A stretch of 56,896 nucleotides of DNA from positions 1 through 56,896 of IMG/VR virus record IMGVR_UViG_3300042935_001365, one strand, 5' to 3'. The notes under the pieces are model-generated. The model was not told where the DNA came from. It did not search any database and saw only the letters and a program-made list of their open reading frames with translations. A program made the translations under genes and the position numbers. Source of the DNA: a virus. Positions 1-56,896 of the stretch are shown piece by piece. Position 1 is the first letter of the stretch, and every line of letters starts with the position of its first letter.

Positions 1-148
1 CTCCGTCAAGGTATATTAACTTTACCGTTTCACCATCACCTATAATTGTTAAAGTGGGATATTCATCATCTGGAACAGGATGGGTGGGTTTTATTTCATA
101 ACGATATTCCCAACAAATTTTATCCACTTTATCAAGAAACTCTTTCAT
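1..148 (-). CDS. hypothetical protein, 3' end beyond window
   Basis: The reading frame opens with ATG at 148 (MKEFLDKVDKICWEYRYEIK...) and runs off the left edge without a stop, so the C-terminus is missing. Its start lies 1 base after the stop of the gene at 150-437, as the last visible member of that operon. I do not recognise the family. Confidence 0.6.
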   Translation of the reverse strand, partial: MKEFLDKVDKICWEYRYEIKPTHPVPDDEYPTLTIIGDGETVKLIYLDG

Positions 149-149
149 T

Positions 150-437
150 TTATTCGTCATCTTCATCTTTGTTTAGTAATTTACGACCTTCTTCCCATAT
201 TGACGATCCACACATATAAGGATGTTCAATAACATCTTCAAGAAATTCCTCAAGTTCTTTTATTCTATTATCCTTTTCTTCTTTATTAAATCTCCTTTCA
301 ATTATAGATTCAAGTTCTGTGGTTATTTCATTTTCAATGTCATCACCCAAATTATCCCACCAATCATCGAATCCCCATCTAACATAAAGAACATCAATTA
401 TCTCTAAAACACATTTTTTGATTTCTAATTTACTCAT
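150..437 (-). CDS. hypothetical acidic protein, 95 aa
   Basis: A highly acidic, probably helical protein (many D/E, WWDNLGDDIENE segment near residue 26). It overlaps the upstream gene by 4 bases (ATGA arrangement), so it is translationally coupled in the 1045-to-1 operon. No family recognised. Confidence 0.65.
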   Translation of the reverse strand: MSKLEIKKCVLEIIDVLYVRWGFDDWWDNLGDDIENEITTELESIIERRFNKEEKDNRIKELEEFLEDVIEHPYMCGSSIWEEGRKLLNKDEDDE

Positions 438-664
438 CTGTATACTGTTTGTCTTGATCCGTTAAGTTTCTGACTTAATAATGTTTGTTTGAAACACTTA
501 ACGAATTCTTCTTTTATGTCTTCAACAACGATATCGTTACCGTACACCATCACATCTTTCTTAACCCTATCTTTCCAATGATAATTTTTGGGGTAGTTGT
601 ATAGAAGAAAGTCCTCCATTTCCTCCATAGTAAAGGAAAGTTCTATTTTAATTTGTTTACTCAT
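434..664 (-). CDS. hypothetical protein, 76 aa
   Basis: A small protein of unknown function in a tight minus-strand operon, overlapping both neighbours by 4 bases. Composition is mixed with a basic C-terminus (SQKLNGSRQTVYR). No mot. Confidence 0.6.
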   Translation of the reverse strand: MSKQIKIELSFTMEEMEDFLLYNYPKNYHWKDRVKKDVMVYGNDIVVEDIKEEFVKCFKQTLLSQKLNGSRQTVYR

Positions 665-879
665 CTTGATATTATTTTACAATTATCTTTACTAATGTCG
701 TGCGATTTTCCATCAACTATTACTCTGTAATAGGAACCATAAAAATTTGACCAATCTTTAACAACCTCAAACTGTTCTCCCTGTCTAAATTTTTTCTCCA
801 CAAGTCCAGATCTATAGTAATTCAATAATTCGTGAAGGTAATGTTCACACAAACAATCTTTTGTTACCTCTATTATCAT
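661..879 (-). CDS. hypothetical protein, 72 aa
   Basis: A short protein that looks like a small beta-barrel (FEVVKDWSNFYGSYYRVIVDG, alternating hydrophobic residues), perhaps SH3-like, but this is only an impression. It lies 1 base after the stop of the 54-aa gene upstream and overlaps the next gene by 4 bases. Confidence 0.6.
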   Translation of the reverse strand: MIIEVTKDCLCEHYLHELLNYYRSGLVEKKFRQGEQFEVVKDWSNFYGSYYRVIVDGKSHDISKDNCKIISR

Positions 880-880
880 T

Positions 881-1045
881 TTAATTTTGTTTTTCGTATA
901 TATTTCTATTTTGTTCCATCTTACTAAAACTTTGTATCTGACGTTCAGTTATATTGATAACCCATTCCTCAAAATACTTATGATACTTTTTGTGGTTATC
1001 TTTATAAAATACTTCTTCTAACCAAACATAAAGTTCTGGTGTCAT
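881..1045 (-). CDS. hypothetical protein, 54 aa
   Basis: ATG at 1045 to TAA at 881. The protein (MTPELYVWLEEVFYKDNHKK...) is probably helical. It is the first gene of the operon running to the window start, 25 bases below a near-perfect Bacteroidota promoter at 1071-1102, which supports it being real despite its size. Confidence 0.6.
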   Translation of the reverse strand: MTPELYVWLEEVFYKDNHKKYHKYFEEWVINITERQIQSFSKMEQNRNIYEKQN

Positions 1046-1070
1046 ACTATCAGTTTATTAAAATAATAAA

Positions 1071-1102
1071 CAAATATATGATTTTTATATCACATAATCA
1101 AA
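1071..1102 (-). promoter_or_regulatory. Bacteroidota-type promoter
   Basis: Read on the minus strand: TTTG (1102-1099), 20-base spacer, TATATTTG (1078-1071). This matches the known Bacteroidota -33 TTTG / -7 TAnnTTTG promoter. It drives the operon starting at 1045. Confidence 0.75.
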
Positions 1103-1110
1103 TATTTTTA

Positions 1111-1142
1111 AAACAAAAAACCCCTATATCACTATAGAGGTT
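1111..1142 (-). terminator. intrinsic terminator
   Basis: On the minus strand, AACCTCTATA-GUGA-UAUAGGGGUU forms a 10-bp stem with a tetraloop and is followed by a T-run. It ends transcription of the gene pair at 1177-2662. Confidence 0.85.
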
Positions 1143-1176
1143 CAAATATTAGTTATTGTTGGTTCATATTAGTTTT

Positions 1177-1725
1177 TTATTTTATTTCTTTATCTAATAC
1201 CTTAATTGTCTTATTGACATCAGTATAGAGGTCTGGCATACGACCCTCATTATATATAAAAGGATTTTCAATCGTCTTTAATCTCTTTTGAAAGGTAATA
1301 TTGTAATCAGTTAAAAAAACTTCAGGAACTGAATTTGTATTAAACTTTTCTCCAATATCTTTGTATTTAAAAATATCTATTTTTACTAAGTTTACATTTT
1401 TTGTTTTTATAAAATCATAAAATTCTTGTGTGTTAAAAAATTCTTTTTCTAAGATTTTACAAATTGAACAACTTTTGGCGGTAAGATATAAAAATATATT
1501 TTTTTTCCTATCCTTAACCTGTATTTTATCAAACGAATCTACCCAATCAATAGTAATATTTTTTGGTTGGTCTTTATTAACATTTAATTCTTTTTCTTTT
1601 GGATTGTAATTAAACTTATTATAATCCATATGATTTGGATCTGTTAAAAACCCTAATGGGTTTTTTGATTGCTCACTCAATCCCATCATTTGTCTCATTC
1701 TTTTTATTTCTTCTTGTAGGTTCAT
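1177..1725 (-). CDS. thioredoxin-fold protein with capsid-targeting-like leader
   Basis: The start at 1725 (MNLQEEIKRMRQMMGLSE) lies 1 base after the stop of the upstream gene; an upstream in-frame extension would overlap that gene. After a leader ending in L-S-E and a Pro/Asn-rich linker, residues ~55-165 look like a thioredoxin fold. A CSIC (CxxC) motif lies at ~86-89 in the segment TAKSCSICK, and a cis-Pro-like SVPE comes later. The family acts in disulfide exchange. The leader resembles T4 internal-protein leaders, so I infer packaging into the head. The fold call is fairly sure; the substrate is unknown. Confidence 0.75.
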   Translation of the reverse strand: MNLQEEIKRMRQMMGLSEQSKNPLGFLTDPNHMDYNKFNYNPKEKELNVNKDQPKNITIDWVDSFDKIQVKDRKKNIFLYLTAKSCSICKILEKEFFNTQEFYDFIKTKNVNLVKIDIFKYKDIGEKFNTNSVPEVFLTDYNITFQKRLKTIENPFIYNEGRMPDLYTDVNKTIKVLDKEIK

Positions 1726-1726
1726 A

Positions 1727-2662
1727 TTATGTTGGCAATTTTTTCCCTTTGTGATGAGTTTTCTCATTCTCTATTCTTATCTTTATTTTTGGTGAATAAC
1801 CTTTAGGTAATTTATTATTGATCCCTTCAAATTCCCCCATTTCATTATCCATTCTTATAACAATTTGTTTTTCTTTTATGTTCATCATAATTTGTCCAAC
1901 AGTATGCATATTATACATATTTTTAGTCCTATATGGATTTAAGAATGGATCGTCATCATATTTTTGTTTTAATGTATTAATTACATCCATATCTGTTTTG
2001 GCATCTTTTAAATGTTTTTTCGCCAATTCCATTCTAGATACAGATGATTTTCTTTTTTCACCCGTAGTGTATCCCGCATCTTTTTGATATACCCCATGAT
2101 TTGATCTAACAACTATTTTAGAATCCTCTTTTAATTTTTTAATTATTGGTGCATGTTTAGATGTCATTTCAATCACATAAATATCTTTACCATCTGATAC
2201 AAATGTCTCACCTCTTAAACCCCATTTACTTTTTGACCCAGTAAACTCAATTAATGACTTTACTGCGGATCTCATATCTTTTTTTGTGAGAGCTTCTCTT
2301 ATTTTTTGCCCATCTTTTGAGTATACCCTCTTTTCAGTTTTATCGTTTTTAATTTTTCGTTGTTTAAGTACTTTTTCACCTTCTTTTTCATCGGCAGCGG
2401 TTGATAATGCAGAATTTACAATACTGATTCCATACTCATTCATTCCCTCACTCCAATCAGTATCAGTATCTCTCCAATAGGCAATTTCAACACCGTCAAC
2501 TATTTCGTGAACCAATTCAATTTTCGCCTTGTAACCTCTATCCCTATTTTTTGCTAAAACAATGGTATCTTTTAATTTAACTCCTGCAATTACACATTCG
2601 TTTAATACTTTTGGTTCCGTTTCTTCGAGTAATATTCTTCTTATATTGTTTTGTGAATTCAT
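1727..2662 (-). CDS. Ntn hydrolase (choloylglycine hydrolase / acyltransferase-like) with cleavable leader
   Basis: The start at 2662 (MNSQNNIRRILLEE) is chosen because it gives a leader like those of its neighbours; an in-frame ATG 12 codons upstream adds a hydrophobic stretch. Residue C23 begins CVIAGVKLKD and is followed by KNRDRGY and SEGMNEYGISIVNS, the order seen in the choloylglycine hydrolase / penicillin acylase-like Ntn superfamily (N-terminal Cys, Arg-Asp, GMNE). These enzymes cleave amides using an N-terminal Cys exposed by processing. Here C23 directly follows L-N-E, itself a T4 gp21-like (I/L)-x-E site. The downstream thioredoxin-fold gene starts 1 base later. Confidence 0.72.
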   Translation of the reverse strand: MNSQNNIRRILLEETEPKVLNECVIAGVKLKDTIVLAKNRDRGYKAKIELVHEIVDGVEIAYWRDTDTDWSEGMNEYGISIVNSALSTAADEKEGEKVLKQRKIKNDKTEKRVYSKDGQKIREALTKKDMRSAVKSLIEFTGSKSKWGLRGETFVSDGKDIYVIEMTSKHAPIIKKLKEDSKIVVRSNHGVYQKDAGYTTGEKRKSSVSRMELAKKHLKDAKTDMDVINTLKQKYDDDPFLNPYRTKNMYNMHTVGQIMMNIKEKQIVIRMDNEMGEFEGINNKLPKGYSPKIKIRIENEKTHHKGKKLPT

Positions 2663-2687
2663 ACATATAAATATATCGTATATAATA

Positions 2688-2714
2688 AAAATCCCCACTG
2701 ATGAGGTGAGGATT
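2688..2714 (-). terminator. intrinsic terminator
   Basis: On the minus strand, AAATCCTCAC / GTGGGGATTT pair over 10 bp around a 7-base loop, followed by TTTT. It overlaps the stop codon of the 30-aa ORF at 2714. Confidence 0.75.
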
Positions 2715-2806
2715 TATTTTTTTCCATAATAATCGAAATAGTCTTTTCTGTCTTTAAGTACCGTTACCATCAGAAACGATATACCTACAATAGTTAATAT
2801 AATCAT
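2714..2806 (-). CDS. small single-pass membrane peptide, 30 aa
   Basis: ATG at 2806. The peptide is a hydrophobic segment (MIILTIVGISFLMVTVL) followed by a charged tail (KDRKDYFDYYGKK). A terminator follows at once. The membrane helix and charge pattern support it, but it is very short and no family is recognised. Confidence 0.45.
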   Translation of the reverse strand: MIILTIVGISFLMVTVLKDRKDYFDYYGKK

Positions 2807-2868
2807 ATCGTATATATAGTATGATAATCTATATTGTGTAACCTTTATATATTATGAAATTGTTATGG

Positions 2869-3570
2869 TTACATTGGTTTAATCATTTCTTTTAATTCCC
2901 ATATACCCTTATCGTAGACAATATAACTATTGTTCTCAATCCAATCCCCACAGTTTAGATAATGTATTCCATCTACGAATTTATTTTCTGGTGTATGTAT
3001 GTGTCCACAAATAACACCCTTACAATTTCTTTTTTTCGATTGGTACACCAATTGATCTTCAAAGTTAGTTATGAATTTAACCGCATCTTTTACTTTCTTT
3101 TTTAAGAATTTACTTAATGATTTCTTATATCCAAACCTCTTCATTAACATATCTAAACTAATTGCCAGTTCATAACCAAATGATCCCAATTTACCCAACC
3201 ATTTCATTTGTACTATACCATCGTATAAATCCCCATGTGTTATAAAGTAATCTTCCCATATCATCTCATTCACTACAGTAATATTCTCACCAAAGTATAA
3301 TGGAATATAACTCCTTAAAAAATCATCATGATTACCAGTGATATAAGTTACCTTAGTTCCCTTCTTTGTGTATGATAAAATCTTACGAATAACATTAGAA
3401 AAGGATTGATTCCAATAATGTCTCTTCTTCAATAACCAACCATCTATAAAATCACCTACTATGATTAATTCTTTAGGTTCATATTCTTTTAACATCTCCA
3501 ATAGTAATTCGGCATTGGATCCCTTACTACCTAAATGTACATCCGATATAAATAATGCGTCTACTTTCAT
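2869..3570 (-). CDS. calcineurin-like phosphoesterase, LpxH-like
   Basis: A two-metal phosphoesterase of the UDP-2,3-diacylglucosamine diphosphatase type. Motifs in order: SDVHLGS (D9, H11), GDFIDGW (D39), GNHDD (N75, H76), a middle THGD and CGHIHTP near residue 195. The length, 233 aa, is normal for the LpxH family in Bacteroidota. LpxH cleaves UDP-diacyl-GlcN in lipid A synthesis. In a phage it might alter surface lipids, but the substrate cannot be read. The gene directly abuts the upstream glycosyltransferase gene, so the pair probably acts on one surface glycolipid. Confidence 0.8.
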   Translation of the reverse strand: MKVDALFISDVHLGSKGSNAELLLEMLKEYEPKELIIVGDFIDGWLLKKRHYWNQSFSNVIRKILSYTKKGTKVTYITGNHDDFLRSYIPLYFGENITVVNEMIWEDYFITHGDLYDGIVQMKWLGKLGSFGYELAISLDMLMKRFGYKKSLSKFLKKKVKDAVKFITNFEDQLVYQSKKRNCKGVICGHIHTPENKFVDGIHYLNCGDWIENNSYIVYDKGIWELKEMIKPM

Positions 3571-4269
3571 TTAAAAATAATTTATTTCTTTTCTAAAATG
3601 ATTTTCATCATTTCTTTTTTTATAATTCTTAATTAAAAATTTAACGTAGAACCAATATCCCATCTTTTTAAACCTTCTATCATCTTGTGTGACATATCTG
3701 TTTATGATTTTAAATTTATCTATTGGGTATTTTTTACTTAAGATAAAATCTTCACTTTGTTTTATCGTCTCATCAAACCCACCATAACCATTAAATGATT
3801 CTATAGATGTCATAAAGTATGCACCCATAGAAAAAGAAGTTTTTAGTTTTGAATGTATTATGTTGAATAAATAAAATCCTAAGTTAAGTGGGAAACCAGA
3901 TCTACTTTTTAACTTACACGTAATTAAATCGTATCCATTTTCTAATTCATTTAGGGTTGACAATATGGTATCATTATCAGTAAATGTTACATCAGCATCC
4001 AAAAATAATACATATTTTGTATTAACCATAGTTGCACCCTTATTACGTGCGTACGAAACTTTACCACCTTTCTCAATAAGAATTTCATAATTAACTTTTT
4101 TCTTAATGTTATTTATTACATCAATGGTATTATCAGTGGAGTCACCGTCTAATATAATAACTTTTGTACCTTCTATGTTTTTTTGATTGTTTAGTGATAA
4201 TAGTGTTTTACCTATATAATTCTCCTCATTTTTACTAGGTATAATTACTGTTACAAAACTTGATATCAT
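3571..4269 (-). CDS. family 2 glycosyltransferase
   Basis: A GT-A-fold sugar transferase. The N-terminus has TVIIPSKNEENYIGKTL, then ILDGDSTDNT, and KGGKVSYARNKG, followed by LFLDADVTF (DxD motif ~92-94). No membrane segment is clear. The family moves a sugar from a nucleotide sugar to an acceptor. The gene is fused end to end with the LpxH-like gene, pointing to surface glycan or lipid modification of the host (inferred). Confidence 0.82.
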   Translation of the reverse strand: MISSFVTVIIPSKNEENYIGKTLLSLNNQKNIEGTKVIILDGDSTDNTIDVINNIKKKVNYEILIEKGGKVSYARNKGATMVNTKYVLFLDADVTFTDNDTILSTLNELENGYDLITCKLKSRSGFPLNLGFYLFNIIHSKLKTSFSMGAYFMTSIESFNGYGGFDETIKQSEDFILSKKYPIDKFKIINRYVTQDDRRFKKMGYWFYVKFLIKNYKKRNDENHFRKEINYF

Positions 4270-4331
4270 ATTAATAAATATGTATATTTTTTTGTAGTTA
4301 GGTTTGTTAATGATTTAATAACAATATAAAA

Positions 4332-4508
4332 CTATTCTCTTTCATATGTAGTAATAATTTCTTCACCCACTTGTAAGGTTACTATATGTGTTGGGGTAGT
4401 TTCTTTATAAACCTCTTCTGTAATATATAGATTTTCCCATTCAACATCAGTGTTTCTCATAACCCATTGGATTCTTTCTTCCCAAGTCATTTCTCTTTTT
4501 ATACTCAT
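4332..4508 (-). CDS. hypothetical protein, 58 aa
   Basis: ATG at 4508, stop TAG at 4332. The protein starts MSIKREMTWEERIQWVMRNT and looks like a small helix-plus-strand protein. It lies in a run of small minus-strand phage genes downstream of the 102-aa gene. Family unknown. Confidence 0.55.
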   Translation of the reverse strand: MSIKREMTWEERIQWVMRNTDVEWENLYITEEVYKETTPTHIVTLQVGEEIITTYERE

Positions 4509-4522
4509 ATTATTTAGTTTAA

Positions 4523-4831
4523 TTAATCTACAACACCATTACCATAATATAAGTCAAAACTTTTTTTATTATAATCATCTGACTTTAACCATTCTTTATA
4601 CTTTAATTCGAACAACTTATCTTGAAATGTGTAGTGACTACCATTACAGTATCTAAGTTTGTTATTTAGATTATAGAATTGTTCAAATAACCCAATCTCA
4701 GTTTCATCAGTTATTTCTTTATTATATTTAATAACTGAACTCATGTCCCTATAACAAAAACCATTTTCCGTTACAACTGATTCGTCTTTAGGTGACCAGT
4801 AATTTAATATTATTTTTTTTATATTACTCAT
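4523..4831 (-). CDS. hypothetical protein, 102 aa
   Basis: Unknown small phage protein (MSNIKKIILNYWSPKDESVV...), rich in Asn, Tyr and Lys. Overlaps the upstream 78-aa gene by 8 bases. Nothing visible hints at function. Confidence 0.6.
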   Translation of the reverse strand: MSNIKKIILNYWSPKDESVVTENGFCYRDMSSVIKYNKEITDETEIGLFEQFYNLNNKLRYCNGSHYTFQDKLFELKYKEWLKSDDYNKKSFDLYYGNGVVD

Positions 4832-5060
4832 CCTCTAACTCTTCTATTGTGTTCTCAATATCACCTATTTTATCACTTACTAATTTTCGCATGTTCTCCA
4901 TTTGAGATAACATTGACAATCTAAGGTTATGGAATTCTTCGTCCTTTATTTCACTAAAAGAACTATAATGTTTAAAACAATATTCGAAACCTTCATTATC
5001 CATCCTGTAATTGACATTTAACCAATGTTCCAATTGATCTTCTAATTCTTCTCTATTCAT
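4824..5060 (-). CDS. hypothetical protein, 78 aa
   Basis: Acidic helical protein; the C-terminal half (LRLSMLSQMENMRKLVSDK...) could form a coiled coil. Overlaps the genes on both sides by 8 bases, so the 5428-to-4332 stretch is one operon. Confidence 0.6.
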   Translation of the reverse strand: MNREELEDQLEHWLNVNYRMDNEGFEYCFKHYSSFSEIKDEEFHNLRLSMLSQMENMRKLVSDKIGDIENTIEELEDE

Positions 5061-5223
5061 CTTCTTTATTTAATTTTTCTAACATTTCTTCTATTTCGTA
5101 TCCCTGTTCTTCCAGTTCCTTTTGAATCTTTTTATCGTTTATGAATTTGGCATCTTCCCACGCTTCCTTAACACTACCCCATTTAAACAACAATCTAAAA
5201 AAATCATATATTAACTTAAACAT
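5053..5223 (-). CDS. hypothetical protein, 56 aa
   Basis: ATG at 5223 to TAG at 5053. N-terminus is amphipathic (MFKLIYDFFRLLFKWGSVKE), then a charged coiled-coil-like tail. Overlaps neighbours by 8 bases on both sides, which supports it as a coupled gene. Confidence 0.55.
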   Translation of the reverse strand: MFKLIYDFFRLLFKWGSVKEAWEDAKFINDKKIQKELEEQGYEIEEMLEKLNKEDE

Positions 5224-5428
5224 TGTTAATAGTTTCTAGAAAATCCCACACGTTATTTGTAAACTCCTCATAAAGGTCACCATCCTCATCATCAGATAAG
5301 TCAATGATATAATTATCAAGACAATCATCAACGACTACTTCCAATATCTCACCAAGAGTTTGTTCGTCATTTTTTAATTCATTGTACTTATCATGAATGT
5401 ACTTCTTTTGGTATTGTGTTAATCCCAT
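5216..5428 (-). CDS. hypothetical acidic protein, 70 aa
   Basis: Very acidic (DDEDGDLYEEF) small protein, first gene of the operon ending at 4332. A TTTG-N20-TAATTTTG promoter lies just upstream at 5448-5479. Family not recognised. Confidence 0.6.
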   Translation of the reverse strand: MGLTQYQKKYIHDKYNELKNDEQTLGEILEVVVDDCLDNYIIDLSDDEDGDLYEEFTNNVWDFLETINNV

Positions 5429-5447
5429 ATATAATTTATTATTTAAA

Positions 5448-5479
5448 CAAAATTAATGATAATATATTTAATTAACAAA
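5448..5479 (-). promoter_or_regulatory. Bacteroidota-type promoter
   Basis: Minus strand TTTG (5479-5476), 20-base spacer, TAATTTTG (5455-5448), fitting -33/-7 of Bacteroidota. Serves the operon starting at 5428. Confidence 0.7.
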
Positions 5480-5480
5480 T

Positions 5481-5516
5481 AAAAATCCCTCATTTAATTA
5501 AAAAAGAGGGATTTTT
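5481..5516 (-). terminator. intrinsic terminator (bidirectional in shape)
   Basis: AAAAATCCCTC and GAGGGATTTTT form an 11-bp stem. Ends the metallopeptidase gene at 5546 and separates it from the promoter of the next operon. Confidence 0.8.
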
Positions 5517-5545
5517 AAATTGTCATAGTAAAATTATTTTATATA

Positions 5546-6979
5546 TTACTTTATCATTTTATTAAATTTTTTAATAGTATGTGCCAAATCTAAATTTTTA
5601 TCATTATTTGGATTAGTTGGGTTTACCATATTTTTTTCATTATTCATTACAAAATTATCTAAATTCTCAAACAAAGTTTTCAAATCTGGTGAGAAATTAT
5701 TTAAAATCCAACAAGCTAAAGTTCTATATACGGGAAGTGTTTCTATTTGTTGTTTTTCATTAACCCAACCCTCATTCCAATATGAAAAAAGAACCCCAAT
5801 CCAATCCATTTTTTCTCCAGGTTTAAGATTCAGTTTATTCCTAATTTCTGTAAGATTTGCAGTTTTTTCTGAATAATCGCAATTATAAGTCAAATTATTT
5901 GAATTTAGAATCAACATATCTATCAAATCCTTTATCCTTTCTTTCGACTTCTTTTCACTAATTTTTCCGTATTTTGGTTTATATATAGATGATAAATCTT
6001 TTATACCTTTATCTAAATCTAATTTCAATTCTTCAGGTATTTCCAAATTAACGGATTCTTCATCAGATTCCTTATCTTTATAGTTGTTTAAAACCTCAAA
6101 AGATTGTTTTAAATCTTCCAAACCAATTTTATCATTCCCCTCTTTTTTAGATGGAAACGATTTGGATACCACTTCTGTAGATGTTAATAAACCAACCCTA
6201 TTTTCCAATAAATGTTGTATTTCATGTGCAAAAGTTTGTTCGTAGTATTGTAATTCACCAAGTAAAGGAGACGGTACAAAAAGCCTACAATCATTTATCT
6301 CATTACCTCCCGAAACTGTTGACACTAATGAACCTAACCACGCAGTTATTTCATTACTCCCATTTTGTATGAGTACATCATATTCTTTGTCAAAAATATG
6401 TCCCAAACTGGAATATGATAAATCAGAATCAATATAAGCATCCGAAACAAATGCAAAAACACTTTTTCTACGACCATATCTATCTATCATAACCAATTCA
6501 ACATTATCAATAACCTTTAAATAATTTTTAAATTTAGTTTCCACTTCAGACATACTTAAACCGAACATTTCCATATGTTTTTCTTTAGTTTTTGGATCAC
6601 TTAACCATTTTCTCCACCAAGTTTTTGCCCTTTCTAATAGTGGGGTAATTTTTACCCTATCAGAATTTTTCTTATCATTAAGTTCTTGATAAAATAATTT
6701 TTGTTGTTGTTCAAATGAATCATCTATACCACTATATGTATCTTTATAATTTTTAGGTGTTTCGTCCTCACTAAACCCATAGTCAACACATTTTTTTTTA
6801 ACAATATCCCAGTATTGTCCTTCTTTACATTTAGGCCACTCTAATTTGTCACTACCTGTAGGTTTTAACATTTCGATTGCGTTAGATTCAGTAATTAAAT
6901 TATTACGTGAGTTATTATCTTCGTTGATAATACCCATCATCTTTTTAATTTTTTGTATCTCTTCCCGTAAATTTTTCAT
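5546..6979 (-). CDS. HExxH metallopeptidase-like protein with capsid-targeting-like leader
   Basis: A 477-aa protein starting MKNLREEIQKIKKMMGIINE, a leader nearly identical in pattern to the thioredoxin-fold protein at 1725. A second possible (I/L)-x-E site (NLITE) lies at ~27-31. At ~252-256 sits HEIQH in the helix TFAHEIQHLLENRV, the zinc-binding HExxH signature of gluzincin-type peptidases. The third ligand and substrate are not clear. Upstream are other leader-bearing proteins. I infer a protease carried in the virion and injected; the family is not recognised beyond the motif. Confidence 0.65.
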   Translation of the reverse strand: MKNLREEIQKIKKMMGIINEDNNSRNNLITESNAIEMLKPTGSDKLEWPKCKEGQYWDIVKKKCVDYGFSEDETPKNYKDTYSGIDDSFEQQQKLFYQELNDKKNSDRVKITPLLERAKTWWRKWLSDPKTKEKHMEMFGLSMSEVETKFKNYLKVIDNVELVMIDRYGRRKSVFAFVSDAYIDSDLSYSSLGHIFDKEYDVLIQNGSNEITAWLGSLVSTVSGGNEINDCRLFVPSPLLGELQYYEQTFAHEIQHLLENRVGLLTSTEVVSKSFPSKKEGNDKIGLEDLKQSFEVLNNYKDKESDEESVNLEIPEELKLDLDKGIKDLSSIYKPKYGKISEKKSKERIKDLIDMLILNSNNLTYNCDYSEKTANLTEIRNKLNLKPGEKMDWIGVLFSYWNEGWVNEKQQIETLPVYRTLACWILNNFSPDLKTLFENLDNFVMNNEKNMVNPTNPNNDKNLDLAHTIKKFNKMIK

Positions 6980-6997
6980 ATGTTATTCACTTATACT

Positions 6998-7291
6998 TTA
7001 TTTACAAATCGTACTTTGTATTGCTGACCACCAAGTGTCTGACTCATCAACTTCTGAATCACCAGTCATTCCGTAATCATCTAATTCACTTCTAATTTCG
7101 ATTGTAGCTTCTTTCCACATCCTCAAAGGTTTTTTTATTTCATCCCACATCTCAGGATTTTCTTTCATTCCACCTATATGATTTTTTAACAATTCAATAC
7201 CCTCTTCATATGTATCAACACTCATAATATTACAAATATCTTTCTTTTTAGAAGTTTCCTCTTTTAATATTTTCTTAATTAATAATCTCAT
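6998..7291 (-). CDS. small protein with capsid-targeting-like leader, 97 aa
   Basis: Begins MRLLIKKILKEETSKKK; the leader ends I-L-K-E, fitting an (I/L)-x-E cleavage site. The remainder is acidic and helical with two late Trp (DTWWSA). Overlaps the upstream HAD gene by 4 bases. Function unknown. Confidence 0.65.
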   Translation of the reverse strand: MRLLIKKILKEETSKKKDICNIMSVDTYEEGIELLKNHIGGMKENPEMWDEIKKPLRMWKEATIEIRSELDDYGMTGDSEVDESDTWWSAIQSTICK

Positions 7292-7773
7292 TTTTCCATA
7301 ATAGATTTTAATTTATCCAATGTTTTTGCAACATTATCGGAACTATGTTTAATACCTATACCTCCATTATTAACCCAAGAATCTATATTGGTTTGACTAT
7401 CATCGATTAATATTGAATTTTCGTTTGCATACTCTTTACCTTTATCTTTACCTAACACAACAAATTTAATAGTCGGTATTGGTTCTAAATAAACCTTAAC
7501 TTGATTTCTTTTGGTTTCTATTGAGTTATCTACATTCTTACTACCTGTGGCAGATAAAATAGTTGGTTCGTATTTTTTAATACCTTCCCACAACTTATTT
7601 CCTATATATTCAGTTTTATCTCCTAATCCACCTTCATCCGCCCCCATTTTTGTAAATAGAACTCCACCCATATCTACATAGAGTTTATATTCTTTTTCCA
7701 TAACAGAAGAATCACCCTTACTGTATTCAATAAGAAGTCTAATTTTTTTTATTTCCTCATTTAAATTTTTCAT
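7288..7773 (-). CDS. HAD-like protein with capsid-targeting-like leader; catalytic Asp altered
   Basis: Start at the ATG at 7773 (MKNLNEEIKKIRLLIE), another leader of the MKNLxEEIxKI type. Residues from ~30 show LYVDMGGVLF, equivalent to hhhDxDGV of 5'(3')-deoxyribonucleotidase-like HAD phosphatases, but the second Asp (general acid) is Gly. A late ILIDDSQTNI matches motif IV acidic residues. The protein may thus bind a phosphate ester without efficient catalysis. Sits between two other leader-bearing genes. Confidence 0.65.
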   Translation of the reverse strand: MKNLNEEIKKIRLLIEYSKGDSSVMEKEYKLYVDMGGVLFTKMGADEGGLGDKTEYIGNKLWEGIKKYEPTILSATGSKNVDNSIETKRNQVKVYLEPIPTIKFVVLGKDKGKEYANENSILIDDSQTNIDSWVNNGGIGIKHSSDNVAKTLDKLKSIMEK

Positions 7774-7781
7774 CAATAAAA

Positions 7782-8312
7782 TTATCTACCATGTATAATT
7801 TCTTCAAGTTTCCCTTTTGATACTTTTAGTATCTCACCTTGTTCTCTCGGTCTTAATTGACTCATTTGTTTTGCAGTTGATATCGAATACCTACTATCGT
7901 TTTCGAACCACTGCCCATCTTTAAAAACAAAAATAGGGTACCAATTATATGAATATACTACGTATGCCCTATTTTCATATTGGGAATGGGTATTACTACC
8001 TTTAAATGGTACCTTAGCCATAACTAAATCTCTACCTGTTTTATTACTAGTAGCAACTCTTTTTTTAGTTATATCAGTTCTCATCAACTCATCGTACTCA
8101 TCTTTGAAGTAATTGTCTTTAAATAACTGATAAAGTTCAAATGCATCTACACCTGAAAAACCGAAGTTTTTATTTATAAAAGCAATAACACTACTATATG
8201 GAGTATGTACTTCAAACCCCTCAGATTTTAATGTTTTGATAATATATTTTTCTAATTTTTCTTTTCTATTATCAACCTCTTCTTTTAATATTTTTTTGAT
8301 AGTATTTTTCAT
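7782..8312 (-). CDS. leader-bearing protein with shared helical domain, 176 aa
   Basis: Leader MKNTIKKILKE, then a ~55-residue helical segment (KLEKYIIKTLKSEGFEV...ELYQLFKDNYF) that looks related to segments in the proteins at 18886, 21667, 26680, 32872 and 33832. The C-terminal half has a beta-rich AYVVYSYNWYPIFVFKDGQW. First gene of the block ending at the 5481 terminator. Function unknown. Confidence 0.62.
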   Translation of the reverse strand: MKNTIKKILKEEVDNRKEKLEKYIIKTLKSEGFEVHTPYSSVIAFINKNFGFSGVDAFELYQLFKDNYFKDEYDELMRTDITKKRVATSNKTGRDLVMAKVPFKGSNTHSQYENRAYVVYSYNWYPIFVFKDGQWFENDSRYSISTAKQMSQLRPREQGEILKVSKGKLEEIIHGR

Positions 8313-8349
8313 ATATATAAATATATTGTTTTCTTAAAAAAATGGACAT

Positions 8350-8376
8350 AAAAAAATCCATACAATGTATGGATCT
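8350..8376 (-). terminator. intrinsic terminator
   Basis: Minus strand ATCCATAC-ATT-GTATGGAT stem followed by TTTTTTT, just downstream of the holin-like gene stop at 8397. Confidence 0.8.
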
Positions 8377-8396
8377 TTATTTAATCAAATAAGATA

Positions 8397-8567
8397 TTAG
8401 GATTTTTTAACTTTATCAATGTATGACCATATAAAACCTACTGCAGTCATTATTCCACCTGTAATTTCAGTTACTAAAGCTTCGTCAAAATAACCTAACA
8501 TAACTACTGCACCACCAATTGCGGTTAGTGAATGTCTAATTAAACCTAAAATTTGTTCTTTACTCAT
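8397..8567 (-). CDS. putative holin, 56 aa
   Basis: ATG at 8567, TAA at 8397. The protein (MSKEQILGLIRHSLTAIGG...) has a first hydrophobic segment with AIGGAVVMLGYF, then a hydrophilic turn, then GGIMTAVGFIWSYIDKVKKS. This arrangement (RHxLTAxGG, GYxD, WS near the C-terminus, basic tail) resembles a common family of short two-helix phage holins. Holins form membrane pores that time lysis. It is monocistronic with its own terminator. No endolysin lies next to it, and an RlpA-like protein is 39 kb away. Family assignment is by memory of the pattern. Confidence 0.65.
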   Translation of the reverse strand: MSKEQILGLIRHSLTAIGGAVVMLGYFDEALVTEITGGIMTAVGFIWSYIDKVKKS

Positions 8568-8651
8568 TTTTTTATTTTTAGTTCTTTATTATTATTATAT
8601 AAATATTGCAGAATATGTAAAACTATATACCATTTAATAGTTACGTCTGTT

Positions 8652-8891
8652 CTAAAGATCATCAAGACACCATATAGGTGTTTTTTCTCCAACATAAGCA
8701 TCCATAACATTAAAATGAAAATATTCTAATGCCTCTTCTTCTGTCATCTCAATGGATAGTATCTCAATACACTTACTAACAGAATAAATTAACCTCATAG
8801 AGTGTTGGTCGATACCTATTATTGCATCATCAAAGCCATCTGCTTTAAGTATCTCATCTTCAGGAAACCATTCTAAAATCTTATCTAACAT
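8652..8891 (-). CDS. conserved phage hypothetical protein, 79 aa
   Basis: Contains the pattern EEALEYFHFNVMDAYVGEKTP, which I recall in many phage hypothetical proteins, including those of Bacteroidota phages. About 80 aa is its normal size. Role unknown. Lies downstream of the small lipoprotein gene. Confidence 0.7.
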   Translation of the reverse strand: MLDKILEWFPEDEILKADGFDDAIIGIDQHSMRLIYSVSKCIEILSIEMTEEEALEYFHFNVMDAYVGEKTPIWCLDDL

Positions 8892-8895
8892 AATT

Positions 8896-9030
8896 TTATT
8901 TTTTAGAAACTTTTTCTATTTTTTTATAATGTGTTTTACCATAGGCATCACAATCAGCCTTTTTAGTAGTTTTACAACTAATTACAATCATTAATGTAAG
9001 GATTAATAAGTAAACTATTTTACGATTCAT
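8896..9030 (-). CDS. small lipoprotein, 44 aa
   Basis: ATG at 9030, overlapping the sigma factor end by 11 bases. MNRKIVYLLILTLMIVISC is a signal sequence with a lipobox-like VISC; mature tail CKTTKKADCDAYGKTHY is seen in short Bacteroidota lipoproteins. It would be anchored in the host envelope, possibly acting in superinfection exclusion (inference). Confidence 0.6.
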   Translation of the reverse strand: MNRKIVYLLILTLMIVISCKTTKKADCDAYGKTHYKKIEKVSKK

Positions 9031-9544
9031 ATACTTTGTTTTTTAATTTTTTTATTATATTATTTTTAGCTCTATGGAGGTTTGATTTAGATGTCCCTTC
9101 ATGTATATTTAATCTATCAGATATTTCTTTATGGGTTAAATTCTCATAGTAATACATAATTATTGCGGTTTTATGTGATGCGGGTAATGTCTCTAAAACT
9201 AACGTTATATCATTTAATTTTTCTTCATTATCAACATCTTCTTCAACAGGCATATCTATATTGTCACAATACTCAATAGGATACTTTTTTTTCCTTAAAA
9301 AATCTATAGACATATTCTTAAAAATTCTATATATCCAACCATCAAAGCTACCTTTACCGTCATACTTATTAATACAACTATAAAGTTTTATAAAACCGTT
9401 TTGTAATATGTCTTCCGCATCCATATCATTTTTTATATACCTCTTTACTGTAGTATACGCAATTTTCCTATAACATCGATACATTTCTGATTGTGAAAGT
9501 TTATCACCTTTTAAACAACCTTCGATTACTGTATTTAAATCCAT
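9020..9544 (-). CDS. ECF-type RNA polymerase sigma factor
   Basis: Two-domain sigma-70 family protein of 174 aa. Region 2 contains DAEDILQNGFIKLY and KGSFDGWIYRIFKNMSIDFLR; region 4 has LPASHKTAIIMYYYENLTHKEISDRL and the helix-turn-helix EGTSKSNLHRAK. It should redirect host RNA polymerase to a subset of promoters. No anti-sigma gene is adjacent. It lies directly downstream of the T9SS cargo gene, with its own -7 box (TATATTTG, 9565-9572), suggesting linked but separately started expression. ECF factors are common in Bacteroidota and rare in phages. Confidence 0.88.
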   Translation of the reverse strand: MDLNTVIEGCLKGDKLSQSEMYRCYRKIAYTTVKRYIKNDMDAEDILQNGFIKLYSCINKYDGKGSFDGWIYRIFKNMSIDFLRKKKYPIEYCDNIDMPVEEDVDNEEKLNDITLVLETLPASHKTAIIMYYYENLTHKEISDRLNIHEGTSKSNLHRAKNNIIKKLKNKVYES

Positions 9545-9564
9545 AAATAAATAGTATTAATAGA

Positions 9565-9572
9565 CAAATATA
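9565..9572 (-). promoter_or_regulatory. -7 promoter element without clear -33
   Basis: TATATTTG on the minus strand 20 bases upstream of the sigma factor start. No TTTG is found 20 bases above it, so this is a partial match. Confidence 0.45.
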
Positions 9573-9600
9573 GTAAAAATAATTTAATAAAAGAAGAATT

Positions 9601-11586
9601 TTAATTAATTATTTTTCTAATTGTTCCGTCATCGTAAATTTCTAACAATAAACCTTTAGTTTGTTGATCAACTTCTTGACCTAATAAATTTATATATTTG
9701 ACAATTTTTTTATCTTTGATTTGTCTAAATACAGTTATTGGTTCATATACTTTAAATTGACCGTCTATATCATATTGGTTTAATCTATAATAAGTTAATT
9801 CGTTTAGGTTGTAATCAATGAAAGAATATTTTATTTCTGTGTTACTATTATACGCCGCCTCTTTAATTGAAATGGTTTTCCAAATAACCCCATCTAAACT
9901 CATTTCCAAATCAAAGTAACTAGAATTATGTTCAGATGCAGTTGTCCACTTTATCACATTATATTGTTGATAAGGGTGTCCCACAAATTCAATTAGCTCT
10001 ACAGGTAATGATATAGGGTTAGATATTCTTATAGTATACTCCTCAATTTCACCATATCCATAACCAGTTGAATAGTATGCATCAACGTTTGGAGTTGAAT
10101 TCCAAACTGAAAGGACTCTCATAATGGCATCTCCTGTTACGGCATCTGAGGGAATTGTTATTGATTGTGATGTTGAATTTGCAGTTGGTGTTAATAAAAC
10201 ATTCTCAGATGTCTGAAATATACCATCCCCATTCCAATCGATCCAAGCACCATAACCTTGACCTGGTGATAATGTATTTGATGCAGTAACAGATAAATTA
10301 TAAGGTTCACCTTTTGTGACATTCCCAATGATAGAGGTGTAATCAGAATAGGCATCACCATCATTAGTAGTTGTATTATTAATGTCACTAAAAGTTACAT
10401 TAGTAATATGATCACCGTCAACAATTCCTGATGAATATGGTGGTGCACTTTTTAATGTTACATTTACAATATTTGATGTACCAGAGGGACAAGTACCATC
10501 TTTAGATGTTGTTCTAAAATAGATGTTTGGTTGTTGTACGTTTAATTGAATATTAAAAGGGTTAGTTGGGGTAACGAATGTATTACTAACCGTACCAAAA
10601 TTATCATAAGAGAATTCAATTTTTGTAATTGTTCCACCATTACCTGTAGTAGTTAAAGAAACGGCATCATTCACTGTTGTTAAAATTTTATCTGAACTTA
10701 ATGTTCCTCCATTTGTCGGAGTTGTACAAACTGTTACCGATGTTACTGTTGCCTGAAACCCAACCCTAATACCATTAACATCTGAAGTGAATCTTAAAGT
10801 TAGTTGTCCTGACGCATTTTCTGCAGTTATTGTTGATGGTAAAGATGTTCCATTTAATGTAGCCAATAAAGTAGAACTTGTATTTGGACCATCATAAACA
10901 TATAGATAATCATAACTTGCCTCTAAATTAAATGACGTAAAATTTAATTGTAATTTTTTTGTATTATCAGACGGTGTTAAAGTTACTGTTTGATCTAAAT
11001 TATTGTTATAGGTATCAGTAGGTCCACCTGCATCAGTTATTGTATATGTAAGTGATGATGTTAAAGTTTGACTACAATTTCCTAAAAATGGTATTAGTGT
11101 GTTTTGATTTGTTACGGTAGATGTTATCCCTAAATCGTCAATGTATCTTTCTTGTGCCCCAGAGGCTCTTGCGTCAATTAATCTAATAAACACATTTGTT
11201 AAACCTAAAGCTCCGATATTTAGAGTATATTGTTGATAGGTTGTTGTTGGGGATGTTACTGTACCCCTTGTTGTCCAAGTTGTCCCATTAGGTGAAGTTT
11301 GTACATTAAGAGTCCAAGCAGTTGTGTTGGTACTTCTTCTGTACCAAAAAGAAAGGATACTTGGATTTGTAATTTGTGGGGTCCTAATCCAATCACCAGA
11401 TCCATTAAATCCAGCAGAATATCCACCAGTTCTAACAGTTGTTGAAGCTAGGATGGAATTAACCGCCCAAGTTCCACCTTGTGTTGTTAATGTATTAGTA
11501 AAACTTTCATAAATTAAATATTGATTACATTGTGATTTTACCCCAGAATAAAATAGTAATGATAAAATTAATAATAGTTTTTTCAT
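9601..11586 (-). CDS. secreted multidomain protein with T9SS type A sorting domain
   Basis: 661 aa. An N-terminal Sec signal (MKKLLLILSLLFYSGVKSQ) is followed by a ~130-residue beta-rich lectin/jelly-roll-like segment, a CUB-like segment (~170-290, ending LTLRFTSDVNGIRVGF), an Ig-like segment, and a GEVED-like domain (~385-520) ending GYGEIEEYTI. The last ~80 residues match the type IX secretion C-terminal domain (INLLGQEVDQQTKGLLLEIY, then DDGTIRKIIN). The T9SS exports such proteins across the outer membrane and often attaches them to the surface; it exists only in Bacteroidota. A phage gene of this kind could coat or alter the infected cell surface. Cys are few. Could be host-derived. Confidence 0.85.
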   Translation of the reverse strand: MKKLLLILSLLFYSGVKSQCNQYLIYESFTNTLTTQGGTWAVNSILASTTVRTGGYSAGFNGSGDWIRTPQITNPSILSFWYRRSTNTTAWTLNVQTSPNGTTWTTRGTVTSPTTTYQQYTLNIGALGLTNVFIRLIDARASGAQERYIDDLGITSTVTNQNTLIPFLGNCSQTLTSSLTYTITDAGGPTDTYNNNLDQTVTLTPSDNTKKLQLNFTSFNLEASYDYLYVYDGPNTSSTLLATLNGTSLPSTITAENASGQLTLRFTSDVNGIRVGFQATVTSVTVCTTPTNGGTLSSDKILTTVNDAVSLTTTGNGGTITKIEFSYDNFGTVSNTFVTPTNPFNIQLNVQQPNIYFRTTSKDGTCPSGTSNIVNVTLKSAPPYSSGIVDGDHITNVTFSDINNTTTNDGDAYSDYTSIIGNVTKGEPYNLSVTASNTLSPGQGYGAWIDWNGDGIFQTSENVLLTPTANSTSQSITIPSDAVTGDAIMRVLSVWNSTPNVDAYYSTGYGYGEIEEYTIRISNPISLPVELIEFVGHPYQQYNVIKWTTASEHNSSYFDLEMSLDGVIWKTISIKEAAYNSNTEIKYSFIDYNLNELTYYRLNQYDIDGQFKVYEPITVFRQIKDKKIVKYINLLGQEVDQQTKGLLLEIYDDGTIRKIIN

Positions 11587-11617
11587 ATAATTGGTTATTA
11601 AATATCGTTATATATAA

Positions 11618-11625
11618 TAAATATA
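11618..11625 (-). promoter_or_regulatory. possible -7 promoter element
   Basis: TATATTTA on the minus strand upstream of the T9SS cargo gene, with TTG 19 bases further up. A weaker match to TAnnTTTG than the other promoters here. Confidence 0.3.
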
Positions 11626-11754
11626 GGGATTTTTTCATGAAATTCAATAAATTTCAACAAAATACCTATGTCATTTATCATACATACTGTTTGAATGAAT
11701 ATTTTCACATATATTATAATTTTATTATGATATTTATTTAATAAACTAACTATA

Positions 11755-12219
11755 ATGGGTATTAAATTAAGTTATAAATATAATTATTTAATTAGATTTG
11801 GTATATTAATCCTATCATTTCTAACCCCATTTATTATGCTTTTTTTTTATGGTAAATTAGGGTCAATATCTTCTTACTGGGAGACACCATTTCAACCACT
11901 ATTTATAATAACAAATGCATTAACTACTTATATTTTTATAACTTTACCTAAATGGAGAATATCCGCATTATTATTATTTCTATTAACAATATTCTCTGTA
12001 GAATATCACCTTAGTTTACATAATATATTTGCAATAGGATTTTTTGTTTCAAATCTATACCCATTATTATCAATAAAAAGATATAGAGTATTAACAATAC
12101 CATATCTTTTATCCTTAATATGGTTACCAGATTTATTTTGGGCTGAGGTTCACGCAATAATAGTGTTATGTTTATATAATACTATTTTAATGTGGAAGTT
12201 TTATAAATTAAAAAAATAA
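11755..12219 (+). CDS. polytopic membrane protein, 154 aa
   Basis: Plus-strand gene, divergent from the T9SS cargo gene. About five hydrophobic segments (ILILSFLTPFIMLFF, FIITNALTTYIFITL, LLLFLLTIFSV, IFAIGFFVSNLYPLL, AIIVLCLYNTILMW) make it an integral membrane protein. No catalytic motif is visible and I do not recognise the family. Its location next to T9SS and sigma genes may hint at envelope remodelling. Confidence 0.65.
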   Translation: MGIKLSYKYNYLIRFGILILSFLTPFIMLFFYGKLGSISSYWETPFQPLFIITNALTTYIFITLPKWRISALLLFLLTIFSVEYHLSLHNIFAIGFFVSNLYPLLSIKRYRVLTIPYLLSLIWLPDLFWAEVHAIIVLCLYNTILMWKFYKLKK

Positions 12220-12220
12220 T

Positions 12221-12616
12221 TTAAAAAGTATATTTAGATTTAACTTTTTCTGAAATAGGTATTGGATCACCGTTCTCATCAATCCTAACGAATTTTATGT
12301 TTGTACTTAAAACCACATTTTGTGTACCAGAATAAACATTGTGGGATCTAGCCTCTAAATGTAAAGTTAGGGATGTATTACCAACACCTAAAACTTTACC
12401 ATATATTTTTATTAATTGTCCTTCTTTGGCAGGTTTCTTAAATAAACATTCATCTATTTTAACTGTAACCATTCTGGGTGTATCAGATACCTCCATCGCA
12501 TATGCAGCACCCGCAGCGTCTAACCACGCCAATAATTTTCCACCAAATAAATTCCCATGAAACCCTAAGTCAGACTTCTTTATTGGGTGAGTGGAAATTA
12601 AATTAAAATCATTCAT
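12221..12616 (-). CDS. acyl-CoA thioesterase, hot-dog fold
   Basis: Start at 12616 (MNDFNLISTHPIKKSDLGF) rather than an upstream in-frame site inside tdk. Residues HGNLFGGKLLAWLDAAGAAYAM match the hot-dog acyl-CoA thioesterase family (YciA/BACH type), with the Asp of LDAAG likely catalytic, then VTVKIDECLFKKPAKEGQLI. It hydrolyses acyl-CoA thioesters. Start overlaps the tdk stop by 8 bases. In a phage it may adjust membrane lipid or CoA pools. Confidence 0.82.
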   Translation of the reverse strand: MNDFNLISTHPIKKSDLGFHGNLFGGKLLAWLDAAGAAYAMEVSDTPRMVTVKIDECLFKKPAKEGQLIKIYGKVLGVGNTSLTLHLEARSHNVYSGTQNVVLSTNIKFVRIDENGDPIPISEKVKSKYTF

Positions 12617-13187
12617 ATATTTCTTTTTTCTTTTTCTTATATTGTTTTCTACCAACAGGAACATAAGAATCGTTTCCACCTATCATAACTTTTTCCCCAT
12701 CGAATGTAGGTATCCCATTAATAGTCCTCATGTTCATAATCGCCTTCTCATCATACTTACAAATAGATTTTAGTTCTTCTATATCATCGGATAATGTCAT
12801 AAGATAAATTGACCCCTCAAAGGGTTCACCCTTAAAATCTGATCTTAATCCATATGCAATAACATCACAATCTAATTCATCAACAATATCAGTTAATTGC
12901 CAAACTTGTTCTTTAGTTAAAAACTGAGACTCATCAACAAAAATACAGTCACAACCAAAACAATTTTCTGATACAAACTCAAAAAGATTAGTGGATTGAT
13001 CAAAAGAATACGCATCTCTACTTATACCTACTCTAGAAGTAATTTTATTTTTACCATATCTATCATCTAAATTAGATGTAAATAATATAATGTTCCTTTC
13101 TCTTTCTTCGTAATTAAACGCAGTTTTTAATAAATCTAATGATTTACCTGCACCCATTGTTGAATATCTAAAGTATAACTTTGCCAT
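12609..13187 (-). CDS. tdk: thymidine kinase (type II)
   Basis: 192 aa. P-loop STMGAGKSLDLLKT at the N-terminus, VDESQF (catalytic Glu region) at ~95, and a C-terminal lid NGIPTFDGEKVMIGGND followed by SYVPVGRKQY. It phosphorylates thymidine for phage DNA synthesis. The usual zinc-binding CxxC pairs are mostly lost: only CKYDEKA remains and the final R/C-x-x-C is GRKQY, so the lid probably lacks zinc. Basic KKKKKE tail. Overlaps the thioesterase gene. Confidence 0.88.
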   Translation of the reverse strand: MAKLYFRYSTMGAGKSLDLLKTAFNYEERERNIILFTSNLDDRYGKNKITSRVGISRDAYSFDQSTNLFEFVSENCFGCDCIFVDESQFLTKEQVWQLTDIVDELDCDVIAYGLRSDFKGEPFEGSIYLMTLSDDIEELKSICKYDEKAIMNMRTINGIPTFDGEKVMIGGNDSYVPVGRKQYKKKKKEIYE

Positions 13188-13246
13188 AAATTTTTTTTAT
13201 AATTATAAGTATTTATTAATATAAAATAAAGTATTATTCTACAAAT

Positions 13247-13672
13247 ATGAAATATAAATTAACTAAAGAAGAGATAGGTAGTCTTTTATCAGATTACGAA
13301 TATATGGGTTACGATGAAGAATCCGCAAAAGATGATTTAGTAGATTTAGTTTCATACTTCAACAATTTAAAATCTCCTTTAACTTTATATAGAATAATTT
13401 GTTCTGATAGTATAGAAGAAATAAACATTACAAAGGTAGGATCACACTATTCATTAGATAAAAAAAATCTAACAAATAATCATTATAGAAGAGGTAGTAT
13501 TGCGGGAGATTGTAGAGGTGAGAAGGTTTTCATATTGACTGTGACTGCGGACAACTCTTTGATAAATGTTATGGAGACATTATCCAATAACATTTTATAC
13601 CCTCATGAAAAAGAAATAACCCTCAAAAATGAGGGTTATGGTAGTAATGTTATAAAAATAGAAGAATTATAA
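13247..13672 (+). CDS. putative ADP-ribosyltransferase-like protein, 141 aa
   Basis: Plus-strand gene. The order LYRIIC (Arg), GSHYSLD (aromatic-Ser), VFILTVTAD and YPHEKEITL (E-x-E-like, here E-K-E) resembles the R-S-E core of small phage ADP-ribosyltransferases, which modify host proteins or RNA. An N-terminal helix (~1-45) precedes the core. Its 3' end overlaps the convergent IMPDH-family gene by 6 bases and contains that gene's terminator. Family call is tentative. Confidence 0.5.
   Translation: MKYKLTKEEIGSLLSDYEYMGYDEESAKDDLVDLVSYFNNLKSPLTLYRIICSDSIEEINITKVGSHYSLDKKNLTNNHYRRGSIAGDCRGEKVFILTVTADNSLINVMETLSNNILYPHEKEITLKNEGYGSNVIKIEEL
13611..13639 (-). terminator. terminator embedded in the convergent coding region
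   Basis: ATAACCCTC-ATTTTT-GAGGGTTAT (9 bp) followed on the minus strand by TTCTTTTTC. It lies 28 bases past the stop of the IMPDH-family gene but inside the plus-strand gene at 13247-13672. Confidence 0.6.
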
Positions 13673-14767
13673 TAAGTGAGCTTTCGACTCAACTATACCA
13701 GAATTAGTTATTTCTACAAAAGTTGCATTTTCATTGAACTCTGATATAGTTCTACAACCACTATAAGATAATGCGGATTTAACTCCATCATTTAAACCTT
13801 CAATTATAAAACTAACTCCTCCTTTGAATGGTATCAATGTTGATTCGCCTTCAATATGTCTCTCCACTTGACCGTGACTTGATTTAGTTTCTAAACTAGC
13901 GGAACCTCTATATCTTTTATATAATGATCCATTATTTTTTTCCACAATCTTACCAGGAGATTCTTTGGTACCTGCCAATAACGAACCTAACATCACACAA
14001 TTTGCACCAGCAGCTAAAGCTTTAGCAATATCACCACTATTTCTAATTCCACCATCTGCCATCACAGGTATAGATATATTTGAACCTACTACACAATCAT
14101 TAATTGATGTTACATTTGGTACCCCATGACCAGTTTTTATTCTTGTTGTACACAGACTACCTCCACCGATACCGACTCTTAAACCGTCAGCACCCCATTC
14201 ACAAAGATCCATAGCTGATCTCGTAGTAGATATGTTACCTGCAATGATATCTACATGTGAGGGTAAACATTTCCTTAACTCAGAAATCATATTTTTAACA
14301 TTAAGATGGTGACCGTGCGCAACATCAATAATTAATATATTTGCACCACTCTCAACCAATTTAGTTGCCCTAATAATATCTGAAGACATTACCCCAATCG
14401 CTGCCATAACAGGAATGTCCTTAATTTCTGTGTGCCAATCATCGTACATAACTCCCCACTCTTCATATATCGAATTATCTCTAAAATGTTTCCTAACTTT
14501 TTTGATTTCTTCACATTGTTCCTCTACTGTCATAAATCTATGAATACAACCTACACCACCTAGTTCTGCCATTTTAATTGCCATTTCAGATTCACATACT
14601 GTATCCATACAAGATGCGACATAAGGTGTTAATAAACCATATCTTCTACTAACTTTAGTTTCTAATCTAATATGTGATCTACTACTAATGTCTGAGTACT
14701 TAGGAACTAATAATACATCGTCATATGTTAAAGATTTTTCCACTTTTAATTTATCCTGACTTTTCAT
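13667..14767 (-). CDS. IMP dehydrogenase / GMP reductase family enzyme
   Basis: Start at the ATG at 14767 (MKSQDKLKVEKSLTYDDVLL); the frame extends to a TTG slightly upstream. A TIM-barrel enzyme of 366 aa with no CBS domains. Landmarks: VASCMDTVCES, GGVGCIHRF, IDVAHGHH, the catalytic loop GIGGGSLCTTRIKTGHGVPN with the active Cys, VMADGGIRNSGDIAKALAAGA and the flap YRGSAS. KTG and the lack of CBS favour GMP reductase; the flap YRG fits both. It would shift guanine nucleotide pools during replication. Convergent with the ART-like gene. Confidence 0.85.
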   Translation of the reverse strand: MKSQDKLKVEKSLTYDDVLLVPKYSDISSRSHIRLETKVSRRYGLLTPYVASCMDTVCESEMAIKMAELGGVGCIHRFMTVEEQCEEIKKVRKHFRDNSIYEEWGVMYDDWHTEIKDIPVMAAIGVMSSDIIRATKLVESGANILIIDVAHGHHLNVKNMISELRKCLPSHVDIIAGNISTTRSAMDLCEWGADGLRVGIGGGSLCTTRIKTGHGVPNVTSINDCVVGSNISIPVMADGGIRNSGDIAKALAAGANCVMLGSLLAGTKESPGKIVEKNNGSLYKRYRGSASLETKSSHGQVERHIEGESTLIPFKGGVSFIIEGLNDGVKSALSYSGCRTISEFNENATFVEITNSGIVESKAHLL

Positions 14768-14768
14768 T

Positions 14769-14924
14769 TTATTCAATCATTTTTTCATTGTTATTTTCTG
14801 ATATATATTCGCCCCACTCTTCCGATAAGACATGAAATATTACACCAGGTAAACATAATATTATAGGTATAATTAAAAATATAACAGAAATTATTTTTAA
14901 CCCCCAAAATAATATTTTACTCAT
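14769..14924 (-). CDS. small membrane protein, 51 aa
   Basis: ATG at 14924, stop at 14769, 1 base before the IMPDH-family ATG. One long hydrophobic stretch (IISVIFLIIPIILCLPGVIF) then an acidic tail. Overlaps the 67-aa gene by 8 bases. Function unknown. Confidence 0.55.
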   Translation of the reverse strand: MSKILFWGLKIISVIFLIIPIILCLPGVIFHVLSEEWGEYISENNNEKMIE

Positions 14925-15120
14925 CTGTTTTAGTTTTTTTACGTTTTACTTTTTTATTTGTACCATTGAATTCTTCACTTCCTTCAACGTTTGCTGGAAA
15001 TATCATTCTCATTTCTTCAAAAACTCCATTACTTGCTGGAATTTTGATTTCTACATAATCAGGAAAGAACATATTCATTCCGATACCTGTACACACTCTA
15101 ATTGTTTTTTCTTTACTCAT
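14917..15120 (-). CDS. hypothetical protein, 67 aa
   Basis: Short, beta-rich (VEIKIPASNGVFEEMRMIFP) with a strongly basic tail (KKVKRKKTKTDE) that may bind nucleic acid. Overlaps both neighbours by 8 bases. Family unknown. Confidence 0.55.
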   Translation of the reverse strand: MSKEKTIRVCTGIGMNMFFPDYVEIKIPASNGVFEEMRMIFPANVEGSEEFNGTNKKVKRKKTKTDE

Positions 15121-15289
15121 ACTTTTTGTTTATCATTCTTATTAATTCATTGTAACCTAAAAAATCCTCAAATTTTATATAATAAAGATTCACATAATTT
15201 TTGGCGGATTCAAAATGGCACTCTTTCACACAACTCTGTATCACCGAAACACATTTCTGTTTTGCCTCTATTTGTTTAAGAAGTTCCAT
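15113..15289 (-). CDS. hypothetical protein, 58 aa
   Basis: Start taken at ATG 15289 (MELLKQIEAKQKCVSVIQSC); a TTG two codons up is also open. Helical, three Cys. Part of the 15847-to-13667 operon. Confidence 0.5.
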   Translation of the reverse strand: MELLKQIEAKQKCVSVIQSCVKECHFESAKNYVNLYYIKFEDFLGYNELIRMINKKYE

Positions 15290-15578
15290 CTTCAATTATT
15301 TTTAATAATGTTATTATCTTATCACACATTTCATATTCTTCTATAGATTCGTAATAAGATAGACATTTATTTAAACTATTCGTCCAGTCACTCTTTTTTA
15401 GTTCTGTTGTTAACATAGTATTCTCTAAAGGGTTAATTACTCTAAAAATAATTAAAGACTCTAAATTCTCCTCTATTGATTTTTTAACACCCTCTACAAT
15501 TAATGAACATATTAACCATTTATTATCTTGAAGAAAAATTTTTTGATCGTCCCCATTACTAACATAAAAATCTTTCAT
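15276..15578 (-). CDS. hypothetical protein, 100 aa
   Basis: MKDFYVSNGDDQKIFLQDNK... mixed alpha/beta; overlaps the upstream gene by 4 bases and the downstream one by 14. No family recognised. Confidence 0.55.
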   Translation of the reverse strand: MKDFYVSNGDDQKIFLQDNKWLICSLIVEGVKKSIEENLESLIIFRVINPLENTMLTTELKKSDWTNSLNKCLSYYESIEEYEMCDKIITLLKIIEDGTS

Positions 15579-15847
15579 AATGCCAAAACTAATTTTTTAT
15601 ACTCCTCATATAATTTTGTCACATATAAGTTTGAAATTGTTATACAGTAAGATTGGTGTATCCCTAAATTAGAAAGATCACGATTTATTAACCTGATTAA
15701 TATATTTCTACCAAACTGTGTAGTAATATCAAATGTTTCTTCTGTCAAAGACATTTTTATTTTTGAAGGTAACCCATTATTGTCAAACAAAGGGATAAAA
15801 TTATTATCCAAAAATTTATCCATATTTTTAAGATTAAGAACATCCAT
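15575..15847 (-). CDS. hypothetical protein, 90 aa
   Basis: First gene of the operon that ends with the IMPDH-family enzyme, 16 bases below a perfect TTTG-N20-TATATTTG promoter. Sequence (MDVLNLKNMDKFLDNNFIPL) has no motif I know. Confidence 0.6.
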   Translation of the reverse strand: MDVLNLKNMDKFLDNNFIPLFDNNGLPSKIKMSLTEETFDITTQFGRNILIRLINRDLSNLGIHQSYCITISNLYVTKLYEEYKKLVLAL

Positions 15848-15863
15848 ATCAAAAGGTTTTAGA

Positions 15864-15895
15864 CAAATATAAAAATAATTTTCTAATTATCCAAA
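15864..15895 (-). promoter_or_regulatory. Bacteroidota-type promoter
   Basis: Minus strand TTTG (15895-15892), N20, TATATTTG (15871-15864), upstream of the gene starting at 15847. The -33 box sits inside the end of the preceding coding sequence. Confidence 0.75.
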
Positions 15896-16302
15896 TTTAT
15901 TTCATTAATTAATTTATGTAATTTATGATCATTCAGTCCCAACCTTTCTTTACACTCTAAAAGTTCCGAACTATTCATTTCATAATTCTGATAATAACTT
16001 TCATATGACACTAGTAGATTATTCATTAACTCCACAAAATCATAAAATACAGTTCTATCTCTAGTATTATTTAATATAATTAATGGACCTTCTTTATCCC
16101 CTCTATGTACTTTTTCTATTAATAAGTGGGAACTACTCTTTATAATGCTAACTTTTAATTGATCAAAAATGTGATCAATATTGACTCTTTGATCCTTAAT
16201 ATCATTTATTTTTTTACGTAAAGTAGTTAAGTATTCCTCATCTAAAGTATGTTCTTTACCTAAATGTTTTTTTAAGGCATTAATTAGATATTCATTTTCC
16301 AT
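15883..16302 (-). CDS. hypothetical protein, 139 aa
   Basis: Mostly helical, charged (KKINDIKDQRVNIDHIFDQL) and without cysteine in the core. Divergent from the plus-strand gene at 16387. Function unknown. Confidence 0.58.
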   Translation of the reverse strand: MENEYLINALKKHLGKEHTLDEEYLTTLRKKINDIKDQRVNIDHIFDQLKVSIIKSSSHLLIEKVHRGDKEGPLIILNNTRDRTVFYDFVELMNNLLVSYESYYQNYEMNSSELLECKERLGLNDHKLHKLINEINLDN

Positions 16303-16386
16303 AAGTAAGTATAAAAAATTTATTTAATAAAATCAACATATATTTTTTTTATATTGTTTTTTTTATTAACTTCGAATAAAAAATTT

Positions 16387-16914
16387 ATGAATATTTTTGT
16401 TTTAGATTACGACACAAAAAAATGTGCACAAATGCATTGTGATAAACATGTTGTTAAAATGATTTTAGAGACTGCACAGTTACTCTGCGGTGTACACCAT
16501 ATGACAAACAGTGTAAGTGACATAGAAGTACCATATAAGTTATCTCATAGGAATCACCCATGTTCTATTTGGGTAAGGGGTTGTGTTGAGAATTATGTAT
16601 GGTTATGTGATTTAGGTATCGAACTATGTAAAGAATATACATATAGATATGGTAAGAGACATAAATCACAGGATGTGATCGAGTGGTGTATGTTAAATAT
16701 CCCTAATATTAAAGAGATTGGTGATATCACACCTTTTCCATTGGCAATGAATGACGAATGTAAAATAAATGGTGAGGTAGTAGAATCTTACAGAAAATAC
16801 TATATTATATATAAGAAAGATTTTGCTAAATGGACTGGTAGAGAAATTCCTTTATGGTTTACCCCTTCAGATGATTCATCAAAACACCACCAAGAGAAGA
16901 TACTTGTATCATAA
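16387..16914 (+). CDS. conserved phage protein of the CDKHVVKM family
   Basis: Start at MNIFVLDYDTKKCAQMHCDK (16387); an upstream in-frame ATG adds an unlikely 11 residues. The conserved segments HCDKHVVKMILETAQLL, YKLSHRNHPCSIWVRGC, YTYRYGKRHKS and the C-terminal YRKYYI..FAKWTGREIP.W are shared by a widespread phage family of unproven function, sometimes annotated as a pyrimidine-dimer DNA glycosylase-like protein. I do not see the known endonuclease V sequence, so function stays open. Its end overlaps the convergent gene by 56 bases. Confidence 0.72.
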   Translation: MNIFVLDYDTKKCAQMHCDKHVVKMILETAQLLCGVHHMTNSVSDIEVPYKLSHRNHPCSIWVRGCVENYVWLCDLGIELCKEYTYRYGKRHKSQDVIEWCMLNIPNIKEIGDITPFPLAMNDECKINGEVVESYRKYYIIYKKDFAKWTGREIPLWFTPSDDSSKHHQEKILVS

Positions 16915-17464
16915 TGTTATTGATGACATCATTGTCTAACGTAGTAATTTTTTTAGTGTAATCAATTCCTAACACACCAATAAACCTATCGTCAATAGTT
17001 TTTATTGCGAATAAATAACCAGATTTACATCCGTTAGCATCTGCAATATCTTTTAAACCAAAAGTGGCAACTGTTACATCTTTAAAATTCGGAATCTCTA
17101 TTGTTTCATTACTTACTAATCTATTTAATGCCCTAGAAAATATATTTACAGGTACATTCTGTAAACTGTGTTGTATTGAATTAACATTTAATGATACACT
17201 TTCATATATAATAGAGAATTTGGCAATAGATTTACCAGTTGGGTAAAAATGTCCTCCATTGTGGAATTGGGTTACCCATACCCTATCTGCTTTAACACCT
17301 TCTCTTATTTCATCTATTTTATGTGTAACTTGCTCACCTAATAAAAGTGTTTCTGTAATTGGATCTTTTTTATCTTTTCTTTTATCTAACCAGTTTTTAA
17401 TTAATAAAAGAGTAATAGGACTTATCACCCCAGTTATAAATGCAATAGTAACTTCAACCATCAT
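16859..17464 (-). CDS. membrane-anchored GAF-like phage protein
   Basis: Start placed at MMVEVTIAFITGV; an in-frame ATG at 17491 is also possible. One N-terminal membrane helix (VTIAFITGVISPITLLLI), a basic linker (KNWLDKRKDKKD), then a cytosolic domain with VWVTQFHNGGHFYPTG, SIIYESVS, and FIGVLGIDYTKKI, which looks GAF/PAS-like. Related proteins occur in cyanophages. Possibly a sensor; no enzyme motif. Confidence 0.6.
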   Translation of the reverse strand: MMVEVTIAFITGVISPITLLLIKNWLDKRKDKKDPITETLLLGEQVTHKIDEIREGVKADRVWVTQFHNGGHFYPTGKSIAKFSIIYESVSLNVNSIQHSLQNVPVNIFSRALNRLVSNETIEIPNFKDVTVATFGLKDIADANGCKSGYLFAIKTIDDRFIGVLGIDYTKKITTLDNDVINNIMIQVSSLGGVLMNHLKG

Positions 17465-17513
17465 AAATTGTTTATTTAATAAATATGACATCTAAGTAAA
17501 AAGTATTATATAT

Positions 17514-17545
17514 AGGCAAAAAAAATGGGGGACTAAACCCCCATT
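17514..17545 (-). terminator. intrinsic terminator
   Basis: Minus strand AATGGGGG-TTTAGT-CCCCCATT (8 bp) followed by TTTTTT. Ends the DUF932 gene. Confidence 0.9.
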
Positions 17546-17563
17546 CATACCGAACCTATTGAT

Positions 17564-18358
17564 TTACAACAAACTCTCAGAAAGACTCCACAACATTTTG
17601 TTTACATCTAAATTTTGTTCGATTGATCTAATTGAGCGACTTCTAGATCTTCTAACTTTACCGTTGTCTCTTGGTGTAACAATCAATGTACCGCCCTGTA
17701 ACATATTTTCCTGTACTCTATTGAATACACTCCACAAATCGTTACCAGAATCTTCATCTCTTCTGATGTGTAACATCTGATTCAAATCAATTAATTTATC
17801 AGAACCCCATCTTTCATCTGCAACCATTTTGGCGAAATCATATTGTTGAGCCATTGATAAATCTTTGGACATCATATCCTGAACTCTACCAACAACCAAT
17901 GGAATTTTCTCTGTTGTCATATTAATAACTTTAAGAATATCCTCTTTTTGAAACCCTTTATGCATCACTCTGAACTCATCAAAAGTTTTATCTGCGATAA
18001 CCAAACCATTAGAACAAACTAATCTGAATAGTCCCACATGAAACTTAAATGAAGATGAACCATCGTGTGAATTGGTTAATAAAATTTCTGGATGGGTATC
18101 ACCAATCTCTCTAGATAAATTAATGTTGTTTTCATTACGAAAACGTAACATATGTTTTTTAAATGGGCTTTTAGCTTCGTACCCCTTTCTAGTTGATGAT
18201 TGCATCGCCTTTGTAGGTAACCAACCTTGTTCACTTAAAATTTCGATCACTTCCGTAGTTGGGATGAATCGATAAACATTCGACAAATGGTTTGATGGGG
18301 CTTGTGTAAGAGCCGATGGACAAACTGAACCAATTTGATTTAAATTTAAATATTCCAT
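17564..18358 (-). CDS. DUF932 family protein
   Basis: 264 aa. The order VYRFIPTTEVIEILSEQGWLP, GDTHPEILLTNSHDGSSSF, GLFRLVCSNGLV and later DFAKMVADERWG matches DUF932 (phage/plasmid TIGR03299-like) proteins. Known widely in phages and plasmids; biochemical role unproven. A basic RRSRSRSIR stretch lies before the C-terminus. Own promoter (18381-18412) and terminator. Confidence 0.82.
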   Translation of the reverse strand: MEYLNLNQIGSVCPSALTQAPSNHLSNVYRFIPTTEVIEILSEQGWLPTKAMQSSTRKGYEAKSPFKKHMLRFRNENNINLSREIGDTHPEILLTNSHDGSSSFKFHVGLFRLVCSNGLVIADKTFDEFRVMHKGFQKEDILKVINMTTEKIPLVVGRVQDMMSKDLSMAQQYDFAKMVADERWGSDKLIDLNQMLHIRRDEDSGNDLWSVFNRVQENMLQGGTLIVTPRDNGKVRRSRSRSIRSIEQNLDVNKMLWSLSESLL

Positions 18359-18380
18359 AGTTTTTATTTTTTATTTGTTA

Positions 18381-18412
18381 TAAAGTTAAGTATAATTTAT
18401 TAAACTGCCAAA
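18381..18412 (-). promoter_or_regulatory. Bacteroidota-type promoter, one mismatch
   Basis: Minus strand TTTG (18412-18409), N20, TAACTTTA (18388-18381). The last -7 base is A rather than G. Upstream of the DUF932 gene at 18358. Confidence 0.6.
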
Positions 18413-18786
18413 ATTTCTTTTAATTTATTTACACGATTAGTGTAAGTTTTTTGATAAAACTTATCAAACGACTCTTTAATATAGACAAAACTAACAGGTC
18501 CACCCATATATTTATACGCAGTCCCCCAATTCATTCCGTCATCTACCATATCAATCACACCTATAGTAACAGAATTTATACTAATGTTACCAATACTAAC
18601 ATGAATACCAGTTTCAGGTGAATACAAACCTCTTTTACAATCTTCACCTTTAGGACTCTCTACAAACCCTCTTTTTCGAAATTCTGACATTACATAATCG
18701 AACATATCTGTACCCATTTCCTTTTTAAGGGAATTAAGTTCACTTTTCAGTTCTTTGATTTTAGTTACTTTCTCTAATACTTTCAT
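18400..18786 (-). CDS. hypothetical protein, 128 aa
   Basis: N-terminal helix (KVTKIKELKSELNSLKKEMG) and a beta-rich remainder (GLYSPETGIHVSIGNISINS). Sits upstream of DUF932 with its own promoter. Family not recognised. Confidence 0.6.
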   Translation of the reverse strand: MKVLEKVTKIKELKSELNSLKKEMGTDMFDYVMSEFRKRGFVESPKGEDCKRGLYSPETGIHVSIGNISINSVTIGVIDMVDDGMNWGTAYKYMGGPVSFVYIKESFDKFYQKTYTNRVNKLKEILAV

Positions 18787-18808
18787 AGTTATTATTTTTT
18801 AGTTATTG

Positions 18809-18840
18809 TAAATTTAAGTCTTTTTTTTCAAACTACCAAA
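18809..18840 (-). promoter_or_regulatory. Bacteroidota-type promoter, one mismatch
   Basis: Minus strand TTTG (18840-18837), N20, TAAATTTA (18816-18809), above the gene starting at 18786. Confidence 0.6.
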
Positions 18841-18885
18841 CATTTTAATCTTTTTTTTTAATATTTATTGTATATTATTATTTAT

Positions 18886-20700
18886 ATGAGAAAATTAAAC
18901 AGAGCAGAAATAAGATTTCTTAAATATTTAGATGAACATTTAGACGATGTGTTTGATAAAACGTCAGCACTTAAAGTGTTAAGAGATGATTTAGGTTTAG
19001 ATTCTAAAGAGGCGGCACACTTATATAGTGTTTGGTACTTTACCAAAGGAGATGTAGATTATAGTGAGGTAGACTACGATGATGATAATAGTTTAGTATC
19101 TTTTATAAGAAAAATGAGTTCATTTAATAGAAATTCTGATAGAGAATCCTATATAGATATGTTATATGAAGATGAACTTGAGAAATTAGAGAGAATTTAT
19201 GGTGATTGGATTAATATTCGTTGTGGTGGGTGGAGAAGTACTTTACCTTGTATTGTATGGGATAGTGATCATATCACATTAGAATTAGATTATGATGATT
19301 GGAAAGAACATTTTTCAGGATTACATGAACAAAGTTTCTATATCTATGATAAAGCGTATAGTGATTATGGTAGTGATTCTGATGAAATGGATGATTCAGA
19401 GTTTGATTACGCTTATAGTAATGATGAAACTATAGAACTTTTTGAAGAATTAGCGTTAATCGTAGGTAAAAATACTTGGCCAGGTAAAGATAATGGAGAG
19501 ATATCGGAAAAAACTATATCTAATTTTTTAGAAAGTATTTTACCATCAGATGTATATGAATCGATAGTTAGTGATTATGTAACTGAACTAGGATATGTGG
19601 TTACAAATACTAGAAATAAATCAACAAGAGAAACTTACTCGAATGAAATAAAATATGACGTTAACAAATCCAGTTGTAGTACAAGTAATAATTGTATCGA
19701 AATACCATATGATGATTTAATCGAAATAATTAATGAAAATGGTTTAGTAAATTTATCTGAATTAAAAGACGCTGAAATACAACCAGACATTGATCTAGAA
19801 AATGGTTATTACGATTCTTGGGTAGATAATGATGGGGTTGATGAGGTAATAACTGAATTTAACAGAACATTAAGACGATCCATAGATTCAATTATAGAAG
19901 ATGGTGGAATAGATATTAATGAATTAATAGAAAAAAGAGAGGGTTTTTATAAATTTATTAAAGATTTAGGTTTTGTTTTAATAAACTCAACAAATAAGGG
20001 TGATTGGTATAAAAGTAAGGATGATAAAATACATTTTTATATGAACGATGTAGATTTTGGGGAAGATAAGATTAAATTTACATATGAAGGTAAATCACAT
20101 TTAGTTCCGATAGAAGATTTAAGTGATTGGTCACAAGGTAGTGTATTAGATTTAAATGAAAGTGTTAAATACAATAAGATTAAGTTACTGAAAGAGAATA
20201 AAGATATAATAAATAAAATATCGATATTCGATTTTGATGGTACACTTATGGAGACACCTCATCCAGAGAATGGTAAGTTATTTTGGGAAGAAACTACAGG
20301 TATGAAATATCCTCATATTGGGTGGTGGAGTAAACCTGAATCTTTAGATACTAAAGTATTTAACATTAGGACTATAACCCCAACTGTTAAAGCGTATAAG
20401 AAAGAAATGGGGGATCCTAATACATTAGTCATTATGTTAACAGGTAGGTTACCACAACAACACGATCAAGTGGAAGGTTTATTGTCCTCAAACGGTATTT
20501 ACTTTGACGAGTACCATTATAAAGGTAACGGTGATACTTTAGGTAGTAAATTAAATACTATTAGAACATTATTAAGTAAATACCCGACAGTTGAGTCCAT
20601 TGAGATGTGGGAGGATAGAGAACCTCACTCAATTGAGTTTGAGAAATGGGGTGAAGAAAATGGTGTAACTATAAAAGTTAATTTAGTTTTAAAGAAGTAA
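18886..20700 (+). CDS. 604-aa protein: shared helical domain plus C-terminal HAD domain (HAD_SAK-like)
   Basis: Start at MRKLNRAEIRFLKYLDEHLD (18886). Residues ~5-65 resemble the helical domain of the leader-bearing paralogs at 21667 and 26680, then a long acidic region rich in DD and DY. From ~455 the sequence is a HAD phosphatase: ISIFDFDGTLMETPHPENGK (motif I DxD), VIMLTGR (motif II Thr), K of GSKLNTIRTL and EMWEDREPH (motif IV). This resembles the HAD domain of Swiss-army-knife RNA repair proteins. YNKIKLLKEN lies just before the HAD domain, a leader-like (I/L)-x-E site inside the protein. One of few plus-strand genes. Confidence 0.7.
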   Translation: MRKLNRAEIRFLKYLDEHLDDVFDKTSALKVLRDDLGLDSKEAAHLYSVWYFTKGDVDYSEVDYDDDNSLVSFIRKMSSFNRNSDRESYIDMLYEDELEKLERIYGDWINIRCGGWRSTLPCIVWDSDHITLELDYDDWKEHFSGLHEQSFYIYDKAYSDYGSDSDEMDDSEFDYAYSNDETIELFEELALIVGKNTWPGKDNGEISEKTISNFLESILPSDVYESIVSDYVTELGYVVTNTRNKSTRETYSNEIKYDVNKSSCSTSNNCIEIPYDDLIEIINENGLVNLSELKDAEIQPDIDLENGYYDSWVDNDGVDEVITEFNRTLRRSIDSIIEDGGIDINELIEKREGFYKFIKDLGFVLINSTNKGDWYKSKDDKIHFYMNDVDFGEDKIKFTYEGKSHLVPIEDLSDWSQGSVLDLNESVKYNKIKLLKENKDIINKISIFDFDGTLMETPHPENGKLFWEETTGMKYPHIGWWSKPESLDTKVFNIRTITPTVKAYKKEMGDPNTLVIMLTGRLPQQHDQVEGLLSSNGIYFDEYHYKGNGDTLGSKLNTIRTLLSKYPTVESIEMWEDREPHSIEFEKWGEENGVTIKVNLVLKK

Positions 20701-20703
20701 AAA

Positions 20704-21024
20704 TTATTTATCCTTTTTAGGTGAAGGTAAATATTTTAAATCTGTATAACTCATATAGATATATTCTGTTACCATATCTACATTACTGTAATATATATTC
20801 CATTTATCATACCCGAAATAGTCAGGTATAAATTCCTCATCGTCCACATATTCTAAAAAGTCTTGGCCATCAGTTACATAGTGTTCATAACACCAGTTAT
20901 AGTAATCACTGTCAACTAACTCCCTATAGTAGTCATCACCATCTCCCTCTACTTTAAAAACTAATGTAAGAATATTATCCAAATCACAGATAATATCATA
21001 AACCTCTTGTATTGTGTAATTCAT
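20704..21024 (-). CDS. hypothetical acidic protein, 106 aa
   Basis: Rich in Asp and Tyr (DSDYYNWCYEHYVTDGQDFL). Convergent with the 604-aa gene, 3 bases apart. Unknown family. Confidence 0.6.
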   Translation of the reverse strand: MNYTIQEVYDIICDLDNILTLVFKVEGDGDDYYRELVDSDYYNWCYEHYVTDGQDFLEYVDDEEFIPDYFGYDKWNIYYSNVDMVTEYIYMSYTDLKYLPSPKKDK

Positions 21025-21047
21025 AATATATTTTGAAAATAAATATA

Positions 21048-21395
21048 TTAAAATATAACAATACGTAATTTTAGTTTAAATTTTTTACATAAATCTATCA
21101 TATGTTTTGTCCCCTTACTCTTCCCATCCCAAAAAATAATTGCACCATCAGCCACTTTAGCCATCTCTTCATTTCTCATATATCCCGCCCTTTTACCGTA
21201 TAAATCCCACATTGCGGGATATTCTTCTAATTTATGATGGTTCTGGTGGGCATAATCTTCACCTAATGAATCTGCACCTTTAGCTTTTCCAGATATGATA
21301 GAAATTTCTTTCTGATTTTTTAAAAAGTAATCTAGTTTTTGTTTTAGTAGTTCGTAGTCATTAAATGTCCTACTACCTGCAACTATGACTTTCAT
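21048..21395 (-). CDS. SLOG-family protein (YspA / DUF2493-like)
   Basis: 115 aa: MKVIVAGSRTFNDYELL at the N-terminus, IISGKAKGADSLGEDYA in the middle and GAIIFWDGKSKGTKHMI near the end match the Rossmann-like SLOG superfamily of nucleotide/NAD-derived-ligand binders. Common in phages; ligand unknown. Overlaps the DUF3310 gene by 4 bases. Confidence 0.82.
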   Translation of the reverse strand: MKVIVAGSRTFNDYELLKQKLDYFLKNQKEISIISGKAKGADSLGEDYAHQNHHKLEEYPAMWDLYGKRAGYMRNEEMAKVADGAIIFWDGKSKGTKHMIDLCKKFKLKLRIVIF

Positions 21396-21616
21396 TGATT
21401 GTTTCTACTCTCTAATTCGATTAATTTATCTAAGTATTGTTTCGCCTTTTTAAGATCCTCAATACCATTCTTGTGTCTCCATCTAGTAACATATTTAACA
21501 ACATTACCTTCAAAAAAATCTAAATTATGTGAATGCGAATAGTCCCACATTTCTATTCCTTTATTGTAGTGGGATGGGTGTACAACTCTTTCGTTCGGGT
21601 TAATAGATTTATCCAT
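21392..21616 (-). CDS. DUF3310 family protein
   Basis: 74 aa with VVHPSHYNKGIEMWDY, FEGNVVKYVTRWRHKNG and IEDLKKAKQYLDKLI, the complete signature of DUF3310, a small phage protein sometimes called a nucleotide kinase on weak grounds. Function unproven. Coupled to the SLOG gene. Confidence 0.85.
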   Translation of the reverse strand: MDKSINPNERVVHPSHYNKGIEMWDYSHSHNLDFFEGNVVKYVTRWRHKNGIEDLKKAKQYLDKLIELESRNNQ

Positions 21617-21666
21617 ATTTTTTAGTTTTAAGTATATGGATTTTTTATTTAAATGTCAATATACTT

Positions 21667-22797
21667 TTATAATATATGGTGGAAATTATCTACTACAAAA
21701 TAACTTTGGTTGTCTATATCGACTGTCATTAAGTGCTCAGTATTTAACGCTTTGCTAATCATCTCTTTTATCATACCCATCTCATCAAATTGTATGAGTC
21801 CGTCATCTATTGCTTCACTTATTGTCATTTCCGATTCATTAACATAATCAATTGGGTTTTCTTTATACTCATCCTCTAATTCATCAAATCTATAATGAAG
21901 ATACATATTTTTTATGTCCTCATCAGAAATTTCACTATCTCTAAGATCATCAATATCAGATTCTAAATCAGAAATGTATTGTGATATGTTATGATAATCT
22001 AGATTTAGTTCACTTAATTTAATTTCTATTTTATTTAAATACTTTTCAAATCTATTATAATCTTCATCATCATCACCTTCTATCTCTTGTTTAATAACCG
22101 CCCTTTCGGATTCTAAAGATTCTATTTTTTTAAGTAGTGAATTCATTTTTTTTTCTTCTAATTTTAATTCACCTTCTAAATCTAATATCATTTCTCTATT
22201 GTTTTCGATTTCTTCTAATGTTTTACCATCATCTATATATTCTAATAAATTATCAATCGATTTATACCCTATCTCTTCCTGAATCTTCTCATTGATGTTA
22301 TAGTTTAAAGATTCTTCATCTAAAACAATATATTTTTCTATCAGTGGTTTCCTATACCCACTAAATTCGTTATCATACATTTTTTCTCTAATACTACGAA
22401 CTAGGTCATCATATGTACCAACTTCATATATCCCACCATTCTCAATAAATTTATAAATTTTTAAATCGTAAACATCACCTCTAAAAATAAAAAATTCTGG
22501 TACAACTCCCCATAATTTTGATATCGCTCTAACTTGTCTACTATATCTATCTTCAGAAGTTAATTCCCATTCTATCAATTCATCATATGTTTCATCATCC
22601 TCTATGATATTATTTTTATATAACTTAATAACTCTACCTATTAAATCTCTATCATCTATATGTAAATCATTAACCAAAACTTTATATATACTTTCAGGAT
22701 TTCTAGACTCAAGATTACTGTGTAAATAATTAAGTAATTTTAATTCGATCTTATTAACGTGATCAACATTTTCCGATATTAATTTTATTAATTTCAA
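21667..22797 (-). CDS. leader-bearing coiled-coil protein, 376 aa
   Basis: Leader MKLIKLISE then the shared helical domain (NKIELKLLNYLHSNLESR...IGRVIKLYKNNI). Middle ~200-290 is a long coiled coil (ELKLEEKKMNSLLKKIESLE). The C-terminus (LMTVDIDNQSYFVVDNFHHI) aligns with that of the 26680 protein, so the two are full-length paralogs. Last gene of the 27768-to-21667 block. Overlaps the upstream gene by 4 bases. Confidence 0.65.
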   Translation of the reverse strand: MKLIKLISENVDHVNKIELKLLNYLHSNLESRNPESIYKVLVNDLHIDDRDLIGRVIKLYKNNIIEDDETYDELIEWELTSEDRYSRQVRAISKLWGVVPEFFIFRGDVYDLKIYKFIENGGIYEVGTYDDLVRSIREKMYDNEFSGYRKPLIEKYIVLDEESLNYNINEKIQEEIGYKSIDNLLEYIDDGKTLEEIENNREMILDLEGELKLEEKKMNSLLKKIESLESERAVIKQEIEGDDDEDYNRFEKYLNKIEIKLSELNLDYHNISQYISDLESDIDDLRDSEISDEDIKNMYLHYRFDELEDEYKENPIDYVNESEMTISEAIDDGLIQFDEMGMIKEMISKALNTEHLMTVDIDNQSYFVVDNFHHIL

Positions 22798-23666
22798 CCT
22801 ATATATTTTTCTATATCATCTAAAGTTATTTCATTACCGTTGAATACGTCAATAATTTCATTTACTTTATTATTAAACTCCTCTTCGTAATCTACTTGAA
22901 TAGTTTCCACATACTCCTTATCAAGAGTCATATAAATGTTTTTACTATTCCTTTCAAAAAAATCATCAACGTCACTATTTACCCATTCTAATACATCCGT
23001 AGCAATAACCATATAACTAATCTCTTCCATCTGGTAATAATGATCTCTAGTGTGTTGTTCGCCAGCACCATCACAATAATCACAAGATACTTTACCACTA
23101 CCATCGCACTCACCACAAGTTTCATTTCCTGCACCTCTACATTCACTACATTCTATTTCTTGTTCTTCACCTTCCCCATCTGTTTCTATTTCAGATCCAG
23201 AACCACCACAATAACCACATTCTAAATTACCTTCACCATCACACTCACCACATGATACATCTCCATCACCATCACACTCTCCACATTGGTATGACTCTTC
23301 ACGATAATCCTCTTCTATATTTGGACTAGTACAAGAAATGAATGTTAATCGGAACCCTTCCCCTGTTGAAATTCTATCAGTTAAAAAGTTGTTAACGTCT
23401 ATATTGATAAGATATAAAAATACAAGGTTTTTGGTGTCTTTATTTTCTAAAGATAACTCATGTTTAAAAAAATTTACTAATCTTTTATATTGGTTACTGT
23501 AAATGATTGATGTGTCTGAAAAACAATCGTCACAATATACTTTTTGCCAAAAAAAATCTTTTAAATCTGGTTCCGAATTAGATAACATGTTTAAACATTT
23601 TCGATAAAAAATATTATCTAATTTAGATTGGTATGAACTTTCTTTAATTATATTAATAAACTTCAT
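22794..23666 (-). CDS. leader-bearing protein with DnaJ-like cysteine-rich zinc region
   Basis: Leader MKFINIIKE. An N-terminal helical part is followed at ~128-205 by six CxxCxGxG-type repeats (CGECDGDG, CGECDGEG, CGYCGGSG, CSECRGAG, CGECDGSG, CDYCDGAG), the pattern of the DnaJ zinc-binding domain, here with an acidic insert between repeats 3 and 4. DnaJ has four repeats, so this has 1.5 times as many. There is no J domain. An extra CDDC lies at ~45. Possible role: binding unfolded proteins or holding the cargo. One base from the next gene. Confidence 0.7.
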   Translation of the reverse strand: MKFINIIKESSYQSKLDNIFYRKCLNMLSNSEPDLKDFFWQKVYCDDCFSDTSIIYSNQYKRLVNFFKHELSLENKDTKNLVFLYLINIDVNNFLTDRISTGEGFRLTFISCTSPNIEEDYREESYQCGECDGDGDVSCGECDGEGNLECGYCGGSGSEIETDGEGEEQEIECSECRGAGNETCGECDGSGKVSCDYCDGAGEQHTRDHYYQMEEISYMVIATDVLEWVNSDVDDFFERNSKNIYMTLDKEYVETIQVDYEEEFNNKVNEIIDVFNGNEITLDDIEKYIG

Positions 23667-23927
23667 TTATAGTTTTTTTACTTTTACTGTTAAATCCCCA
23701 CTCCCTTTAATTACTCTATGATATACACCTTTAGGTATTAATGTTCTTTCAGTTAATGGTTTAGGTAGTTCGTTATCAATCTGGATCATCCAATCGGTAT
23801 CTCCCACACTCTCTACAATTCTATCTTCCTTGTCTCTGTGCCACACTAATTCACTACTACCCACACTTTCAGAAAATTTTCTAACGTGATAACCATCTAC
23901 AATATTTTCATCAAAAGGAAAATCCAT
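23667..23927 (-). CDS. small cupin-like phage protein, 86 aa
   Basis: Start at MDFPFDENIVDGYHVRKFSE (23927); the longer frame would overlap the previous gene by 65 bases. Contains SELVWHRDKEDRIV, WMIQIDNELP and IPKGVYHRVIKGSGDL, a pattern I recall in many phage proteins with a cupin-like beta barrel. Function unknown. The only member of this block without a leader. Confidence 0.65.
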   Translation of the reverse strand: MDFPFDENIVDGYHVRKFSESVGSSELVWHRDKEDRIVESVGDTDWMIQIDNELPKPLTERTLIPKGVYHRVIKGSGDLTVKVKKL

Positions 23928-23928
23928 A

Positions 23929-24315
23929 TTATCTCTTTTTACGACCTTGACAATGTGCCCTTTGTGAAAACCCTTTTGGGTTATTACAGTCAATAGACTT
24001 TTTATATTTTTGTGACCACTTTTCTTCTAACATATCTGAAGACTTTTTTTCACCTTCTAATTTATTCATAAAGAAATCAAATACTTGATCAATATTAACC
24101 TTTGCTTCAGTTACATGATCATCTGCCCAATCATGACCATTGTTTAAAATGTCATTTACTTTATTCGGATCAAATTCTTTAATCATAATATCTAATTGTC
24201 TTCTCATTTGAGTTAGGTTACTGAAAAACATATAGTTTTCACCTTTAGATTCTTCATTTAAAGTTTCTCTTACTATTCTATAAAGATCCTTTTCTGTCAA
24301 TGTTACTTTTTTCAT
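23929..24315 (-). CDS. leader-bearing protein with PKGFSQRAHC tail
   Basis: Leader MKKVTLTEKDLYRIV then RETLNE, then a helical middle. The last residues (SIDCNNPKGFSQRAHCQGRK) match a short tail seen in phage structural or head-associated proteins, related to the DUF5872-type segment in the 25103 protein. Two Cys and a basic end suggest DNA binding. Confidence 0.65.
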   Translation of the reverse strand: MKKVTLTEKDLYRIVRETLNEESKGENYMFFSNLTQMRRQLDIMIKEFDPNKVNDILNNGHDWADDHVTEAKVNIDQVFDFFMNKLEGEKKSSDMLEEKWSQKYKKSIDCNNPKGFSQRAHCQGRKKR

Positions 24316-24325
24316 ATTTTATTTT

Positions 24326-25090
24326 TTATAAACCTTGTTTTATTGATGCCTCTTGAGAACTAGAAGCGGTTTGTGGTACGCAGTCACCTAAACTATCATC
24401 TGACATTACAGTCATTAACCCACCAATAAAGTCAGTCATTATGGAGTTAGCCAAACCACCTGTTTTTTCACCGAATTTTTTTCGTATACCATCAGATATT
24501 ATTGTTAACATCTGAGCACTAATAAACCCACCACCTAAAGCTTTTAAAATTGTTTTTGCAATATTTTTTAAGAACCCTTTTTGTTGGTTGTACCTTCTAT
24601 ACATCATCTCAATCGCATCATCTATAGTAAAATTATTTGATTCTTCTTTAGTCAATAAATTGTTAGTAATTAACTCATTTTTCATATCAGTATAAACTCT
24701 TTGGAATAAGTCATATATTTGATTTTTTACTGGTTCCATTCTTTCTGCTGCTAAAGTACCAGGTTTTCTACCTTTCCTACAATCTTCCGCATTTAAATCT
24801 TCTAATCTACCAAATAATGAACCCAAAGGTTCTATTATAGTTTGTAGTTGTGTTCTATAATTACCTAAATTAGCTGATTTCATATCCTCAGCAAATTTTG
24901 CCAAAGATTTTTCTAAATTAGGTAAATTGTCTACATCTGCCGTTTGCGTCGCCTGTTTCTCACTACCGACTGTTTTATTTTTACTTACCCTAGATAGTAT
25001 AAGTTTTGCCTTATCTAAAAAATTTTCAGATATTAAAGATTTATTTTTTATTAATCTTCTAAATTGTCTCTCACTAATAATAATTTTCAT
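24326..25090 (-). CDS. leader-bearing protein with hydrophobic C-terminal segments, 254 aa
   Basis: Starts MKIIISERQFRRLIKN and the leader probably ends at SLISE (residue ~22). The middle is helical; the segments LKALGGGFISAQMLTIISDG and GGLANSIMTDFIGGLMTVM near the C-terminus are apolar and could insert in membrane. Such a protein could act during DNA entry, but no family is recognised. Confidence 0.62.
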   Translation of the reverse strand: MKIIISERQFRRLIKNKSLISENFLDKAKLILSRVSKNKTVGSEKQATQTADVDNLPNLEKSLAKFAEDMKSANLGNYRTQLQTIIEPLGSLFGRLEDLNAEDCRKGRKPGTLAAERMEPVKNQIYDLFQRVYTDMKNELITNNLLTKEESNNFTIDDAIEMMYRRYNQQKGFLKNIAKTILKALGGGFISAQMLTIISDGIRKKFGEKTGGLANSIMTDFIGGLMTVMSDDSLGDCVPQTASSSQEASIKQGL

Positions 25091-25102
25091 AATTCTTTTT
25101 TT

Positions 25103-26677
25103 TTACCACCAAGTTCCTCCACCTGACAATCCTAATTGTTTTGCGTATCTTGGTAATCTACAACTCCAATAACCCGCACTACATTTATCATTTTTTTGAG
25201 TACAATTATGTCTGTCTGAAAATGCCTTTCTAGCCTTAGGGTCTCTAAGTTTAACTGCAAGATTACCTCCACCTGACTTAGCCCCAAAAGAAACTTTCTT
25301 AACTTTATCGTTACACATAACATAAACATAAAATTTCTTAGAACCACCTCTTTTAGGTTTACTAAGTTCTACTTTTTTTCCTTTATATTCTGCCTCATTT
25401 AAATTATATTCCTCATTTGGTATATCTAACCACACTAATTTACCTTCATATATTCCTTGTTTACCTATATCTGTTTTAATAATTTCTAAATCATTATGAG
25501 AAAGATCGACTCCACCTTTTTGATATACTACCCTAACCTCATTGATAAGGTTGAAGAAGGATTCGCTACCATACCTATATACTGTTTCTGTCAGAGGTAT
25601 TTGATTATCAATGTGATATTTTAAACCTTCACTTATAATAGATTTACTTTCCGTTATTAACATTCTATCGTAGTTTAAAGACTCATTCTTTTTAGATTTA
25701 TACCCTTTAACTTTAATAGGACTAGGTGTTTGACCTTTACCTGACTTACCATCTGTTTTTTCTCTTTCTCTCTTACGTCTACATGCAGAATCTTTAGACT
25801 CTTGACTCATGTTCGCCGCCACACTCTTTGCTCTACAAACTGGATACCCACCTTTGTCGGAATCACCTCTTCCACATTCAGGATGTCCACCACCTTCTTT
25901 TTTTCTACATATATTAACCCAAGGTCCTTGTGGTTGTTTAGTCCCTTTATTTTTTTTCTTTGTTCCAAACCAAACCGCCAAATCTTCATGTATTTCTATA
26001 TTGTGAAATGAATCTAAATCTTGTGACATTTCAGGTGACCAAGACTCATTAGTTTTACCAGAGCAATAACTCCCACTACATCTTTTTTTACCATCTAACC
26101 CCGCAATTGTACCTTTACAAACTTGAACTGCGTGTCCATTAGCGTAAGCAGAAGGGTAAACATCGTATTTAGATTTGGCAGAACTTACACCTCTAGCACA
26201 AAGTTTATTAGATTTTTTCTTTTTTCTTTCATCTAATCTTTCTGTATCTTCCTCATCTTCTTTCTCATTACTAGACGGCATAATACTTATACCATATTTG
26301 TTTAATATCTTCTCAAGTGCAATAGGAATCGCCATAGACACTGCACCCATACTCATAACTGCCACTATCTTTGCAATATCTTTAGATTGTGCCTTTAAAA
26401 ACTCAATATCCTTTTCAGATACCTCTTTTTTGGATAATAAGTCACCTAAAATCTTTACCGCTTTAACAGTTTCACTTTTTTCTCTTTTTGCTATCTTAAC
26501 AAAATTTTTCCATGAGTTAATCATATCATCTTTTTTGTTATTTAAAAAAGATTTCATTTTTTCACCAAACTCATTAACTACTTTAGGTTCTTCTTCTGAA
26601 AATAATCCAGTTGACTTATTATCAAACCTCATTTCATTAAATAGTTTTTTTAATTTTTCTCTATCTATCATACTCAT
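25103..26677 (-). CDS. mosaic virion-associated protein, 524 aa
   Basis: Segments in order: a leader-like MIDREKLKKLFNE; a hydrophobic helix (VAVMSMGAVSMAIPIALEKI, ~95-115); a CARGVSSAKSKYDVYPSAYA domain; a DUF5872-like PWVNICRKKEGGGHPECGR to SACRRKRERE domain; an internal leader-like MLITESKSIISE at ~345-360; and a C-terminal KKFYVYVMCNDKVKKVSFG ... DRHNC ... YWSCRLP domain. Each of these small Cys/Lys-rich domains occurs in proteins of T4-like and cyanophages. Probably a head-internal protein processed at several points. Function unproven. Confidence 0.68.
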   Translation of the reverse strand: MSMIDREKLKKLFNEMRFDNKSTGLFSEEEPKVVNEFGEKMKSFLNNKKDDMINSWKNFVKIAKREKSETVKAVKILGDLLSKKEVSEKDIEFLKAQSKDIAKIVAVMSMGAVSMAIPIALEKILNKYGISIMPSSNEKEDEEDTERLDERKKKKSNKLCARGVSSAKSKYDVYPSAYANGHAVQVCKGTIAGLDGKKRCSGSYCSGKTNESWSPEMSQDLDSFHNIEIHEDLAVWFGTKKKNKGTKQPQGPWVNICRKKEGGGHPECGRGDSDKGGYPVCRAKSVAANMSQESKDSACRRKREREKTDGKSGKGQTPSPIKVKGYKSKKNESLNYDRMLITESKSIISEGLKYHIDNQIPLTETVYRYGSESFFNLINEVRVVYQKGGVDLSHNDLEIIKTDIGKQGIYEGKLVWLDIPNEEYNLNEAEYKGKKVELSKPKRGGSKKFYVYVMCNDKVKKVSFGAKSGGGNLAVKLRDPKARKAFSDRHNCTQKNDKCSAGYWSCRLPRYAKQLGLSGGGTWW

Positions 26678-26679
26678 AA

Positions 26680-27768
26680 TTAATCTATTCTATATATATA
26701 ATAATATTCCCCATTGTATTTTTCATAACTTTCATTACCATCATAAGATGCTAATGTGACACCTCTATCTTCATTTTCAGCCAAATAAGACTCTAATCCT
26801 GACTCATCAAAATCGTAGTAGTATCGTATTGCATCTTCTTTAGACAACCCAAATTCGTCAGTAAAATAAGATAAACCACCATCTATTACCCTTTCTCTTA
26901 TCTCTTCATCATATTTTTCAATCAACTCCTCTCTAGCAGTATCAACTAAACTATCTAGTTCAGATTTCTTATCTTCTAATTGATCCCCTAAAGTATCCAT
27001 TTCAGAACTTAATTCTCTCATTTTAATAGTTACATCGTCAATAGCTGAATCGTTTTCACCCTCTTCATTATCTTCTTCTAGATCACTCATCTCATCGTCT
27101 AAATCAGATATTTCTGATTCAATCTCCTCAATTCTATATTCGATATTACTTATTTGTTCCTCAAATTCATCTTTATCGTATCCTGCTTCAGAAATTATAT
27201 CATCATCATCCATATCATCTACCCTATAATTTGCTTCTTCAGATGCGAAATGACTAAGACTATAATCATTAAGTTCGATATAGTCTTCAATTAGTGATAT
27301 ATCGATATTATCATACCCACCTTGATTGTCTACCCATCCATCAAAATACTTCTCCATTGCCGATGCAACGTCACTATCTGTCCCAACTGCAAATTTTTCA
27401 TCATCTTCTATATTACGGAAAACTTTTAACCCATAGTGTTCTTCATCGGTGTCTTCTATCATAATAGGAGGTAAATTTGCCCACTCCGACAAAGCTGCAT
27501 GTTCATCATAGTAGTTAGAAATGTCATCAATATCATCTAAATCTGAATCTGTAACCCCTTCATAATTACCATCTTCATTAAAATTGTTTACAAATAAATG
27601 TAACAATTCTAATTTTAGTGTCATATCCTCAATATTCAAAGTTTTTGTTAAAAATCCCCATATATCAGAAACATCATCAGTCTCACCTAAAGAAAGTGTC
27701 ATTGCCCTAAGAACTCTTTTATGTATTGGTAAAATGGTATTTTCAGTTATAAGTTTACTTAATTTCAT
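26680..27768 (-). CDS. leader-bearing coiled-coil protein, 362 aa, paralog of 21667
   Basis: Leader MKLSKLITE, shared helical domain (HKRVLRAMTLSLGETD...LLHLFVNNF), an acidic middle, a coiled coil at ~205-280 (QISNIEYRIEEIESEISDLD) and a Tyr-rich end (YEKYNGEYYYIYRID). Layout matches the 376-aa protein at 21667. First gene of the leader block; diverges from the bS21 gene. Confidence 0.65.
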   Translation of the reverse strand: MKLSKLITENTILPIHKRVLRAMTLSLGETDDVSDIWGFLTKTLNIEDMTLKLELLHLFVNNFNEDGNYEGVTDSDLDDIDDISNYYDEHAALSEWANLPPIMIEDTDEEHYGLKVFRNIEDDEKFAVGTDSDVASAMEKYFDGWVDNQGGYDNIDISLIEDYIELNDYSLSHFASEEANYRVDDMDDDDIISEAGYDKDEFEEQISNIEYRIEEIESEISDLDDEMSDLEEDNEEGENDSAIDDVTIKMRELSSEMDTLGDQLEDKKSELDSLVDTAREELIEKYDEEIRERVIDGGLSYFTDEFGLSKEDAIRYYYDFDESGLESYLAENEDRGVTLASYDGNESYEKYNGEYYYIYRID

Positions 27769-27842
27769 TTTTTTTAATATTTACATTTATATTAATAAAT
27801 ATTACTTTTATAAGTAAAATAAACAATATTAAATATTTTATT

Positions 27843-28031
27843 ATGTTAATTGTTAATGTCAAAGGTGGTAATATAGAAAGAGCCTTAAAAGAACTTAAAG
27901 GAAAGTTCATAAAAACAAATATTGCGAAGGAATGTACAAACAGAAAAGAGTACGTAAAAAAGTCTATTATAGAAAGACAACAAGTACAAAAGGCACAGTA
28001 CATTCAAAATAAAAAAAGAAATAACGATTAA
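27843..28031 (+). CDS. rpsU: ribosomal protein bS21
   Basis: 62 aa starting MLIVNVKGGNIERALKELKG, then a basic helix pair KFIKTNIAKECTNRKEYVKK. This is the bS21 pattern with Bacteroidota features. bS21 is a late small-subunit protein near the anti-Shine-Dalgarno; in Flavobacterium the host bS21 helps hide the anti-SD. A phage copy could enter host ribosomes and bias initiation to phage mRNAs, which here lack obvious SD sites. Phage bS21 genes are known in some large phages. The ferritin gene starts right after the stop (TAAATG). Confidence 0.88.
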   Translation: MLIVNVKGGNIERALKELKGKFIKTNIAKECTNRKEYVKKSIIERQQVQKAQYIQNKKRNND

Positions 28032-28526
28032 ATGGAAAAAGGAGTTTTAAATTTATTGAACGAACAAATATGGTTCGAAAATAGAGCATCTCATTATTAT
28101 TTAAACCTATCGGTTTTATGTGAGTCAAAAGGTTTTAAAGGTATATCTAAATTTTTTAGAGAACAGTCTAATGAAGAAAGAGAACATATGTTAAAGATAT
28201 GTGATTACATTTTAGAACGAGATGAAAAACCAATTATTCCGTCAAATACGTTTTTAGATGATAGTGATTTAGATTTCGATAACATCTTAAAGATATTTGA
28301 AGATAGTCTTTTTAACGAAAGAGAAATAACTAATTCATTTCATAAAATTATCATAACTTGTAGAGAATTAGGGGATTTCACAACTGAAAACTTCATCCAA
28401 TGGTTTATAGAAGAACAAAGAGAAGAAGAATCTAAATTTAAGTCCTTAATTGATGAATTAAAGATTATAGGTAGTAACACCACAAGTGGGTCTGCATTAT
28501 ATTTATTTGATAAAAATATTTCTTAA
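28032..28526 (+). CDS. non-heme ferritin
   Basis: 164 aa four-helix ferritin: helix A NEQIWFENRASHYYLNL (Glu/Tyr at the ferroxidase site), EEREHM in helix B (Glu, His ligands), NEREITNSFHK in helix C and QWFIEEQREEESKF in helix D. Length and motifs fit bacterial FtnA-type ferritin, which stores iron and limits oxidative damage. Coupled to bS21. Rare in phages; may be host-derived. Overlaps the convergent gene by 4 bases. Confidence 0.88.
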   Translation: MEKGVLNLLNEQIWFENRASHYYLNLSVLCESKGFKGISKFFREQSNEEREHMLKICDYILERDEKPIIPSNTFLDDSDLDFDNILKIFEDSLFNEREITNSFHKIIITCRELGDFTTENFIQWFIEEQREEESKFKSLIDELKIIGSNTTSGSALYLFDKNIS

Positions 28527-28711
28527 ATTATTTTTACATAAATATATATCATATCTAAAGATTCAACAAACTTTATATCACCACCTAACCCCTTTTTTTG
28601 TGCCTTAATTTTATAACTATCATAGATAACATCAAAATTATCTTCTAATTCCTCTGTCATTATTTTCCCTAAATAGAATAATGCTTTATCGTTTTGAACT
28701 TCATTTTTCAT
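28523..28711 (-). CDS. hypothetical protein, 62 aa
   Basis: MKNEVQNDKALFYLGKIMTE..., helix then strand; convergent with ferritin. Family unknown. Confidence 0.5.
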   Translation of the reverse strand: MKNEVQNDKALFYLGKIMTEELEDNFDVIYDSYKIKAQKKGLGGDIKFVESLDMIYIYVKII

Positions 28712-28745
28712 TTCTCACCCATTTAGATATAAATATCTTAAAGGG

Positions 28746-30701
28746 TTAAAATGGTCTATTGATATTTATAATGGGAGTTCTATTTTCAACTACCTCTTCT
28801 GTTGGTAAATCATCTACACCCCAGTATTCTCCTATCATATCTTGTTCTACTTCAGGTACTTCTTCTAATCGGATGTAAGGGTTATGTACTGCATTTATCT
28901 GGAAAATTGAGGTCGTATTATTTTCACTACTTTCATCTTTTAATGATATTAAAAATCCCCTATTTAATAGTTCTATATCCCCAAAAGATTTTATTTTTTT
29001 ATCGTACCCATCAGTAAACCTCTTTTTATTTATTTTATTAACCAATAGATTACCAATAGTCTTATGGTATTCAGTAGTTTCTTTATTACAATACGATAAT
29101 ATCTGAATCATTCTAAACATTAACTGATTATCCTCTAATTCTATTTCCAACGCTGACATATTATTAGGTGTGATAATCACAAATATTTTAGTCTTACCAC
29201 TTGCAATCTTCAATTTATAATTCTGAGCATCATTATTAATACAGTTCTTAAGTTTATTACCTGCCCATCTCATATTCAACTCAGAAGTTAACTCCTTAAT
29301 TTTTATATCATATGGTAGGTTTAAGTCATCAAAAACAATTGGTTCAATTATATTGGCTGAATATTTTTCTTTTTCTTTATCTAATTCTTGTTTCATATTT
29401 TCATATGTAGGTTTAATCAAAATATTCCTACTTAATAATGATTTTTGTAGTAATGGTGATACCCATTCTCCATCTGAATTAAATAATTTATTAATACTCT
29501 TTACAAAATTATAGGATTCTTGAGCATTCATTTTAAATTTAAAAATGATATATAGTAACCATCTTTCAGAATCTACCATTTTATCAATATATTGTATATG
29601 TGATAAATCAAAATCACAATTATGGTATTGGTTATTTGTTAGACAAAGCATCTTAGAGAAATGACTATTTTTTAATATCAATTCTGCCTTAAACTTTTGT
29701 TTTTTGTTAATATCATTTTTAGTTAAATTATATGCCCCCATAAATGTTAACGGGTTAAATGATAATTGTTCTAAAATACCAAATATTAGTTCATTCTTTT
29801 TATTATATTTTTTAGGTGTTAATGACCATATAATATCATTATATTTCGCCCAATTACCTAATACCTCTGTTGGTATAGTATATTTGGGGTTTAACCACTT
29901 AACACTTTCAGGAATTACTACATCATTAGGATTGGATCTATAAGCCCAAGTAGATTTCTTATGATCAAAGTACTTAATTAATGAGAAATACTCCTTCAAT
30001 TTAGAATAGTATTTCATATACATATCTTTATACTTAGAACCAAAATATACTCCAAATGAACGTCTAGACATTCTAACAATATTCTCTACTATTAAGGGTT
30101 GACTTAATAACTCCATACACGAATCTACATTACAAAAACAATTTAGTTCGTCCATCTTTTTAAACAATCTTATTGCAGTATGTGCAGGTGTGTATATCGC
30201 AGTAACCTCTAATTGTTTATTTTCTAAAAAACTTTTAAAGTCCTCAGTATATATAAGAATGTTAGTTGTTAAATCAATACCAACTTGACAACAATTAAAA
30301 TCGAACCCATTTAAAATGTATTCATAATCTGTTTTGGGTGAAGACAGTGAAGAATTCTTCCTAATATAAATGTTATTCAGATACCCATCTCTATCTACTT
30401 TAACTATTTGGTATGTGGTGTTAGTATCATACGCCATTTTAGTAACCATATACCCATCACCTTCAATGTTCAATGAGTTAGTTCTAACTGGTGCATTTGA
30501 CGATGGACTATCATATCCCTTATCCTCAATAAATATATCTAAATCGTTTATAGGGTAATTACCACCCCAAACCATATTTAAGATAGTATTCGCCACTGCA
30601 CCACCAGCCAAAAATCCACTACTAGGGATATTGTCATACTTACTCAATTCAATTAGTATCTCACTAACTAAAGATTTTTTCTCTAAAACATTATTCATCA
30701 T
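28746..30701 (-). CDS. nucleotidyltransferase-like / PcfJ-like protein, 651 aa
   Basis: N-terminus has SGFLAGGAVANTIL then NDLDIFIE, a G-G ... D-x-D arrangement like DNA polymerase beta-type nucleotidyltransferases. The C-terminal third has MRWAGNKLKNCINN and YKLKIASGKTKIFVI, resembling the PcfJ-like domain of plasmids and phages (conserved Cys and ASGK). The middle is unassigned. Either it transfers a nucleotide to RNA or protein or it is an inactive scaffold; residues alone do not decide. Followed upstream by a small membrane protein gene overlapping by 11 bases. Confidence 0.58.
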   Translation of the reverse strand: MMNNVLEKKSLVSEILIELSKYDNIPSSGFLAGGAVANTILNMVWGGNYPINDLDIFIEDKGYDSPSSNAPVRTNSLNIEGDGYMVTKMAYDTNTTYQIVKVDRDGYLNNIYIRKNSSLSSPKTDYEYILNGFDFNCCQVGIDLTTNILIYTEDFKSFLENKQLEVTAIYTPAHTAIRLFKKMDELNCFCNVDSCMELLSQPLIVENIVRMSRRSFGVYFGSKYKDMYMKYYSKLKEYFSLIKYFDHKKSTWAYRSNPNDVVIPESVKWLNPKYTIPTEVLGNWAKYNDIIWSLTPKKYNKKNELIFGILEQLSFNPLTFMGAYNLTKNDINKKQKFKAELILKNSHFSKMLCLTNNQYHNCDFDLSHIQYIDKMVDSERWLLYIIFKFKMNAQESYNFVKSINKLFNSDGEWVSPLLQKSLLSRNILIKPTYENMKQELDKEKEKYSANIIEPIVFDDLNLPYDIKIKELTSELNMRWAGNKLKNCINNDAQNYKLKIASGKTKIFVIITPNNMSALEIELEDNQLMFRMIQILSYCNKETTEYHKTIGNLLVNKINKKRFTDGYDKKIKSFGDIELLNRGFLISLKDESSENNTTSIFQINAVHNPYIRLEEVPEVEQDMIGEYWGVDDLPTEEVVENRTPIININRPF

Positions 30702-30882
30702 CTTTATTGTTTTTATAGTTCTTATACAAAAAAAAGGAAGGTATTGTTATACCTAAAAATAAAATAATATACAATATTATTGGGTAAATTATTATTATAG
30801 TTAAAAATAGGCAAAAACATATGACACCTATTAAAGAATAAAATCTAATTTTACCCCTGTCTATTTTATCAAAATCAAACAT
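30691..30882 (-). CDS. small two-helix membrane protein, 63 aa
   Basis: Two hydrophobic stretches (FYSLIGVICFCLFLTIIII and LYIILFLGITIPSFFLY) with charged ends. 1 base after the M20 peptidase gene. Unknown role. Confidence 0.58.
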   Translation of the reverse strand: MFDFDKIDRGKIRFYSLIGVICFCLFLTIIIIYPIILYIILFLGITIPSFFLYKNYKNNKDDE

Positions 30883-30883
30883 A

Positions 30884-31858
30884 TTACATTATATCTTCTA
30901 AATAATTTTTCACCTCTTTGGTTATTTCTCTTCTACTCGCACCAATTGTAATTAAATCAACTACCATATCTACAATTTCATCTGATATGGTATTGATGAA
31001 ATCATCATCATCATCATCATCGTCATCATCACCTATAAATGGTGAATAACTATTACTATATGTTTCAGTAATTGTTTTTTTCTTATGGATATATTTTATG
31101 TTACCCAAATGAGAAATTAATTTTTCACCTGCAATGAGAGAATCTGATACTTCACTGATAACCACATATTCTTGATTAGTATGTTGTTTGTAATAACCAC
31201 AACCCAAATTAAGACAGTTGAAGTCGTATTTAGTTGCCAATTGATTAACGTCAGTAAATGGATCATTACTAAATTTAGTATAACCAGATTCGTTTAAAGT
31301 CGCCTTAATTTTATCCTTAAAATCTAAATCGAAAAGATTAACTCCCCAACAAACTTCACTTATCCAATTACTAGATGGTGCATCAAACTGAATTGCGTAC
31401 CCCACATTATCAAAGAAGGCATCATCAGATTCTTTAGAACCTTTCATACCTATCTCTTCTTCAACAAAGAAAGCCCCTTTTAAGTTATCGAATTTATTGA
31501 AGAGTTCTAAACAAACAAAGACACCACACTTATCATCCCCACCAATACCTGTTTGTATTTCTGTAGTGGGATGAAAGGCAATTAGATTATCGTCATTTTC
31601 TTTAATGATTAGACGTTCTTTATTTTCAATTAAGGTAATATGTGATCTATGAACTGTATCCATATGTGAAACGACACAAGGGAAATGTTCTTGCGGATAG
31701 GTTACCATACCCTTAGTAAGATAGAGATTACCTTTTTTATCGGTGTAATACTCTATACCGTTAGTTTTTGCAAACTCTATTATGTAGTCTCTAACCATAC
31801 TTTCATCACCAGATATTGATGGTAGGGACAAAACTTCTTTTAAAAAATCTAAATTCAT
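30884..31858 (-). CDS. M20-family metallopeptidase (peptidase T-like)
   Basis: 324 aa with the full metal site in order: SHMDTVH (His, Asp), GGDDKCG (bridging Asp), FVEEEIG (catalytic Glu then Glu ligand), QFDAP (Asp) and YKQHTNQEY (His). The family removes N-terminal residues from peptides or deacylates amino acids. A run of 10 Asp near the end comes from a (CAT)n tract at 31000-31030. No leader, so probably cytosolic. Good promoter at 31873-31904. Confidence 0.82.
   Translation of the reverse strand: MNLDFLKEVLSLPSISGDESMVRDYIIEFAKTNGIEYYTDKKGNLYLTKGMVTYPQEHFPCVVSHMDTVHRSHITLIENKERLIIKENDDNLIAFHPTTEIQTGIGGDDKCGVFVCLELFNKFDNLKGAFFVEEEIGMKGSKESDDAFFDNVGYAIQFDAPSSNWISEVCWGVNLFDLDFKDKIKATLNESGYTKFSNDPFTDVNQLATKYDFNCLNLGCGYYKQHTNQEYVVISEVSDSLIAGEKLISHLGNIKYIHKKKTITETYSNSYSPFIGDDDDDDDDDDFINTISDEIVDMVVDLITIGASRREITKEVKNYLEDIM
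31000..31030. repeat. trinucleotide (ATC)n microsatellite
   Basis: About nine near-perfect triplets, coding for an Asp run in the M20 peptidase. Such a tract can change length by slippage. Confidence 0.8.
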
Positions 31859-31872
31859 ATCTTATTTTTAGA

Positions 31873-31904
31873 CAAATATATGGAATAGATTCCGAATAAC
31901 CAAA
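31873..31904 (-). promoter_or_regulatory. Bacteroidota-type promoter
   Basis: Minus strand TTTG (31904-31901), N20, TATATTTG (31880-31873), upstream of the M20 peptidase. Confidence 0.75.
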
Positions 31905-31982
31905 TTTTTATTGATTTATTATTTACAAAATAATATTAATACTGATATTTATAATAATAACATTTTAAAAAAACTTAATCAA

Positions 31983-32108
31983 ATGGGTTGCGGTTGTAAA
32001 AAGAAAAAACCAGTGGTTACTACTCAAAGTAGTAATCAAAGTACTACTCAAAGTAGTAATCAAAGTACTACTCAAAGTAGTAATCAGTCAAATAATAGTG
32101 GTAACTAA
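31983..32108 (+). CDS. small MGCGC repeat protein, 41 aa
   Basis: Start at MGCGCKKKKPVVTTQ (31983). Two Cys, four Lys and then a low-complexity tail built from SSNQSTTQ repeats. Short MGCGC-Lys proteins occur in Bacteroidota phages; role unknown. Plus-strand, convergent with the leader block gene at 32109 (no gap). Confidence 0.55.
   Translation: MGCGCKKKKPVVTTQSSNQSTTQSSNQSTTQSSNQSNNSGN
32019..32086 (+). repeat. 24-base tandem repeat, ~2.8 copies
   Basis: Units at 32019-32042, 32043-32066 and a partial 32067-32086 (ACTACTCAAAGTAGTAATCA...), coding Q/S/N/T repeats. The unit contains the palindrome ACTACT-CAA-AGTAGT. Confidence 0.9.
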
Positions 32109-32525
32109 TTAAGTTAATTGATTTGCGGGTCCTCTAGCAGGCTCAACCGACCACGGTGAGCTATCTATTGGATTCGCAACTCCCCTATTTACATCTTTAA
32201 GAGGCCAAACAGTAGAAGATCCACCAGCAGGTGCACCTTCATCCTCCTCGTCTAATATTTCTTCATCAGTATAATCATCAATACCGATACCATATTCAGT
32301 TACGACAAGTCCGTACCCACCTTCTTTATCATAGTACCCTAAATAGATATCATTATCATCATACACTACTGTTTCGTATGCATTACTATCAAACCTAAGT
32401 CTTTTAGGTTCACCATTAACCCATTTAAGTATTTTCTTATACCAACTTTTAGGATCTTTGATTGTTTCACCAAATTCCCTAATTAGTATTTTTTTATATT
32501 GACTTTCTGTAATTATTATTTTCAT
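32109..32525 (-). CDS. leader-bearing protein, 138 aa
   Basis: Start at ATG 32525 (MKIIITESQYKKILIRE); upstream TTG/GTG codons are ignored. The leader is the ITESQY type; cleavage could follow ITE or LIRE. The rest is acidic, then Gly/Pro/Ser-rich. Stop and start overlap with the upstream gene (TGATG). Confidence 0.62.
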   Translation of the reverse strand: MKIIITESQYKKILIREFGETIKDPKSWYKKILKWVNGEPKRLRFDSNAYETVVYDDNDIYLGYYDKEGGYGLVVTEYGIGIDDYTDEEILDEEDEGAPAGGSSTVWPLKDVNRGVANPIDSSPWSVEPARGPANQLT

Positions 32526-32875
32526 CACCAATTTCTTTCTTTATTGTTAATAACATTTAGCAATTTAACTTTTATGTTTTTATTTCCAGTCATATCCATT
32601 ATTTCCCCTTTTATATCATAGAAAAAACTACCTACATCTGCACTATCAAAAATAGAATCAATATAAATTATTAAACCAATTTCATTATCAAAAGAAGTTG
32701 CAACTTCGACATTTTCTACTATATCCAATATTTCACAATCAACATCCTCATCAGCATAATCCCAATCCTCATCTTCTGTAGCGTGTTCACACTTATCCCT
32801 TAAATTATTTAATGAGATATCAACTATTTTTTGATAAACAGTTTTAAGTTGGTTTTCAGTTATTAAAACTTTCAT
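32525..32875 (-). CDS. leader-bearing protein, 116 aa
   Basis: Begins MKVLITENQLKTVYQKIVDI, ITENQL leader type. Middle is very acidic (ATEDEDWDYADEDVDCEILD) followed by alternating beta-like segments. Function unknown; part of the 34739-to-32109 operon. Confidence 0.6.
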   Translation of the reverse strand: MKVLITENQLKTVYQKIVDISLNNLRDKCEHATEDEDWDYADEDVDCEILDIVENVEVATSFDNEIGLIIYIDSIFDSADVGSFFYDIKGEIMDMTGNKNIKVKLLNVINNKERNW

Positions 32876-33453
32876 TCTATTAATTTTATATAGGATTTAT
32901 ATTGATCTGGCGTCCAATCAATTGAAAAATCATTTAAAGTATCTCTAGCCATATCCCTCACAAGTTCTGCATCATCCAAATCCCAATCCAAATCAGGAAA
33001 CTGATTGGGGTATGTGTCCACTAACTCTATATCATTAAAATTTCGATCTCTAATTTTAGAAATGACATTTTTTAACGCCTCTTGACGTGATCCAGCCCTA
33101 ACAGTAATTTCATAATCTAAAAATGATCTAGCAGTAATTACAGTTGGTAAGTTAGCCTTTATTACGTAAGTACCTTGAAATTCCAATGGGGTATTTAAAA
33201 ATGTTTCATATTCCTCATTAGGTAAATCTCTAAATGTTTTTTCATAGTTATGTACTATTGTAGTTGCATCAACATCACTCAAATCCCAATTAAACATTAA
33301 ATCTTCAATAGTTTTATCAGTATTAGTATAAATATTTTTTAACGCCCTCATAATTCTAATAACTTTTGGGGTAATTAAATCTCCAACAGACGATGATTCA
33401 GTATCCTCTTTAAATAATTTTTTATATTGTTCTTCAGTTAATTTAATTTTCAT
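32872..33453 (-). CDS. leader-bearing protein with shared helical domain, 193 aa
   Basis: MKIKLTEEQYKKLFKE leader. Residues ~25-75 (PKVIRIMRALKNIYTNTDKT...IVHNYEKTF) resemble the shared helical domain. The rest includes EFQGTYVIKANLPTVITARS, similar to the 33832 protein (LEFYGKF...), so these two are paralogs. Confidence 0.63.
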   Translation of the reverse strand: MKIKLTEEQYKKLFKEDTESSSVGDLITPKVIRIMRALKNIYTNTDKTIEDLMFNWDLSDVDATTIVHNYEKTFRDLPNEEYETFLNTPLEFQGTYVIKANLPTVITARSFLDYEITVRAGSRQEALKNVISKIRDRNFNDIELVDTYPNQFPDLDWDLDDAELVRDMARDTLNDFSIDWTPDQYKSYIKLIE

Positions 33454-33454
33454 C

Positions 33455-33835
33455 TTAAACGGTTTTTGTTAAAGTTAAATCTACACTAGATGATTTAATT
33501 GTGAATGTATTTAATTGTTTTTTGATAAATGAAATTATATCATTCATTTGAGACGTATCAATATTAAAAGTTTTACCTGTACTATCTTTTACCCCATAAC
33601 CATCTTCAGTCTCCCATAAATTTTTAATCAAAACTCCACCATCATAAAATAAAGTGTCAACCTTTAATTTATAAAAATAAACCATATCTTTATATACGAC
33701 TTTAAGTTGTCCAGAGTATTTACCGTATTTTGGATCACCCCAATTAATAGGTACCGCACTAACCTTAGCATTGGAAACTATAATAGTTTCCATAAGTAAA
33801 TTATTAAATTGACTTTCTGTTAATCTAATTCTCAT
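33455..33835 (-). CDS. leader-bearing protein, 126 aa
   Basis: MRIRLTESQFNNLLME leader, then a beta-rich body (GQLKVVYKDMVYFYKLKVDT). No family known. Overlaps the upstream gene by 4 bases. Confidence 0.62.
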   Translation of the reverse strand: MRIRLTESQFNNLLMETIIVSNAKVSAVPINWGDPKYGKYSGQLKVVYKDMVYFYKLKVDTLFYDGGVLIKNLWETEDGYGVKDSTGKTFNIDTSQMNDIISFIKKQLNTFTIKSSSVDLTLTKTV

Positions 33836-34452
33836 ATCTTTATCTCTATATCATTGTAATCTATTTCTTCATCACCAAATGATTCATTAGTAAACTCCCA
33901 GTCAATCTCCCAGTCAATATTAGTTTCATCGGAATCAATTCTTCCCATTCTATCTTCAATTTCAACATTACCATCACCAATTTTACCAATAAATTCTTTT
34001 ATATTTCTAGCATAACCATAAGCGTCACCTGTAGATCTACCACCTACGGTACCTGTGTGGTAAACAGTTGCAGGGTAGTTAAATTTACCATAAAATTCTA
34101 AAGGTTTGCCAATCAAAGATTTCCAATCTCCCGTTTCAGAAGCCATAACAATATCGTCCCAATATACACTACTATAGTTATGTGTTAATACTACACATTC
34201 TCCCTCAGTAAAATCAGTTAATGTCATAATCTCCCTCACAATTTTTTTAAAAGGACCATTAGAGATATTAGTACTTAAATAACTCAAATTAGGTATAAGT
34301 GATTCGTCATTTTTTAATGTTACATATATTTTTGCGATAAAAGGATCAATAACATTTTTTATGTTAGGGAAATCTACCATACCATCAAGAAAAGATTTAT
34401 TATCCTCAGTTATTAATCTCCTATATTGACTTTCTGTAATAACTATTTTCAT
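33832..34452 (-). CDS. leader-bearing protein with shared helical domain, 206 aa
   Basis: Start at ATG 34452 (MKIVITESQYRRLITE). Body similar to the 193-aa protein at 32872: helical part (AKIYVTLKNDESLIPNL...VLTHNYSSVYW) then KPLEFYGKFNYPATVY. Last two bases shared with the upstream gene's stop. Confidence 0.63.
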   Translation of the reverse strand: MKIVITESQYRRLITEDNKSFLDGMVDFPNIKNVIDPFIAKIYVTLKNDESLIPNLSYLSTNISNGPFKKIVREIMTLTDFTEGECVVLTHNYSSVYWDDIVMASETGDWKSLIGKPLEFYGKFNYPATVYHTGTVGGRSTGDAYGYARNIKEFIGKIGDGNVEIEDRMGRIDSDETNIDWEIDWEFTNESFGDEEIDYNDIEIKI

Positions 34453-34739
34453 CAATTAGTTTTTTCCTCCTCTTTATTTTTATGTCTTAATGAACCAATT
34501 GTTTCGATTACATTTAAAAATTTACCACCAAAAGTATATCCCGCAAATAAAACCATTGCATATTCTAAGGCATCTATAATGATTTGGAACTTATTTAAAT
34601 CCAATGTATTTTCTTTACTAACACCCTTAAACATTAACACACCTAGTGTAATATAATATGCGATGATTGCCCACAACAGATATACTCTACTTTGAGAGTA
34701 CATACCTTTTTCTGTAAGCATGTCTTTAAATATTTTCAT
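34452..34739 (-). CDS. leader-bearing two-helix membrane protein, 95 aa
   Basis: Start at MKIFKDMLTE (34739) rather than 8 codons upstream, because this gives a 10-residue leader closely like the T4 IPIII leader. Two membrane segments follow (VYLLWAIIAYYITLGVLMF and ALEYAMVLFAGYTFGG) and a charged tail. Could be a virion-carried membrane protein for DNA entry (inference). Confidence 0.6.
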   Translation of the reverse strand: MKIFKDMLTEKGMYSQSRVYLLWAIIAYYITLGVLMFKGVSKENTLDLNKFQIIIDALEYAMVLFAGYTFGGKFLNVIETIGSLRHKNKEEEKTN

Positions 34740-34810
34740 AATTAATTTAATTTTATTACTCATAAAATAAAACGTTTAAATTGTTATTATAATAAATATC
34801 TTTAAAAACA

Positions 34811-34835
34811 AAAAACCCAACTAATGTTGGGTTTT
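34811..34835 (-). terminator. intrinsic terminator
   Basis: Minus strand AACCCAAC-ATTA-GTTGGGTT then TTTTTGTTTTT, 3' of the thioredoxin gene. Confidence 0.9.
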
Positions 34836-34839
34836 GATA

Positions 34840-35130
34840 TTATAAAATTTCTTTTATTTTACTATTTAAGACAGATTCACTGAGAACACCACTATTCCTC
34901 CAAATCTGTTTACCCTCTTTAACTAAGACTATGGTAGGTATAGTCCTTATCTGAAATTGAGCGGCGACACTCCTATCCTCATCTATGTTAATTTTTACTA
35001 CTTCAATATCACTATTATTTTTTTTAAAACTTTCTATAATAGGATTCATCATCCTACAAGGTCCGCACCATTCTGCCCAAAAATCAATCAAAACAGGTTT
35101 TTCTGACTGTAATATAGTTTCTAATTCCAT
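34840..35130 (-). CDS. thioredoxin
   Basis: 96 aa: IDFWAEWCGPCRMMNP active site with WCGPC, VVKINIDED, IRTIPTIVLVKEGK with the cis-Pro. A standard cytosolic thioredoxin, a reductant for ribonucleotide reductase or (as in T7) a polymerase partner. Monocistronic with terminator. Distinct from the CSIC protein at 1177. Confidence 0.92.
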   Translation of the reverse strand: MELETILQSEKPVLIDFWAEWCGPCRMMNPIIESFKKNNSDIEVVKINIDEDRSVAAQFQIRTIPTIVLVKEGKQIWRNSGVLSESVLNSKIKEIL

Positions 35131-35170
35131 CTATAAATTTTATTTAATTATTATTATATTATAAATATAA

Positions 35171-35190
35171 AAGGGGATTAAAAATCCCCC
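35171..35190 (-). terminator. intrinsic terminator
   Basis: Stem GGGGATT / AATCCCC with TTTT on the minus strand just beyond the FKBP stop. Confidence 0.75.
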
Positions 35191-35203
35191 TCTGAAATAA
35201 TAT

Positions 35204-35626
35204 TTATTTTACTTCTAATACCTCTACGTCAAAAATTAATTTTTTACCTGCCATAGGATGGTTGGCATCAATTTTAACACCTTCCTCATTAATTTCGGTA
35301 ACAACTACGTTTATTGTACCCTTATCTCCAGTAGATTGTAAGAAATCACCTACATTAACTCCTTCAGGTGCTCTGTCATTAGGGATAATTGTTACTAACC
35401 CATCAAGATACTCACCATAACCTTCTTCAGGATCAATCTCGATAGTTTTTTTATCTCCCTTATTTAAACCAACTAAACCTTTTTCAAATCCATTGATTAA
35501 TGTACCCTGTCCTAAAACTATATTTAAAGGTTCTCTACCTTCCGCTAAAGAAGTGTCGAATACTGTACCGTCCTCAAATCTTCCTGTGTAGTGGACTACT
35601 ACACCCTTACCATTTTCTACTGTCAT
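35204..35626 (-). CDS. FKBP-type peptidyl-prolyl isomerase, SlyD-like
   Basis: 140 aa. VVVHYTGRFEDGTVFDTSLA, then GTLINGFEKGLVGLNKGDKK, an inserted-in-flap domain (EEGYGEYLDGL ... VGDFLQST), and NHPMAGKKLIFDVEVLEV, the layout of SlyD/FkpA-like FKBPs. It catalyses proline isomerisation and has chaperone activity. Lacks a His-rich metal tail. Probably helps fold phage proteins. Confidence 0.88.
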   Translation of the reverse strand: MTVENGKGVVVHYTGRFEDGTVFDTSLAEGREPLNIVLGQGTLINGFEKGLVGLNKGDKKTIEIDPEEGYGEYLDGLVTIIPNDRAPEGVNVGDFLQSTGDKGTINVVVTEINEEGVKIDANHPMAGKKLIFDVEVLEVK

Positions 35627-35677
35627 CATTTTATTTTTTTTAAATTATAATGATAAAAAAATAAATAGTAAAGTATT

Positions 35678-36100
35678 TTATAATTTTATTTCGAACCTAT
35701 CTTTCATTATTTGAATTTTGTCTTCAGGAACACCATGTTCATTTATACCTTCGTGTCTATTCTCTACAATAATTGAGAACACTTTATAATCATACTGTTT
35801 TGCCAACTCATAATAACGTTCCATTTCCCATTCTTGTGTGAATGTATTAGAAACTGCAATCTCTCTGTAGAAGTTATCGTTAATCAGTGAATCCTTCATA
35901 TATGTTTCAACTGTATCCTGACAGAATTTATGTGCGTCTTTGATTTTACTAAAATCAAAATTATATTCTCCAGTCTCTTTATCGACAAAATATTTGTCCG
36001 CCTCACAAACTAAAAAATCGTGTTCCACTAATCTTTTGGCGAATGTAGATTTACCTGAACCAGGTACTCCTCTTACAATATATAAAATTTTATCATCCAT
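35678..36100 (-). CDS. polynucleotide-kinase-like P-loop kinase
   Basis: 140 aa. Walker A GVPGSGKSTFAKRL at 11-24, EADKYF (D like T4 PNK), IAVSNTFTQEWEM and IVENRHEGINEHGVPEDKI match the kinase domain of T4-type PNK and AAA_33 kinases. No phosphatase domain. PNK adds 5' phosphate to RNA/DNA ends and works with an RNA ligase in RNA repair; an Rnl1-like ligase lies 2 kb away. Confidence 0.8.
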   Translation of the reverse strand: MDDKILYIVRGVPGSGKSTFAKRLVEHDFLVCEADKYFVDKETGEYNFDFSKIKDAHKFCQDTVETYMKDSLINDNFYREIAVSNTFTQEWEMERYYELAKQYDYKVFSIIVENRHEGINEHGVPEDKIQIMKDRFEIKL

Positions 36101-36125
36101 TTTATTCTGATTTAGGTAGTTTTTA

Positions 36126-36209
36126 TTAGGATACGGCTATTGCTATAATAGCGATAAAAGTAAACCATATGACAACTACGATTATTGTTACTAAATTTGG
36201 GTTTTTCAT
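36126..36209 (-). CDS. single-pass membrane peptide, 27 aa
   Basis: ATG at 36209, overlapping the next gene by 4 bases. MKNPNLVTIIVVVIWFTFIA then IIAIAVS: nearly all membrane helix. Kept because of the coupled overlap. Confidence 0.45.
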   Translation of the reverse strand: MKNPNLVTIIVVVIWFTFIAIIAIAVS

Positions 36210-36388
36210 CTTTTATATATCAAATAAGTTACTACCAAAATAACGATTAAAAGTAATACTGGTATCCACAATGGTGCAGTTACCCACCACCAACTCCAAT
36301 CAATGTGATTAGTTAGTTTTAAAACCATAAAAATAAGGAAGAGAATCATACCTAATCCTATTCCACTTGATGAACTTTTTTCACTCAT
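36206..36388 (-). CDS. two-helix membrane protein, IDWSWWWV family
   Basis: 60 aa with KLTNHIDWSWWWVTAPLWIP, a motif I know from small phage proteins labelled transmembrane Fragile-X-F-like. Function unknown. Confidence 0.68.
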   Translation of the reverse strand: MSEKSSSSGIGLGMILFLIFMVLKLTNHIDWSWWWVTAPLWIPVLLLIVILVVTYLIYKR

Positions 36389-36402
36389 AATTTATTATTT
36401 AT

Positions 36403-37059
36403 TTATATTCTTTTTTCGTGATGATCTTTTGGTAAACATAATTTTTTAATTGGTTGATTTTTAACAATGGTTAAAATTTCATCCAAAGATAAGGGACATA
36501 GATTATTACCATCTACACCCACATCCAATGATTTACCGTCACCCAATCTTAAATTAGTTGGTAGGTGTACGTGACCATGTAAATGTATTGTACCATCATT
36601 CATACTATCCCAAGATGCAATTGGATAGTGCATACAGACAAAAGAGTATTTGTCCATCAACCCCTTACCCAAAATAGATGGTCTACGAACATCTAAAAAC
36701 AAATAGTCGTGTGTTGAGGAAAAAATATCTTGTATATCTTCTTTGTTTTTGCGAATGTGGTGATCGTGATTCCCATAAGTTAAATGAACATTCTTACAGA
36801 TTATTCTATTACGAAATTCCTCTATTTTCTCAAATCCACCAAAACTCCAATCACCCAAATGAATCAATACATCATCTTCACCAACAACCTCATTAATATT
36901 ATTCACTAATGTGTCATTCATATGATTGAGTGAATTAAACTTACGTGTTAGCTTTTCTGCACCAACCCAACCAGTTGTTGCAGAACAAATATTTGCGTGA
37001 TTATAATGTGTATCACTCGTAAAAAATAACCGTTGCCCTTTTTCTAATACTAATTTCAT
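36403..37059 (-). CDS. calcineurin-like phosphoesterase, phage type
   Basis: 218 aa. FFTSDTHYNHANI (Asp, His), LIHLGDWSFGG (Asp), LTYGNHDHHI (Asn, His), CMHYPIASWD (His) and HLHGHVHLP: a complete two-metal centre. This subgroup is common in phages as a nucleic-acid or nucleotide phosphodiesterase. Its promoter lies so close that the mRNA is probably leaderless (see promoter entry). Confidence 0.85.
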   Translation of the reverse strand: MKLVLEKGQRLFFTSDTHYNHANICSATTGWVGAEKLTRKFNSLNHMNDTLVNNINEVVGEDDVLIHLGDWSFGGFEKIEEFRNRIICKNVHLTYGNHDHHIRKNKEDIQDIFSSTHDYLFLDVRRPSILGKGLMDKYSFVCMHYPIASWDSMNDGTIHLHGHVHLPTNLRLGDGKSLDVGVDGNNLCPLSLDEILTIVKNQPIKKLCLPKDHHEKRI

Positions 37060-37063
37060 TTCA

Positions 37064-37095
37064 CAAATATATTTATAATTTTTTAATATTCCAAA
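37064..37095 (-). promoter_or_regulatory. Bacteroidota-type promoter giving a leaderless mRNA
   Basis: Minus strand TTTG (37095-37092), N20, TATATTTG (37071-37064). Only 4 bases separate the -7 box from the ATG at 37059, so with a start site 5-7 bases below the box the message begins at or next to the ATG. Confidence 0.7.
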
Positions 37096-37685
37096 CTATT
37101 TGGTAAAAATAATAGGGTTGGGTTTTTCTTTTGGATGTCTAAGTTAGGGTATTCCTCTTTAAATGTTTTAACATCAAACTTATCAGTAATTAGATGATAC
37201 CCATTTTTGGTCGGAATAACGTATTTAGTTTTAGGACCTTCAGGTTTACATCTATTAATAGTTACCTGAACATTTCTTAATTCTTGAATATCCTTAGTGT
37301 CAATATCGACTATCCACCTTTTTTCTTGAGTTTTAATTTGACCAACAACAGAATCGAACAAACCTTTCTGTTTATCTACACCATCTCTAATACGTTCCGC
37401 TAGTATTGCCAACATATTAAGGGAAACATCTTTATGATTTTGTTTCTGAACATGAATATAAGCCCTCGCCTTAAACATTTCACAAAGTTGTTTAATCTCT
37501 TCATACCTCTTTTCAAGATGATCAATAGATTCTATACAGTAAGTTTTAATTGTTCTTACTGACTGATGATTATCTCTTTCCCCTTCAGGTTGATCCTTTT
37601 TACGTTTAAAAACATATAACATATAAAAATCACCTTTATCAGTGAAATGTAATAGTGTTTTTATTAATTCTATGTTATCTATCAT
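37083..37685 (-). CDS. conserved phage protein, possibly primase-like, 200 aa
   Basis: Start at MIDNIELIKTLLHF (37685), just after the upstream stop. C-terminal part has KRWIVDIDTKD and KYVIPTKNGYHLITDKFD, an arrangement of acidic residues and strands reminiscent of the archaeo-eukaryotic primase fold. Found in other phages as a hypothetical. Evidence for polymerase activity is weak. Confidence 0.5.
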   Translation of the reverse strand: MIDNIELIKTLLHFTDKGDFYMLYVFKRKKDQPEGERDNHQSVRTIKTYCIESIDHLEKRYEEIKQLCEMFKARAYIHVQKQNHKDVSLNMLAILAERIRDGVDKQKGLFDSVVGQIKTQEKRWIVDIDTKDIQELRNVQVTINRCKPEGPKTKYVIPTKNGYHLITDKFDVKTFKEEYPNLDIQKKNPTLLFLPNSLEY

Positions 37686-37696
37686 TATTTGTAAAT

Positions 37697-38023
37697 TTAT
37701 GTATTTTTTATTACTAAATTTAACCAATCTCCAATATCTTCCATTAATTCAACCTCCCCTTGTTCAATTATTTTATCCAAAATTCCTAACCCATAAGATG
37801 TTGCAACCCCATATCCTTTTTTATTACACTTATAACAACTACCACTAAATCCAATAAAATAATAGTAATCATCATCTTGTTCAACCTTTTCTATTCCAGA
37901 GTTCAACTTCCATCTATCACTAGTTAAATATCCACCAGCCCAAGTTCCAAAAACTTTATAGTAATTGTTTGGTAGTTTTAATACTACCCATCTTTCTGGA
38001 TTTTCACTTATATTTCTTTTCAT
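37697..38023 (-). CDS. conserved phage hypothetical protein, 108 aa
   Basis: Contains RWVVLKLPNNYYKVFGTWAG and FIGFSGSCYKCNKKGYG (CxxC). Pattern recalled from other phage genomes. Role unknown. Overlaps the ligase gene by 4 bases, so may belong with it. Confidence 0.62.
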   Translation of the reverse strand: MKRNISENPERWVVLKLPNNYYKVFGTWAGGYLTSDRWKLNSGIEKVEQDDDYYYFIGFSGSCYKCNKKGYGVATSYGLGILDKIIEQGEVELMEDIGDWLNLVIKNT

Positions 38024-39075
38024 AGTTTCCTAAATTTTGGTTTTAAAGCACTCCATATAATTTTATCATAATCTTTACCATCCCACATCGCAAACATAAT
38101 TGCCTTTGCAATTGGATGGTGGTTCTTAATATGTTCCGCAAATTCTTTCTTAGTTGGTTCTACTTCTATATCACCGTATTTACCAAATCTAAAATAATCA
38201 TAAGTTTTACCTAGTTGGTTATAGTATTGGTACCAATGATACCCCAAACTACTGGCGTAAGTTTTAATCTTACCATAAAATTCATCAGGAACATCTTTAA
38301 GAAAATCTTCTATTTTACCACCACTAGATAAAATTTCCCATACAGTTGTAGTTGATATATTTGTCATTATTTTATGTAATCTGAGATATTCTTCACCCTT
38401 TATCTTCATTCTGTCACCATTAGAAAATTTAACTACATAACCCTCTTCATCATCTTTTATTATATTTTTTAAGGTAGTGAAATCAGATATACCATCATAT
38501 TTTTTAACTACTCTAAAACCTATATTACGAATTAAATTTTTTAATCTTAGATCTACACCTTCACTATATAAGTCAACCTCATTTTCGGTTTTAGTATTTA
38601 TCATACCTAATAAGACTACATCCTCAAAATCATACTGCACTACTATTCTATTATCATCGTATATGATTTCAAATAAATAAGTATAATCTTTATGTAACTT
38701 ATCGTAATCATATTTTTGTAATAAATCAAAACCCTTTATAGATTGTTCGGAAGTGAATGAACCTCTAGTTGCCAATACCCATTGATCACCATAATGAAAT
38801 AGAATTCCTAATGAACCATCCATTTTATCATAAACGTCAAATTCAGATGTGGTAGTATGTTTACCTTCTTCCATATTAAAGAATTTTTTAAATGGTCTAC
38901 CAACAATATCCCCATTAGAATTTGTTACCAAACCCCTACACATCAGAGTTATCTTATCCCATAAAGATTCATATTGTACTTTTTCACTATAGTTCCAAAT
39001 AGTTATATCCAAAGTAGGGTGAACTTGTTTATGTAATAAACCCTTTTCAAAATATTCATTTAAAATTTCATTCAT
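38020..39075 (-). CDS. RNA ligase, T4 Rnl1-like
   Basis: 351 aa. Nucleotidyltransferase motif I VYDKMDGSLG with Lys84, then RG of ATRGSFTS, motif III-like YTYLFEIIYDDNRIVV, motif IV EGYVVKF and motif V MKIKGEEY. This order is that of T4 RnlA, which seals tRNA broken in the anticodon loop. With PNK and CCA-type genes nearby, a tRNA repair or processing role is likely. -7 box 4 bases above the ATG at 39080-39087. Confidence 0.87.
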   Translation of the reverse strand: MNEILNEYFEKGLLHKQVHPTLDITIWNYSEKVQYESLWDKITLMCRGLVTNSNGDIVGRPFKKFFNMEEGKHTTTSEFDVYDKMDGSLGILFHYGDQWVLATRGSFTSEQSIKGFDLLQKYDYDKLHKDYTYLFEIIYDDNRIVVQYDFEDVVLLGMINTKTENEVDLYSEGVDLRLKNLIRNIGFRVVKKYDGISDFTTLKNIIKDDEEGYVVKFSNGDRMKIKGEEYLRLHKIMTNISTTTVWEILSSGGKIEDFLKDVPDEFYGKIKTYASSLGYHWYQYYNQLGKTYDYFRFGKYGDIEVEPTKKEFAEHIKNHHPIAKAIMFAMWDGKDYDKIIWSALKPKFRKL

Positions 39076-39079
39076 AATA

Positions 39080-39087
39080 CAAATATA
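39080..39087 (-). promoter_or_regulatory. -7 promoter element next to the start codon
   Basis: TATATTTG 4 bases upstream of the RNA ligase ATG; no TTTG at -33. If used, the mRNA would be leaderless. Confidence 0.4.
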
Positions 39088-39102
39088 ATATTTTTTATCT
39101 TC

Positions 39103-39354
39103 CTAATCTCTATCATTTAGTTCTGTGATTACTTTTATTCTTTGTGTAGGAACTTTTATCCATGATTTATCACATGATTTGATAGTACTAATACCACTAT
39201 CACTACTACTTACTTCAGTGCAATCCATTTCCGTTCCATCAGTGAAAACAACGTGTTGATCACATTTTTTACTATCTTCGATTATTAGATATAAAATTAT
39301 ACCATATATTAGTGAAGTTACTAAAATAATAGTTAATACTTGTAAACTTTTCAT
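39103..39354 (-). CDS. single-pass membrane protein, 83 aa
   Basis: Start at MKSLQVLTIILVTSLIYGII (39354). One membrane helix then a soluble Cys-containing part (FTDGTEMDCTEVSSSDSGIS ... KSCD). Similar DGT...C...SGI...SCD peptides are common in phages. Unknown function. Confidence 0.6.
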   Translation of the reverse strand: MKSLQVLTIILVTSLIYGIILYLIIEDSKKCDQHVVFTDGTEMDCTEVSSSDSGISTIKSCDKSWIKVPTQRIKVITELNDRD

Positions 39355-39375
39355 TTTAATATACATTTATTTGTG

Positions 39376-40977
39376 TTAAAGTGGTAAGGTAGTAAAATCT
39401 ATTTTATTATTTTTATCTCTACTAAAGATGATATGTTGTGCCCTACCATCATTATGGATGATAACATGTGTCTGTAACCAACCACTAGGACCATTATTAT
39501 ACCCAACTCTTAGTTTTGTACTCGTACCTACTGCCAATGCCCCATCTTTACGTCCTGGTGAGTGATAATGTCCAACAACAATTTTAGTATTCAATTTACG
39601 AAATTGTTGTAAAGAACCTCTACTACCATTAGATCCAACGTCACCATGTTGACCTAGTTCCCAATTCTTCACTTTGTAAGAATCATTTCTACCTAATGTA
39701 ATAAATTTAGGGTATCTCTCATTGATGATGTCAGGTATTACACCTTTAACGTCACTAGGATTTTCACCGTATTGTTTTAAAAGTCTGGAACTTAAATCCA
39801 TATACAATGGTGCGTTTTTAAATGTAGGTTGTTTTTTCCAATCCTCATTTTTTAACCATCTATCTACAAAGTCATCATGATTTGACCTAACTATAACCAC
39901 ATTTTCAAAATCACTAAATCTATCTAGTTGATCCATCATAGTGAATATTTCTTTACCTAAATCATTAGTTCCATTCATTTCTTTACCATATTGTACAAAT
40001 GGATCTTTCATCTGGTGGTGACTTATAGAGTCTCCATCAAATACATCATGTAGAATAACATGTTTAGGGACTAAATCTACCATTAAATCAAATGTAGATT
40101 CTAATACATCTTCATCGTGATGTCCGTAGTGTAGGTCACCTAAAATTATCGCAGATACGGATGAATTTTTATTGACAACACCTTTTTCTACTCTATTATA
40201 TAAGTCTGAAAAATTACCACTCTTATCATCGGCAGTTACTTGTCTGACAAAAAATGTATCTTCATCTTTAATTTCCACAATAACAAAACCAAAAGTATGA
40301 TGGAATTCACCTTTCTTACCTGATTTAGAATCAGTGTAATTCTTTTTAGTTATCGATCCTGTCGTTAACATCATCTTAGGTTTTTGTTTAACTAAAACAG
40401 GTATTGTCTCCATATGTACCTTTGGTGAACCAAAAATACAAGAATTAATTCCACTCAAACCTTGTAATCCTGTCATAGGATCGACTGCGGTTGGTTGTAT
40501 TTTAACATCTGATAGAATAGAAACATATTTATGTATATCATGTCTATTAGCATCTAAGTACTTAACTATCTTACTATCCCAAAATTCGTTATTTTCTTGA
40601 TTACTAGTCCATACAGATGTCGGATTTTTATATCTACCCGCAATAACATGTATATCAGCACCCAAATGATTTGCGTATGCCTCCATATTGGTGAGTAATC
40701 CGTTATGGACAGGTGTATTATTTTGTGCCCAAGTAATTAAAAATATCTTTTTATCTTTATCATACTTTTTTAATTTGGCAGCCTCAAATTGTTCCGACTC
40801 TTTATCTACTTTCTCTTTGAAATTAAATTTCTCCGAACACCATTTTCTTATAGTCCTTTCCGATCTATCGAAATACTCAATTAGAATTGACATTCTCTCA
40901 TCCCACTTTAAGTTTTTGTCAGTGTAGATGGAATAAGCATGTTCTATGTCTTTTTCTGTTACATCTTTAAATTTCAT
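39376..40977 (-). CDS. T5 A1-like DNA transfer / nuclease protein
   Basis: 533 aa. N-terminal helix-turn-helix-like part, then FLITWAQNNTPVHNGLL, ADIHVIAGRYKNPTSVW, KIQPTAVDPMTGLQGLSG, GSITKKNYTDSKSGKKGEFH, then a metallophosphoesterase core ILGDLHYGHHD, DVFDGDSISHH, VRSNHDD and VVGHYHSPG. This matches the phage family of T5 protein A1, which is needed for second-step DNA transfer and host DNA breakdown. The metal site is complete. Confidence 0.75.
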   Translation of the reverse strand: MKFKDVTEKDIEHAYSIYTDKNLKWDERMSILIEYFDRSERTIRKWCSEKFNFKEKVDKESEQFEAAKLKKYDKDKKIFLITWAQNNTPVHNGLLTNMEAYANHLGADIHVIAGRYKNPTSVWTSNQENNEFWDSKIVKYLDANRHDIHKYVSILSDVKIQPTAVDPMTGLQGLSGINSCIFGSPKVHMETIPVLVKQKPKMMLTTGSITKKNYTDSKSGKKGEFHHTFGFVIVEIKDEDTFFVRQVTADDKSGNFSDLYNRVEKGVVNKNSSVSAIILGDLHYGHHDEDVLESTFDLMVDLVPKHVILHDVFDGDSISHHQMKDPFVQYGKEMNGTNDLGKEIFTMMDQLDRFSDFENVVIVRSNHDDFVDRWLKNEDWKKQPTFKNAPLYMDLSSRLLKQYGENPSDVKGVIPDIINERYPKFITLGRNDSYKVKNWELGQHGDVGSNGSRGSLQQFRKLNTKIVVGHYHSPGRKDGALAVGTSTKLRVGYNNGPSGWLQTHVIIHNDGRAQHIIFSRDKNNKIDFTTLPL

Positions 40978-41024
40978 AATGTTTTTTTTTAAATTTAATG
41001 ATAATTTTTATTAAAATCAATAGT

Positions 41025-41762
41025 TTATAATTCGTTAGTAGGTTTCAACCACATTCCTTTTGAGAATACTAAATCCAAAAATCCAGGTATGTAAGATTCT
41101 TCAACGGTATGAAGTAATCTTAAAGATAGTGGGGTATTATGTTTCATCATCTTAAAGATTTCTTCTCTCATTCTTTCAACTGAAACAGTTGTTTTTAATT
41201 TCTCTAAGATTTCAGGTTGAGCCATCGCGTCCCATATTTTTAAACTAATCGTAAATCCTTTTGTTACTGAGAATCTTAAAGCTCTCAATATTCTCAACGG
41301 ATCATCCATCATTGTTATTTCTGGGTTTAATGGAGTTCTCAAAATTCCATCTTCAAGATCCTTGAGTCCACCAAATAAATCAATTAGATTCCCATTTTCA
41401 TCTTCCGCCATCGAATTCAATGTGAAATCTCTTCTAATTAGATCATCTTCTAATGTCCCTAATTCTAAAATAGGTTGTCTAGTCCCTTCTTTGTAACCGA
41501 CCTCTTTTCTTGCGAGAACAAAGTCCGCAACTAATCCTTCGTTAACATCACCTTTAGGAAATTTAGCTCTGATAGTGAACATCTCTGGAGTAGAAAGGAA
41601 TATAGTAAACTCTTTATGTTCCATCCATTGTTTCATTATTTCGAAACCTTCATCTACTGTTCTATCTATGTTGTCGAGTACAAATGTGAAGTCAATATCT
41701 TTAGATTCAACACCTAAGATACTATCTCTTACACAACCACCAACTTTATATATCTGAGGCAT
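41025..41762 (-). CDS. tRNA nucleotidyltransferase / poly(A) polymerase family (CCA-adding-like)
   Basis: 245 aa. KVGGCVRDSILG, KDIDFTFVL (catalytic DxD), RRDFTLNSMAEDE, NGNLIDLFGGLKDLEDG and DPLRILRALRFS are the core of class II CCA-adding enzymes. It is shorter than cellular enzymes (~400 aa), lacking the C-terminal body. It lies just after the tRNA cluster, and most tRNA genes here do not encode CCA, so repair or completion of phage tRNA ends is the likely job. Confidence 0.85.
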   Translation of the reverse strand: MPQIYKVGGCVRDSILGVESKDIDFTFVLDNIDRTVDEGFEIMKQWMEHKEFTIFLSTPEMFTIRAKFPKGDVNEGLVADFVLARKEVGYKEGTRQPILELGTLEDDLIRRDFTLNSMAEDENGNLIDLFGGLKDLEDGILRTPLNPEITMMDDPLRILRALRFSVTKGFTISLKIWDAMAQPEILEKLKTTVSVERMREEIFKMMKHNTPLSLRLLHTVEESYIPGFLDLVFSKGMWLKPTNEL

Positions 41763-41764
41763 AA

Positions 41765-42001
41765 CTATTCAGGTAATAATCCAACTCTCTCAATGAGATT
41801 CCAAACTCTTTCTTTGTATTGATCAACTGTTTCATCACCAATTTCAGTTATTCCACGATCAGTCATTTCAGCTAGATAATCTAAAAGTTCTCTAGTAACT
41901 TTATCGATATCTTCGATAGATAGTTCACCTCTCTTAACTCCGTTTTTTAGGATTTGGTACTTTACCATAACCATTTTAGAAACTTTTACACCCATAGTCA
42001 T
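41765..42001 (-). CDS. hypothetical protein, 78 aa
   Basis: MTMGVKVSKMVMVKYQILKN..., helical, 2 bases upstream of the CCA-type gene and therefore coexpressed from the promoter at 42016-42047. Unknown function, possibly a partner. Confidence 0.6.
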   Translation of the reverse strand: MTMGVKVSKMVMVKYQILKNGVKRGELSIEDIDKVTRELLDYLAEMTDRGITEIGDETVDQYKERVWNLIERVGLLPE

Positions 42002-42015
42002 TTGTTTTATTTTAT

Positions 42016-42047
42016 CAAAGATATATATAATACTTCAATCTGCCAAA
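42016..42047 (-). promoter_or_regulatory. Bacteroidota-type promoter
   Basis: Minus strand TTTG (42047-42044), N20, TATCTTTG (42023-42016), driving the 78-aa and CCA-type genes. Confidence 0.75.
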
Positions 42048-42080
42048 TTTTTTGGTTATTTATATTGGTTATAAATAAGG

Positions 42081-42227
42081 TGATAGTGATGAAGTACCCG
42101 TCTCGCTCCAATCTTAAGTGCTTAATCGTAGTTTTACGAGGCCTCGGCACTGTCCTTTTCAGGGGGTGATGAATTCCTGATCCACTCTGGATTGTCGACA
42201 TCCGTTGAGTGGGGAAAACCACTATCA
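42081..42227 (-). ncRNA. structured RNA element 1 (tRNA cluster end)
   Basis: 147 nt closed by a perfect 8-bp helix (TGATAGTG / CACTATCA). Inside is a hairpin CCACTC...GAGTGG whose tip is GGAT-GTCGACA-ATCC, an architecture also in element 2. No tRNA or known RNA recognised; strand assumed from neighbours. Confidence 0.45.
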
Positions 42228-42245
42228 GTATTTTAATTGTTTATG

Positions 42246-42319
42246 TGGTCCTTGTTGGAATCGAACCAACCACCTACTGATTATGAGTCAGTTGCTCTAA
42301 CCGAATGAGCTAAAGGACC
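42246..42319 (-). tRNA. tRNA with CAU anticodon (Met or Ile2)
   Basis: 74 nt, perfect cloverleaf: acceptor GGTCCTT/AAGGACC, D-stem GCTC/GAGC, anticodon loop CTCATAA, T-arm GTTGG TTCGATT CCAAC. It looks elongator-like; whether Met or lysidine-modified Ile2 cannot be told. Confidence 0.95.
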
Positions 42320-42324
42320 AATTA

Positions 42325-42475
42325 GCGGAGATTTCAGACTATCCATTGATCACCCAAGGACTCGTTTCTAGTGTATTTGGCACTCCGCCATTGTAAGTTT
42401 TTTGTTGCTTACGCCCTCATTCGTGGACTTCCGACATCCCAATGAGCTTTACCGTCCTATCGGAGTCAGGTAACC
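42325..42475 (-). ncRNA. structured RNA element 2 between tRNAs
   Basis: Four successive perfect stems on the minus strand: TTACC/GGTAA (capping TCC-GATA-GGA), CTCATT/AATGAG with a GGAT-GTCGGAA-GTCC tip, GTAAG/CTTAC, and GCGGAG/CTCCGC around a 52-nt loop. Not a tRNA. Fills the whole spacer. Confidence 0.45.
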
Positions 42476-42480
42476 GCTTG

Positions 42481-42579
42481 TAGTCAGGACAGGATTTGAA
42501 CCTGTATGGTAATTTTTTCAGTACCTCCACAACCCATGGATTTACGTGGTCTTTGCGTCTACCATTCCGCCACCTGACT
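42481..42579 (-). tRNA. oversized tRNA-Leu-like gene, 99 nt
   Basis: Ends are those of a leucine tRNA: AGTCAGG/CCTGACT acceptor, D-arm GCGGAATGGTAGACGC, T-arm ACAGG TTCAAAT CCTGT. A variable arm GGTA...TACC is present. The anticodon region is ~11 nt too long and folds as a CCAC...GTGG hairpin with no standard 7-nt loop, so no anticodon can be assigned. Confidence 0.6.
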
Positions 42580-42585
42580 ATAAAA

Positions 42586-42677
42586 ACACACTCTTAGGCA
42601 TTCTACTCCCAGCTCCGAGGAATTGTATATAACTTAGCCCGATACTCATCGCTGTATGGGTACCTAAGTTTATGTGT
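42586..42677 (-). ncRNA. structured RNA element 3, tRNA-shaped
   Basis: 92 nt closed by ACACA/TGTGT and CTTAGG/CCTAAG. Contains one D-arm-like hairpin (CCCATAC...GTATCGGG), the 16-mer CTAAGTTATATACAAT, and a hairpin ATTCCTC...GAG..GAAT. The 16-mer is repeated in the tRNA-like gene at 45046. No T-loop. Confidence 0.4.
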
Positions 42678-42684
42678 AATCAAA

Positions 42685-42762
42685 TAGGTAAGGTGGGATT
42701 CGAACCCACAATGAACAACCTTTTTACGGGACTCGGCACCGTGCCTCATTACGCTCTTACCC
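42685..42762 (-). tRNA. tRNA-like element with normal ends, abnormal core
   Basis: 78 nt. Acceptor GGGTAAG/CTTACCT and T-arm GTGGG TTCGAAT CCCAC are good. The 46-nt core makes AATGA/TCATT and GGCA/TGCC stems rather than D and anticodon arms. Either a degenerate tRNA or one needing processing. Confidence 0.5.
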
Positions 42763-42769
42763 ACTTTGG

Positions 42770-42841
42770 TACTCCCACGGAGAATCGAACTCCGATTTTC
42801 AGGATGAAAACCTGATGTCCTAACCGTTAGACGATGGGAGC
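42770..42841 (-). tRNA. tRNA-Glu (UUC)
   Basis: 72 nt, complete cloverleaf; anticodon stem CAGG/CCTG with loop TTTTCAT (TTC). CCA is encoded in the following bases, unlike most tRNAs here. Confidence 0.95.
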
Positions 42842-42846
42842 AAATT

Positions 42847-43057
42847 GTGACAACCTTTGGGTTCGATTGTCACTTTTACGTGAAAGGAGTGATCAGACCC
42901 TCTAACATCACGAGTGTAAGTTTTTCACATTAAACTATCTCTACAAAACGTCAGTTTTTATCGCCCTTAAACTGAATAAACGGTTTGACACTTTGTATCC
43001 CCTTTTTTAAGTGCGTGATACATCTTCTCTCAAACTGAACTCTACTGAGAACACTCC
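42847..43057 (-). ncRNA. structured RNA element 4
   Basis: 211 nt between tRNA-Asp and tRNA-Glu. GGAGTG (43057 end) pairs with CACTCC (42886 end); inside are TTCTC/GAGAA, TGTATC/GATACA, TCAGTTT/AAACTGA and GTG/CAC hairpins. A GTGACAA/TTGTCAC hairpin follows. No known RNA class recognised. Confidence 0.45.
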
Positions 43058-43060
43058 CTG

Positions 43061-43132
43061 CGGTCTATGAGAGAATCGAACTCTCGGCACATCCGTGACA
43101 GGGATGTATGTTAGCCACTACACTAATAAACC
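43061..43132 (-). tRNA. tRNA-Asp (GUC)
   Basis: 72 nt. Acceptor GGTTTAT/ATAGACC with G73, anticodon arm CATCC CTGTCAC GGATG, T-arm GAGAG TTCGATT CTCTC. Confidence 0.95.
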
Positions 43133-43173
43133 AATTTGAGATTTTTAATTTTCGGAATCTCATAACCGTTACG

Positions 43174-43330
43174 TGGTTGGGGTAGGATTCGAACCTACAT
43201 AAACACTTTGAAATTTACCTACGCACCGTGAGGTAGTGTTCTTCATCATTTGCATTGCCTAACCATTGATCGATTTTACGTTTCGGCTGCCGTGCGTGTC
43301 AATAAGCGTCTACCATTCCGCCACCCAACC
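43174..43330 (-). tRNA. oversized tRNA-Leu-like gene, 157 nt
   Basis: Acceptor GGTTGGG/CCCAACC, Leu-type D-arm GCGGAATGGTAGACGC, T-arm GTAGG TTCGAAT CCTAC. The core holds an extra ~80 nt with ATTGA/TCAAT, AACACT/AGTGTT and ACCT/AGGT stems. One reading places ATTTCAA as anticodon loop beside AGTGT, but this is unsure. Confidence 0.6.
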
Positions 43331-43378
43331 ATACTACATCTCCTTTCGATTCTATAAGGAATCTACTCCGTTCTGTTG

Positions 43379-43452
43379 TACACCCGCCAGGATTCGAACC
43401 TGGGACCTATTCATTAGAAGTGAATTGCTCTATCCAGCTGAGCTACGGGTGC
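43379..43452 (-). tRNA. tRNA-Arg (UCU)
   Basis: 74 nt perfect cloverleaf; anticodon arm ATTCA CTTCTAA TGAAT. Reads AGA/AGG-type codons, frequent in AT-rich phage genes. Confidence 0.96.
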
Positions 43453-43456
43453 AAAT

Positions 43457-43670
43457 AAAAGATGATAAATGGCTTTATCAGGAATCTGGCTATAACCATA
43501 AACACTTCCTATAATTTCTATACTATTGTCATTAGCGTATATGAGCTTCACACACCATTAGAGAGTCGGGTTGTTACATCAATACAATTAAGATCGAATA
43601 CCTTTCCTTAGTGTGTACCTTTGCGTCACGTCTCTCCACGCTTACCATTCTACGCTTTGTATCATCTTTT
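43457..43670 (-). ncRNA. structured RNA element 5
   Basis: 214 nt spacer closed by a perfect 11-bp helix (AAAAGATGATA / TATCATCTTTT); an inner ACACAC/GTGTGT helix is also possible. Lies exactly between tRNA-Arg and tRNA-Leu. No class recognised. Confidence 0.45.
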
Positions 43671-43671
43671 G

Positions 43672-43755
43672 TACTCGAATCGGGACTTGAACCCGAACGG
43701 GCAATTGCCCACAAGATTTTAAGTCTGGCGTGTCTACCGATTCCACCATCCGAGC
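43672..43755 (-). tRNA. tRNA-Leu (UAA)
   Basis: 84 nt class II tRNA, acceptor GCTCGGA/TTCGAGT, anticodon loop CTTAAAA, variable arm GGGCAATTGCCC, T-arm TCGGG TTCAAGT CCCGA. One C-T mismatch in the anticodon stem. First gene below the promoter at 43890. Confidence 0.92.
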
Positions 43756-43889
43756 TTATGAGGATGAGAAGTCCTCTGTGTTGTAATGTTAATTCTACAT
43801 TTACATTATTTATTACGTTTAATTCCTTTCTCACAAGAACAACACAATATTCTTTATAACCAATATGTCAATGAACTAATCTTCTTTTT

Positions 43890-43921
43890 CAAAGTTAAAT
43901 ATAAAAGACTAAAATGTCAAT
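43890..43921 (-). promoter_or_regulatory. Promoter of the tRNA / structured RNA cluster
   Basis: Minus strand TTG (43920-43918), N20, TAACTTTG (43897-43890). About 135 bases above tRNA-Leu (UAA). Probably transcribes 43.75-42.1 kb as one precursor. Confidence 0.65.
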
Positions 43922-43940
43922 TATTTTTTAAACATTTTTT

Positions 43941-44201
43941 TTATTTCCTTTTTGATAATATATCATCAATCTTCTGTAATGTTTCTGGATCTGTTATTGG
44001 TAAAAGAGAAATAATATCTAATCGTGTTTTCATTTCTTCTTTTAACCCCCAACCACTACCACAGGTTTTTGCTTGTTCACCAAACATATTAATAAACTGA
44101 TCCTCAACAACACTTCTCAATGGATAATCACCACCAAAAGGTACTTTACTTCTGTCAATAGGACCTATTTTACAAAACCAATATTCTAAATTATTTTCCA
44201 T
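43941..44201 (-). CDS. hypothetical protein, 86 aa
   Basis: MENNLEYWFCKIGPIDRSKV... with FGGDYPLRSVVEDQF and a helical tail; looks like a small conserved phage protein. Lies among tRNA-like genes. Function unknown. Confidence 0.62.
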   Translation of the reverse strand: MENNLEYWFCKIGPIDRSKVPFGGDYPLRSVVEDQFINMFGEQAKTCGSGWGLKEEMKTRLDIISLLPITDPETLQKIDDILSKRK

Positions 44202-44216
44202 TTATTTTATTTTTTG

Positions 44217-44290
44217 TAGTCAGAGTAGAACTCTAACCTACGACTTAGATATTATGAGGATCTAGATATACCACTGATCTACCCCGATAT
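44217..44290 (-). tRNA. CAU tRNA-like gene with mismatched acceptor
   Basis: T-arm GTAGG TTAGAGT TCTAC (variant T-loop), anticodon arm AGATC CTCATAA TATCT and a D-arm are visible, but the 5' end (ATCGGGG) cannot pair with the 3' TCTGACT. The 3' end equals that of the tRNA-like gene at 44578, so this may be a recombinant or decayed copy. Confidence 0.5.
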
Positions 44291-44293
44291 ATA

Positions 44294-44563
44294 TTATTTC
44301 AATAAACTTATAACATACGGTTTAAATATGGTTAATTTAGTTCCGTCTGAATTATAATACCAGACAGAATCCTTGTTCATACCGTATATCGTATCAGTAT
44401 ATGCAACTGCTGGTCGAAGTTCTTGTGTTACATTTACTTCATTCCAATCAACTTGTCTTTCGATCATGACAGGAACTTGACCTTCAATTTTGTACTTATA
44501 AGTTTTACCTTTACAAGAAAGGAATAAAACCGTTAATACTGTTGTATAAAATACCTTTTTCAT
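44294..44563 (-). CDS. lipoprotein, 89 aa
   Basis: Signal peptide MKKVFYTTVLTVLFLSC with lipobox FLSC. The mature part (KGKTYKYKIEGQVPVMIERQ...) is beta-rich. Similar small lipoproteins are common in Bacteroidota phages; likely membrane-anchored, possibly exclusion-related (inference). Confidence 0.7.
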   Translation of the reverse strand: MKKVFYTTVLTVLFLSCKGKTYKYKIEGQVPVMIERQVDWNEVNVTQELRPAVAYTDTIYGMNKDSVWYYNSDGTKLTIFKPYVISLLK

Positions 44564-44577
44564 AACTATTTGTTTTG

Positions 44578-44694
44578 TAGTCAGAACAGGATTCGAACCT
44601 GTGTTTACACTTTACTTGTATTAGTTGTGTCCGATAGATTGGGTATCAATACATTTCCCGCACCACCTGCTCTTAACCACTGAGCTACCTGACT
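44578..44694 (-). tRNA. oversized tRNA-like gene, 117 nt
   Basis: AGTCAGG/TCTGACT acceptor, D-arm GCTC AGTGGTTAA GAGC, T-arm ACAGG TTCGAAT CCTGT. Core is ~42 nt too long, with ATTG/CAAT and ACAC/GTGT stems; no clear anticodon loop. Confidence 0.6.
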
Positions 44695-44701
44695 ATTTTA
44701 T

Positions 44702-44773
44702 TTAACGATTCGGAAACCAATATTCCCCTATATAGTAACCATTTTCATTACACCATTGTTCTAATTCATTCAT
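44702..44773 (-). CDS. possible 23-aa peptide
   Basis: ATG at 44773: MNELEQWCNENGYYIGEYWF. Between two tRNA-like genes; composition fits neighbours, but length gives little support. Confidence 0.3.
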   Translation of the reverse strand: MNELEQWCNENGYYIGEYWFPNR

Positions 44774-44788
44774 AATTTTTATTTTTTG

Positions 44789-44912
44789 TAGTCAGGACAG
44801 GATTCGAACCTGTATGATAACTTATGAGCAGTCTTAACGGGTCTTTCGAGGTTACTCACGTTATCTTTACTATTAACCTTTATTCATGCGTCTACCATTC
44901 CGCCACCTGACT
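44789..44912 (-). tRNA. oversized tRNA-Leu-like gene, 124 nt
   Basis: Same ends as the 42481 gene (AGTCAGG acceptor, Leu D-arm, ACAGG T-arm). A GATAAC/GTTATC helix, with a TGAG/CTCA inner helix, adds ~40 nt. CTCATAA lies right before GTTATC and could be an anticodon loop (CAT) if flanked by ATAAC/GTTAT. Confidence 0.6.
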
Positions 44913-44917
44913 AAATT

Positions 44918-45031
44918 TTATTCCCAAAGAAGTATAATATTGAATTGACCGTCATAATCAAATCCAATCACTTCTGATTTCATTCCACACGATTCGTAGA
45001 TTAATCTACCTTTTTCATCAATGTAATACAT
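44918..45031 (-). CDS. hypothetical protein, 37 aa
   Basis: ATG at 45031: MYYIDEKGRLIYESCGMKSE, beta-like with FDYDGQFNIILLW at the end. Plausible small phage gene between tRNA-like genes. Confidence 0.45.
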   Translation of the reverse strand: MYYIDEKGRLIYESCGMKSEVIGFDYDGQFNIILLWE

Positions 45032-45045
45032 ATTTATAATATTTG

Positions 45046-45205
45046 TAGTCAGGACAGGAATCGAACCTGTATGAGTTCCATGTTTTATCATGCCTTGTTT
45101 CCCTTTTAGTACCTAAACCGCCTAGCATGCAGCACCAATTTAGGTAGTAAGGAACTCTAATAAGATTGTATATAACTTAGCGTCTACCAATTCCGCCACC
45201 TGACT
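45046..45205 (-). tRNA. oversized tRNA-Leu-like gene, 160 nt
   Basis: AGTCAGG/CCTGACT acceptor, D-arm GCGGAATTGGTAGACGC, T-arm ACAGG TTCGATT CCTGT. A 7-bp GAGTTCC/GGAACTC variable-arm helix carries a ~70-nt insert with an ACCTAAA/TTTAGGT hairpin and a possible CATGC/GCATG pseudoknot. The anticodon position shows TAAGTTATATACAAT, repeated in element 3. Confidence 0.6.
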
Positions 45206-45210
45206 ATATT

Positions 45211-45241
45211 AAAAAGGGAGTGATGTTAACGACTCACCCCC
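45211..45241 (-). terminator. intrinsic terminator
   Basis: Minus strand GGGGGTGA / TCACTCCC 8-bp stem followed by TTTTT. Ends the SPFH operon before the tRNA-like gene. Confidence 0.85.
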
Positions 45242-45249
45242 ATTATTTA

Positions 45250-46197
45250 TTACTTAATGTTTAGGAATGTTCCTGAACCACTGGTAACAGTAGTTGGTAA
45301 CTTACCATCCCATGCTTGTGCTTTCAAGTATTCAATATACAAAGGTGTGATTTCCCTCTGTTTCAATTTCATTGCCAATGCAAGTGCCTGTGCATCAATA
45401 ATTACTTTAGCACTATCACCTTTTGCAATCGCTATTTTCTCTAATGCTTCTGCCTGTGCAACTAACGTTCTTTGTTGTGCTGCTTGTGCCTCTTGTACCG
45501 CCTGTGTTTTCCCTTCAATTGCTTTTTGTAACGACATTGGAGGTATAATGTTTGTCCTTAATTGGGAGACAGTAAACCATTTAGAAACCCTCTTATTACA
45601 TTCTGTTATGATAGCGGCTTCAAATTCTTCACGTTTATTAAAGATTGCGTCAACCTCCCAACGATTGGCCACATCATTAACAGATGATACGATTGCATTC
45701 TTTAACCAACCTTGTTCTATTTCCTTTATATCCAACCTCAAATTAACAAACATCTCCCCAATTGCATCCTCACGAAGTGAATAGTTAAATGATGGTTTAA
45801 TTGTTGCTGCAAACCCACCTTTTGTAATTACTGTTTGATCATTATATTCAATGTGTTGTTGAAACAATGGGAATTCTTTTACTTGTTCAGTCCAATCGTT
45901 ATATACTACCCATCCTGTTTTGTACTGATAGTTTGCGACACCTCTTGCGGAACCAGTTAAATTAACTTTAAGTCCTTTGTTACCCGCATCAATTCTCTCA
46001 AGTGCGAATGGTTGTAATAATCCAACCAAAATCGATAAAAATAAAATTCCGATAGGTTTTACTAACCACTTTGAATTAAAATTGTCACTATCATCACCCC
46101 ATCGATTCTTTCCTGTAATATACATTACATCTTTTGTTGTAAACGCAGTAAATACTGCGACTACTAACCCAATAATAAAAATACTAAATCCAATCAT
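45250..46197 (-). CDS. SPFH-domain (prohibitin-like) membrane protein
   Basis: 315 aa. Two N-terminal membrane segments (FSIFIIGLVVAVFTAF and VKPIGILFLSILVGLL), then the SPFH domain (GNKGLKVNLTGSARGVANYQ ... VITKGGFAATIKPSFNYSL ... GWLKNAIVSSVNDVANRW), then an Ala/Gln-rich helix (EAQAAQQRTLVAQAEALEKI). Prohibitins/HflKC form membrane rings that regulate FtsH protease and membrane microdomains. In a phage it could protect phage proteins or change the host membrane. Overlaps the small gene upstream. Confidence 0.85.
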   Translation of the reverse strand: MIGFSIFIIGLVVAVFTAFTTKDVMYITGKNRWGDDSDNFNSKWLVKPIGILFLSILVGLLQPFALERIDAGNKGLKVNLTGSARGVANYQYKTGWVVYNDWTEQVKEFPLFQQHIEYNDQTVITKGGFAATIKPSFNYSLREDAIGEMFVNLRLDIKEIEQGWLKNAIVSSVNDVANRWEVDAIFNKREEFEAAIITECNKRVSKWFTVSQLRTNIIPPMSLQKAIEGKTQAVQEAQAAQQRTLVAQAEALEKIAIAKGDSAKVIIDAQALALAMKLKQREITPLYIEYLKAQAWDGKLPTTVTSGSGTFLNIK

Positions 46198-46388
46198 TTT
46201 TCTTTGTTTTTGTTTTTAAATAAAATACTTGCGGTTATGTCTACTAAATATATAAGGACTCCTACCAACCCGACAAACCCTAAAAGTTGGAGGTACCCGT
46301 TAACTTCTCTATTTACGATGTACTCACCGTAAAGTGATATGATTACTATAAAACCTAACCACATCAATACTACTTTAAAATAATTCAT
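46194..46388 (-). CDS. small membrane protein, 64 aa
   Basis: Two hydrophobic stretches (VVLMWLGFIVIISLYGEYIV and LLGFVGLVGVLIYLVDI) and a basic tail. Overlaps the SPFH gene by 4 bases, so may partner it. -7 box at 46402-46409. Confidence 0.62.
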   Translation of the reverse strand: MNYFKVVLMWLGFIVIISLYGEYIVNREVNGYLQLLGFVGLVGVLIYLVDITASILFKNKNKEK

Positions 46389-46401
46389 TTTCTTTTTTTT
46401 A

Positions 46402-46409
46402 CAAATATA
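46402..46409 (-). promoter_or_regulatory. -7 promoter element without clear -33
   Basis: TATATTTG 13 bases above the ATG at 46388; no TTTG at the expected spacing. Confidence 0.4.
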
Positions 46410-46415
46410 TGATAT

Positions 46416-46751
46416 TTAATCCATAACTCCTAATTTATTTTCTAAAAAATAACATTCTTTTAAATCATAAAAAACTCCATTGGTTGACTCAATCTGAAAT
46501 GTAGGTTGGAATGCCATATATTTTATCTCACCTTTAGACTCTGGTTTTTCCATTGTCCTAGTACCTTTAACTGAATGATCCACAACATATTTTAATGAAT
46601 TTTCTGTGTCTTCATCAAAAATAAAAGACTGTTGTACGGATATACTTTTGACAATACCTTTGGCTCTACCGTATTTACTTTTATATACAAATTCTCTACC
46701 AACATATATCTCATTGAAGGTGTCTCTTATTTTACTTAAATTTTCTTCCAT
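46416..46751 (-). CDS. hypothetical protein, 111 aa
   Basis: N-terminal helix, then beta-rich (VGREFVYKSKYGRAKGIVKS). May be a small barrel. 3 bases from the RlpA-like gene. Unknown family. Confidence 0.6.
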   Translation of the reverse strand: MEENLSKIRDTFNEIYVGREFVYKSKYGRAKGIVKSISVQQSFIFDEDTENSLKYVVDHSVKGTRTMEKPESKGEIKYMAFQPTFQIESTNGVFYDLKECYFLENKLGVMD

Positions 46752-46754
46752 TTA

Positions 46755-47117
46755 TTATATTTTTTTTACTAATACTGATACTGTTCCGATATTTTTTTTA
46801 GATATCTTTTCAAAACAGGATAAACTCAAATCAATGTGTCTATTACCACCGTTACTAACATCAGTTATCTCAACGGTATCTATTTTATTATTTGTGGTGT
46901 TGGTTACTTTTAAAAGACTACCCTTTGTTATTCTGTCACCATATACCCTACCGACATTCAAATTCAGATCCCTTATTAAATCGTTACTTACTGCCGCAGT
47001 TGAGTGTTTTCGGTATACTTTTTTATGTTTAGTGGTATCATACCAAGTTGCCCTACATTTATATTCATTTGTAGTTAGTAACATTAATGTAGTACACATT
47101 ATTAAAATTTTAATCAT
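46755..47117 (-). CDS. secreted RlpA-like double-psi beta-barrel protein
   Basis: Start at MIKILIMCTTLMLLTTNEYK (47117), a signal-like sequence. Then CRATWYDTTKHKKVYRKHST, GSLLKVTNTTNNKIDTVEIT, DLSLSCFEKI and GTVSVLVKKI: the RlpA-type DPBB fold. RlpA acts as a lytic transglycosylase on denuded peptidoglycan in some bacteria, so this could aid lysis or cell wall change. The usual Asp is present in TDVSNGG/HIDLS context. No SPOR domain. Confidence 0.7.
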   Translation of the reverse strand: MIKILIMCTTLMLLTTNEYKCRATWYDTTKHKKVYRKHSTAAVSNDLIRDLNLNVGRVYGDRITKGSLLKVTNTTNNKIDTVEITDVSNGGNRHIDLSLSCFEKISKKNIGTVSVLVKKI

Positions 47118-47262
47118 ATATTTTTTTATGTTTAGATTTTCTATTATATAAATTTTTAGGTGTTTCTGACCTAGATACAAAACGACCATCAAAAAATCCT
47201 GCCTCAATTTGTTGATAACGCATTTGAGTTCTTACCATTTTATGTTGATCATATTTTTTCAT
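47110..47262 (-). CDS. hypothetical basic protein, 50 aa
   Basis: ATG at 47262: MKKYDQHKMVRTQMRYQQIE..., strongly basic tail (NRKSKHKKIYD). Overlaps both neighbours by 4-8 bases. Confidence 0.5.
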   Translation of the reverse strand: MKKYDQHKMVRTQMRYQQIEAGFFDGRFVSRSETPKNLYNRKSKHKKIYD

Positions 47263-47456
47263 ACTAATCTATTATATATTTTAAATGACATAAAAAAAAT
47301 ATCTATGTAAAGAAAATTTTTACTAAAATTAATACCAAATAATGAATTATCCAAAGATCTATTAAAAATATCCCCATCGTAATGGAATAAATGTAAAACA
47401 AAACCGTTCCAACTACTCCATTCACTACAAAATATTATAAAATTATTTATTTTCAT
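47259..47456 (-). CDS. hypothetical protein, 65 aa
   Basis: Phe-, Ile- and Asn-rich (MKINNFIIFCSEWSSWNGFV...). Keeps overlapping stops and starts (4 and 14 bases) with neighbours. No family recognised; could be spurious in composition. Confidence 0.4.
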   Translation of the reverse strand: MKINNFIIFCSEWSSWNGFVLHLFHYDGDIFNRSLDNSLFGINFSKNFLYIDIFFMSFKIYNRLV

Positions 47457-48048
47457 CCTTATCTATATTTAATTCACATCTAATTTTGTTTGAGGAGTTA
47501 TCCTTTCTATGAGTGAAATGTGTATGAGAGTCAACTGTCATAGTATTTCTATCAGGATTATTCTTCCACTTTTCATGTCTTATAACTTGTACAATATCAA
47601 ACGCCATTCTACAACTATCATCAACAGATGGGTGATGAATACCCCAAGAACCATTACTATTCATCGTTGTATCATTTATTAATAAATTACGAGGTTGTAC
47701 CAACATCATATCTACATTATCTCTAATTCTATGATACCTAGAATAATCGGTACTTAATTTAACATCCTTTAATTTCTTCCATTCTTTTTTATCACACCAA
47801 CGATTCAATTTCTTATCAACTGAACCATTTATTAATGCCTTTCCGTTTTTGATTTCGAGAATTTCACCTTGTGGTGTTCTATCACCGACTTCTGGTTCTT
47901 TAGTAGGTCTACATACATCCTCCAAATATATTTCAAATGTAGGGTGTTCTTTTATAACGTTAAATTGTCCTATACCTACTCTAGAATAGAAATCTAACGC
48001 TTGTTGTACCAACCAAAGTTGTTCATCTGTTAATTCTAATTTATTCAT
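47443..48048 (-). CDS. conserved phage hypothetical protein, 201 aa
   Basis: LTDEQLWLVQQALDFYSRVG, IGQFNVIKEHPTFEIYL at the start and SRMAFDIVQVIRHEKW later. This family (LTxEQLWLIQxALDFYSRxGIGQ) recurs in large phages; function unknown. Eight-base overlap with upstream gene. Confidence 0.7.
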   Translation of the reverse strand: MNKLELTDEQLWLVQQALDFYSRVGIGQFNVIKEHPTFEIYLEDVCRPTKEPEVGDRTPQGEILEIKNGKALINGSVDKKLNRWCDKKEWKKLKDVKLSTDYSRYHRIRDNVDMMLVQPRNLLINDTTMNSNGSWGIHHPSVDDSCRMAFDIVQVIRHEKWKNNPDRNTMTVDSHTHFTHRKDNSSNKIRCELNIDKDENK

Positions 48049-48427
48049 CTTTTTTATATTTTAAATATTGTTTAACATATTCATATGTAGACTCAAATGA
48101 AAAACATATAGGGTTACCATTCTCATCGTGTGCACCATATGATTTTACAGGGTCTTTCTCAATGATTTTTCCAGTTTCTTTATCAAATGTAGGTATCGAA
48201 GACCAATCTTTAGTTCCCCAATTATTCTCATATATAAACCAAGTAATCCAATCAATACCTTCATCTGTATAATGAGAACTTAATGTTGCATTTAACATTC
48301 CTTCTACTTTGGTTTCCAATCGATATTTACCTTCAAAAAAATCAAAACCCATTCCGTATAACTCACTAAAATCTTCACTTAGACTTTTATATGACATCAG
48401 TACCCCTAAAAATTCTTCGTATTTCAT
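48041..48427 (-). CDS. conserved phage hypothetical protein, 128 aa
   Basis: MGFDFFEGKYRLETKVEGML, IDWITWFIYENNWGTKDWSS: pattern common in phages infecting diverse hosts, function unknown. Overlaps neighbours by 4-8 bases. Confidence 0.65.
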   Translation of the reverse strand: MKYEEFLGVLMSYKSLSEDFSELYGMGFDFFEGKYRLETKVEGMLNATLSSHYTDEGIDWITWFIYENNWGTKDWSSIPTFDKETGKIIEKDPVKSYGAHDENGNPICFSFESTYEYVKQYLKYKKDE

Positions 48428-48708
48428 ATTAATTTTGTTTTTAATAATATTTTACCATCACCTTCTTTAGATCTTTCGATAGACTCAATCACTAAACCTT
48501 TTAAGTCTTCATGTATATATTCCATATCCATATCAACACTAATAAAAGGTCCACCTGATGGATCAATCGCATGATAATTTAAAAAATTACCTTCTTCGTC
48601 CACATTGAATAGGTATCGGTAATAGTCACCACCCTTCATTTCAAACGTATCACCTTCTCTAATAAAAAGTATTTCGTTTCTATATCTGTTTATAAATTTA
48701 TATTCCAT
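48424..48708 (-). CDS. hypothetical protein, 94 aa
   Basis: MEYKFINRYRNEILFIREGD..., beta-rich N-terminus. 11-base overlap with upstream gene. Unknown. Confidence 0.58.
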   Translation of the reverse strand: MEYKFINRYRNEILFIREGDTFEMKGGDYYRYLFNVDEEGNFLNYHAIDPSGGPFISVDMDMEYIHEDLKGLVIESIERSKEGDGKILLKTKLI

Positions 48709-48868
48709 CTTTTTTTATTTTTTTTAAGTCTTCTTTTAATGCTTCGTAAATATCGGTTAACAGATTTACATCATGTAATTTTTTTACAGTTTCCACTGTG
48801 TCTTGATTAACGGTTGAAGATATTAATACATTATATTCATCATCAAGTAGTTGTAGTTTAATTTTCAT
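48698..48868 (-). CDS. hypothetical protein, 56 aa
   Basis: ATG at 48868: MKIKLQLLDDEYNVLISSTV..., a beta hairpin then a Lys-rich helix. Similar short Bacteroidota-phage proteins exist in my memory; no role. Confidence 0.55.
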   Translation of the reverse strand: MKIKLQLLDDEYNVLISSTVNQDTVETVKKLHDVNLLTDIYEALKEDLKKIKKDGI

Positions 48869-48875
48869 ATTTTTA

Positions 48876-49433
48876 TTAACTTAAATAATTTGACATATTT
48901 TTTGCCGCAATAAACGACTCTTCCATTGTTTCAATTAGTTTTGGACCTCTTAAATTAAATGGCATTATATATGAAATTCCATCACCATCCATCCACTTTT
49001 TACCCAACTCATCCTCACTTTCATAAAGTTCGTTGAATTCTGTTTCCCACTCATTCCATTGTCCCTCTTCGTAATCTTCTTTAATTGGTTTGTATTTCTC
49101 ATCAAATAACCTATCCCCAATTTTAAACATACTCCCACCTCTATGAGTATATCCATACATTCCTTCAATTGCAGGATTATCTGTTCCATATGTTTCAGTA
49201 GTAATAACTGCCGCAACTCCGTGAGGATGTTTTTCATCAACCATCATCTGATTTTTAACATACCAACGAGCATGTTCAAAATCACCAATGTATTCTCCAT
49301 CTAGAGATAAAAATGAATCCTCTAATGTGTGTTCATTATTAGGTCCAAATGTATGTGACCCAATTTTTCCACCAGTCAATCTTTCGATTTCTTGTATTTC
49401 TTCTTTCGTTATCTTTATTCCTTTTGTTTCCAT
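48876..49433 (-). CDS. hypothetical protein, 185 aa
   Basis: GMYGYTHRGGSMFKIGDRLF and LGKKWMDGDGISYIMPFNLR are Gly/Trp-rich conserved-looking segments; helical N-terminus. Family not named. Confidence 0.6.
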   Translation of the reverse strand: METKGIKITKEEIQEIERLTGGKIGSHTFGPNNEHTLEDSFLSLDGEYIGDFEHARWYVKNQMMVDEKHPHGVAAVITTETYGTDNPAIEGMYGYTHRGGSMFKIGDRLFDEKYKPIKEDYEEGQWNEWETEFNELYESEDELGKKWMDGDGISYIMPFNLRGPKLIETMEESFIAAKNMSNYLS

Positions 49434-49454
49434 AATTCGATAGGTTTTATTTAA

Positions 49455-49835
49455 TTATCTATTTTTAAATTTTTCATATTCTTCGTCACAAAGAGTTCTG
49501 TACCAACCAAGATCCTTTCTCAACTCACCTGGTTTTCCTGTTTCCTCACAAATTTCATAACTTTTTCTCTCTGCCTCAGTAATTTTTTTGAATATTTCAT
49601 CACTACCTCCATTGATGTAGAATCTAAGTCCACCAAATTTTTCTTTTACTTGACAAGTTTGTTTATCCCAACCCAAAGTTATTAGATCTTCAATCAATTC
49701 CTTTATCAATTCAAACCAACCATTATTAACATCAAAAAAGTTACAATCTTTAATGGGTTCCCTATCTGAATAGAAACCGTTTTCTAATCCCCCAATGGAA
49801 ACTAAAAATTCGTTCATTTGTTCATTAGTCATCAT
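49455..49835 (-). CDS. conserved phage protein with KEKFGGLRFY motif, 126 aa
   Basis: QVKEKFGGLRFYINGGSDEI, AERKSYEICEETGKPGELRK and LGWYRTLCDEEY match a widespread small phage/bacterial protein that may bind zinc (CEETG... C). Function unknown. Confidence 0.7.
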   Translation of the reverse strand: MMTNEQMNEFLVSIGGLENGFYSDREPIKDCNFFDVNNGWFELIKELIEDLITLGWDKQTCQVKEKFGGLRFYINGGSDEIFKKITEAERKSYEICEETGKPGELRKDLGWYRTLCDEEYEKFKNR

Positions 49836-49850
49836 ATTTTTTATTTAAAG

Positions 49851-50141
49851 TTAAAGATTATTTTTGTCTTTGTCAAATTCATCTAGATTATCATACAATC
49901 CGTTTTCCTGATCCATTCTCATAATTTCGGATAGATGAAATTCTTGACATTTTTTCAAATCAATCCCATGATTTAATCCTGAAATAAAATCATCCTTTTC
50001 CCAACCAAAAGAACCCTCAGAGAAATATAACCCTAAAACTATACCTATCTCATTTCCTATATCAGAAGAATCCCCATTATCATATGGTAGGTTAGATAAC
50101 CTTTCAGAAATTTCTTTACAAACTGTTAAAAAATCACTCAT
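49851..50141 (-). CDS. hypothetical protein, 96 aa
   Basis: MSDFLTVCKEISERLSNLPY... with GWEKDDFISGLNHGIDLKKC, similar in style to other phage acidic helical proteins. Unknown. Confidence 0.6.
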   Translation of the reverse strand: MSDFLTVCKEISERLSNLPYDNGDSSDIGNEIGIVLGLYFSEGSFGWEKDDFISGLNHGIDLKKCQEFHLSEIMRMDQENGLYDNLDEFDKDKNNL

Positions 50142-50144
50142 AAC

Positions 50145-50237
50145 TTAATAAAAATTTCTACCACAATGAATCATAGAATTAATTTTTTCTTTTTCTAAAA
50201 AATTAATGTAGTTAATTATCTTTTTTAGTATTTTCAT
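50145..50237 (-). CDS. small basic peptide, 30 aa
   Basis: ATG at 50237: MKILKKIINYINFLEKEKIN. Amphipathic, basic. Fits exactly the gap between neighbours (1 base from the next gene). Confidence 0.4.
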   Translation of the reverse strand: MKILKKIINYINFLEKEKINSMIHCGRNFY

Positions 50238-50238
50238 A

Positions 50239-50499
50239 TCAAACAATTAATTTATCTATTACTATACCTTTTTCATTTAATTCTTCGATTAAAAGTTCTA
50301 AGAATGAATCAACACCATCATATACGGTTGGTTTTTCATCTTTTTCCTCCATATCCTCAAATTTATAATATAATTTTTTCTTTGTATTATAAACCATTTC
50401 CCACAATACCATCGCCATATCAGTTGATTTAGTCATCCTCTCAAATTCCATTCTATCATCGAAATCTGTTAAATCAAATTCTAATTTTGCCTTACTCAT
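50239..50499 (-). CDS. hypothetical protein, 86 aa
   Basis: LTDFDDRMEFERMTKSTDMA, MVLWEMVYNTKKK: a pattern I recall in small phage proteins (FDLxDxxDxxEFxRA...MALxLWE). Function unknown. Confidence 0.65.
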   Translation of the reverse strand: MSKAKLEFDLTDFDDRMEFERMTKSTDMAMVLWEMVYNTKKKLYYKFEDMEEKDEKPTVYDGVDSFLELLIEELNEKGIVIDKLIV

Positions 50500-50747
50500 T
50501 AGTCTATTATTTTAAATGTTGTCGTTACTATTTCTTTACCATTCTTTTGTTCTTCGTATATTTTATCGAACTCTATTTTTTCTAAAGCGAGAGATTCACT
50601 ACTGAATGGACCACAATACATATTTTCCCATCTTATATTAGACCTACTTTGTAAAAAACTTCTAGTTGTCACTAAATAACCTTTCTGTGGTACATATCTT
50701 GTCTCACCATTTTTTAATTCTTCAATTTTTATTCTATAATAACTCAT
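50499..50747 (-). CDS. hypothetical protein, 82 aa
   Basis: Start at ATG 50747 (MSYYRIKIEELKNG). Beta strands and NIRWENMYCGPFSSESLALE. Overlaps the HAD gene by 14 bases and the next gene by 1. Confidence 0.58.
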   Translation of the reverse strand: MSYYRIKIEELKNGETRYVPQKGYLVTTRSFLQSRSNIRWENMYCGPFSSESLALEKIEFDKIYEEQKNGKEIVTTTFKIID

Positions 50748-51291
50748 CACTTAAAAATTTTATTATTCTTTCTTTAATCCCACTTTGTTTAATACCTTCT
50801 GTACTCTTAGGTGTCAACACAAAATTATCAAGTCCCCAATCTCTCCAATTCTCACCATTCTTACCCATATCCAAATCATCAACTGCAACCCAATGAGTTA
50901 TTTCTGGATGATTATGTAGATATTGTTTTATTTCAATTGATCTAGTTTGTTCTAAATCCCATTGTGGTGACCACATAAAATTGTTTCCATGAACGGTACA
51001 TTCACTTAACATCGGTGTTAAGTCTATTGGTGGGTTAATACCTCTAGTTATATACATTTCTTTCATTTGTTCTAATGTACCCCATCTTTTCCAATCTGAA
51101 GAGATAACTAATTCACATCCTGTTTCCTCAATAATTTTTTTGAGTACTTTAATTGCCTTATCGTCAAAATTATCCATTCTTACATCTAAAGGGGTTTCGG
51201 GATTACTATCGTATCCTTTTTTCTTAAACCTACCTCCCCAGTTGTTCGCCAAACATATCACACCATCGTGATCTAAAAATATTACTTTCAT
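50734..51291 (-). CDS. HAD-superfamily protein, HAD_SAK-like (RNA repair type)
   Basis: 185 aa. MKVIFLDHDGVICLANNWGG (motif I DxDG), LVISSDWKRWG (motif II Ser), EIKQYLHNHPEI and WVAVDDLDMG (motif IV). This is the HAD version linked to Swiss-army-knife RNA repair proteins. It is a likely nucleic-acid end phosphatase. Directly follows a paralog (51288) with a 4-base overlap. Confidence 0.75.
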   Translation of the reverse strand: MKVIFLDHDGVICLANNWGGRFKKKGYDSNPETPLDVRMDNFDDKAIKVLKKIIEETGCELVISSDWKRWGTLEQMKEMYITRGINPPIDLTPMLSECTVHGNNFMWSPQWDLEQTRSIEIKQYLHNHPEITHWVAVDDLDMGKNGENWRDWGLDNFVLTPKSTEGIKQSGIKERIIKFLSDELL

Positions 51292-51923
51292 TGTACAGTT
51301 TTTGTTAGTTTTTCATAATTAGAATTATGTTCAAATTGTCTATTAATTCTATATAGGTGATTTGGATTCAAACCAAACCAAGGGTCACAATGGTGGAACT
51401 TATAAAATTGTTCAGGTAACATATCACTATCGTCATCTAATATCGCATAATCTTTAACCTCTGGATGATTATCCAACCAATCTTTTATTTCTTCACCACG
51501 AAGAGTTTTATGGGTTTCAGTTATCCCAACATAAGTCCCAGGTTTAAACCCCAATAACTGAAAGGCATCCTCCCATTTTTCAGGAGTTCTCCTATAACCC
51601 TTAACACCAAAATGGTTTTTCCAAACAGATGATACACAAATTTTAGTATCGGTGTTATTACACCATTCAGATAACCATCCCCATTTATCTACACAGGTTT
51701 CATTTTGTAACCTATTCATTTGATATTCAAAAGTAAAATGTGAATCTGGTGTTTTATAATCTGATAAAGAAATTCCTTTAGATTTTATCCCAAACAATTT
51801 TCTAAAAATACGTTTAGTTTCCCACCAGTAAGTAATTGGTTTTAACCATCTGCGTTTATGTCTTTTCTCATAAAAGACACGAGAATTCATAACACCATCA
51901 ATATCTAAAAATATTACTTTCAT
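51288..51923 (-). CDS. HAD-superfamily protein, HAD_SAK-like, second copy
   Basis: 211 aa. MKVIFLDIDGVMNSRVFYEK (motif I), basic insert RHKRRWLKP, KICVSSVWKN (motif II), LRGEEIKDWLDNHPEV and YAILDDDSDM (motif IV). Paralog of the 50734 protein, diverged, suggesting distinct substrates. Adjacent to the cyclic-phosphate receiver-like gene (1 base). Confidence 0.75.
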   Translation of the reverse strand: MKVIFLDIDGVMNSRVFYEKRHKRRWLKPITYWWETKRIFRKLFGIKSKGISLSDYKTPDSHFTFEYQMNRLQNETCVDKWGWLSEWCNNTDTKICVSSVWKNHFGVKGYRRTPEKWEDAFQLLGFKPGTYVGITETHKTLRGEEIKDWLDNHPEVKDYAILDDDSDMLPEQFYKFHHCDPWFGLNPNHLYRINRQFEHNSNYEKLTKTVQ

Positions 51924-51924
51924 A

Positions 51925-52362
51925 TTAAACTGTGTGTTCTATTTGTACTCTTACACAATCTTGTGGTAGTCTATTTAAGTGTAAGTAATTATTTATATAA
52001 CCCATAATATTTGCACTACCAACTGCGTTTGCCGAATGAGTTACTACTCTAACAACTGTCTTACCATCCAACCATTGATTAACTAACCATTTGGCACAAT
52101 CGTATCCAGTCTTTTCTGTAATGTTATCATAGTTGATTGTATAATTCTTAACTACACCATAATGCCATTCCTGCATTGCAGAATCACCCAAATCGTGATC
52201 TAATGAAATTAGATCAATGTTATCCAATCCTACCGTATTTACTTTTTGGACAAACTCATCATAAGAACGAACAACTGTCCATTCCTCAATACCCTCAACC
52301 CATTCATTATTAGGACTTTTTGGTGTCCTAACGTCATCTAAATATATTCTATACTTTTCCAT
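51925..52362 (-). CDS. cyclic-phosphate-processing receiver-domain-like protein
   Basis: 145 aa. YRIYLDDVRTPKSPN, VVRSYDEFVQ, LISLDHDLGDSA, KTGYDCAKWLVNQWLDGK and VVTHSANAVGSANI fit the receiver-like domain associated with RNA 2',3'-cyclic phosphate processing. Acidic pocket residues D9, D10 and the DHD are present. It sits beside two HAD_SAK-like genes, as RNA repair operons do. Confidence 0.75.
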   Translation of the reverse strand: MEKYRIYLDDVRTPKSPNNEWVEGIEEWTVVRSYDEFVQKVNTVGLDNIDLISLDHDLGDSAMQEWHYGVVKNYTINYDNITEKTGYDCAKWLVNQWLDGKTVVRVVTHSANAVGSANIMGYINNYLHLNRLPQDCVRVQIEHTV

Positions 52363-52371
52363 ATTTTTTAT

Positions 52372-52680
52372 TTATAAATTTATTTTATTATCCAAACAAT
52401 ATTTTATTATATATTCCCTCAAATTAACTATAGATTCTTTAAAATCAATTTTTTCGAAATCATTCGACCATCTTTCAGACTTTTTATCATCCTCTAATAA
52501 TTCAAAACAACTTTTATTAATTTCAGAAATAAGTTGTTTTAATATAATAGTTTGATCACTTTTTTGTTTATTTTCAACAACCTCATCCTCCAATTCCCTA
52601 CAATAATTAATCAAACTATCAACTGGTTCTAAATCCATTAAATGTTCATTACCTTTGAATATCTGATTTATTGATCTCAT
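52372..52680 (-). CDS. hypothetical protein, 102 aa
   Basis: Helical (ELEDEVVENKQKSDQTIILK), no motif. Overlaps the phosphoesterase gene by 4 bases. Confidence 0.58.
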   Translation of the reverse strand: MRSINQIFKGNEHLMDLEPVDSLINYCRELEDEVVENKQKSDQTIILKQLISEINKSCFELLEDDKKSERWSNDFEKIDFKESIVNLREYIIKYCLDNKINL

Positions 52681-53369
52681 AGAAATACTATTTCATTAGT
52701 AAACATATCCCATTCTACATTAACGGGTTTATTTCTGAATTCATATCTACCATTAAGAACTGCCGCATTTATATAGTGAGTATTACCATCGAATACATAA
52801 CCATAACCTTCGTGAATATGTCCAAATATATGTATTTTAGGTTTCATATCCTCCACAACTTTTAATAGTTCTTCACAACCAACATTTACATTATCATAAT
52901 AAACATAATCTAATTTACCGTATGGTGGACCATGTGTAATAAGTATATCAGTATCTTTAGGAATCATATCCCATTTTTCTTTTAACTTTTCACCTCTAGG
53001 TAGATTAAATGCCCAATTATGAAACTCTGGTTGCCAAGGTGATCCATAAATAACTAATTGTTGATCTTCTTCATCATACAGATCCAATCTTTCGTCTTGA
53101 AGGTACTCAATAGTTTTATATCCTGTTAATAAACCTCTTATTTTTTCGTTATCATCTTGAAACCCAAAATCATGATTACCCGCAATAAATACTTTGGTAT
53201 CATAATTATCTATTTCATCAAACCACTTCATAAAGTTTTCAATCTCTGTTATATATCCCCTACTAGTGATGTCACCACCACAAATAAGTAAATCACCACC
53301 AGGAAGAAAATCTTTTATTTTATCATGTTTGGTGTGTGTATCACTAATAAATGTAATTTTATTTTTCAT
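52677..53369 (-). CDS. calcineurin-like phosphoesterase
   Basis: 230 aa. ITFISDTHTKHDKI (Asp, His), LLICGGDITSRGY (Asp), FIAGNHDFGF (Asn, His), LITHGPPYGKLD and HIFGHIHEGYG (His): a complete metal site. Resembles class III phosphodiesterases of the MPPED type. Substrate unknown; context of RNA repair-like genes suggests a nucleic acid or cyclic nucleotide. Confidence 0.83.
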   Translation of the reverse strand: MKNKITFISDTHTKHDKIKDFLPGGDLLICGGDITSRGYITEIENFMKWFDEIDNYDTKVFIAGNHDFGFQDDNEKIRGLLTGYKTIEYLQDERLDLYDEEDQQLVIYGSPWQPEFHNWAFNLPRGEKLKEKWDMIPKDTDILITHGPPYGKLDYVYYDNVNVGCEELLKVVEDMKPKIHIFGHIHEGYGYVFDGNTHYINAAVLNGRYEFRNKPVNVEWDMFTNEIVFL

Positions 53370-53460
53370 ATTCTTTTAATAAAAGTTCTTCTCCTGTTAA
53401 TGCAAAGTATAGGTTTTGTAGTTGGTGTACGTATTTAATTTCTTTTCCGATATTACACAT
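53359..53460 (-). CDS. hypothetical peptide, 33 aa
   Basis: ATG at 53460: MCNIGKEIKYVHQLQNLYFA, overlapping both neighbours by 8-11 bases. Confidence 0.45.
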   Translation of the reverse strand: MCNIGKEIKYVHQLQNLYFALTGEELLLKEYEK

Positions 53461-53860
53461 CTTTAAATTCTCTTTTACATTTGGAAATTATCATATCAGC
53501 AATTTTACTTCTGATATTAAATTGTGATTCAGTATATTTTTCAGGATTTTTATCCATTTGGAAATTAACCTCGGCACTACGTAAACTCCACGTATAATCA
53601 TCTAACCAACCACATATAACATCTTTTAATTCTTTATCCTCACTCATTTTTTCTAAAAGTTCTATGTTTTGTAGATTATCGGATAAATATCTTTGAACCA
53701 TATTTACATCTTGTTCCTGTTGCCATTCGGCACCAAATATTGCCATTTCAATTGGATTTGCTTTTGATTCTTTCCAAAATCTTTTAGCGGCTTCTTCAAT
53801 CTTTTCTCCTTCAATCATTTTAAAATCATCATAATAACCTTCAATAGTTTCTTTTTTCAT
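53453..53860 (-). CDS. hypothetical protein, 135 aa
   Basis: Helical, EEAAKRFWKESKANPIEMAI, FGAEWQQEQDVNMVQRYLSD. The FGAEWQ piece recurs in phage hypotheticals. Role unknown. Confidence 0.62.
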   Translation of the reverse strand: MKKETIEGYYDDFKMIEGEKIEEAAKRFWKESKANPIEMAIFGAEWQQEQDVNMVQRYLSDNLQNIELLEKMSEDKELKDVICGWLDDYTWSLRSAEVNFQMDKNPEKYTESQFNIRSKIADMIISKCKREFKDV

Positions 53861-54476
53861 CTTCTATAAGTTTTAATAATTCTTTCCAACAATCTCTTGT
53901 TGCTTGTGCTCTGTAGGTGTATTTTTTATAAGTATGCTCAGAGTCTCTGTGTTTTTCAGCTAAAGATTCATACTCTTTTTGCCTTTTTTGCCAAGACTCA
54001 ACTAGAGAATTTAGTTCTTGTTTAGGTTCTTCTTGTGGAATGATTAGTTGATAACTATCGTGAGTACTTGGAATACCCATTTTCCATATATCAGCAACCT
54101 CAACAAACTCACAACTTGGATTTTTAACAAACCATTCTAAGAACTCATCATCAATAGCTTGAACACCATCTGCAATTAAGTCTTGGTCTGTTGTTAGAAT
54201 GATTTTCTTAAGATCGTTTACAAGATACTCTACAGGCACTTTAGATATAGACTTATTAGCTTTATATAGTTTTCTATAAAATGGATTTTTTATACCGTTT
54301 TTTTCTTCTGTATTAAGATACCAATCTCCTTCTTTAATTTCTTCATCAGAAGTTATGTAGATGTTTTGATATTCTGAACCATTATAAAAATCAAAGTTCC
54401 TAGTAAGTTTTAATTCACCACTCACTTTAAATAACCTACTTGGTTTATCTGTTGGTAATAAATGTATGTTTTTCAT
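53841..54476 (-). CDS. hypothetical phage protein, 211 aa
   Basis: IYITSDEEIKEGDWYLN, KIILTTDQDLIADGVQAIDD, FLEWFVKNPSCEFVEV: segments seen in many Bacteroidota phage proteins. A C-terminal coiled coil (SLVESWQKRQKEYESLAEKH) follows. Function unknown. Overlaps the downstream gene by 20 bases. Confidence 0.7.
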   Translation of the reverse strand: MKNIHLLPTDKPSRLFKVSGELKLTRNFDFYNGSEYQNIYITSDEEIKEGDWYLNTEEKNGIKNPFYRKLYKANKSISKVPVEYLVNDLKKIILTTDQDLIADGVQAIDDEFLEWFVKNPSCEFVEVADIWKMGIPSTHDSYQLIIPQEEPKQELNSLVESWQKRQKEYESLAEKHRDSEHTYKKYTYRAQATRDCWKELLKLIEDEKRNY

Positions 54477-54477
54477 A

Positions 54478-54984
54478 TCAAATCTTTTTAAGCATTAAAC
54501 AACCATCTGAATCAAGTTTTGGTTTACCTGTAGTTATACACTCACCTTTTCTGTTTACACCATCACAAGTAGGATCTAAACATTCTTCAACTATCTCAAC
54601 ATCCCATTCAGTTTGTTGTAGTGATGTAATATATTCACCCAATGTTTCCTTATGATCTTGAAACTTTAATGCCTTGTTCCAACAATTCATCATATCTTCT
54701 AAAGTGAATAATTTATTTTTATTCAATTCGATTGATTTTTGGAATCCTACTTTGTAAGCTCTCATTTGACCAACAAAATTAATTTTTTCATATAAATCAT
54801 ATCCCATTGCCAATTCATCCAAATCATAACCACGTTCAATTGATTCACAATTTTTTATAGATAATTTATTAGCATCAGTATCTCTTCTTGAAGATCCAAT
54901 CAAAAAACCATTATCATAAGTCCCTTTGGTATCATCAATTAAGACATAATGACCTTTTTCTGTTTTAAGTAGTTTTGTTTTCAT
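54478..54984 (-). CDS. hypothetical protein, 168 aa
   Basis: GHYVLIDDTKGTYDNGFLIG then a helical centre (LFTLEDMMNCWNKALKFQ) and a Cys-containing end (ECLDPTCDGVNRKGECITTG). Related in style to the 53841 protein. Function unknown. Confidence 0.62.
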   Translation of the reverse strand: MKTKLLKTEKGHYVLIDDTKGTYDNGFLIGSSRRDTDANKLSIKNCESIERGYDLDELAMGYDLYEKINFVGQMRAYKVGFQKSIELNKNKLFTLEDMMNCWNKALKFQDHKETLGEYITSLQQTEWDVEIVEECLDPTCDGVNRKGECITTGKPKLDSDGCLMLKKI

Positions 54985-55138
54985 CTCTTTTAATTTTTTC
55001 TAACTCTTCCTTCAATACATCAACTTCGTACTCCCATTTTTCCATATCATAAAGATGATCATTATATTGACACCTTTTAACATTGAACTCCGCCATATAG
55101 AGTTCTCTTTCTACGTCTTTTATAGTTCTTTTATTCAT
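54965..55138 (-). CDS. hypothetical coiled-coil protein, 57 aa
   Basis: ATG at 55138: MNKRTIKDVERELYMAEFNV..., probable coiled coil. Overlaps the 168-aa gene by 20 bases. Confidence 0.5.
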   Translation of the reverse strand: MNKRTIKDVERELYMAEFNVKRCQYNDHLYDMEKWEYEVDVLKEELEKIKRDENKTT

Positions 55139-55143
55139 AATGT

Positions 55144-55308
55144 TTAACTAAAAAAACCACCAAAGTATAAAATAGAAGTATAAATTAAAACACTGATAAA
55201 TGTCACAAAAAAATCATGATCACCAGTTTTTGGTTTACCGTGCAAGTGTGCACCGAATAATAAGTTTGCTCCCAAAAGTATTATCATTAAAATTTGACTC
55301 ATTCCCAT
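55144..55308 (-). CDS. small two-helix membrane protein, 54 aa
   Basis: MGMSQILMIILLGANLLFGA, then HLHGKPKTGDHDFFVTFISV and ILYFGGFFS. This HGKPKTG membrane family is common in phages. Unknown role. First gene below the promoter at 55328. Confidence 0.68.
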   Translation of the reverse strand: MGMSQILMIILLGANLLFGAHLHGKPKTGDHDFFVTFISVLIYTSILYFGGFFS

Positions 55309-55327
55309 ATTAAAATTTTAGTTAATA

Positions 55328-55359
55328 CAAAAATAATAATTATTTTCCGATAAAACAAA
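55328..55359 (-). promoter_or_regulatory. Bacteroidota-type promoter
   Basis: Minus strand TTTG (55359-55356), N20, TATTTTTG (55335-55328), above the 55308 gene; probably drives much of the 55.3-50 kb operon. Confidence 0.7.
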
Positions 55360-55375
55360 TATTTTTAAAAAATTG

Positions 55376-55450
55376 TACCAAAGGTGAGATTCGAACTCAC
55401 AAACCTTTGTTTCTAAGACAAAGAGGTATACCGATTCCCGTCACTTTGGC
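55376..55450 (-). tRNA. tRNA-Leu (UAG) with short variable loop
   Basis: 75 nt. GCCAAAG/CTTTGGT acceptor, Leu-type D-loop (GGAATCGGTATAC), anticodon arm TTTGT CTTAGAA ACAAA. The variable region is only ~5 nt, unlike normal class II leucine tRNA. Confidence 0.88.
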
Positions 55451-55456
55451 ATTTTG

Positions 55457-55529
55457 AGCAGGTAGAGAGAATCGAACTCTCGTCCTCTGATTGGAAGTCA
55501 GACATAATAAGCCACTATACGATACCTGC
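55457..55529 (-). tRNA. tRNA-Gly (UCC)
   Basis: 73 nt, acceptor GCAGGTA/TACCTGC, anticodon arm TCTGA CTTCCAA TCAGA, complete cloverleaf. Confidence 0.96.
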
Positions 55530-55536
55530 ATTAAGA

Positions 55537-55671
55537 TTATTTTCTCTTAATCTTTTTTTTTAATTTAATAAATTTTATTAATCTTATTAAATTAATAGAA
55601 TTTTTTCTAGACTCGATAATATTAAAATTATCTTTCGATGACACACCAGAACCAGATATTACCTCTCTCAT
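55537..55671 (-). CDS. possible small basic protein, 44 aa
   Basis: ATG at 55671: MREVISGSGVSSKDNFNIIE, then IRLIKFIKLKKKIKRK. Sits between tRNAs; low support. Confidence 0.3.
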   Translation of the reverse strand: MREVISGSGVSSKDNFNIIESRKNSINLIRLIKFIKLKKKIKRK

Positions 55672-55700
55672 ACTTATTTATTTTACTTTTTATTATTTGT

Positions 55701-55773
55701 GGATACATCTCGGCATCGAACCGAGGACTCCTGAGTGCAAATCAGGTGTGATAGCCAGCTTCACCAATGACCC
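55701..55773 (-). tRNA. tRNA-Cys (GCA), imperfect acceptor
   Basis: 73 nt with good anticodon arm CCTGA TTTGCAC TCAGG and T-arm CTCGG TTCGATG CCGAG; the acceptor GGGTCAT/ATGTATC has two mismatches. Confidence 0.82.
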
Positions 55774-55779
55774 AAATGG

Positions 55780-55854
55780 TTGCGGGACTGGGACTCGAAC
55801 CCAGAACTTCGGCTTATGAGACCGACGAGATAACCAATTTCTACATATCCCGCA
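55780..55854 (-). tRNA. tRNA with CAU anticodon (Met or Ile2)
   Basis: 75 nt, TGCGGGA/TCCCGCA acceptor, anticodon arm TCGGT CTCATAA GCCGA. Lacks the three G-C pairs of initiators. Second CAU tRNA in the window; the pair may be Met and Ile2. Confidence 0.92.
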
Positions 55855-55887
55855 ATTTTTAATTATACCGAATTCGGTATAATTGAG

Positions 55888-55962
55888 TTCCCCCGACAGG
55901 ATTCGAACCTGTGGCCCGTACATTAAAAGTGTACTGCTCTAAACCAACTGAGCTACGAGGGA
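55888..55962 (-). tRNA. tRNA-Lys (UUU)
   Basis: 75 nt complete cloverleaf, anticodon arm GTACA CTTTTAA TGTAC. A second Lys tRNA of the same anticodon exists in permuted form at 56283. Confidence 0.96.
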
Positions 55963-55968
55963 TTGTTG

Positions 55969-56040
55969 AGGTTTCGCTCAGATTCGAACTGAGGACACTT
56001 GATTACAAATCAAGAGTTTTACCGACTAAACTACAAAACC
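55969..56040 (-). tRNA. tRNA-Thr (UGU)
   Basis: 72 nt, GGTTTTG/CGAAACC acceptor, anticodon arm CTTGA TTTGTAA TCAAG. Confidence 0.95.
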
Positions 56041-56046
56041 TAATTG

Positions 56047-56120
56047 TCACCCGTATGGGATTTGAACCCATGATCTTTTCCGTGAAAGGGAAACGACTTA
56101 AACCGCTTGTCCAACGGGCG
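56047..56120 (-). tRNA. tRNA-Glu (UUC)
   Basis: 74 nt, CGCCCGT/ACGGGTG acceptor, anticodon arm TTTCC CTTTCAC GGAAA. C1-G72 start is unusual for Glu; second UUC tRNA in the window. Confidence 0.85.
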
Positions 56121-56128
56121 ATATTTAG

Positions 56129-56201
56129 TAGTCTCTGTAGGGTTCGAACCTACGACAACTTGCATGTAAAACAAGTGCTCTACCAACTGAGCTAAGAGAC
56201 T
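56129..56201 (-). tRNA. tRNA-Val (UAC)
   Basis: 73 nt perfect cloverleaf, AGTCTCT/AGAGACT, anticodon arm CTTGT TTTACAT GCAAG. Confidence 0.95.
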
Positions 56202-56205
56202 GTGG

Positions 56206-56278
56206 CGGTCCATGACGGTTACGATCCGTCTACTCTACCGTGACAGGGTAGGATGATAAGCCATTTCACCAATAGACC
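56206..56278 (-). tRNA. tRNA-Asp (GUC), variant T-loop
   Basis: 73 nt, GGTCTAT/ATGGACC with G73, anticodon arm CTACC CTGTCAC GGTAG. T-loop reads ATCGTAA rather than TTCGANN. Second Asp tRNA. Confidence 0.85.
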
Positions 56279-56282
56279 ATTT

Positions 56283-56427
56283 AAATGATAATCAGGATTA
56301 GATTTATACGTGCTCTACCAACTGAGCTACCGCCGCCCCGAAGGACAACGGACAGGATTCGAACCTGCGACACCGAGCTTAAAAGGCTAATGTAATTGTT
56401 GCTGAAACAATCCTTTTATTATCATTT
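56283..56427 (-). tRNA. circularly permuted tRNA-Lys (UUU)
   Basis: On the minus strand the 3' half (56388-56344: AGC CTTTTAA GCTCG, GTGTC, GCAGG TTCGAAT CCTGT, CCGTTGT) comes first; the 5' half (56336-56309: GCGGCGG TA GCTC AGTTGGTA GAGC A CG) follows. Acceptor strands are joined by a 9-bp hairpin with a TTCG tetraloop (56342-56339). Joining CG (27-28) to AGC (29-31) gives a perfect CGAGC/GCTCG anticodon stem. The outer ends pair over ~16 bp (AAATGATAAT/ATTATCATTT and GGATT/AATCC). The mature tRNA would be ~73 nt. Confidence 0.78.
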
Positions 56428-56428
56428 G

Positions 56429-56514
56429 AGGAAGAGGTAGGATTCGAACCTACGGTACCTTTCAGTACGCTAGTTTTCAAGACTAGTACAATAAACCAAC
56501 TCTGTCACTCTTCC
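56429..56514 (-). tRNA. tRNA-Ser (UGA)
   Basis: 86 nt class II. GGAAGAG/CTCTTCC acceptor, anticodon arm CTAGT CTTGAAA ACTAG, variable arm GTACTGAAAGGTAC. First gene of cluster 2; the permuted Lys starts 2 bases after it. Confidence 0.95.
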
Positions 56515-56543
56515 AATTTTTACCAATACGTCAAAGAACTAAA

Positions 56544-56574
56544 AACAAAAAACCCTAAGTTCTCACTTAGGGTT
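56544..56574 (-). terminator. intrinsic terminator
   Basis: Minus strand AACCCTAAGT-GAGA-ACTTAGGGTT (10 bp) then TTTTTGTTTTT; separates the 32-aa ORF from tRNA cluster 2. Confidence 0.92.
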
Positions 56575-56604
56575 TCCATTATATAGTATTTAAATTTTTA
56601 AATG

Positions 56605-56703
56605 TTATCTATTACAATATACCCTAAGATCTGGTTGCAGCGAATCCGCTCCCTCCATTTTCGTCTTAACGACCTCTAATCTGTATGTCATTGTATTTTT
56701 CAT
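56605..56703 (-). CDS. possible small protein, 32 aa
   Basis: ATG at 56703: MKNTMTYRLEVVKTKMEGAD. Followed closely by a strong terminator, which favours it being expressed. No homolog known to me. Confidence 0.45.
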   Translation of the reverse strand: MKNTMTYRLEVVKTKMEGADSLQPDLRVYCNR

Positions 56704-56784
56704 TGAAATTTTTACCTTTTTAATTAAATATACATAAAGTTACGAAAGTTTCTTCAAAAAGTCAAATAATTTTAAAAAATATTT

Positions 56785-56896
56785 TTATTTCATATTATCC
56801 ATAGTAAGTTTATCTGCAATATAAACGTGTTTTAATTCCATTTTGAATTTATTTTCGAACCACTCCTTAAAAAAATAAAGGAATGATTTGTTAGAT
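56785..56896 (-). CDS. hypothetical protein, 5' end beyond window
   Basis: Open frame entering from the right edge and ending with TAA at 56785 (...KEWFENKFKMELKHVYIA, then DKLTMDNMK). Only the last 36 residues are visible, so no family call. Confidence 0.5.
   Translation of the reverse strand, partial: SNKSFLYFFKEWFENKFKMELKHVYIADKLTMDNMK

Follow-up and report, generated by a model that had tools for sequence, protein, structure and literature searches.

A permuted tRNA-like element in a phage tRNA array is probably a Y RNA-like mimic of tRNA and part of a DUF2828 ribonucleoprotein

Two tRNA halves in swapped order within a phage tRNA array raise the question whether the phage carries a circularly permuted tRNA gene, as known in algae and archaea, or an RNA of another kind. 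The window, which is the whole stretch of DNA that was analysed, covers all 56,896 bases of one IMG/VR record and is a fragment. By direct inspection of the sequence, the minus strand from 56427 to 56283 was found to contain a tRNA 3′ half followed by a tRNA 5′ half, flanked by tRNA-Ser and tRNA-Asp of a tRNA array. A sequence-only reading had interpreted this element as a permuted tRNA-Lys gene. Its parts are the following.

56418–56427, minus strand: 5′ strand of the outer flank helix P1a (AAATGATAAT), from the sequence and paired in the MFE fold
56409–56414, minus strand: 5′ strand of the inner flank helix P1b (AGGATT), within the class B signature AAAAGGATTGTTTCAGCAA, from the sequence, the MFE fold and the signature scan
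56399–56404, minus strand: class B CAGCAA motif, common to the class B relatives
56345–56388, minus strand: tRNA-like module, 3′ half (tRNA positions 29–72), from the sequence, the relatives and Rfam
56379–56385, minus strand: anticodon loop CUUUUAA, inside the 3′ half
56352–56368, minus strand: T arm, inside the 3′ half
56345–56351, minus strand: acceptor 3′ strand, inside the 3′ half
56337–56344, minus strand: closing loop CCUUCGGG (C-G pairs plus UUCG tetraloop), leading from the acceptor 3′ strand to the 5′ strand, from the sequence and the MFE fold
56309–56336, minus strand: 5′ half, positions 1–28 (acceptor 5′ strand, D arm and positions 26–28), from the sequence, the relatives and Rfam
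56294–56299, minus strand: 3′ strand of P1b (AATCCT), from the sequence and the signature scan
56283–56292, minus strand: 3′ strand of P1a (ATTATCATTT), from the sequence and the MFE fold

The layout that had been read from the letters was borne out. The 3′ half (56388–56345) precedes the 5′ half (56336–56309), the acceptor hairpin comprises 9 bp (7 plus CC/GG) closed by a UUCG loop, and the break between positions 28 and 29 heals to a perfect anticodon stem, in which CG (27–28) plus AGC (29–31) pair with GCUCG (39–43) at five of five positions. The helix of about 16 bp that had been noted in the flanks consists of 10 bp (P1a) and 6 bp (P1b). Folded as RNA, the element reached −44 kcal/mol, whereas its shuffles averaged −30.5 (z −3.96), and 0 of 200 of them were as good. 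In addition, a scan of both strands for complete permuted cloverleafs returned one in the real window and none in 30 dinucleotide shuffles, while ARAGORN did not call the permuted element in the window.

When a pattern made up of the T arm, the UUCG loop and the D arm was searched for, it matched 87 viral stretches and at least 120 stretches of bacterial and archaeal genomes. Most of the viral matches listed repeated the 28|29 break. As the sequence-only reading had proposed, related phages were compared: the layout, the break, the closed hairpin and the flank helix recurred with compensatory changes, where the pairing of the acceptor and T arm was demanded by the scan, so that covariation in these two arms is no independent evidence. 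The opposite outcome, relatives with truncated tRNA copies that lack the helices, was not seen among them, and the helices were kept. Within the stretch compared, the element of a near relative (G001, locus L042) differed from that of the window only in the downstream strand, and a second near relative (L054) retained it as well.

This layout is that of the YrlA Y RNAs, including bacterial copies linked to rsr, which argues against the identity as a tRNA gene. YrlA, reportedly described by Chen et al. in 2014, is a bacterial Y RNA with a tRNA-like module. The phage element shares with it the permuted arrangement of D arm, T arm and closed acceptor hairpin, the stem that leaves from the anticodon arm, the lack of a free CCA end and a protein of Ro60 fold encoded alongside, here a predicted one, DUF2828, in the genome of a near relative. 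The Rfam model of YrlA (RF02553) matched the window at 56309–56375 (model positions 24–84) with 33.2 bits and six relatives with 33.9–48.3 bits, none of which reached the gathering cut-off of 69 bits. This cut-off is an unfair bar, because the rsr-linked bacterial copies in four loci themselves scored only 33.4–55.4 bits. As for the controls, a pair of neighbouring ordinary tRNAs in the window scored 19.1 bits, and sub-cut-off matches at E ≤ 0.001 occurred in 7 of 14 control genomes. With scores below the cut-off and mixed controls, the YrlA name therefore draws less on the score than on the common layout and the genes nearby. A small self-splicing ribozyme in the flanks, an idea prompted by the conservation of the flanks, was dropped after the Rfam match to YrlA.

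The permuted module recurs across phages and bacteria with two main flank classes, which were set by regular expressions plus inspection by eye. Class A flanks carry GNYGNAG ... CUUGUUC around a second stem, a motif that we take to be the Ro60 site of Y RNAs. In class B flanks, a split stem is followed on the 5′ strand by CAGCAA or a variant of it, and position 28 by UAUAAA-like letters. By eye and by regular expression, the Ro60-type internal loop of the YrlA flank stem is absent from class B, which has the helix and CAGCAA instead. The window element, with its AGG-stem and [ACT]GCAA and their 3′ partner, belongs to class B; it is one of seven records that were moved to this class by eye (the window, L015, L042, L054, L256, L268 and L332), and two others (L008 and L077) were taken out of it in the same way. 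In L018, L023, L028 and L053, the same permuted module has flanks of a third, small type, marked by UUCCUUC..AAUU ahead of position 29. Class B elements without an anticodon hairpin have near-identical TTACAGCAATTAAA-type strands in six records (L250, L270, L272, L287, L298 and L330), and all of these records but L270 also list a class B element that has an anticodon arm. In Microbacterium phage Big4 (L349), a class A YrlA-like RNA at 977–1044 is overlapped by an annotated tRNA-Ser gene; the annotation of phages may mistake RNAs of this kind for tRNAs.

The two classes differ in the protein that accompanies them. Of the class A phage records tested, 40 of 50 contained TROVE, 38 of them above the curated cut-off; the 50 are a sample of 82 script-labelled class A loci, and of these 82, 3 are class B by eye and 4 are of the third type. 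None of the 48 class B records, the window included and many of them fragments, contained TROVE (Fisher p 2e-18, with kinship ignored). Likewise, among the bacterial matches listed, TROVE lay in the same stretch (≤8 kb) in 51 of 64 loci with class A RNAs and in 1 of 45 loci without such an RNA. In an earlier test of 25 records, TROVE was absent from L018 and L053 (third type), from the A-like L050 and from the unclassed L021, and these four were excluded from all later TROVE and DUF2828 counts.

Comparison of the proteins encoded near class B RNAs revealed one family in 10 of 48 loci, namely DUF2828 with a vWA domain. When whole records were tested, DUF2828 was found in 15 of the 22 class B records that reach 50 kb and in 8 of the 26 below that size, hence in 23 of 48; the 25 without it are mostly fragments. 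Leaving out the ten discovery loci, the count was 13 of 38. Among class B records of at least 80 kb, 11 of 12 contained the family, or 8 of 9 after removal of three discovery loci. By contrast, DUF2828 occurred in none of 28 class A records (15/22 versus 0/28, p 8e-8, with kinship ignored). Across phage records, the family occurs in 681 of 50,697. It was not found in the 57-kb window record; the 254-kb near relative G001, whose element is nearly identical, encodes it. In a contig from a bacterial genome (L229), which is perhaps a prophage, a permuted element of class B also lies beside a DUF2828 fragment.

The predicted fold of DUF2828 is that of Ro60. An AlphaFold model of a phage DUF2828 protein (mean pLDDT 78.2, pTM 0.71) aligned with Ro60 over 408 of 479 residues in VIA (Z 17.3). 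The first ten rows of that search were all Ro60/TROVE proteins, with Z from 17.3 to 11.7, and the next was a vWA-only match at 10.2; the Ro60 of Thermus phage phiLo was among the structural matches. Similarly, all four Foldseek matches of the model at E ≤ 0.001 were Ro60/TROVE. In contrast to this likeness in predicted structure, the sequence similarity to Ro60/Rsr was faint: the DUF2828 profile scored 6e-8 to 9e-6 against phage and bacterial TROVE proteins and a non-significant 0.29–0.4 against Ro60 from the PDB.

These results bear on the possibility that the element is a YrlA that works with the Ro60 (Rsr) of the host and that class B flanks are merely a divergent Ro60 site. The layout does match YrlA, and the class B 3′ strand often reads CUUGUU or CCUGUU, as in class A. 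This explanation is nevertheless unlikely, given that TROVE was absent from all 48 class B phage records and DUF2828 takes its place.

The association was also approached from the side of the protein, using the best 80 of at least 575 viral DUF2828 relatives, that is, those nearest the query. A loose motif scan, with 331 matches versus 89 in shuffles, was rejected as too unspecific, and a strict signature was used instead (AGG-stem plus [ACT]GCAA, with a partner strand that ends in CCTGTT). This strict signature occurred in 175 copies on the DUF2828 strand in 69 of the 80 loci and once on the opposite strand, whereas shuffles of both strands yielded 3 copies, the 50 class A loci 1 and the 120 listed bacterial loci 4. 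It lay within 1 kb upstream of DUF2828 in 53 of the 68 loci that have 1 kb upstream. When nothing but the anchors was prescribed, all four inner stem pairs formed in 118 of 126 copies, many of which are near relatives; when the partners were shuffled in 2000 rounds, the mean was 16 and the maximum 33. A class B-type permuted tRNA module was found in only 14 of the 80 loci. The tRNA mimic is therefore one insert among others, the same flanks in DUF2828 loci holding quite different inserts. These many non-tRNA-like inserts and the link to DUF2828 rather than TROVE set class B apart from YrlA, as do its flank motif and its scores below the Rfam cut-off.

In the window, GATT follows the 3′ strand of P1b as opposed to GTT in most DUF2828-linked copies. 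With the tail relaxed to CCTG[TA][TA], the whole window gave a single signature match, which was the permuted element (tail CCTGATT). For EfV12 and for 11 DUF2828 neighbourhoods from class B phages of the tRNA type, the strict scan returned no sense matches; there, the RNA sits elsewhere or the stem is a variant. Indeed, EfV12 has four variant elements at DUF2828 by eye. Among 11 named phages inspected by eye, class B-like elements adjoin DUF2828 in 9, including momo (host E. coli K-12 MG1655), Campylobacter CP81, Listeria AG20 and LeBron, and none was obvious in Vibrio CZ01 and Aeromonas AsFcp_4. Adjacency of DUF2828 and the RNA as a general rule was rejected: it is true nearest the query and in several named phages, and fails in the 11 neighbourhoods.

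Comparative pairing establishes the fold, the element belongs to class B, and this class co-occurs with DUF2828 and not with TROVE. Judged from sequence comparison and structure modelling, the element is quite probably a Y RNA-like tRNA mimic that belongs to a DUF2828 ribonucleoprotein and stays unspliced. Its effector domain would be a mimic of a whole tRNA, with D arm, T arm and sealed acceptor hairpin, from which the flanking stem would depart at the anticodon arm between 28 and 29. We infer that the RNA would be transcribed along with the tRNA array and left unspliced, and that the stem and the CAGCAA motif would bind the phage-made DUF2828 protein of predicted Ro60 fold. The tRNA-shaped module could then present a factor that reads tRNA shape to the ring, or fill the ring as a decoy. 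Candidates for such a factor would be a nuclease, a modification enzyme or an enzyme of RNA decay.

A true circularly permuted tRNA gene, as originally proposed, would have its flanks cut off, its 28|29 break sealed by an Rnl1-type ligase and its UUCG loop opened by RNase P and a 3′ nuclease, whereupon CCA would be added and the tRNA charged. The window does encode proteins of interest for this route, and they likely form an RNA-repair set. The Rnl1-type ligase is unneeded by a Y RNA and relevant to splicing. These genes, and the ordinary tRNA that shares the anticodon of the element, are as follows.

38020–39075, minus strand: T4 Rnl1-type RNA ligase (PF09511, E 1.4e-17, profile match)
41025–41762, minus strand: PolyA_pol/CCA-type nucleotidyltransferase
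50734–51291 and 51288–51923, minus strand: adjacent pair of HAD_SAK_2 (RNA repair) proteins
55887–55962, minus strand: ordinary tRNA-Lys(TTT) of the same array, called by ARAGORN

The cloverleaf assembled from both halves, with the 3′ half first, is complete. Among 41 window-type elements, 27 pairs with 43 in 40 and 28 with 42 in all 41; U33 was present in 39 and A37A38 in 38, as in a working anticodon loop, the anticodon register having been chosen by score in a scan that favoured U33. Like the permuted tRNA genes of algae and archaea, the element has its 3′ half before its 5′ half with a short spacer between them. It differs from those genes in its break at 28|29, its conserved flank domain, its sealed acceptor loop and the absence of an anticodon stem from some members of the family. 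Circularly permuted tRNA genes are defined by a bulge-helix-bulge cleavage motif at their junctions; by eye, the junction of the element falls in unpaired strands rich in A/U.

Several observations point to a mimic rather than such a gene. Of 55 unique permuted elements of class B, 13 have no anticodon hairpin across the break, and in 51 no CCA follows directly after the acceptor, the end of which is closed. The same anticodon was already available in 13 of 17 loci with at least nine ordinary tRNAs, and in the window the ordinary tRNA-Lys(TTT) lies 324 bases from the element. Three elements have the anticodon AUU, which to our knowledge no bacterial tRNA uses. The pair G3·U70, which is the identity pair for alanine, occurred in 13 of 41 elements versus 24 of 416 ordinary tRNAs nearby, while 1–72 pairs varied in both alike. 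In the window, the acceptor bears G1·U72, G3·U70 and C73, and by the identity rules these make a poor acceptor for a lysine tRNA. Finally, the ligase is patchy. Rnl1 occurred in 9 of 22 class B versus 0 of 28 class A records, but 13 of the 22 lacked it and RtcB was found in none of them, these records including fragments and the ligase families covered being Rnl1 (PF09511) and RtcB; RtcB was present in 4 of 28 class A records. An RNA ligase as general partner was thus rejected as not universal. Together with the non-tRNA inserts in the same flanks, these findings make a permuted tRNA gene very unlikely. That the element is a functionless, decayed tRNA relic of recombination is extremely improbable, for although this array holds many tRNAs and such arrays in phages undergo turnover, the signature stem pairs well above its shuffles, the element is kept in near relatives and the motif is strand-bound to one gene, DUF2828.

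The window also contains a group of odd tRNA-like genes, at the following positions.

42481–42579, minus strand: odd tRNA-like gene
43165–43333, minus strand: odd tRNA-like gene
44578–44694, minus strand: odd tRNA-like gene
44789–44912, minus strand: odd tRNA-like gene
about 45083–45203, minus strand: odd tRNA-like gene

These five have acceptor, D and T arms, and other, longer structures replace the anticodon arm. Three of them pass the Rfam tRNA cut-off, and ARAGORN misses them. The class B motif is absent from all five, which may be another kind of tRNA mimic.

YrlA, phage Y RNAs and phage Ro60 have already been published (PMC7765460, PMC7824862, PMC12282133). The sequence-only reading had known of no permuted tRNA genes in phages. 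This stood for tRNA genes proper in the literature searched, which consisted mostly of papers outside subscription; it did not stand for Y RNAs with tRNA-like modules, which two papers report in phages (PMC7765460, PMC12282133). In the same body of literature we came across no account of the class B signature, and of its pairing with DUF2828 only a guess on Listeria phage CKA15. In this phage, the Rsr-like protein CKA15_055 was detected in purified particles too, and the authors of the study surmise that the abundant noncoding RNAs close by may be Y RNAs, naming no motif or family there (PMC12282133). The 401 bp before the Rsr-like gene, which hold three class B elements, are identical to AG20. 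The most transcribed noncoding region of CKA15, the only one placed by coordinates (26,236–26,727; PMC12282133), maps to about 2489–2980 of AG20 (L458), and no class B motif was seen in these about 490 nt. The abundant region thus lies elsewhere, and we therefore make no claim of class B expression. Phage annotators already label some DUF2828 proteins as Ro-like, such as LeBron gp53, and overexpression of gp53 slows the host (PMC13148394). As far as these sources extend, Y RNAs in phages are known, and one guess, on a Listeria phage, is all that they contain on the pairing of class B with DUF2828.

More tentatively, and as a possibility about which we remain rather doubtful, the Ro60 fold may have a second branch in the DUF2828 proteins. 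These would own a separate class of RNAs and, as ribonucleoproteins whose RNA cargo can be exchanged, would occur across unrelated phage families. Mimics of a whole tRNA with a real anticodon arm, such as this Lys-UUU element, may then be one type of cargo and act as decoys or baits for host enzymes that read or attack the anticodon arms of tRNAs, for example anticodon nucleases during infection. What appeared to be a one-off permuted tRNA leads to a rule, in which a class of phage RNAs is split according to the Ro60-fold protein of the genome. For phage annotation, this means that calls of permuted tRNAs should be checked against Y RNAs first. For DUF2828, an uncharacterised family, the linked RNA offers a testable role.
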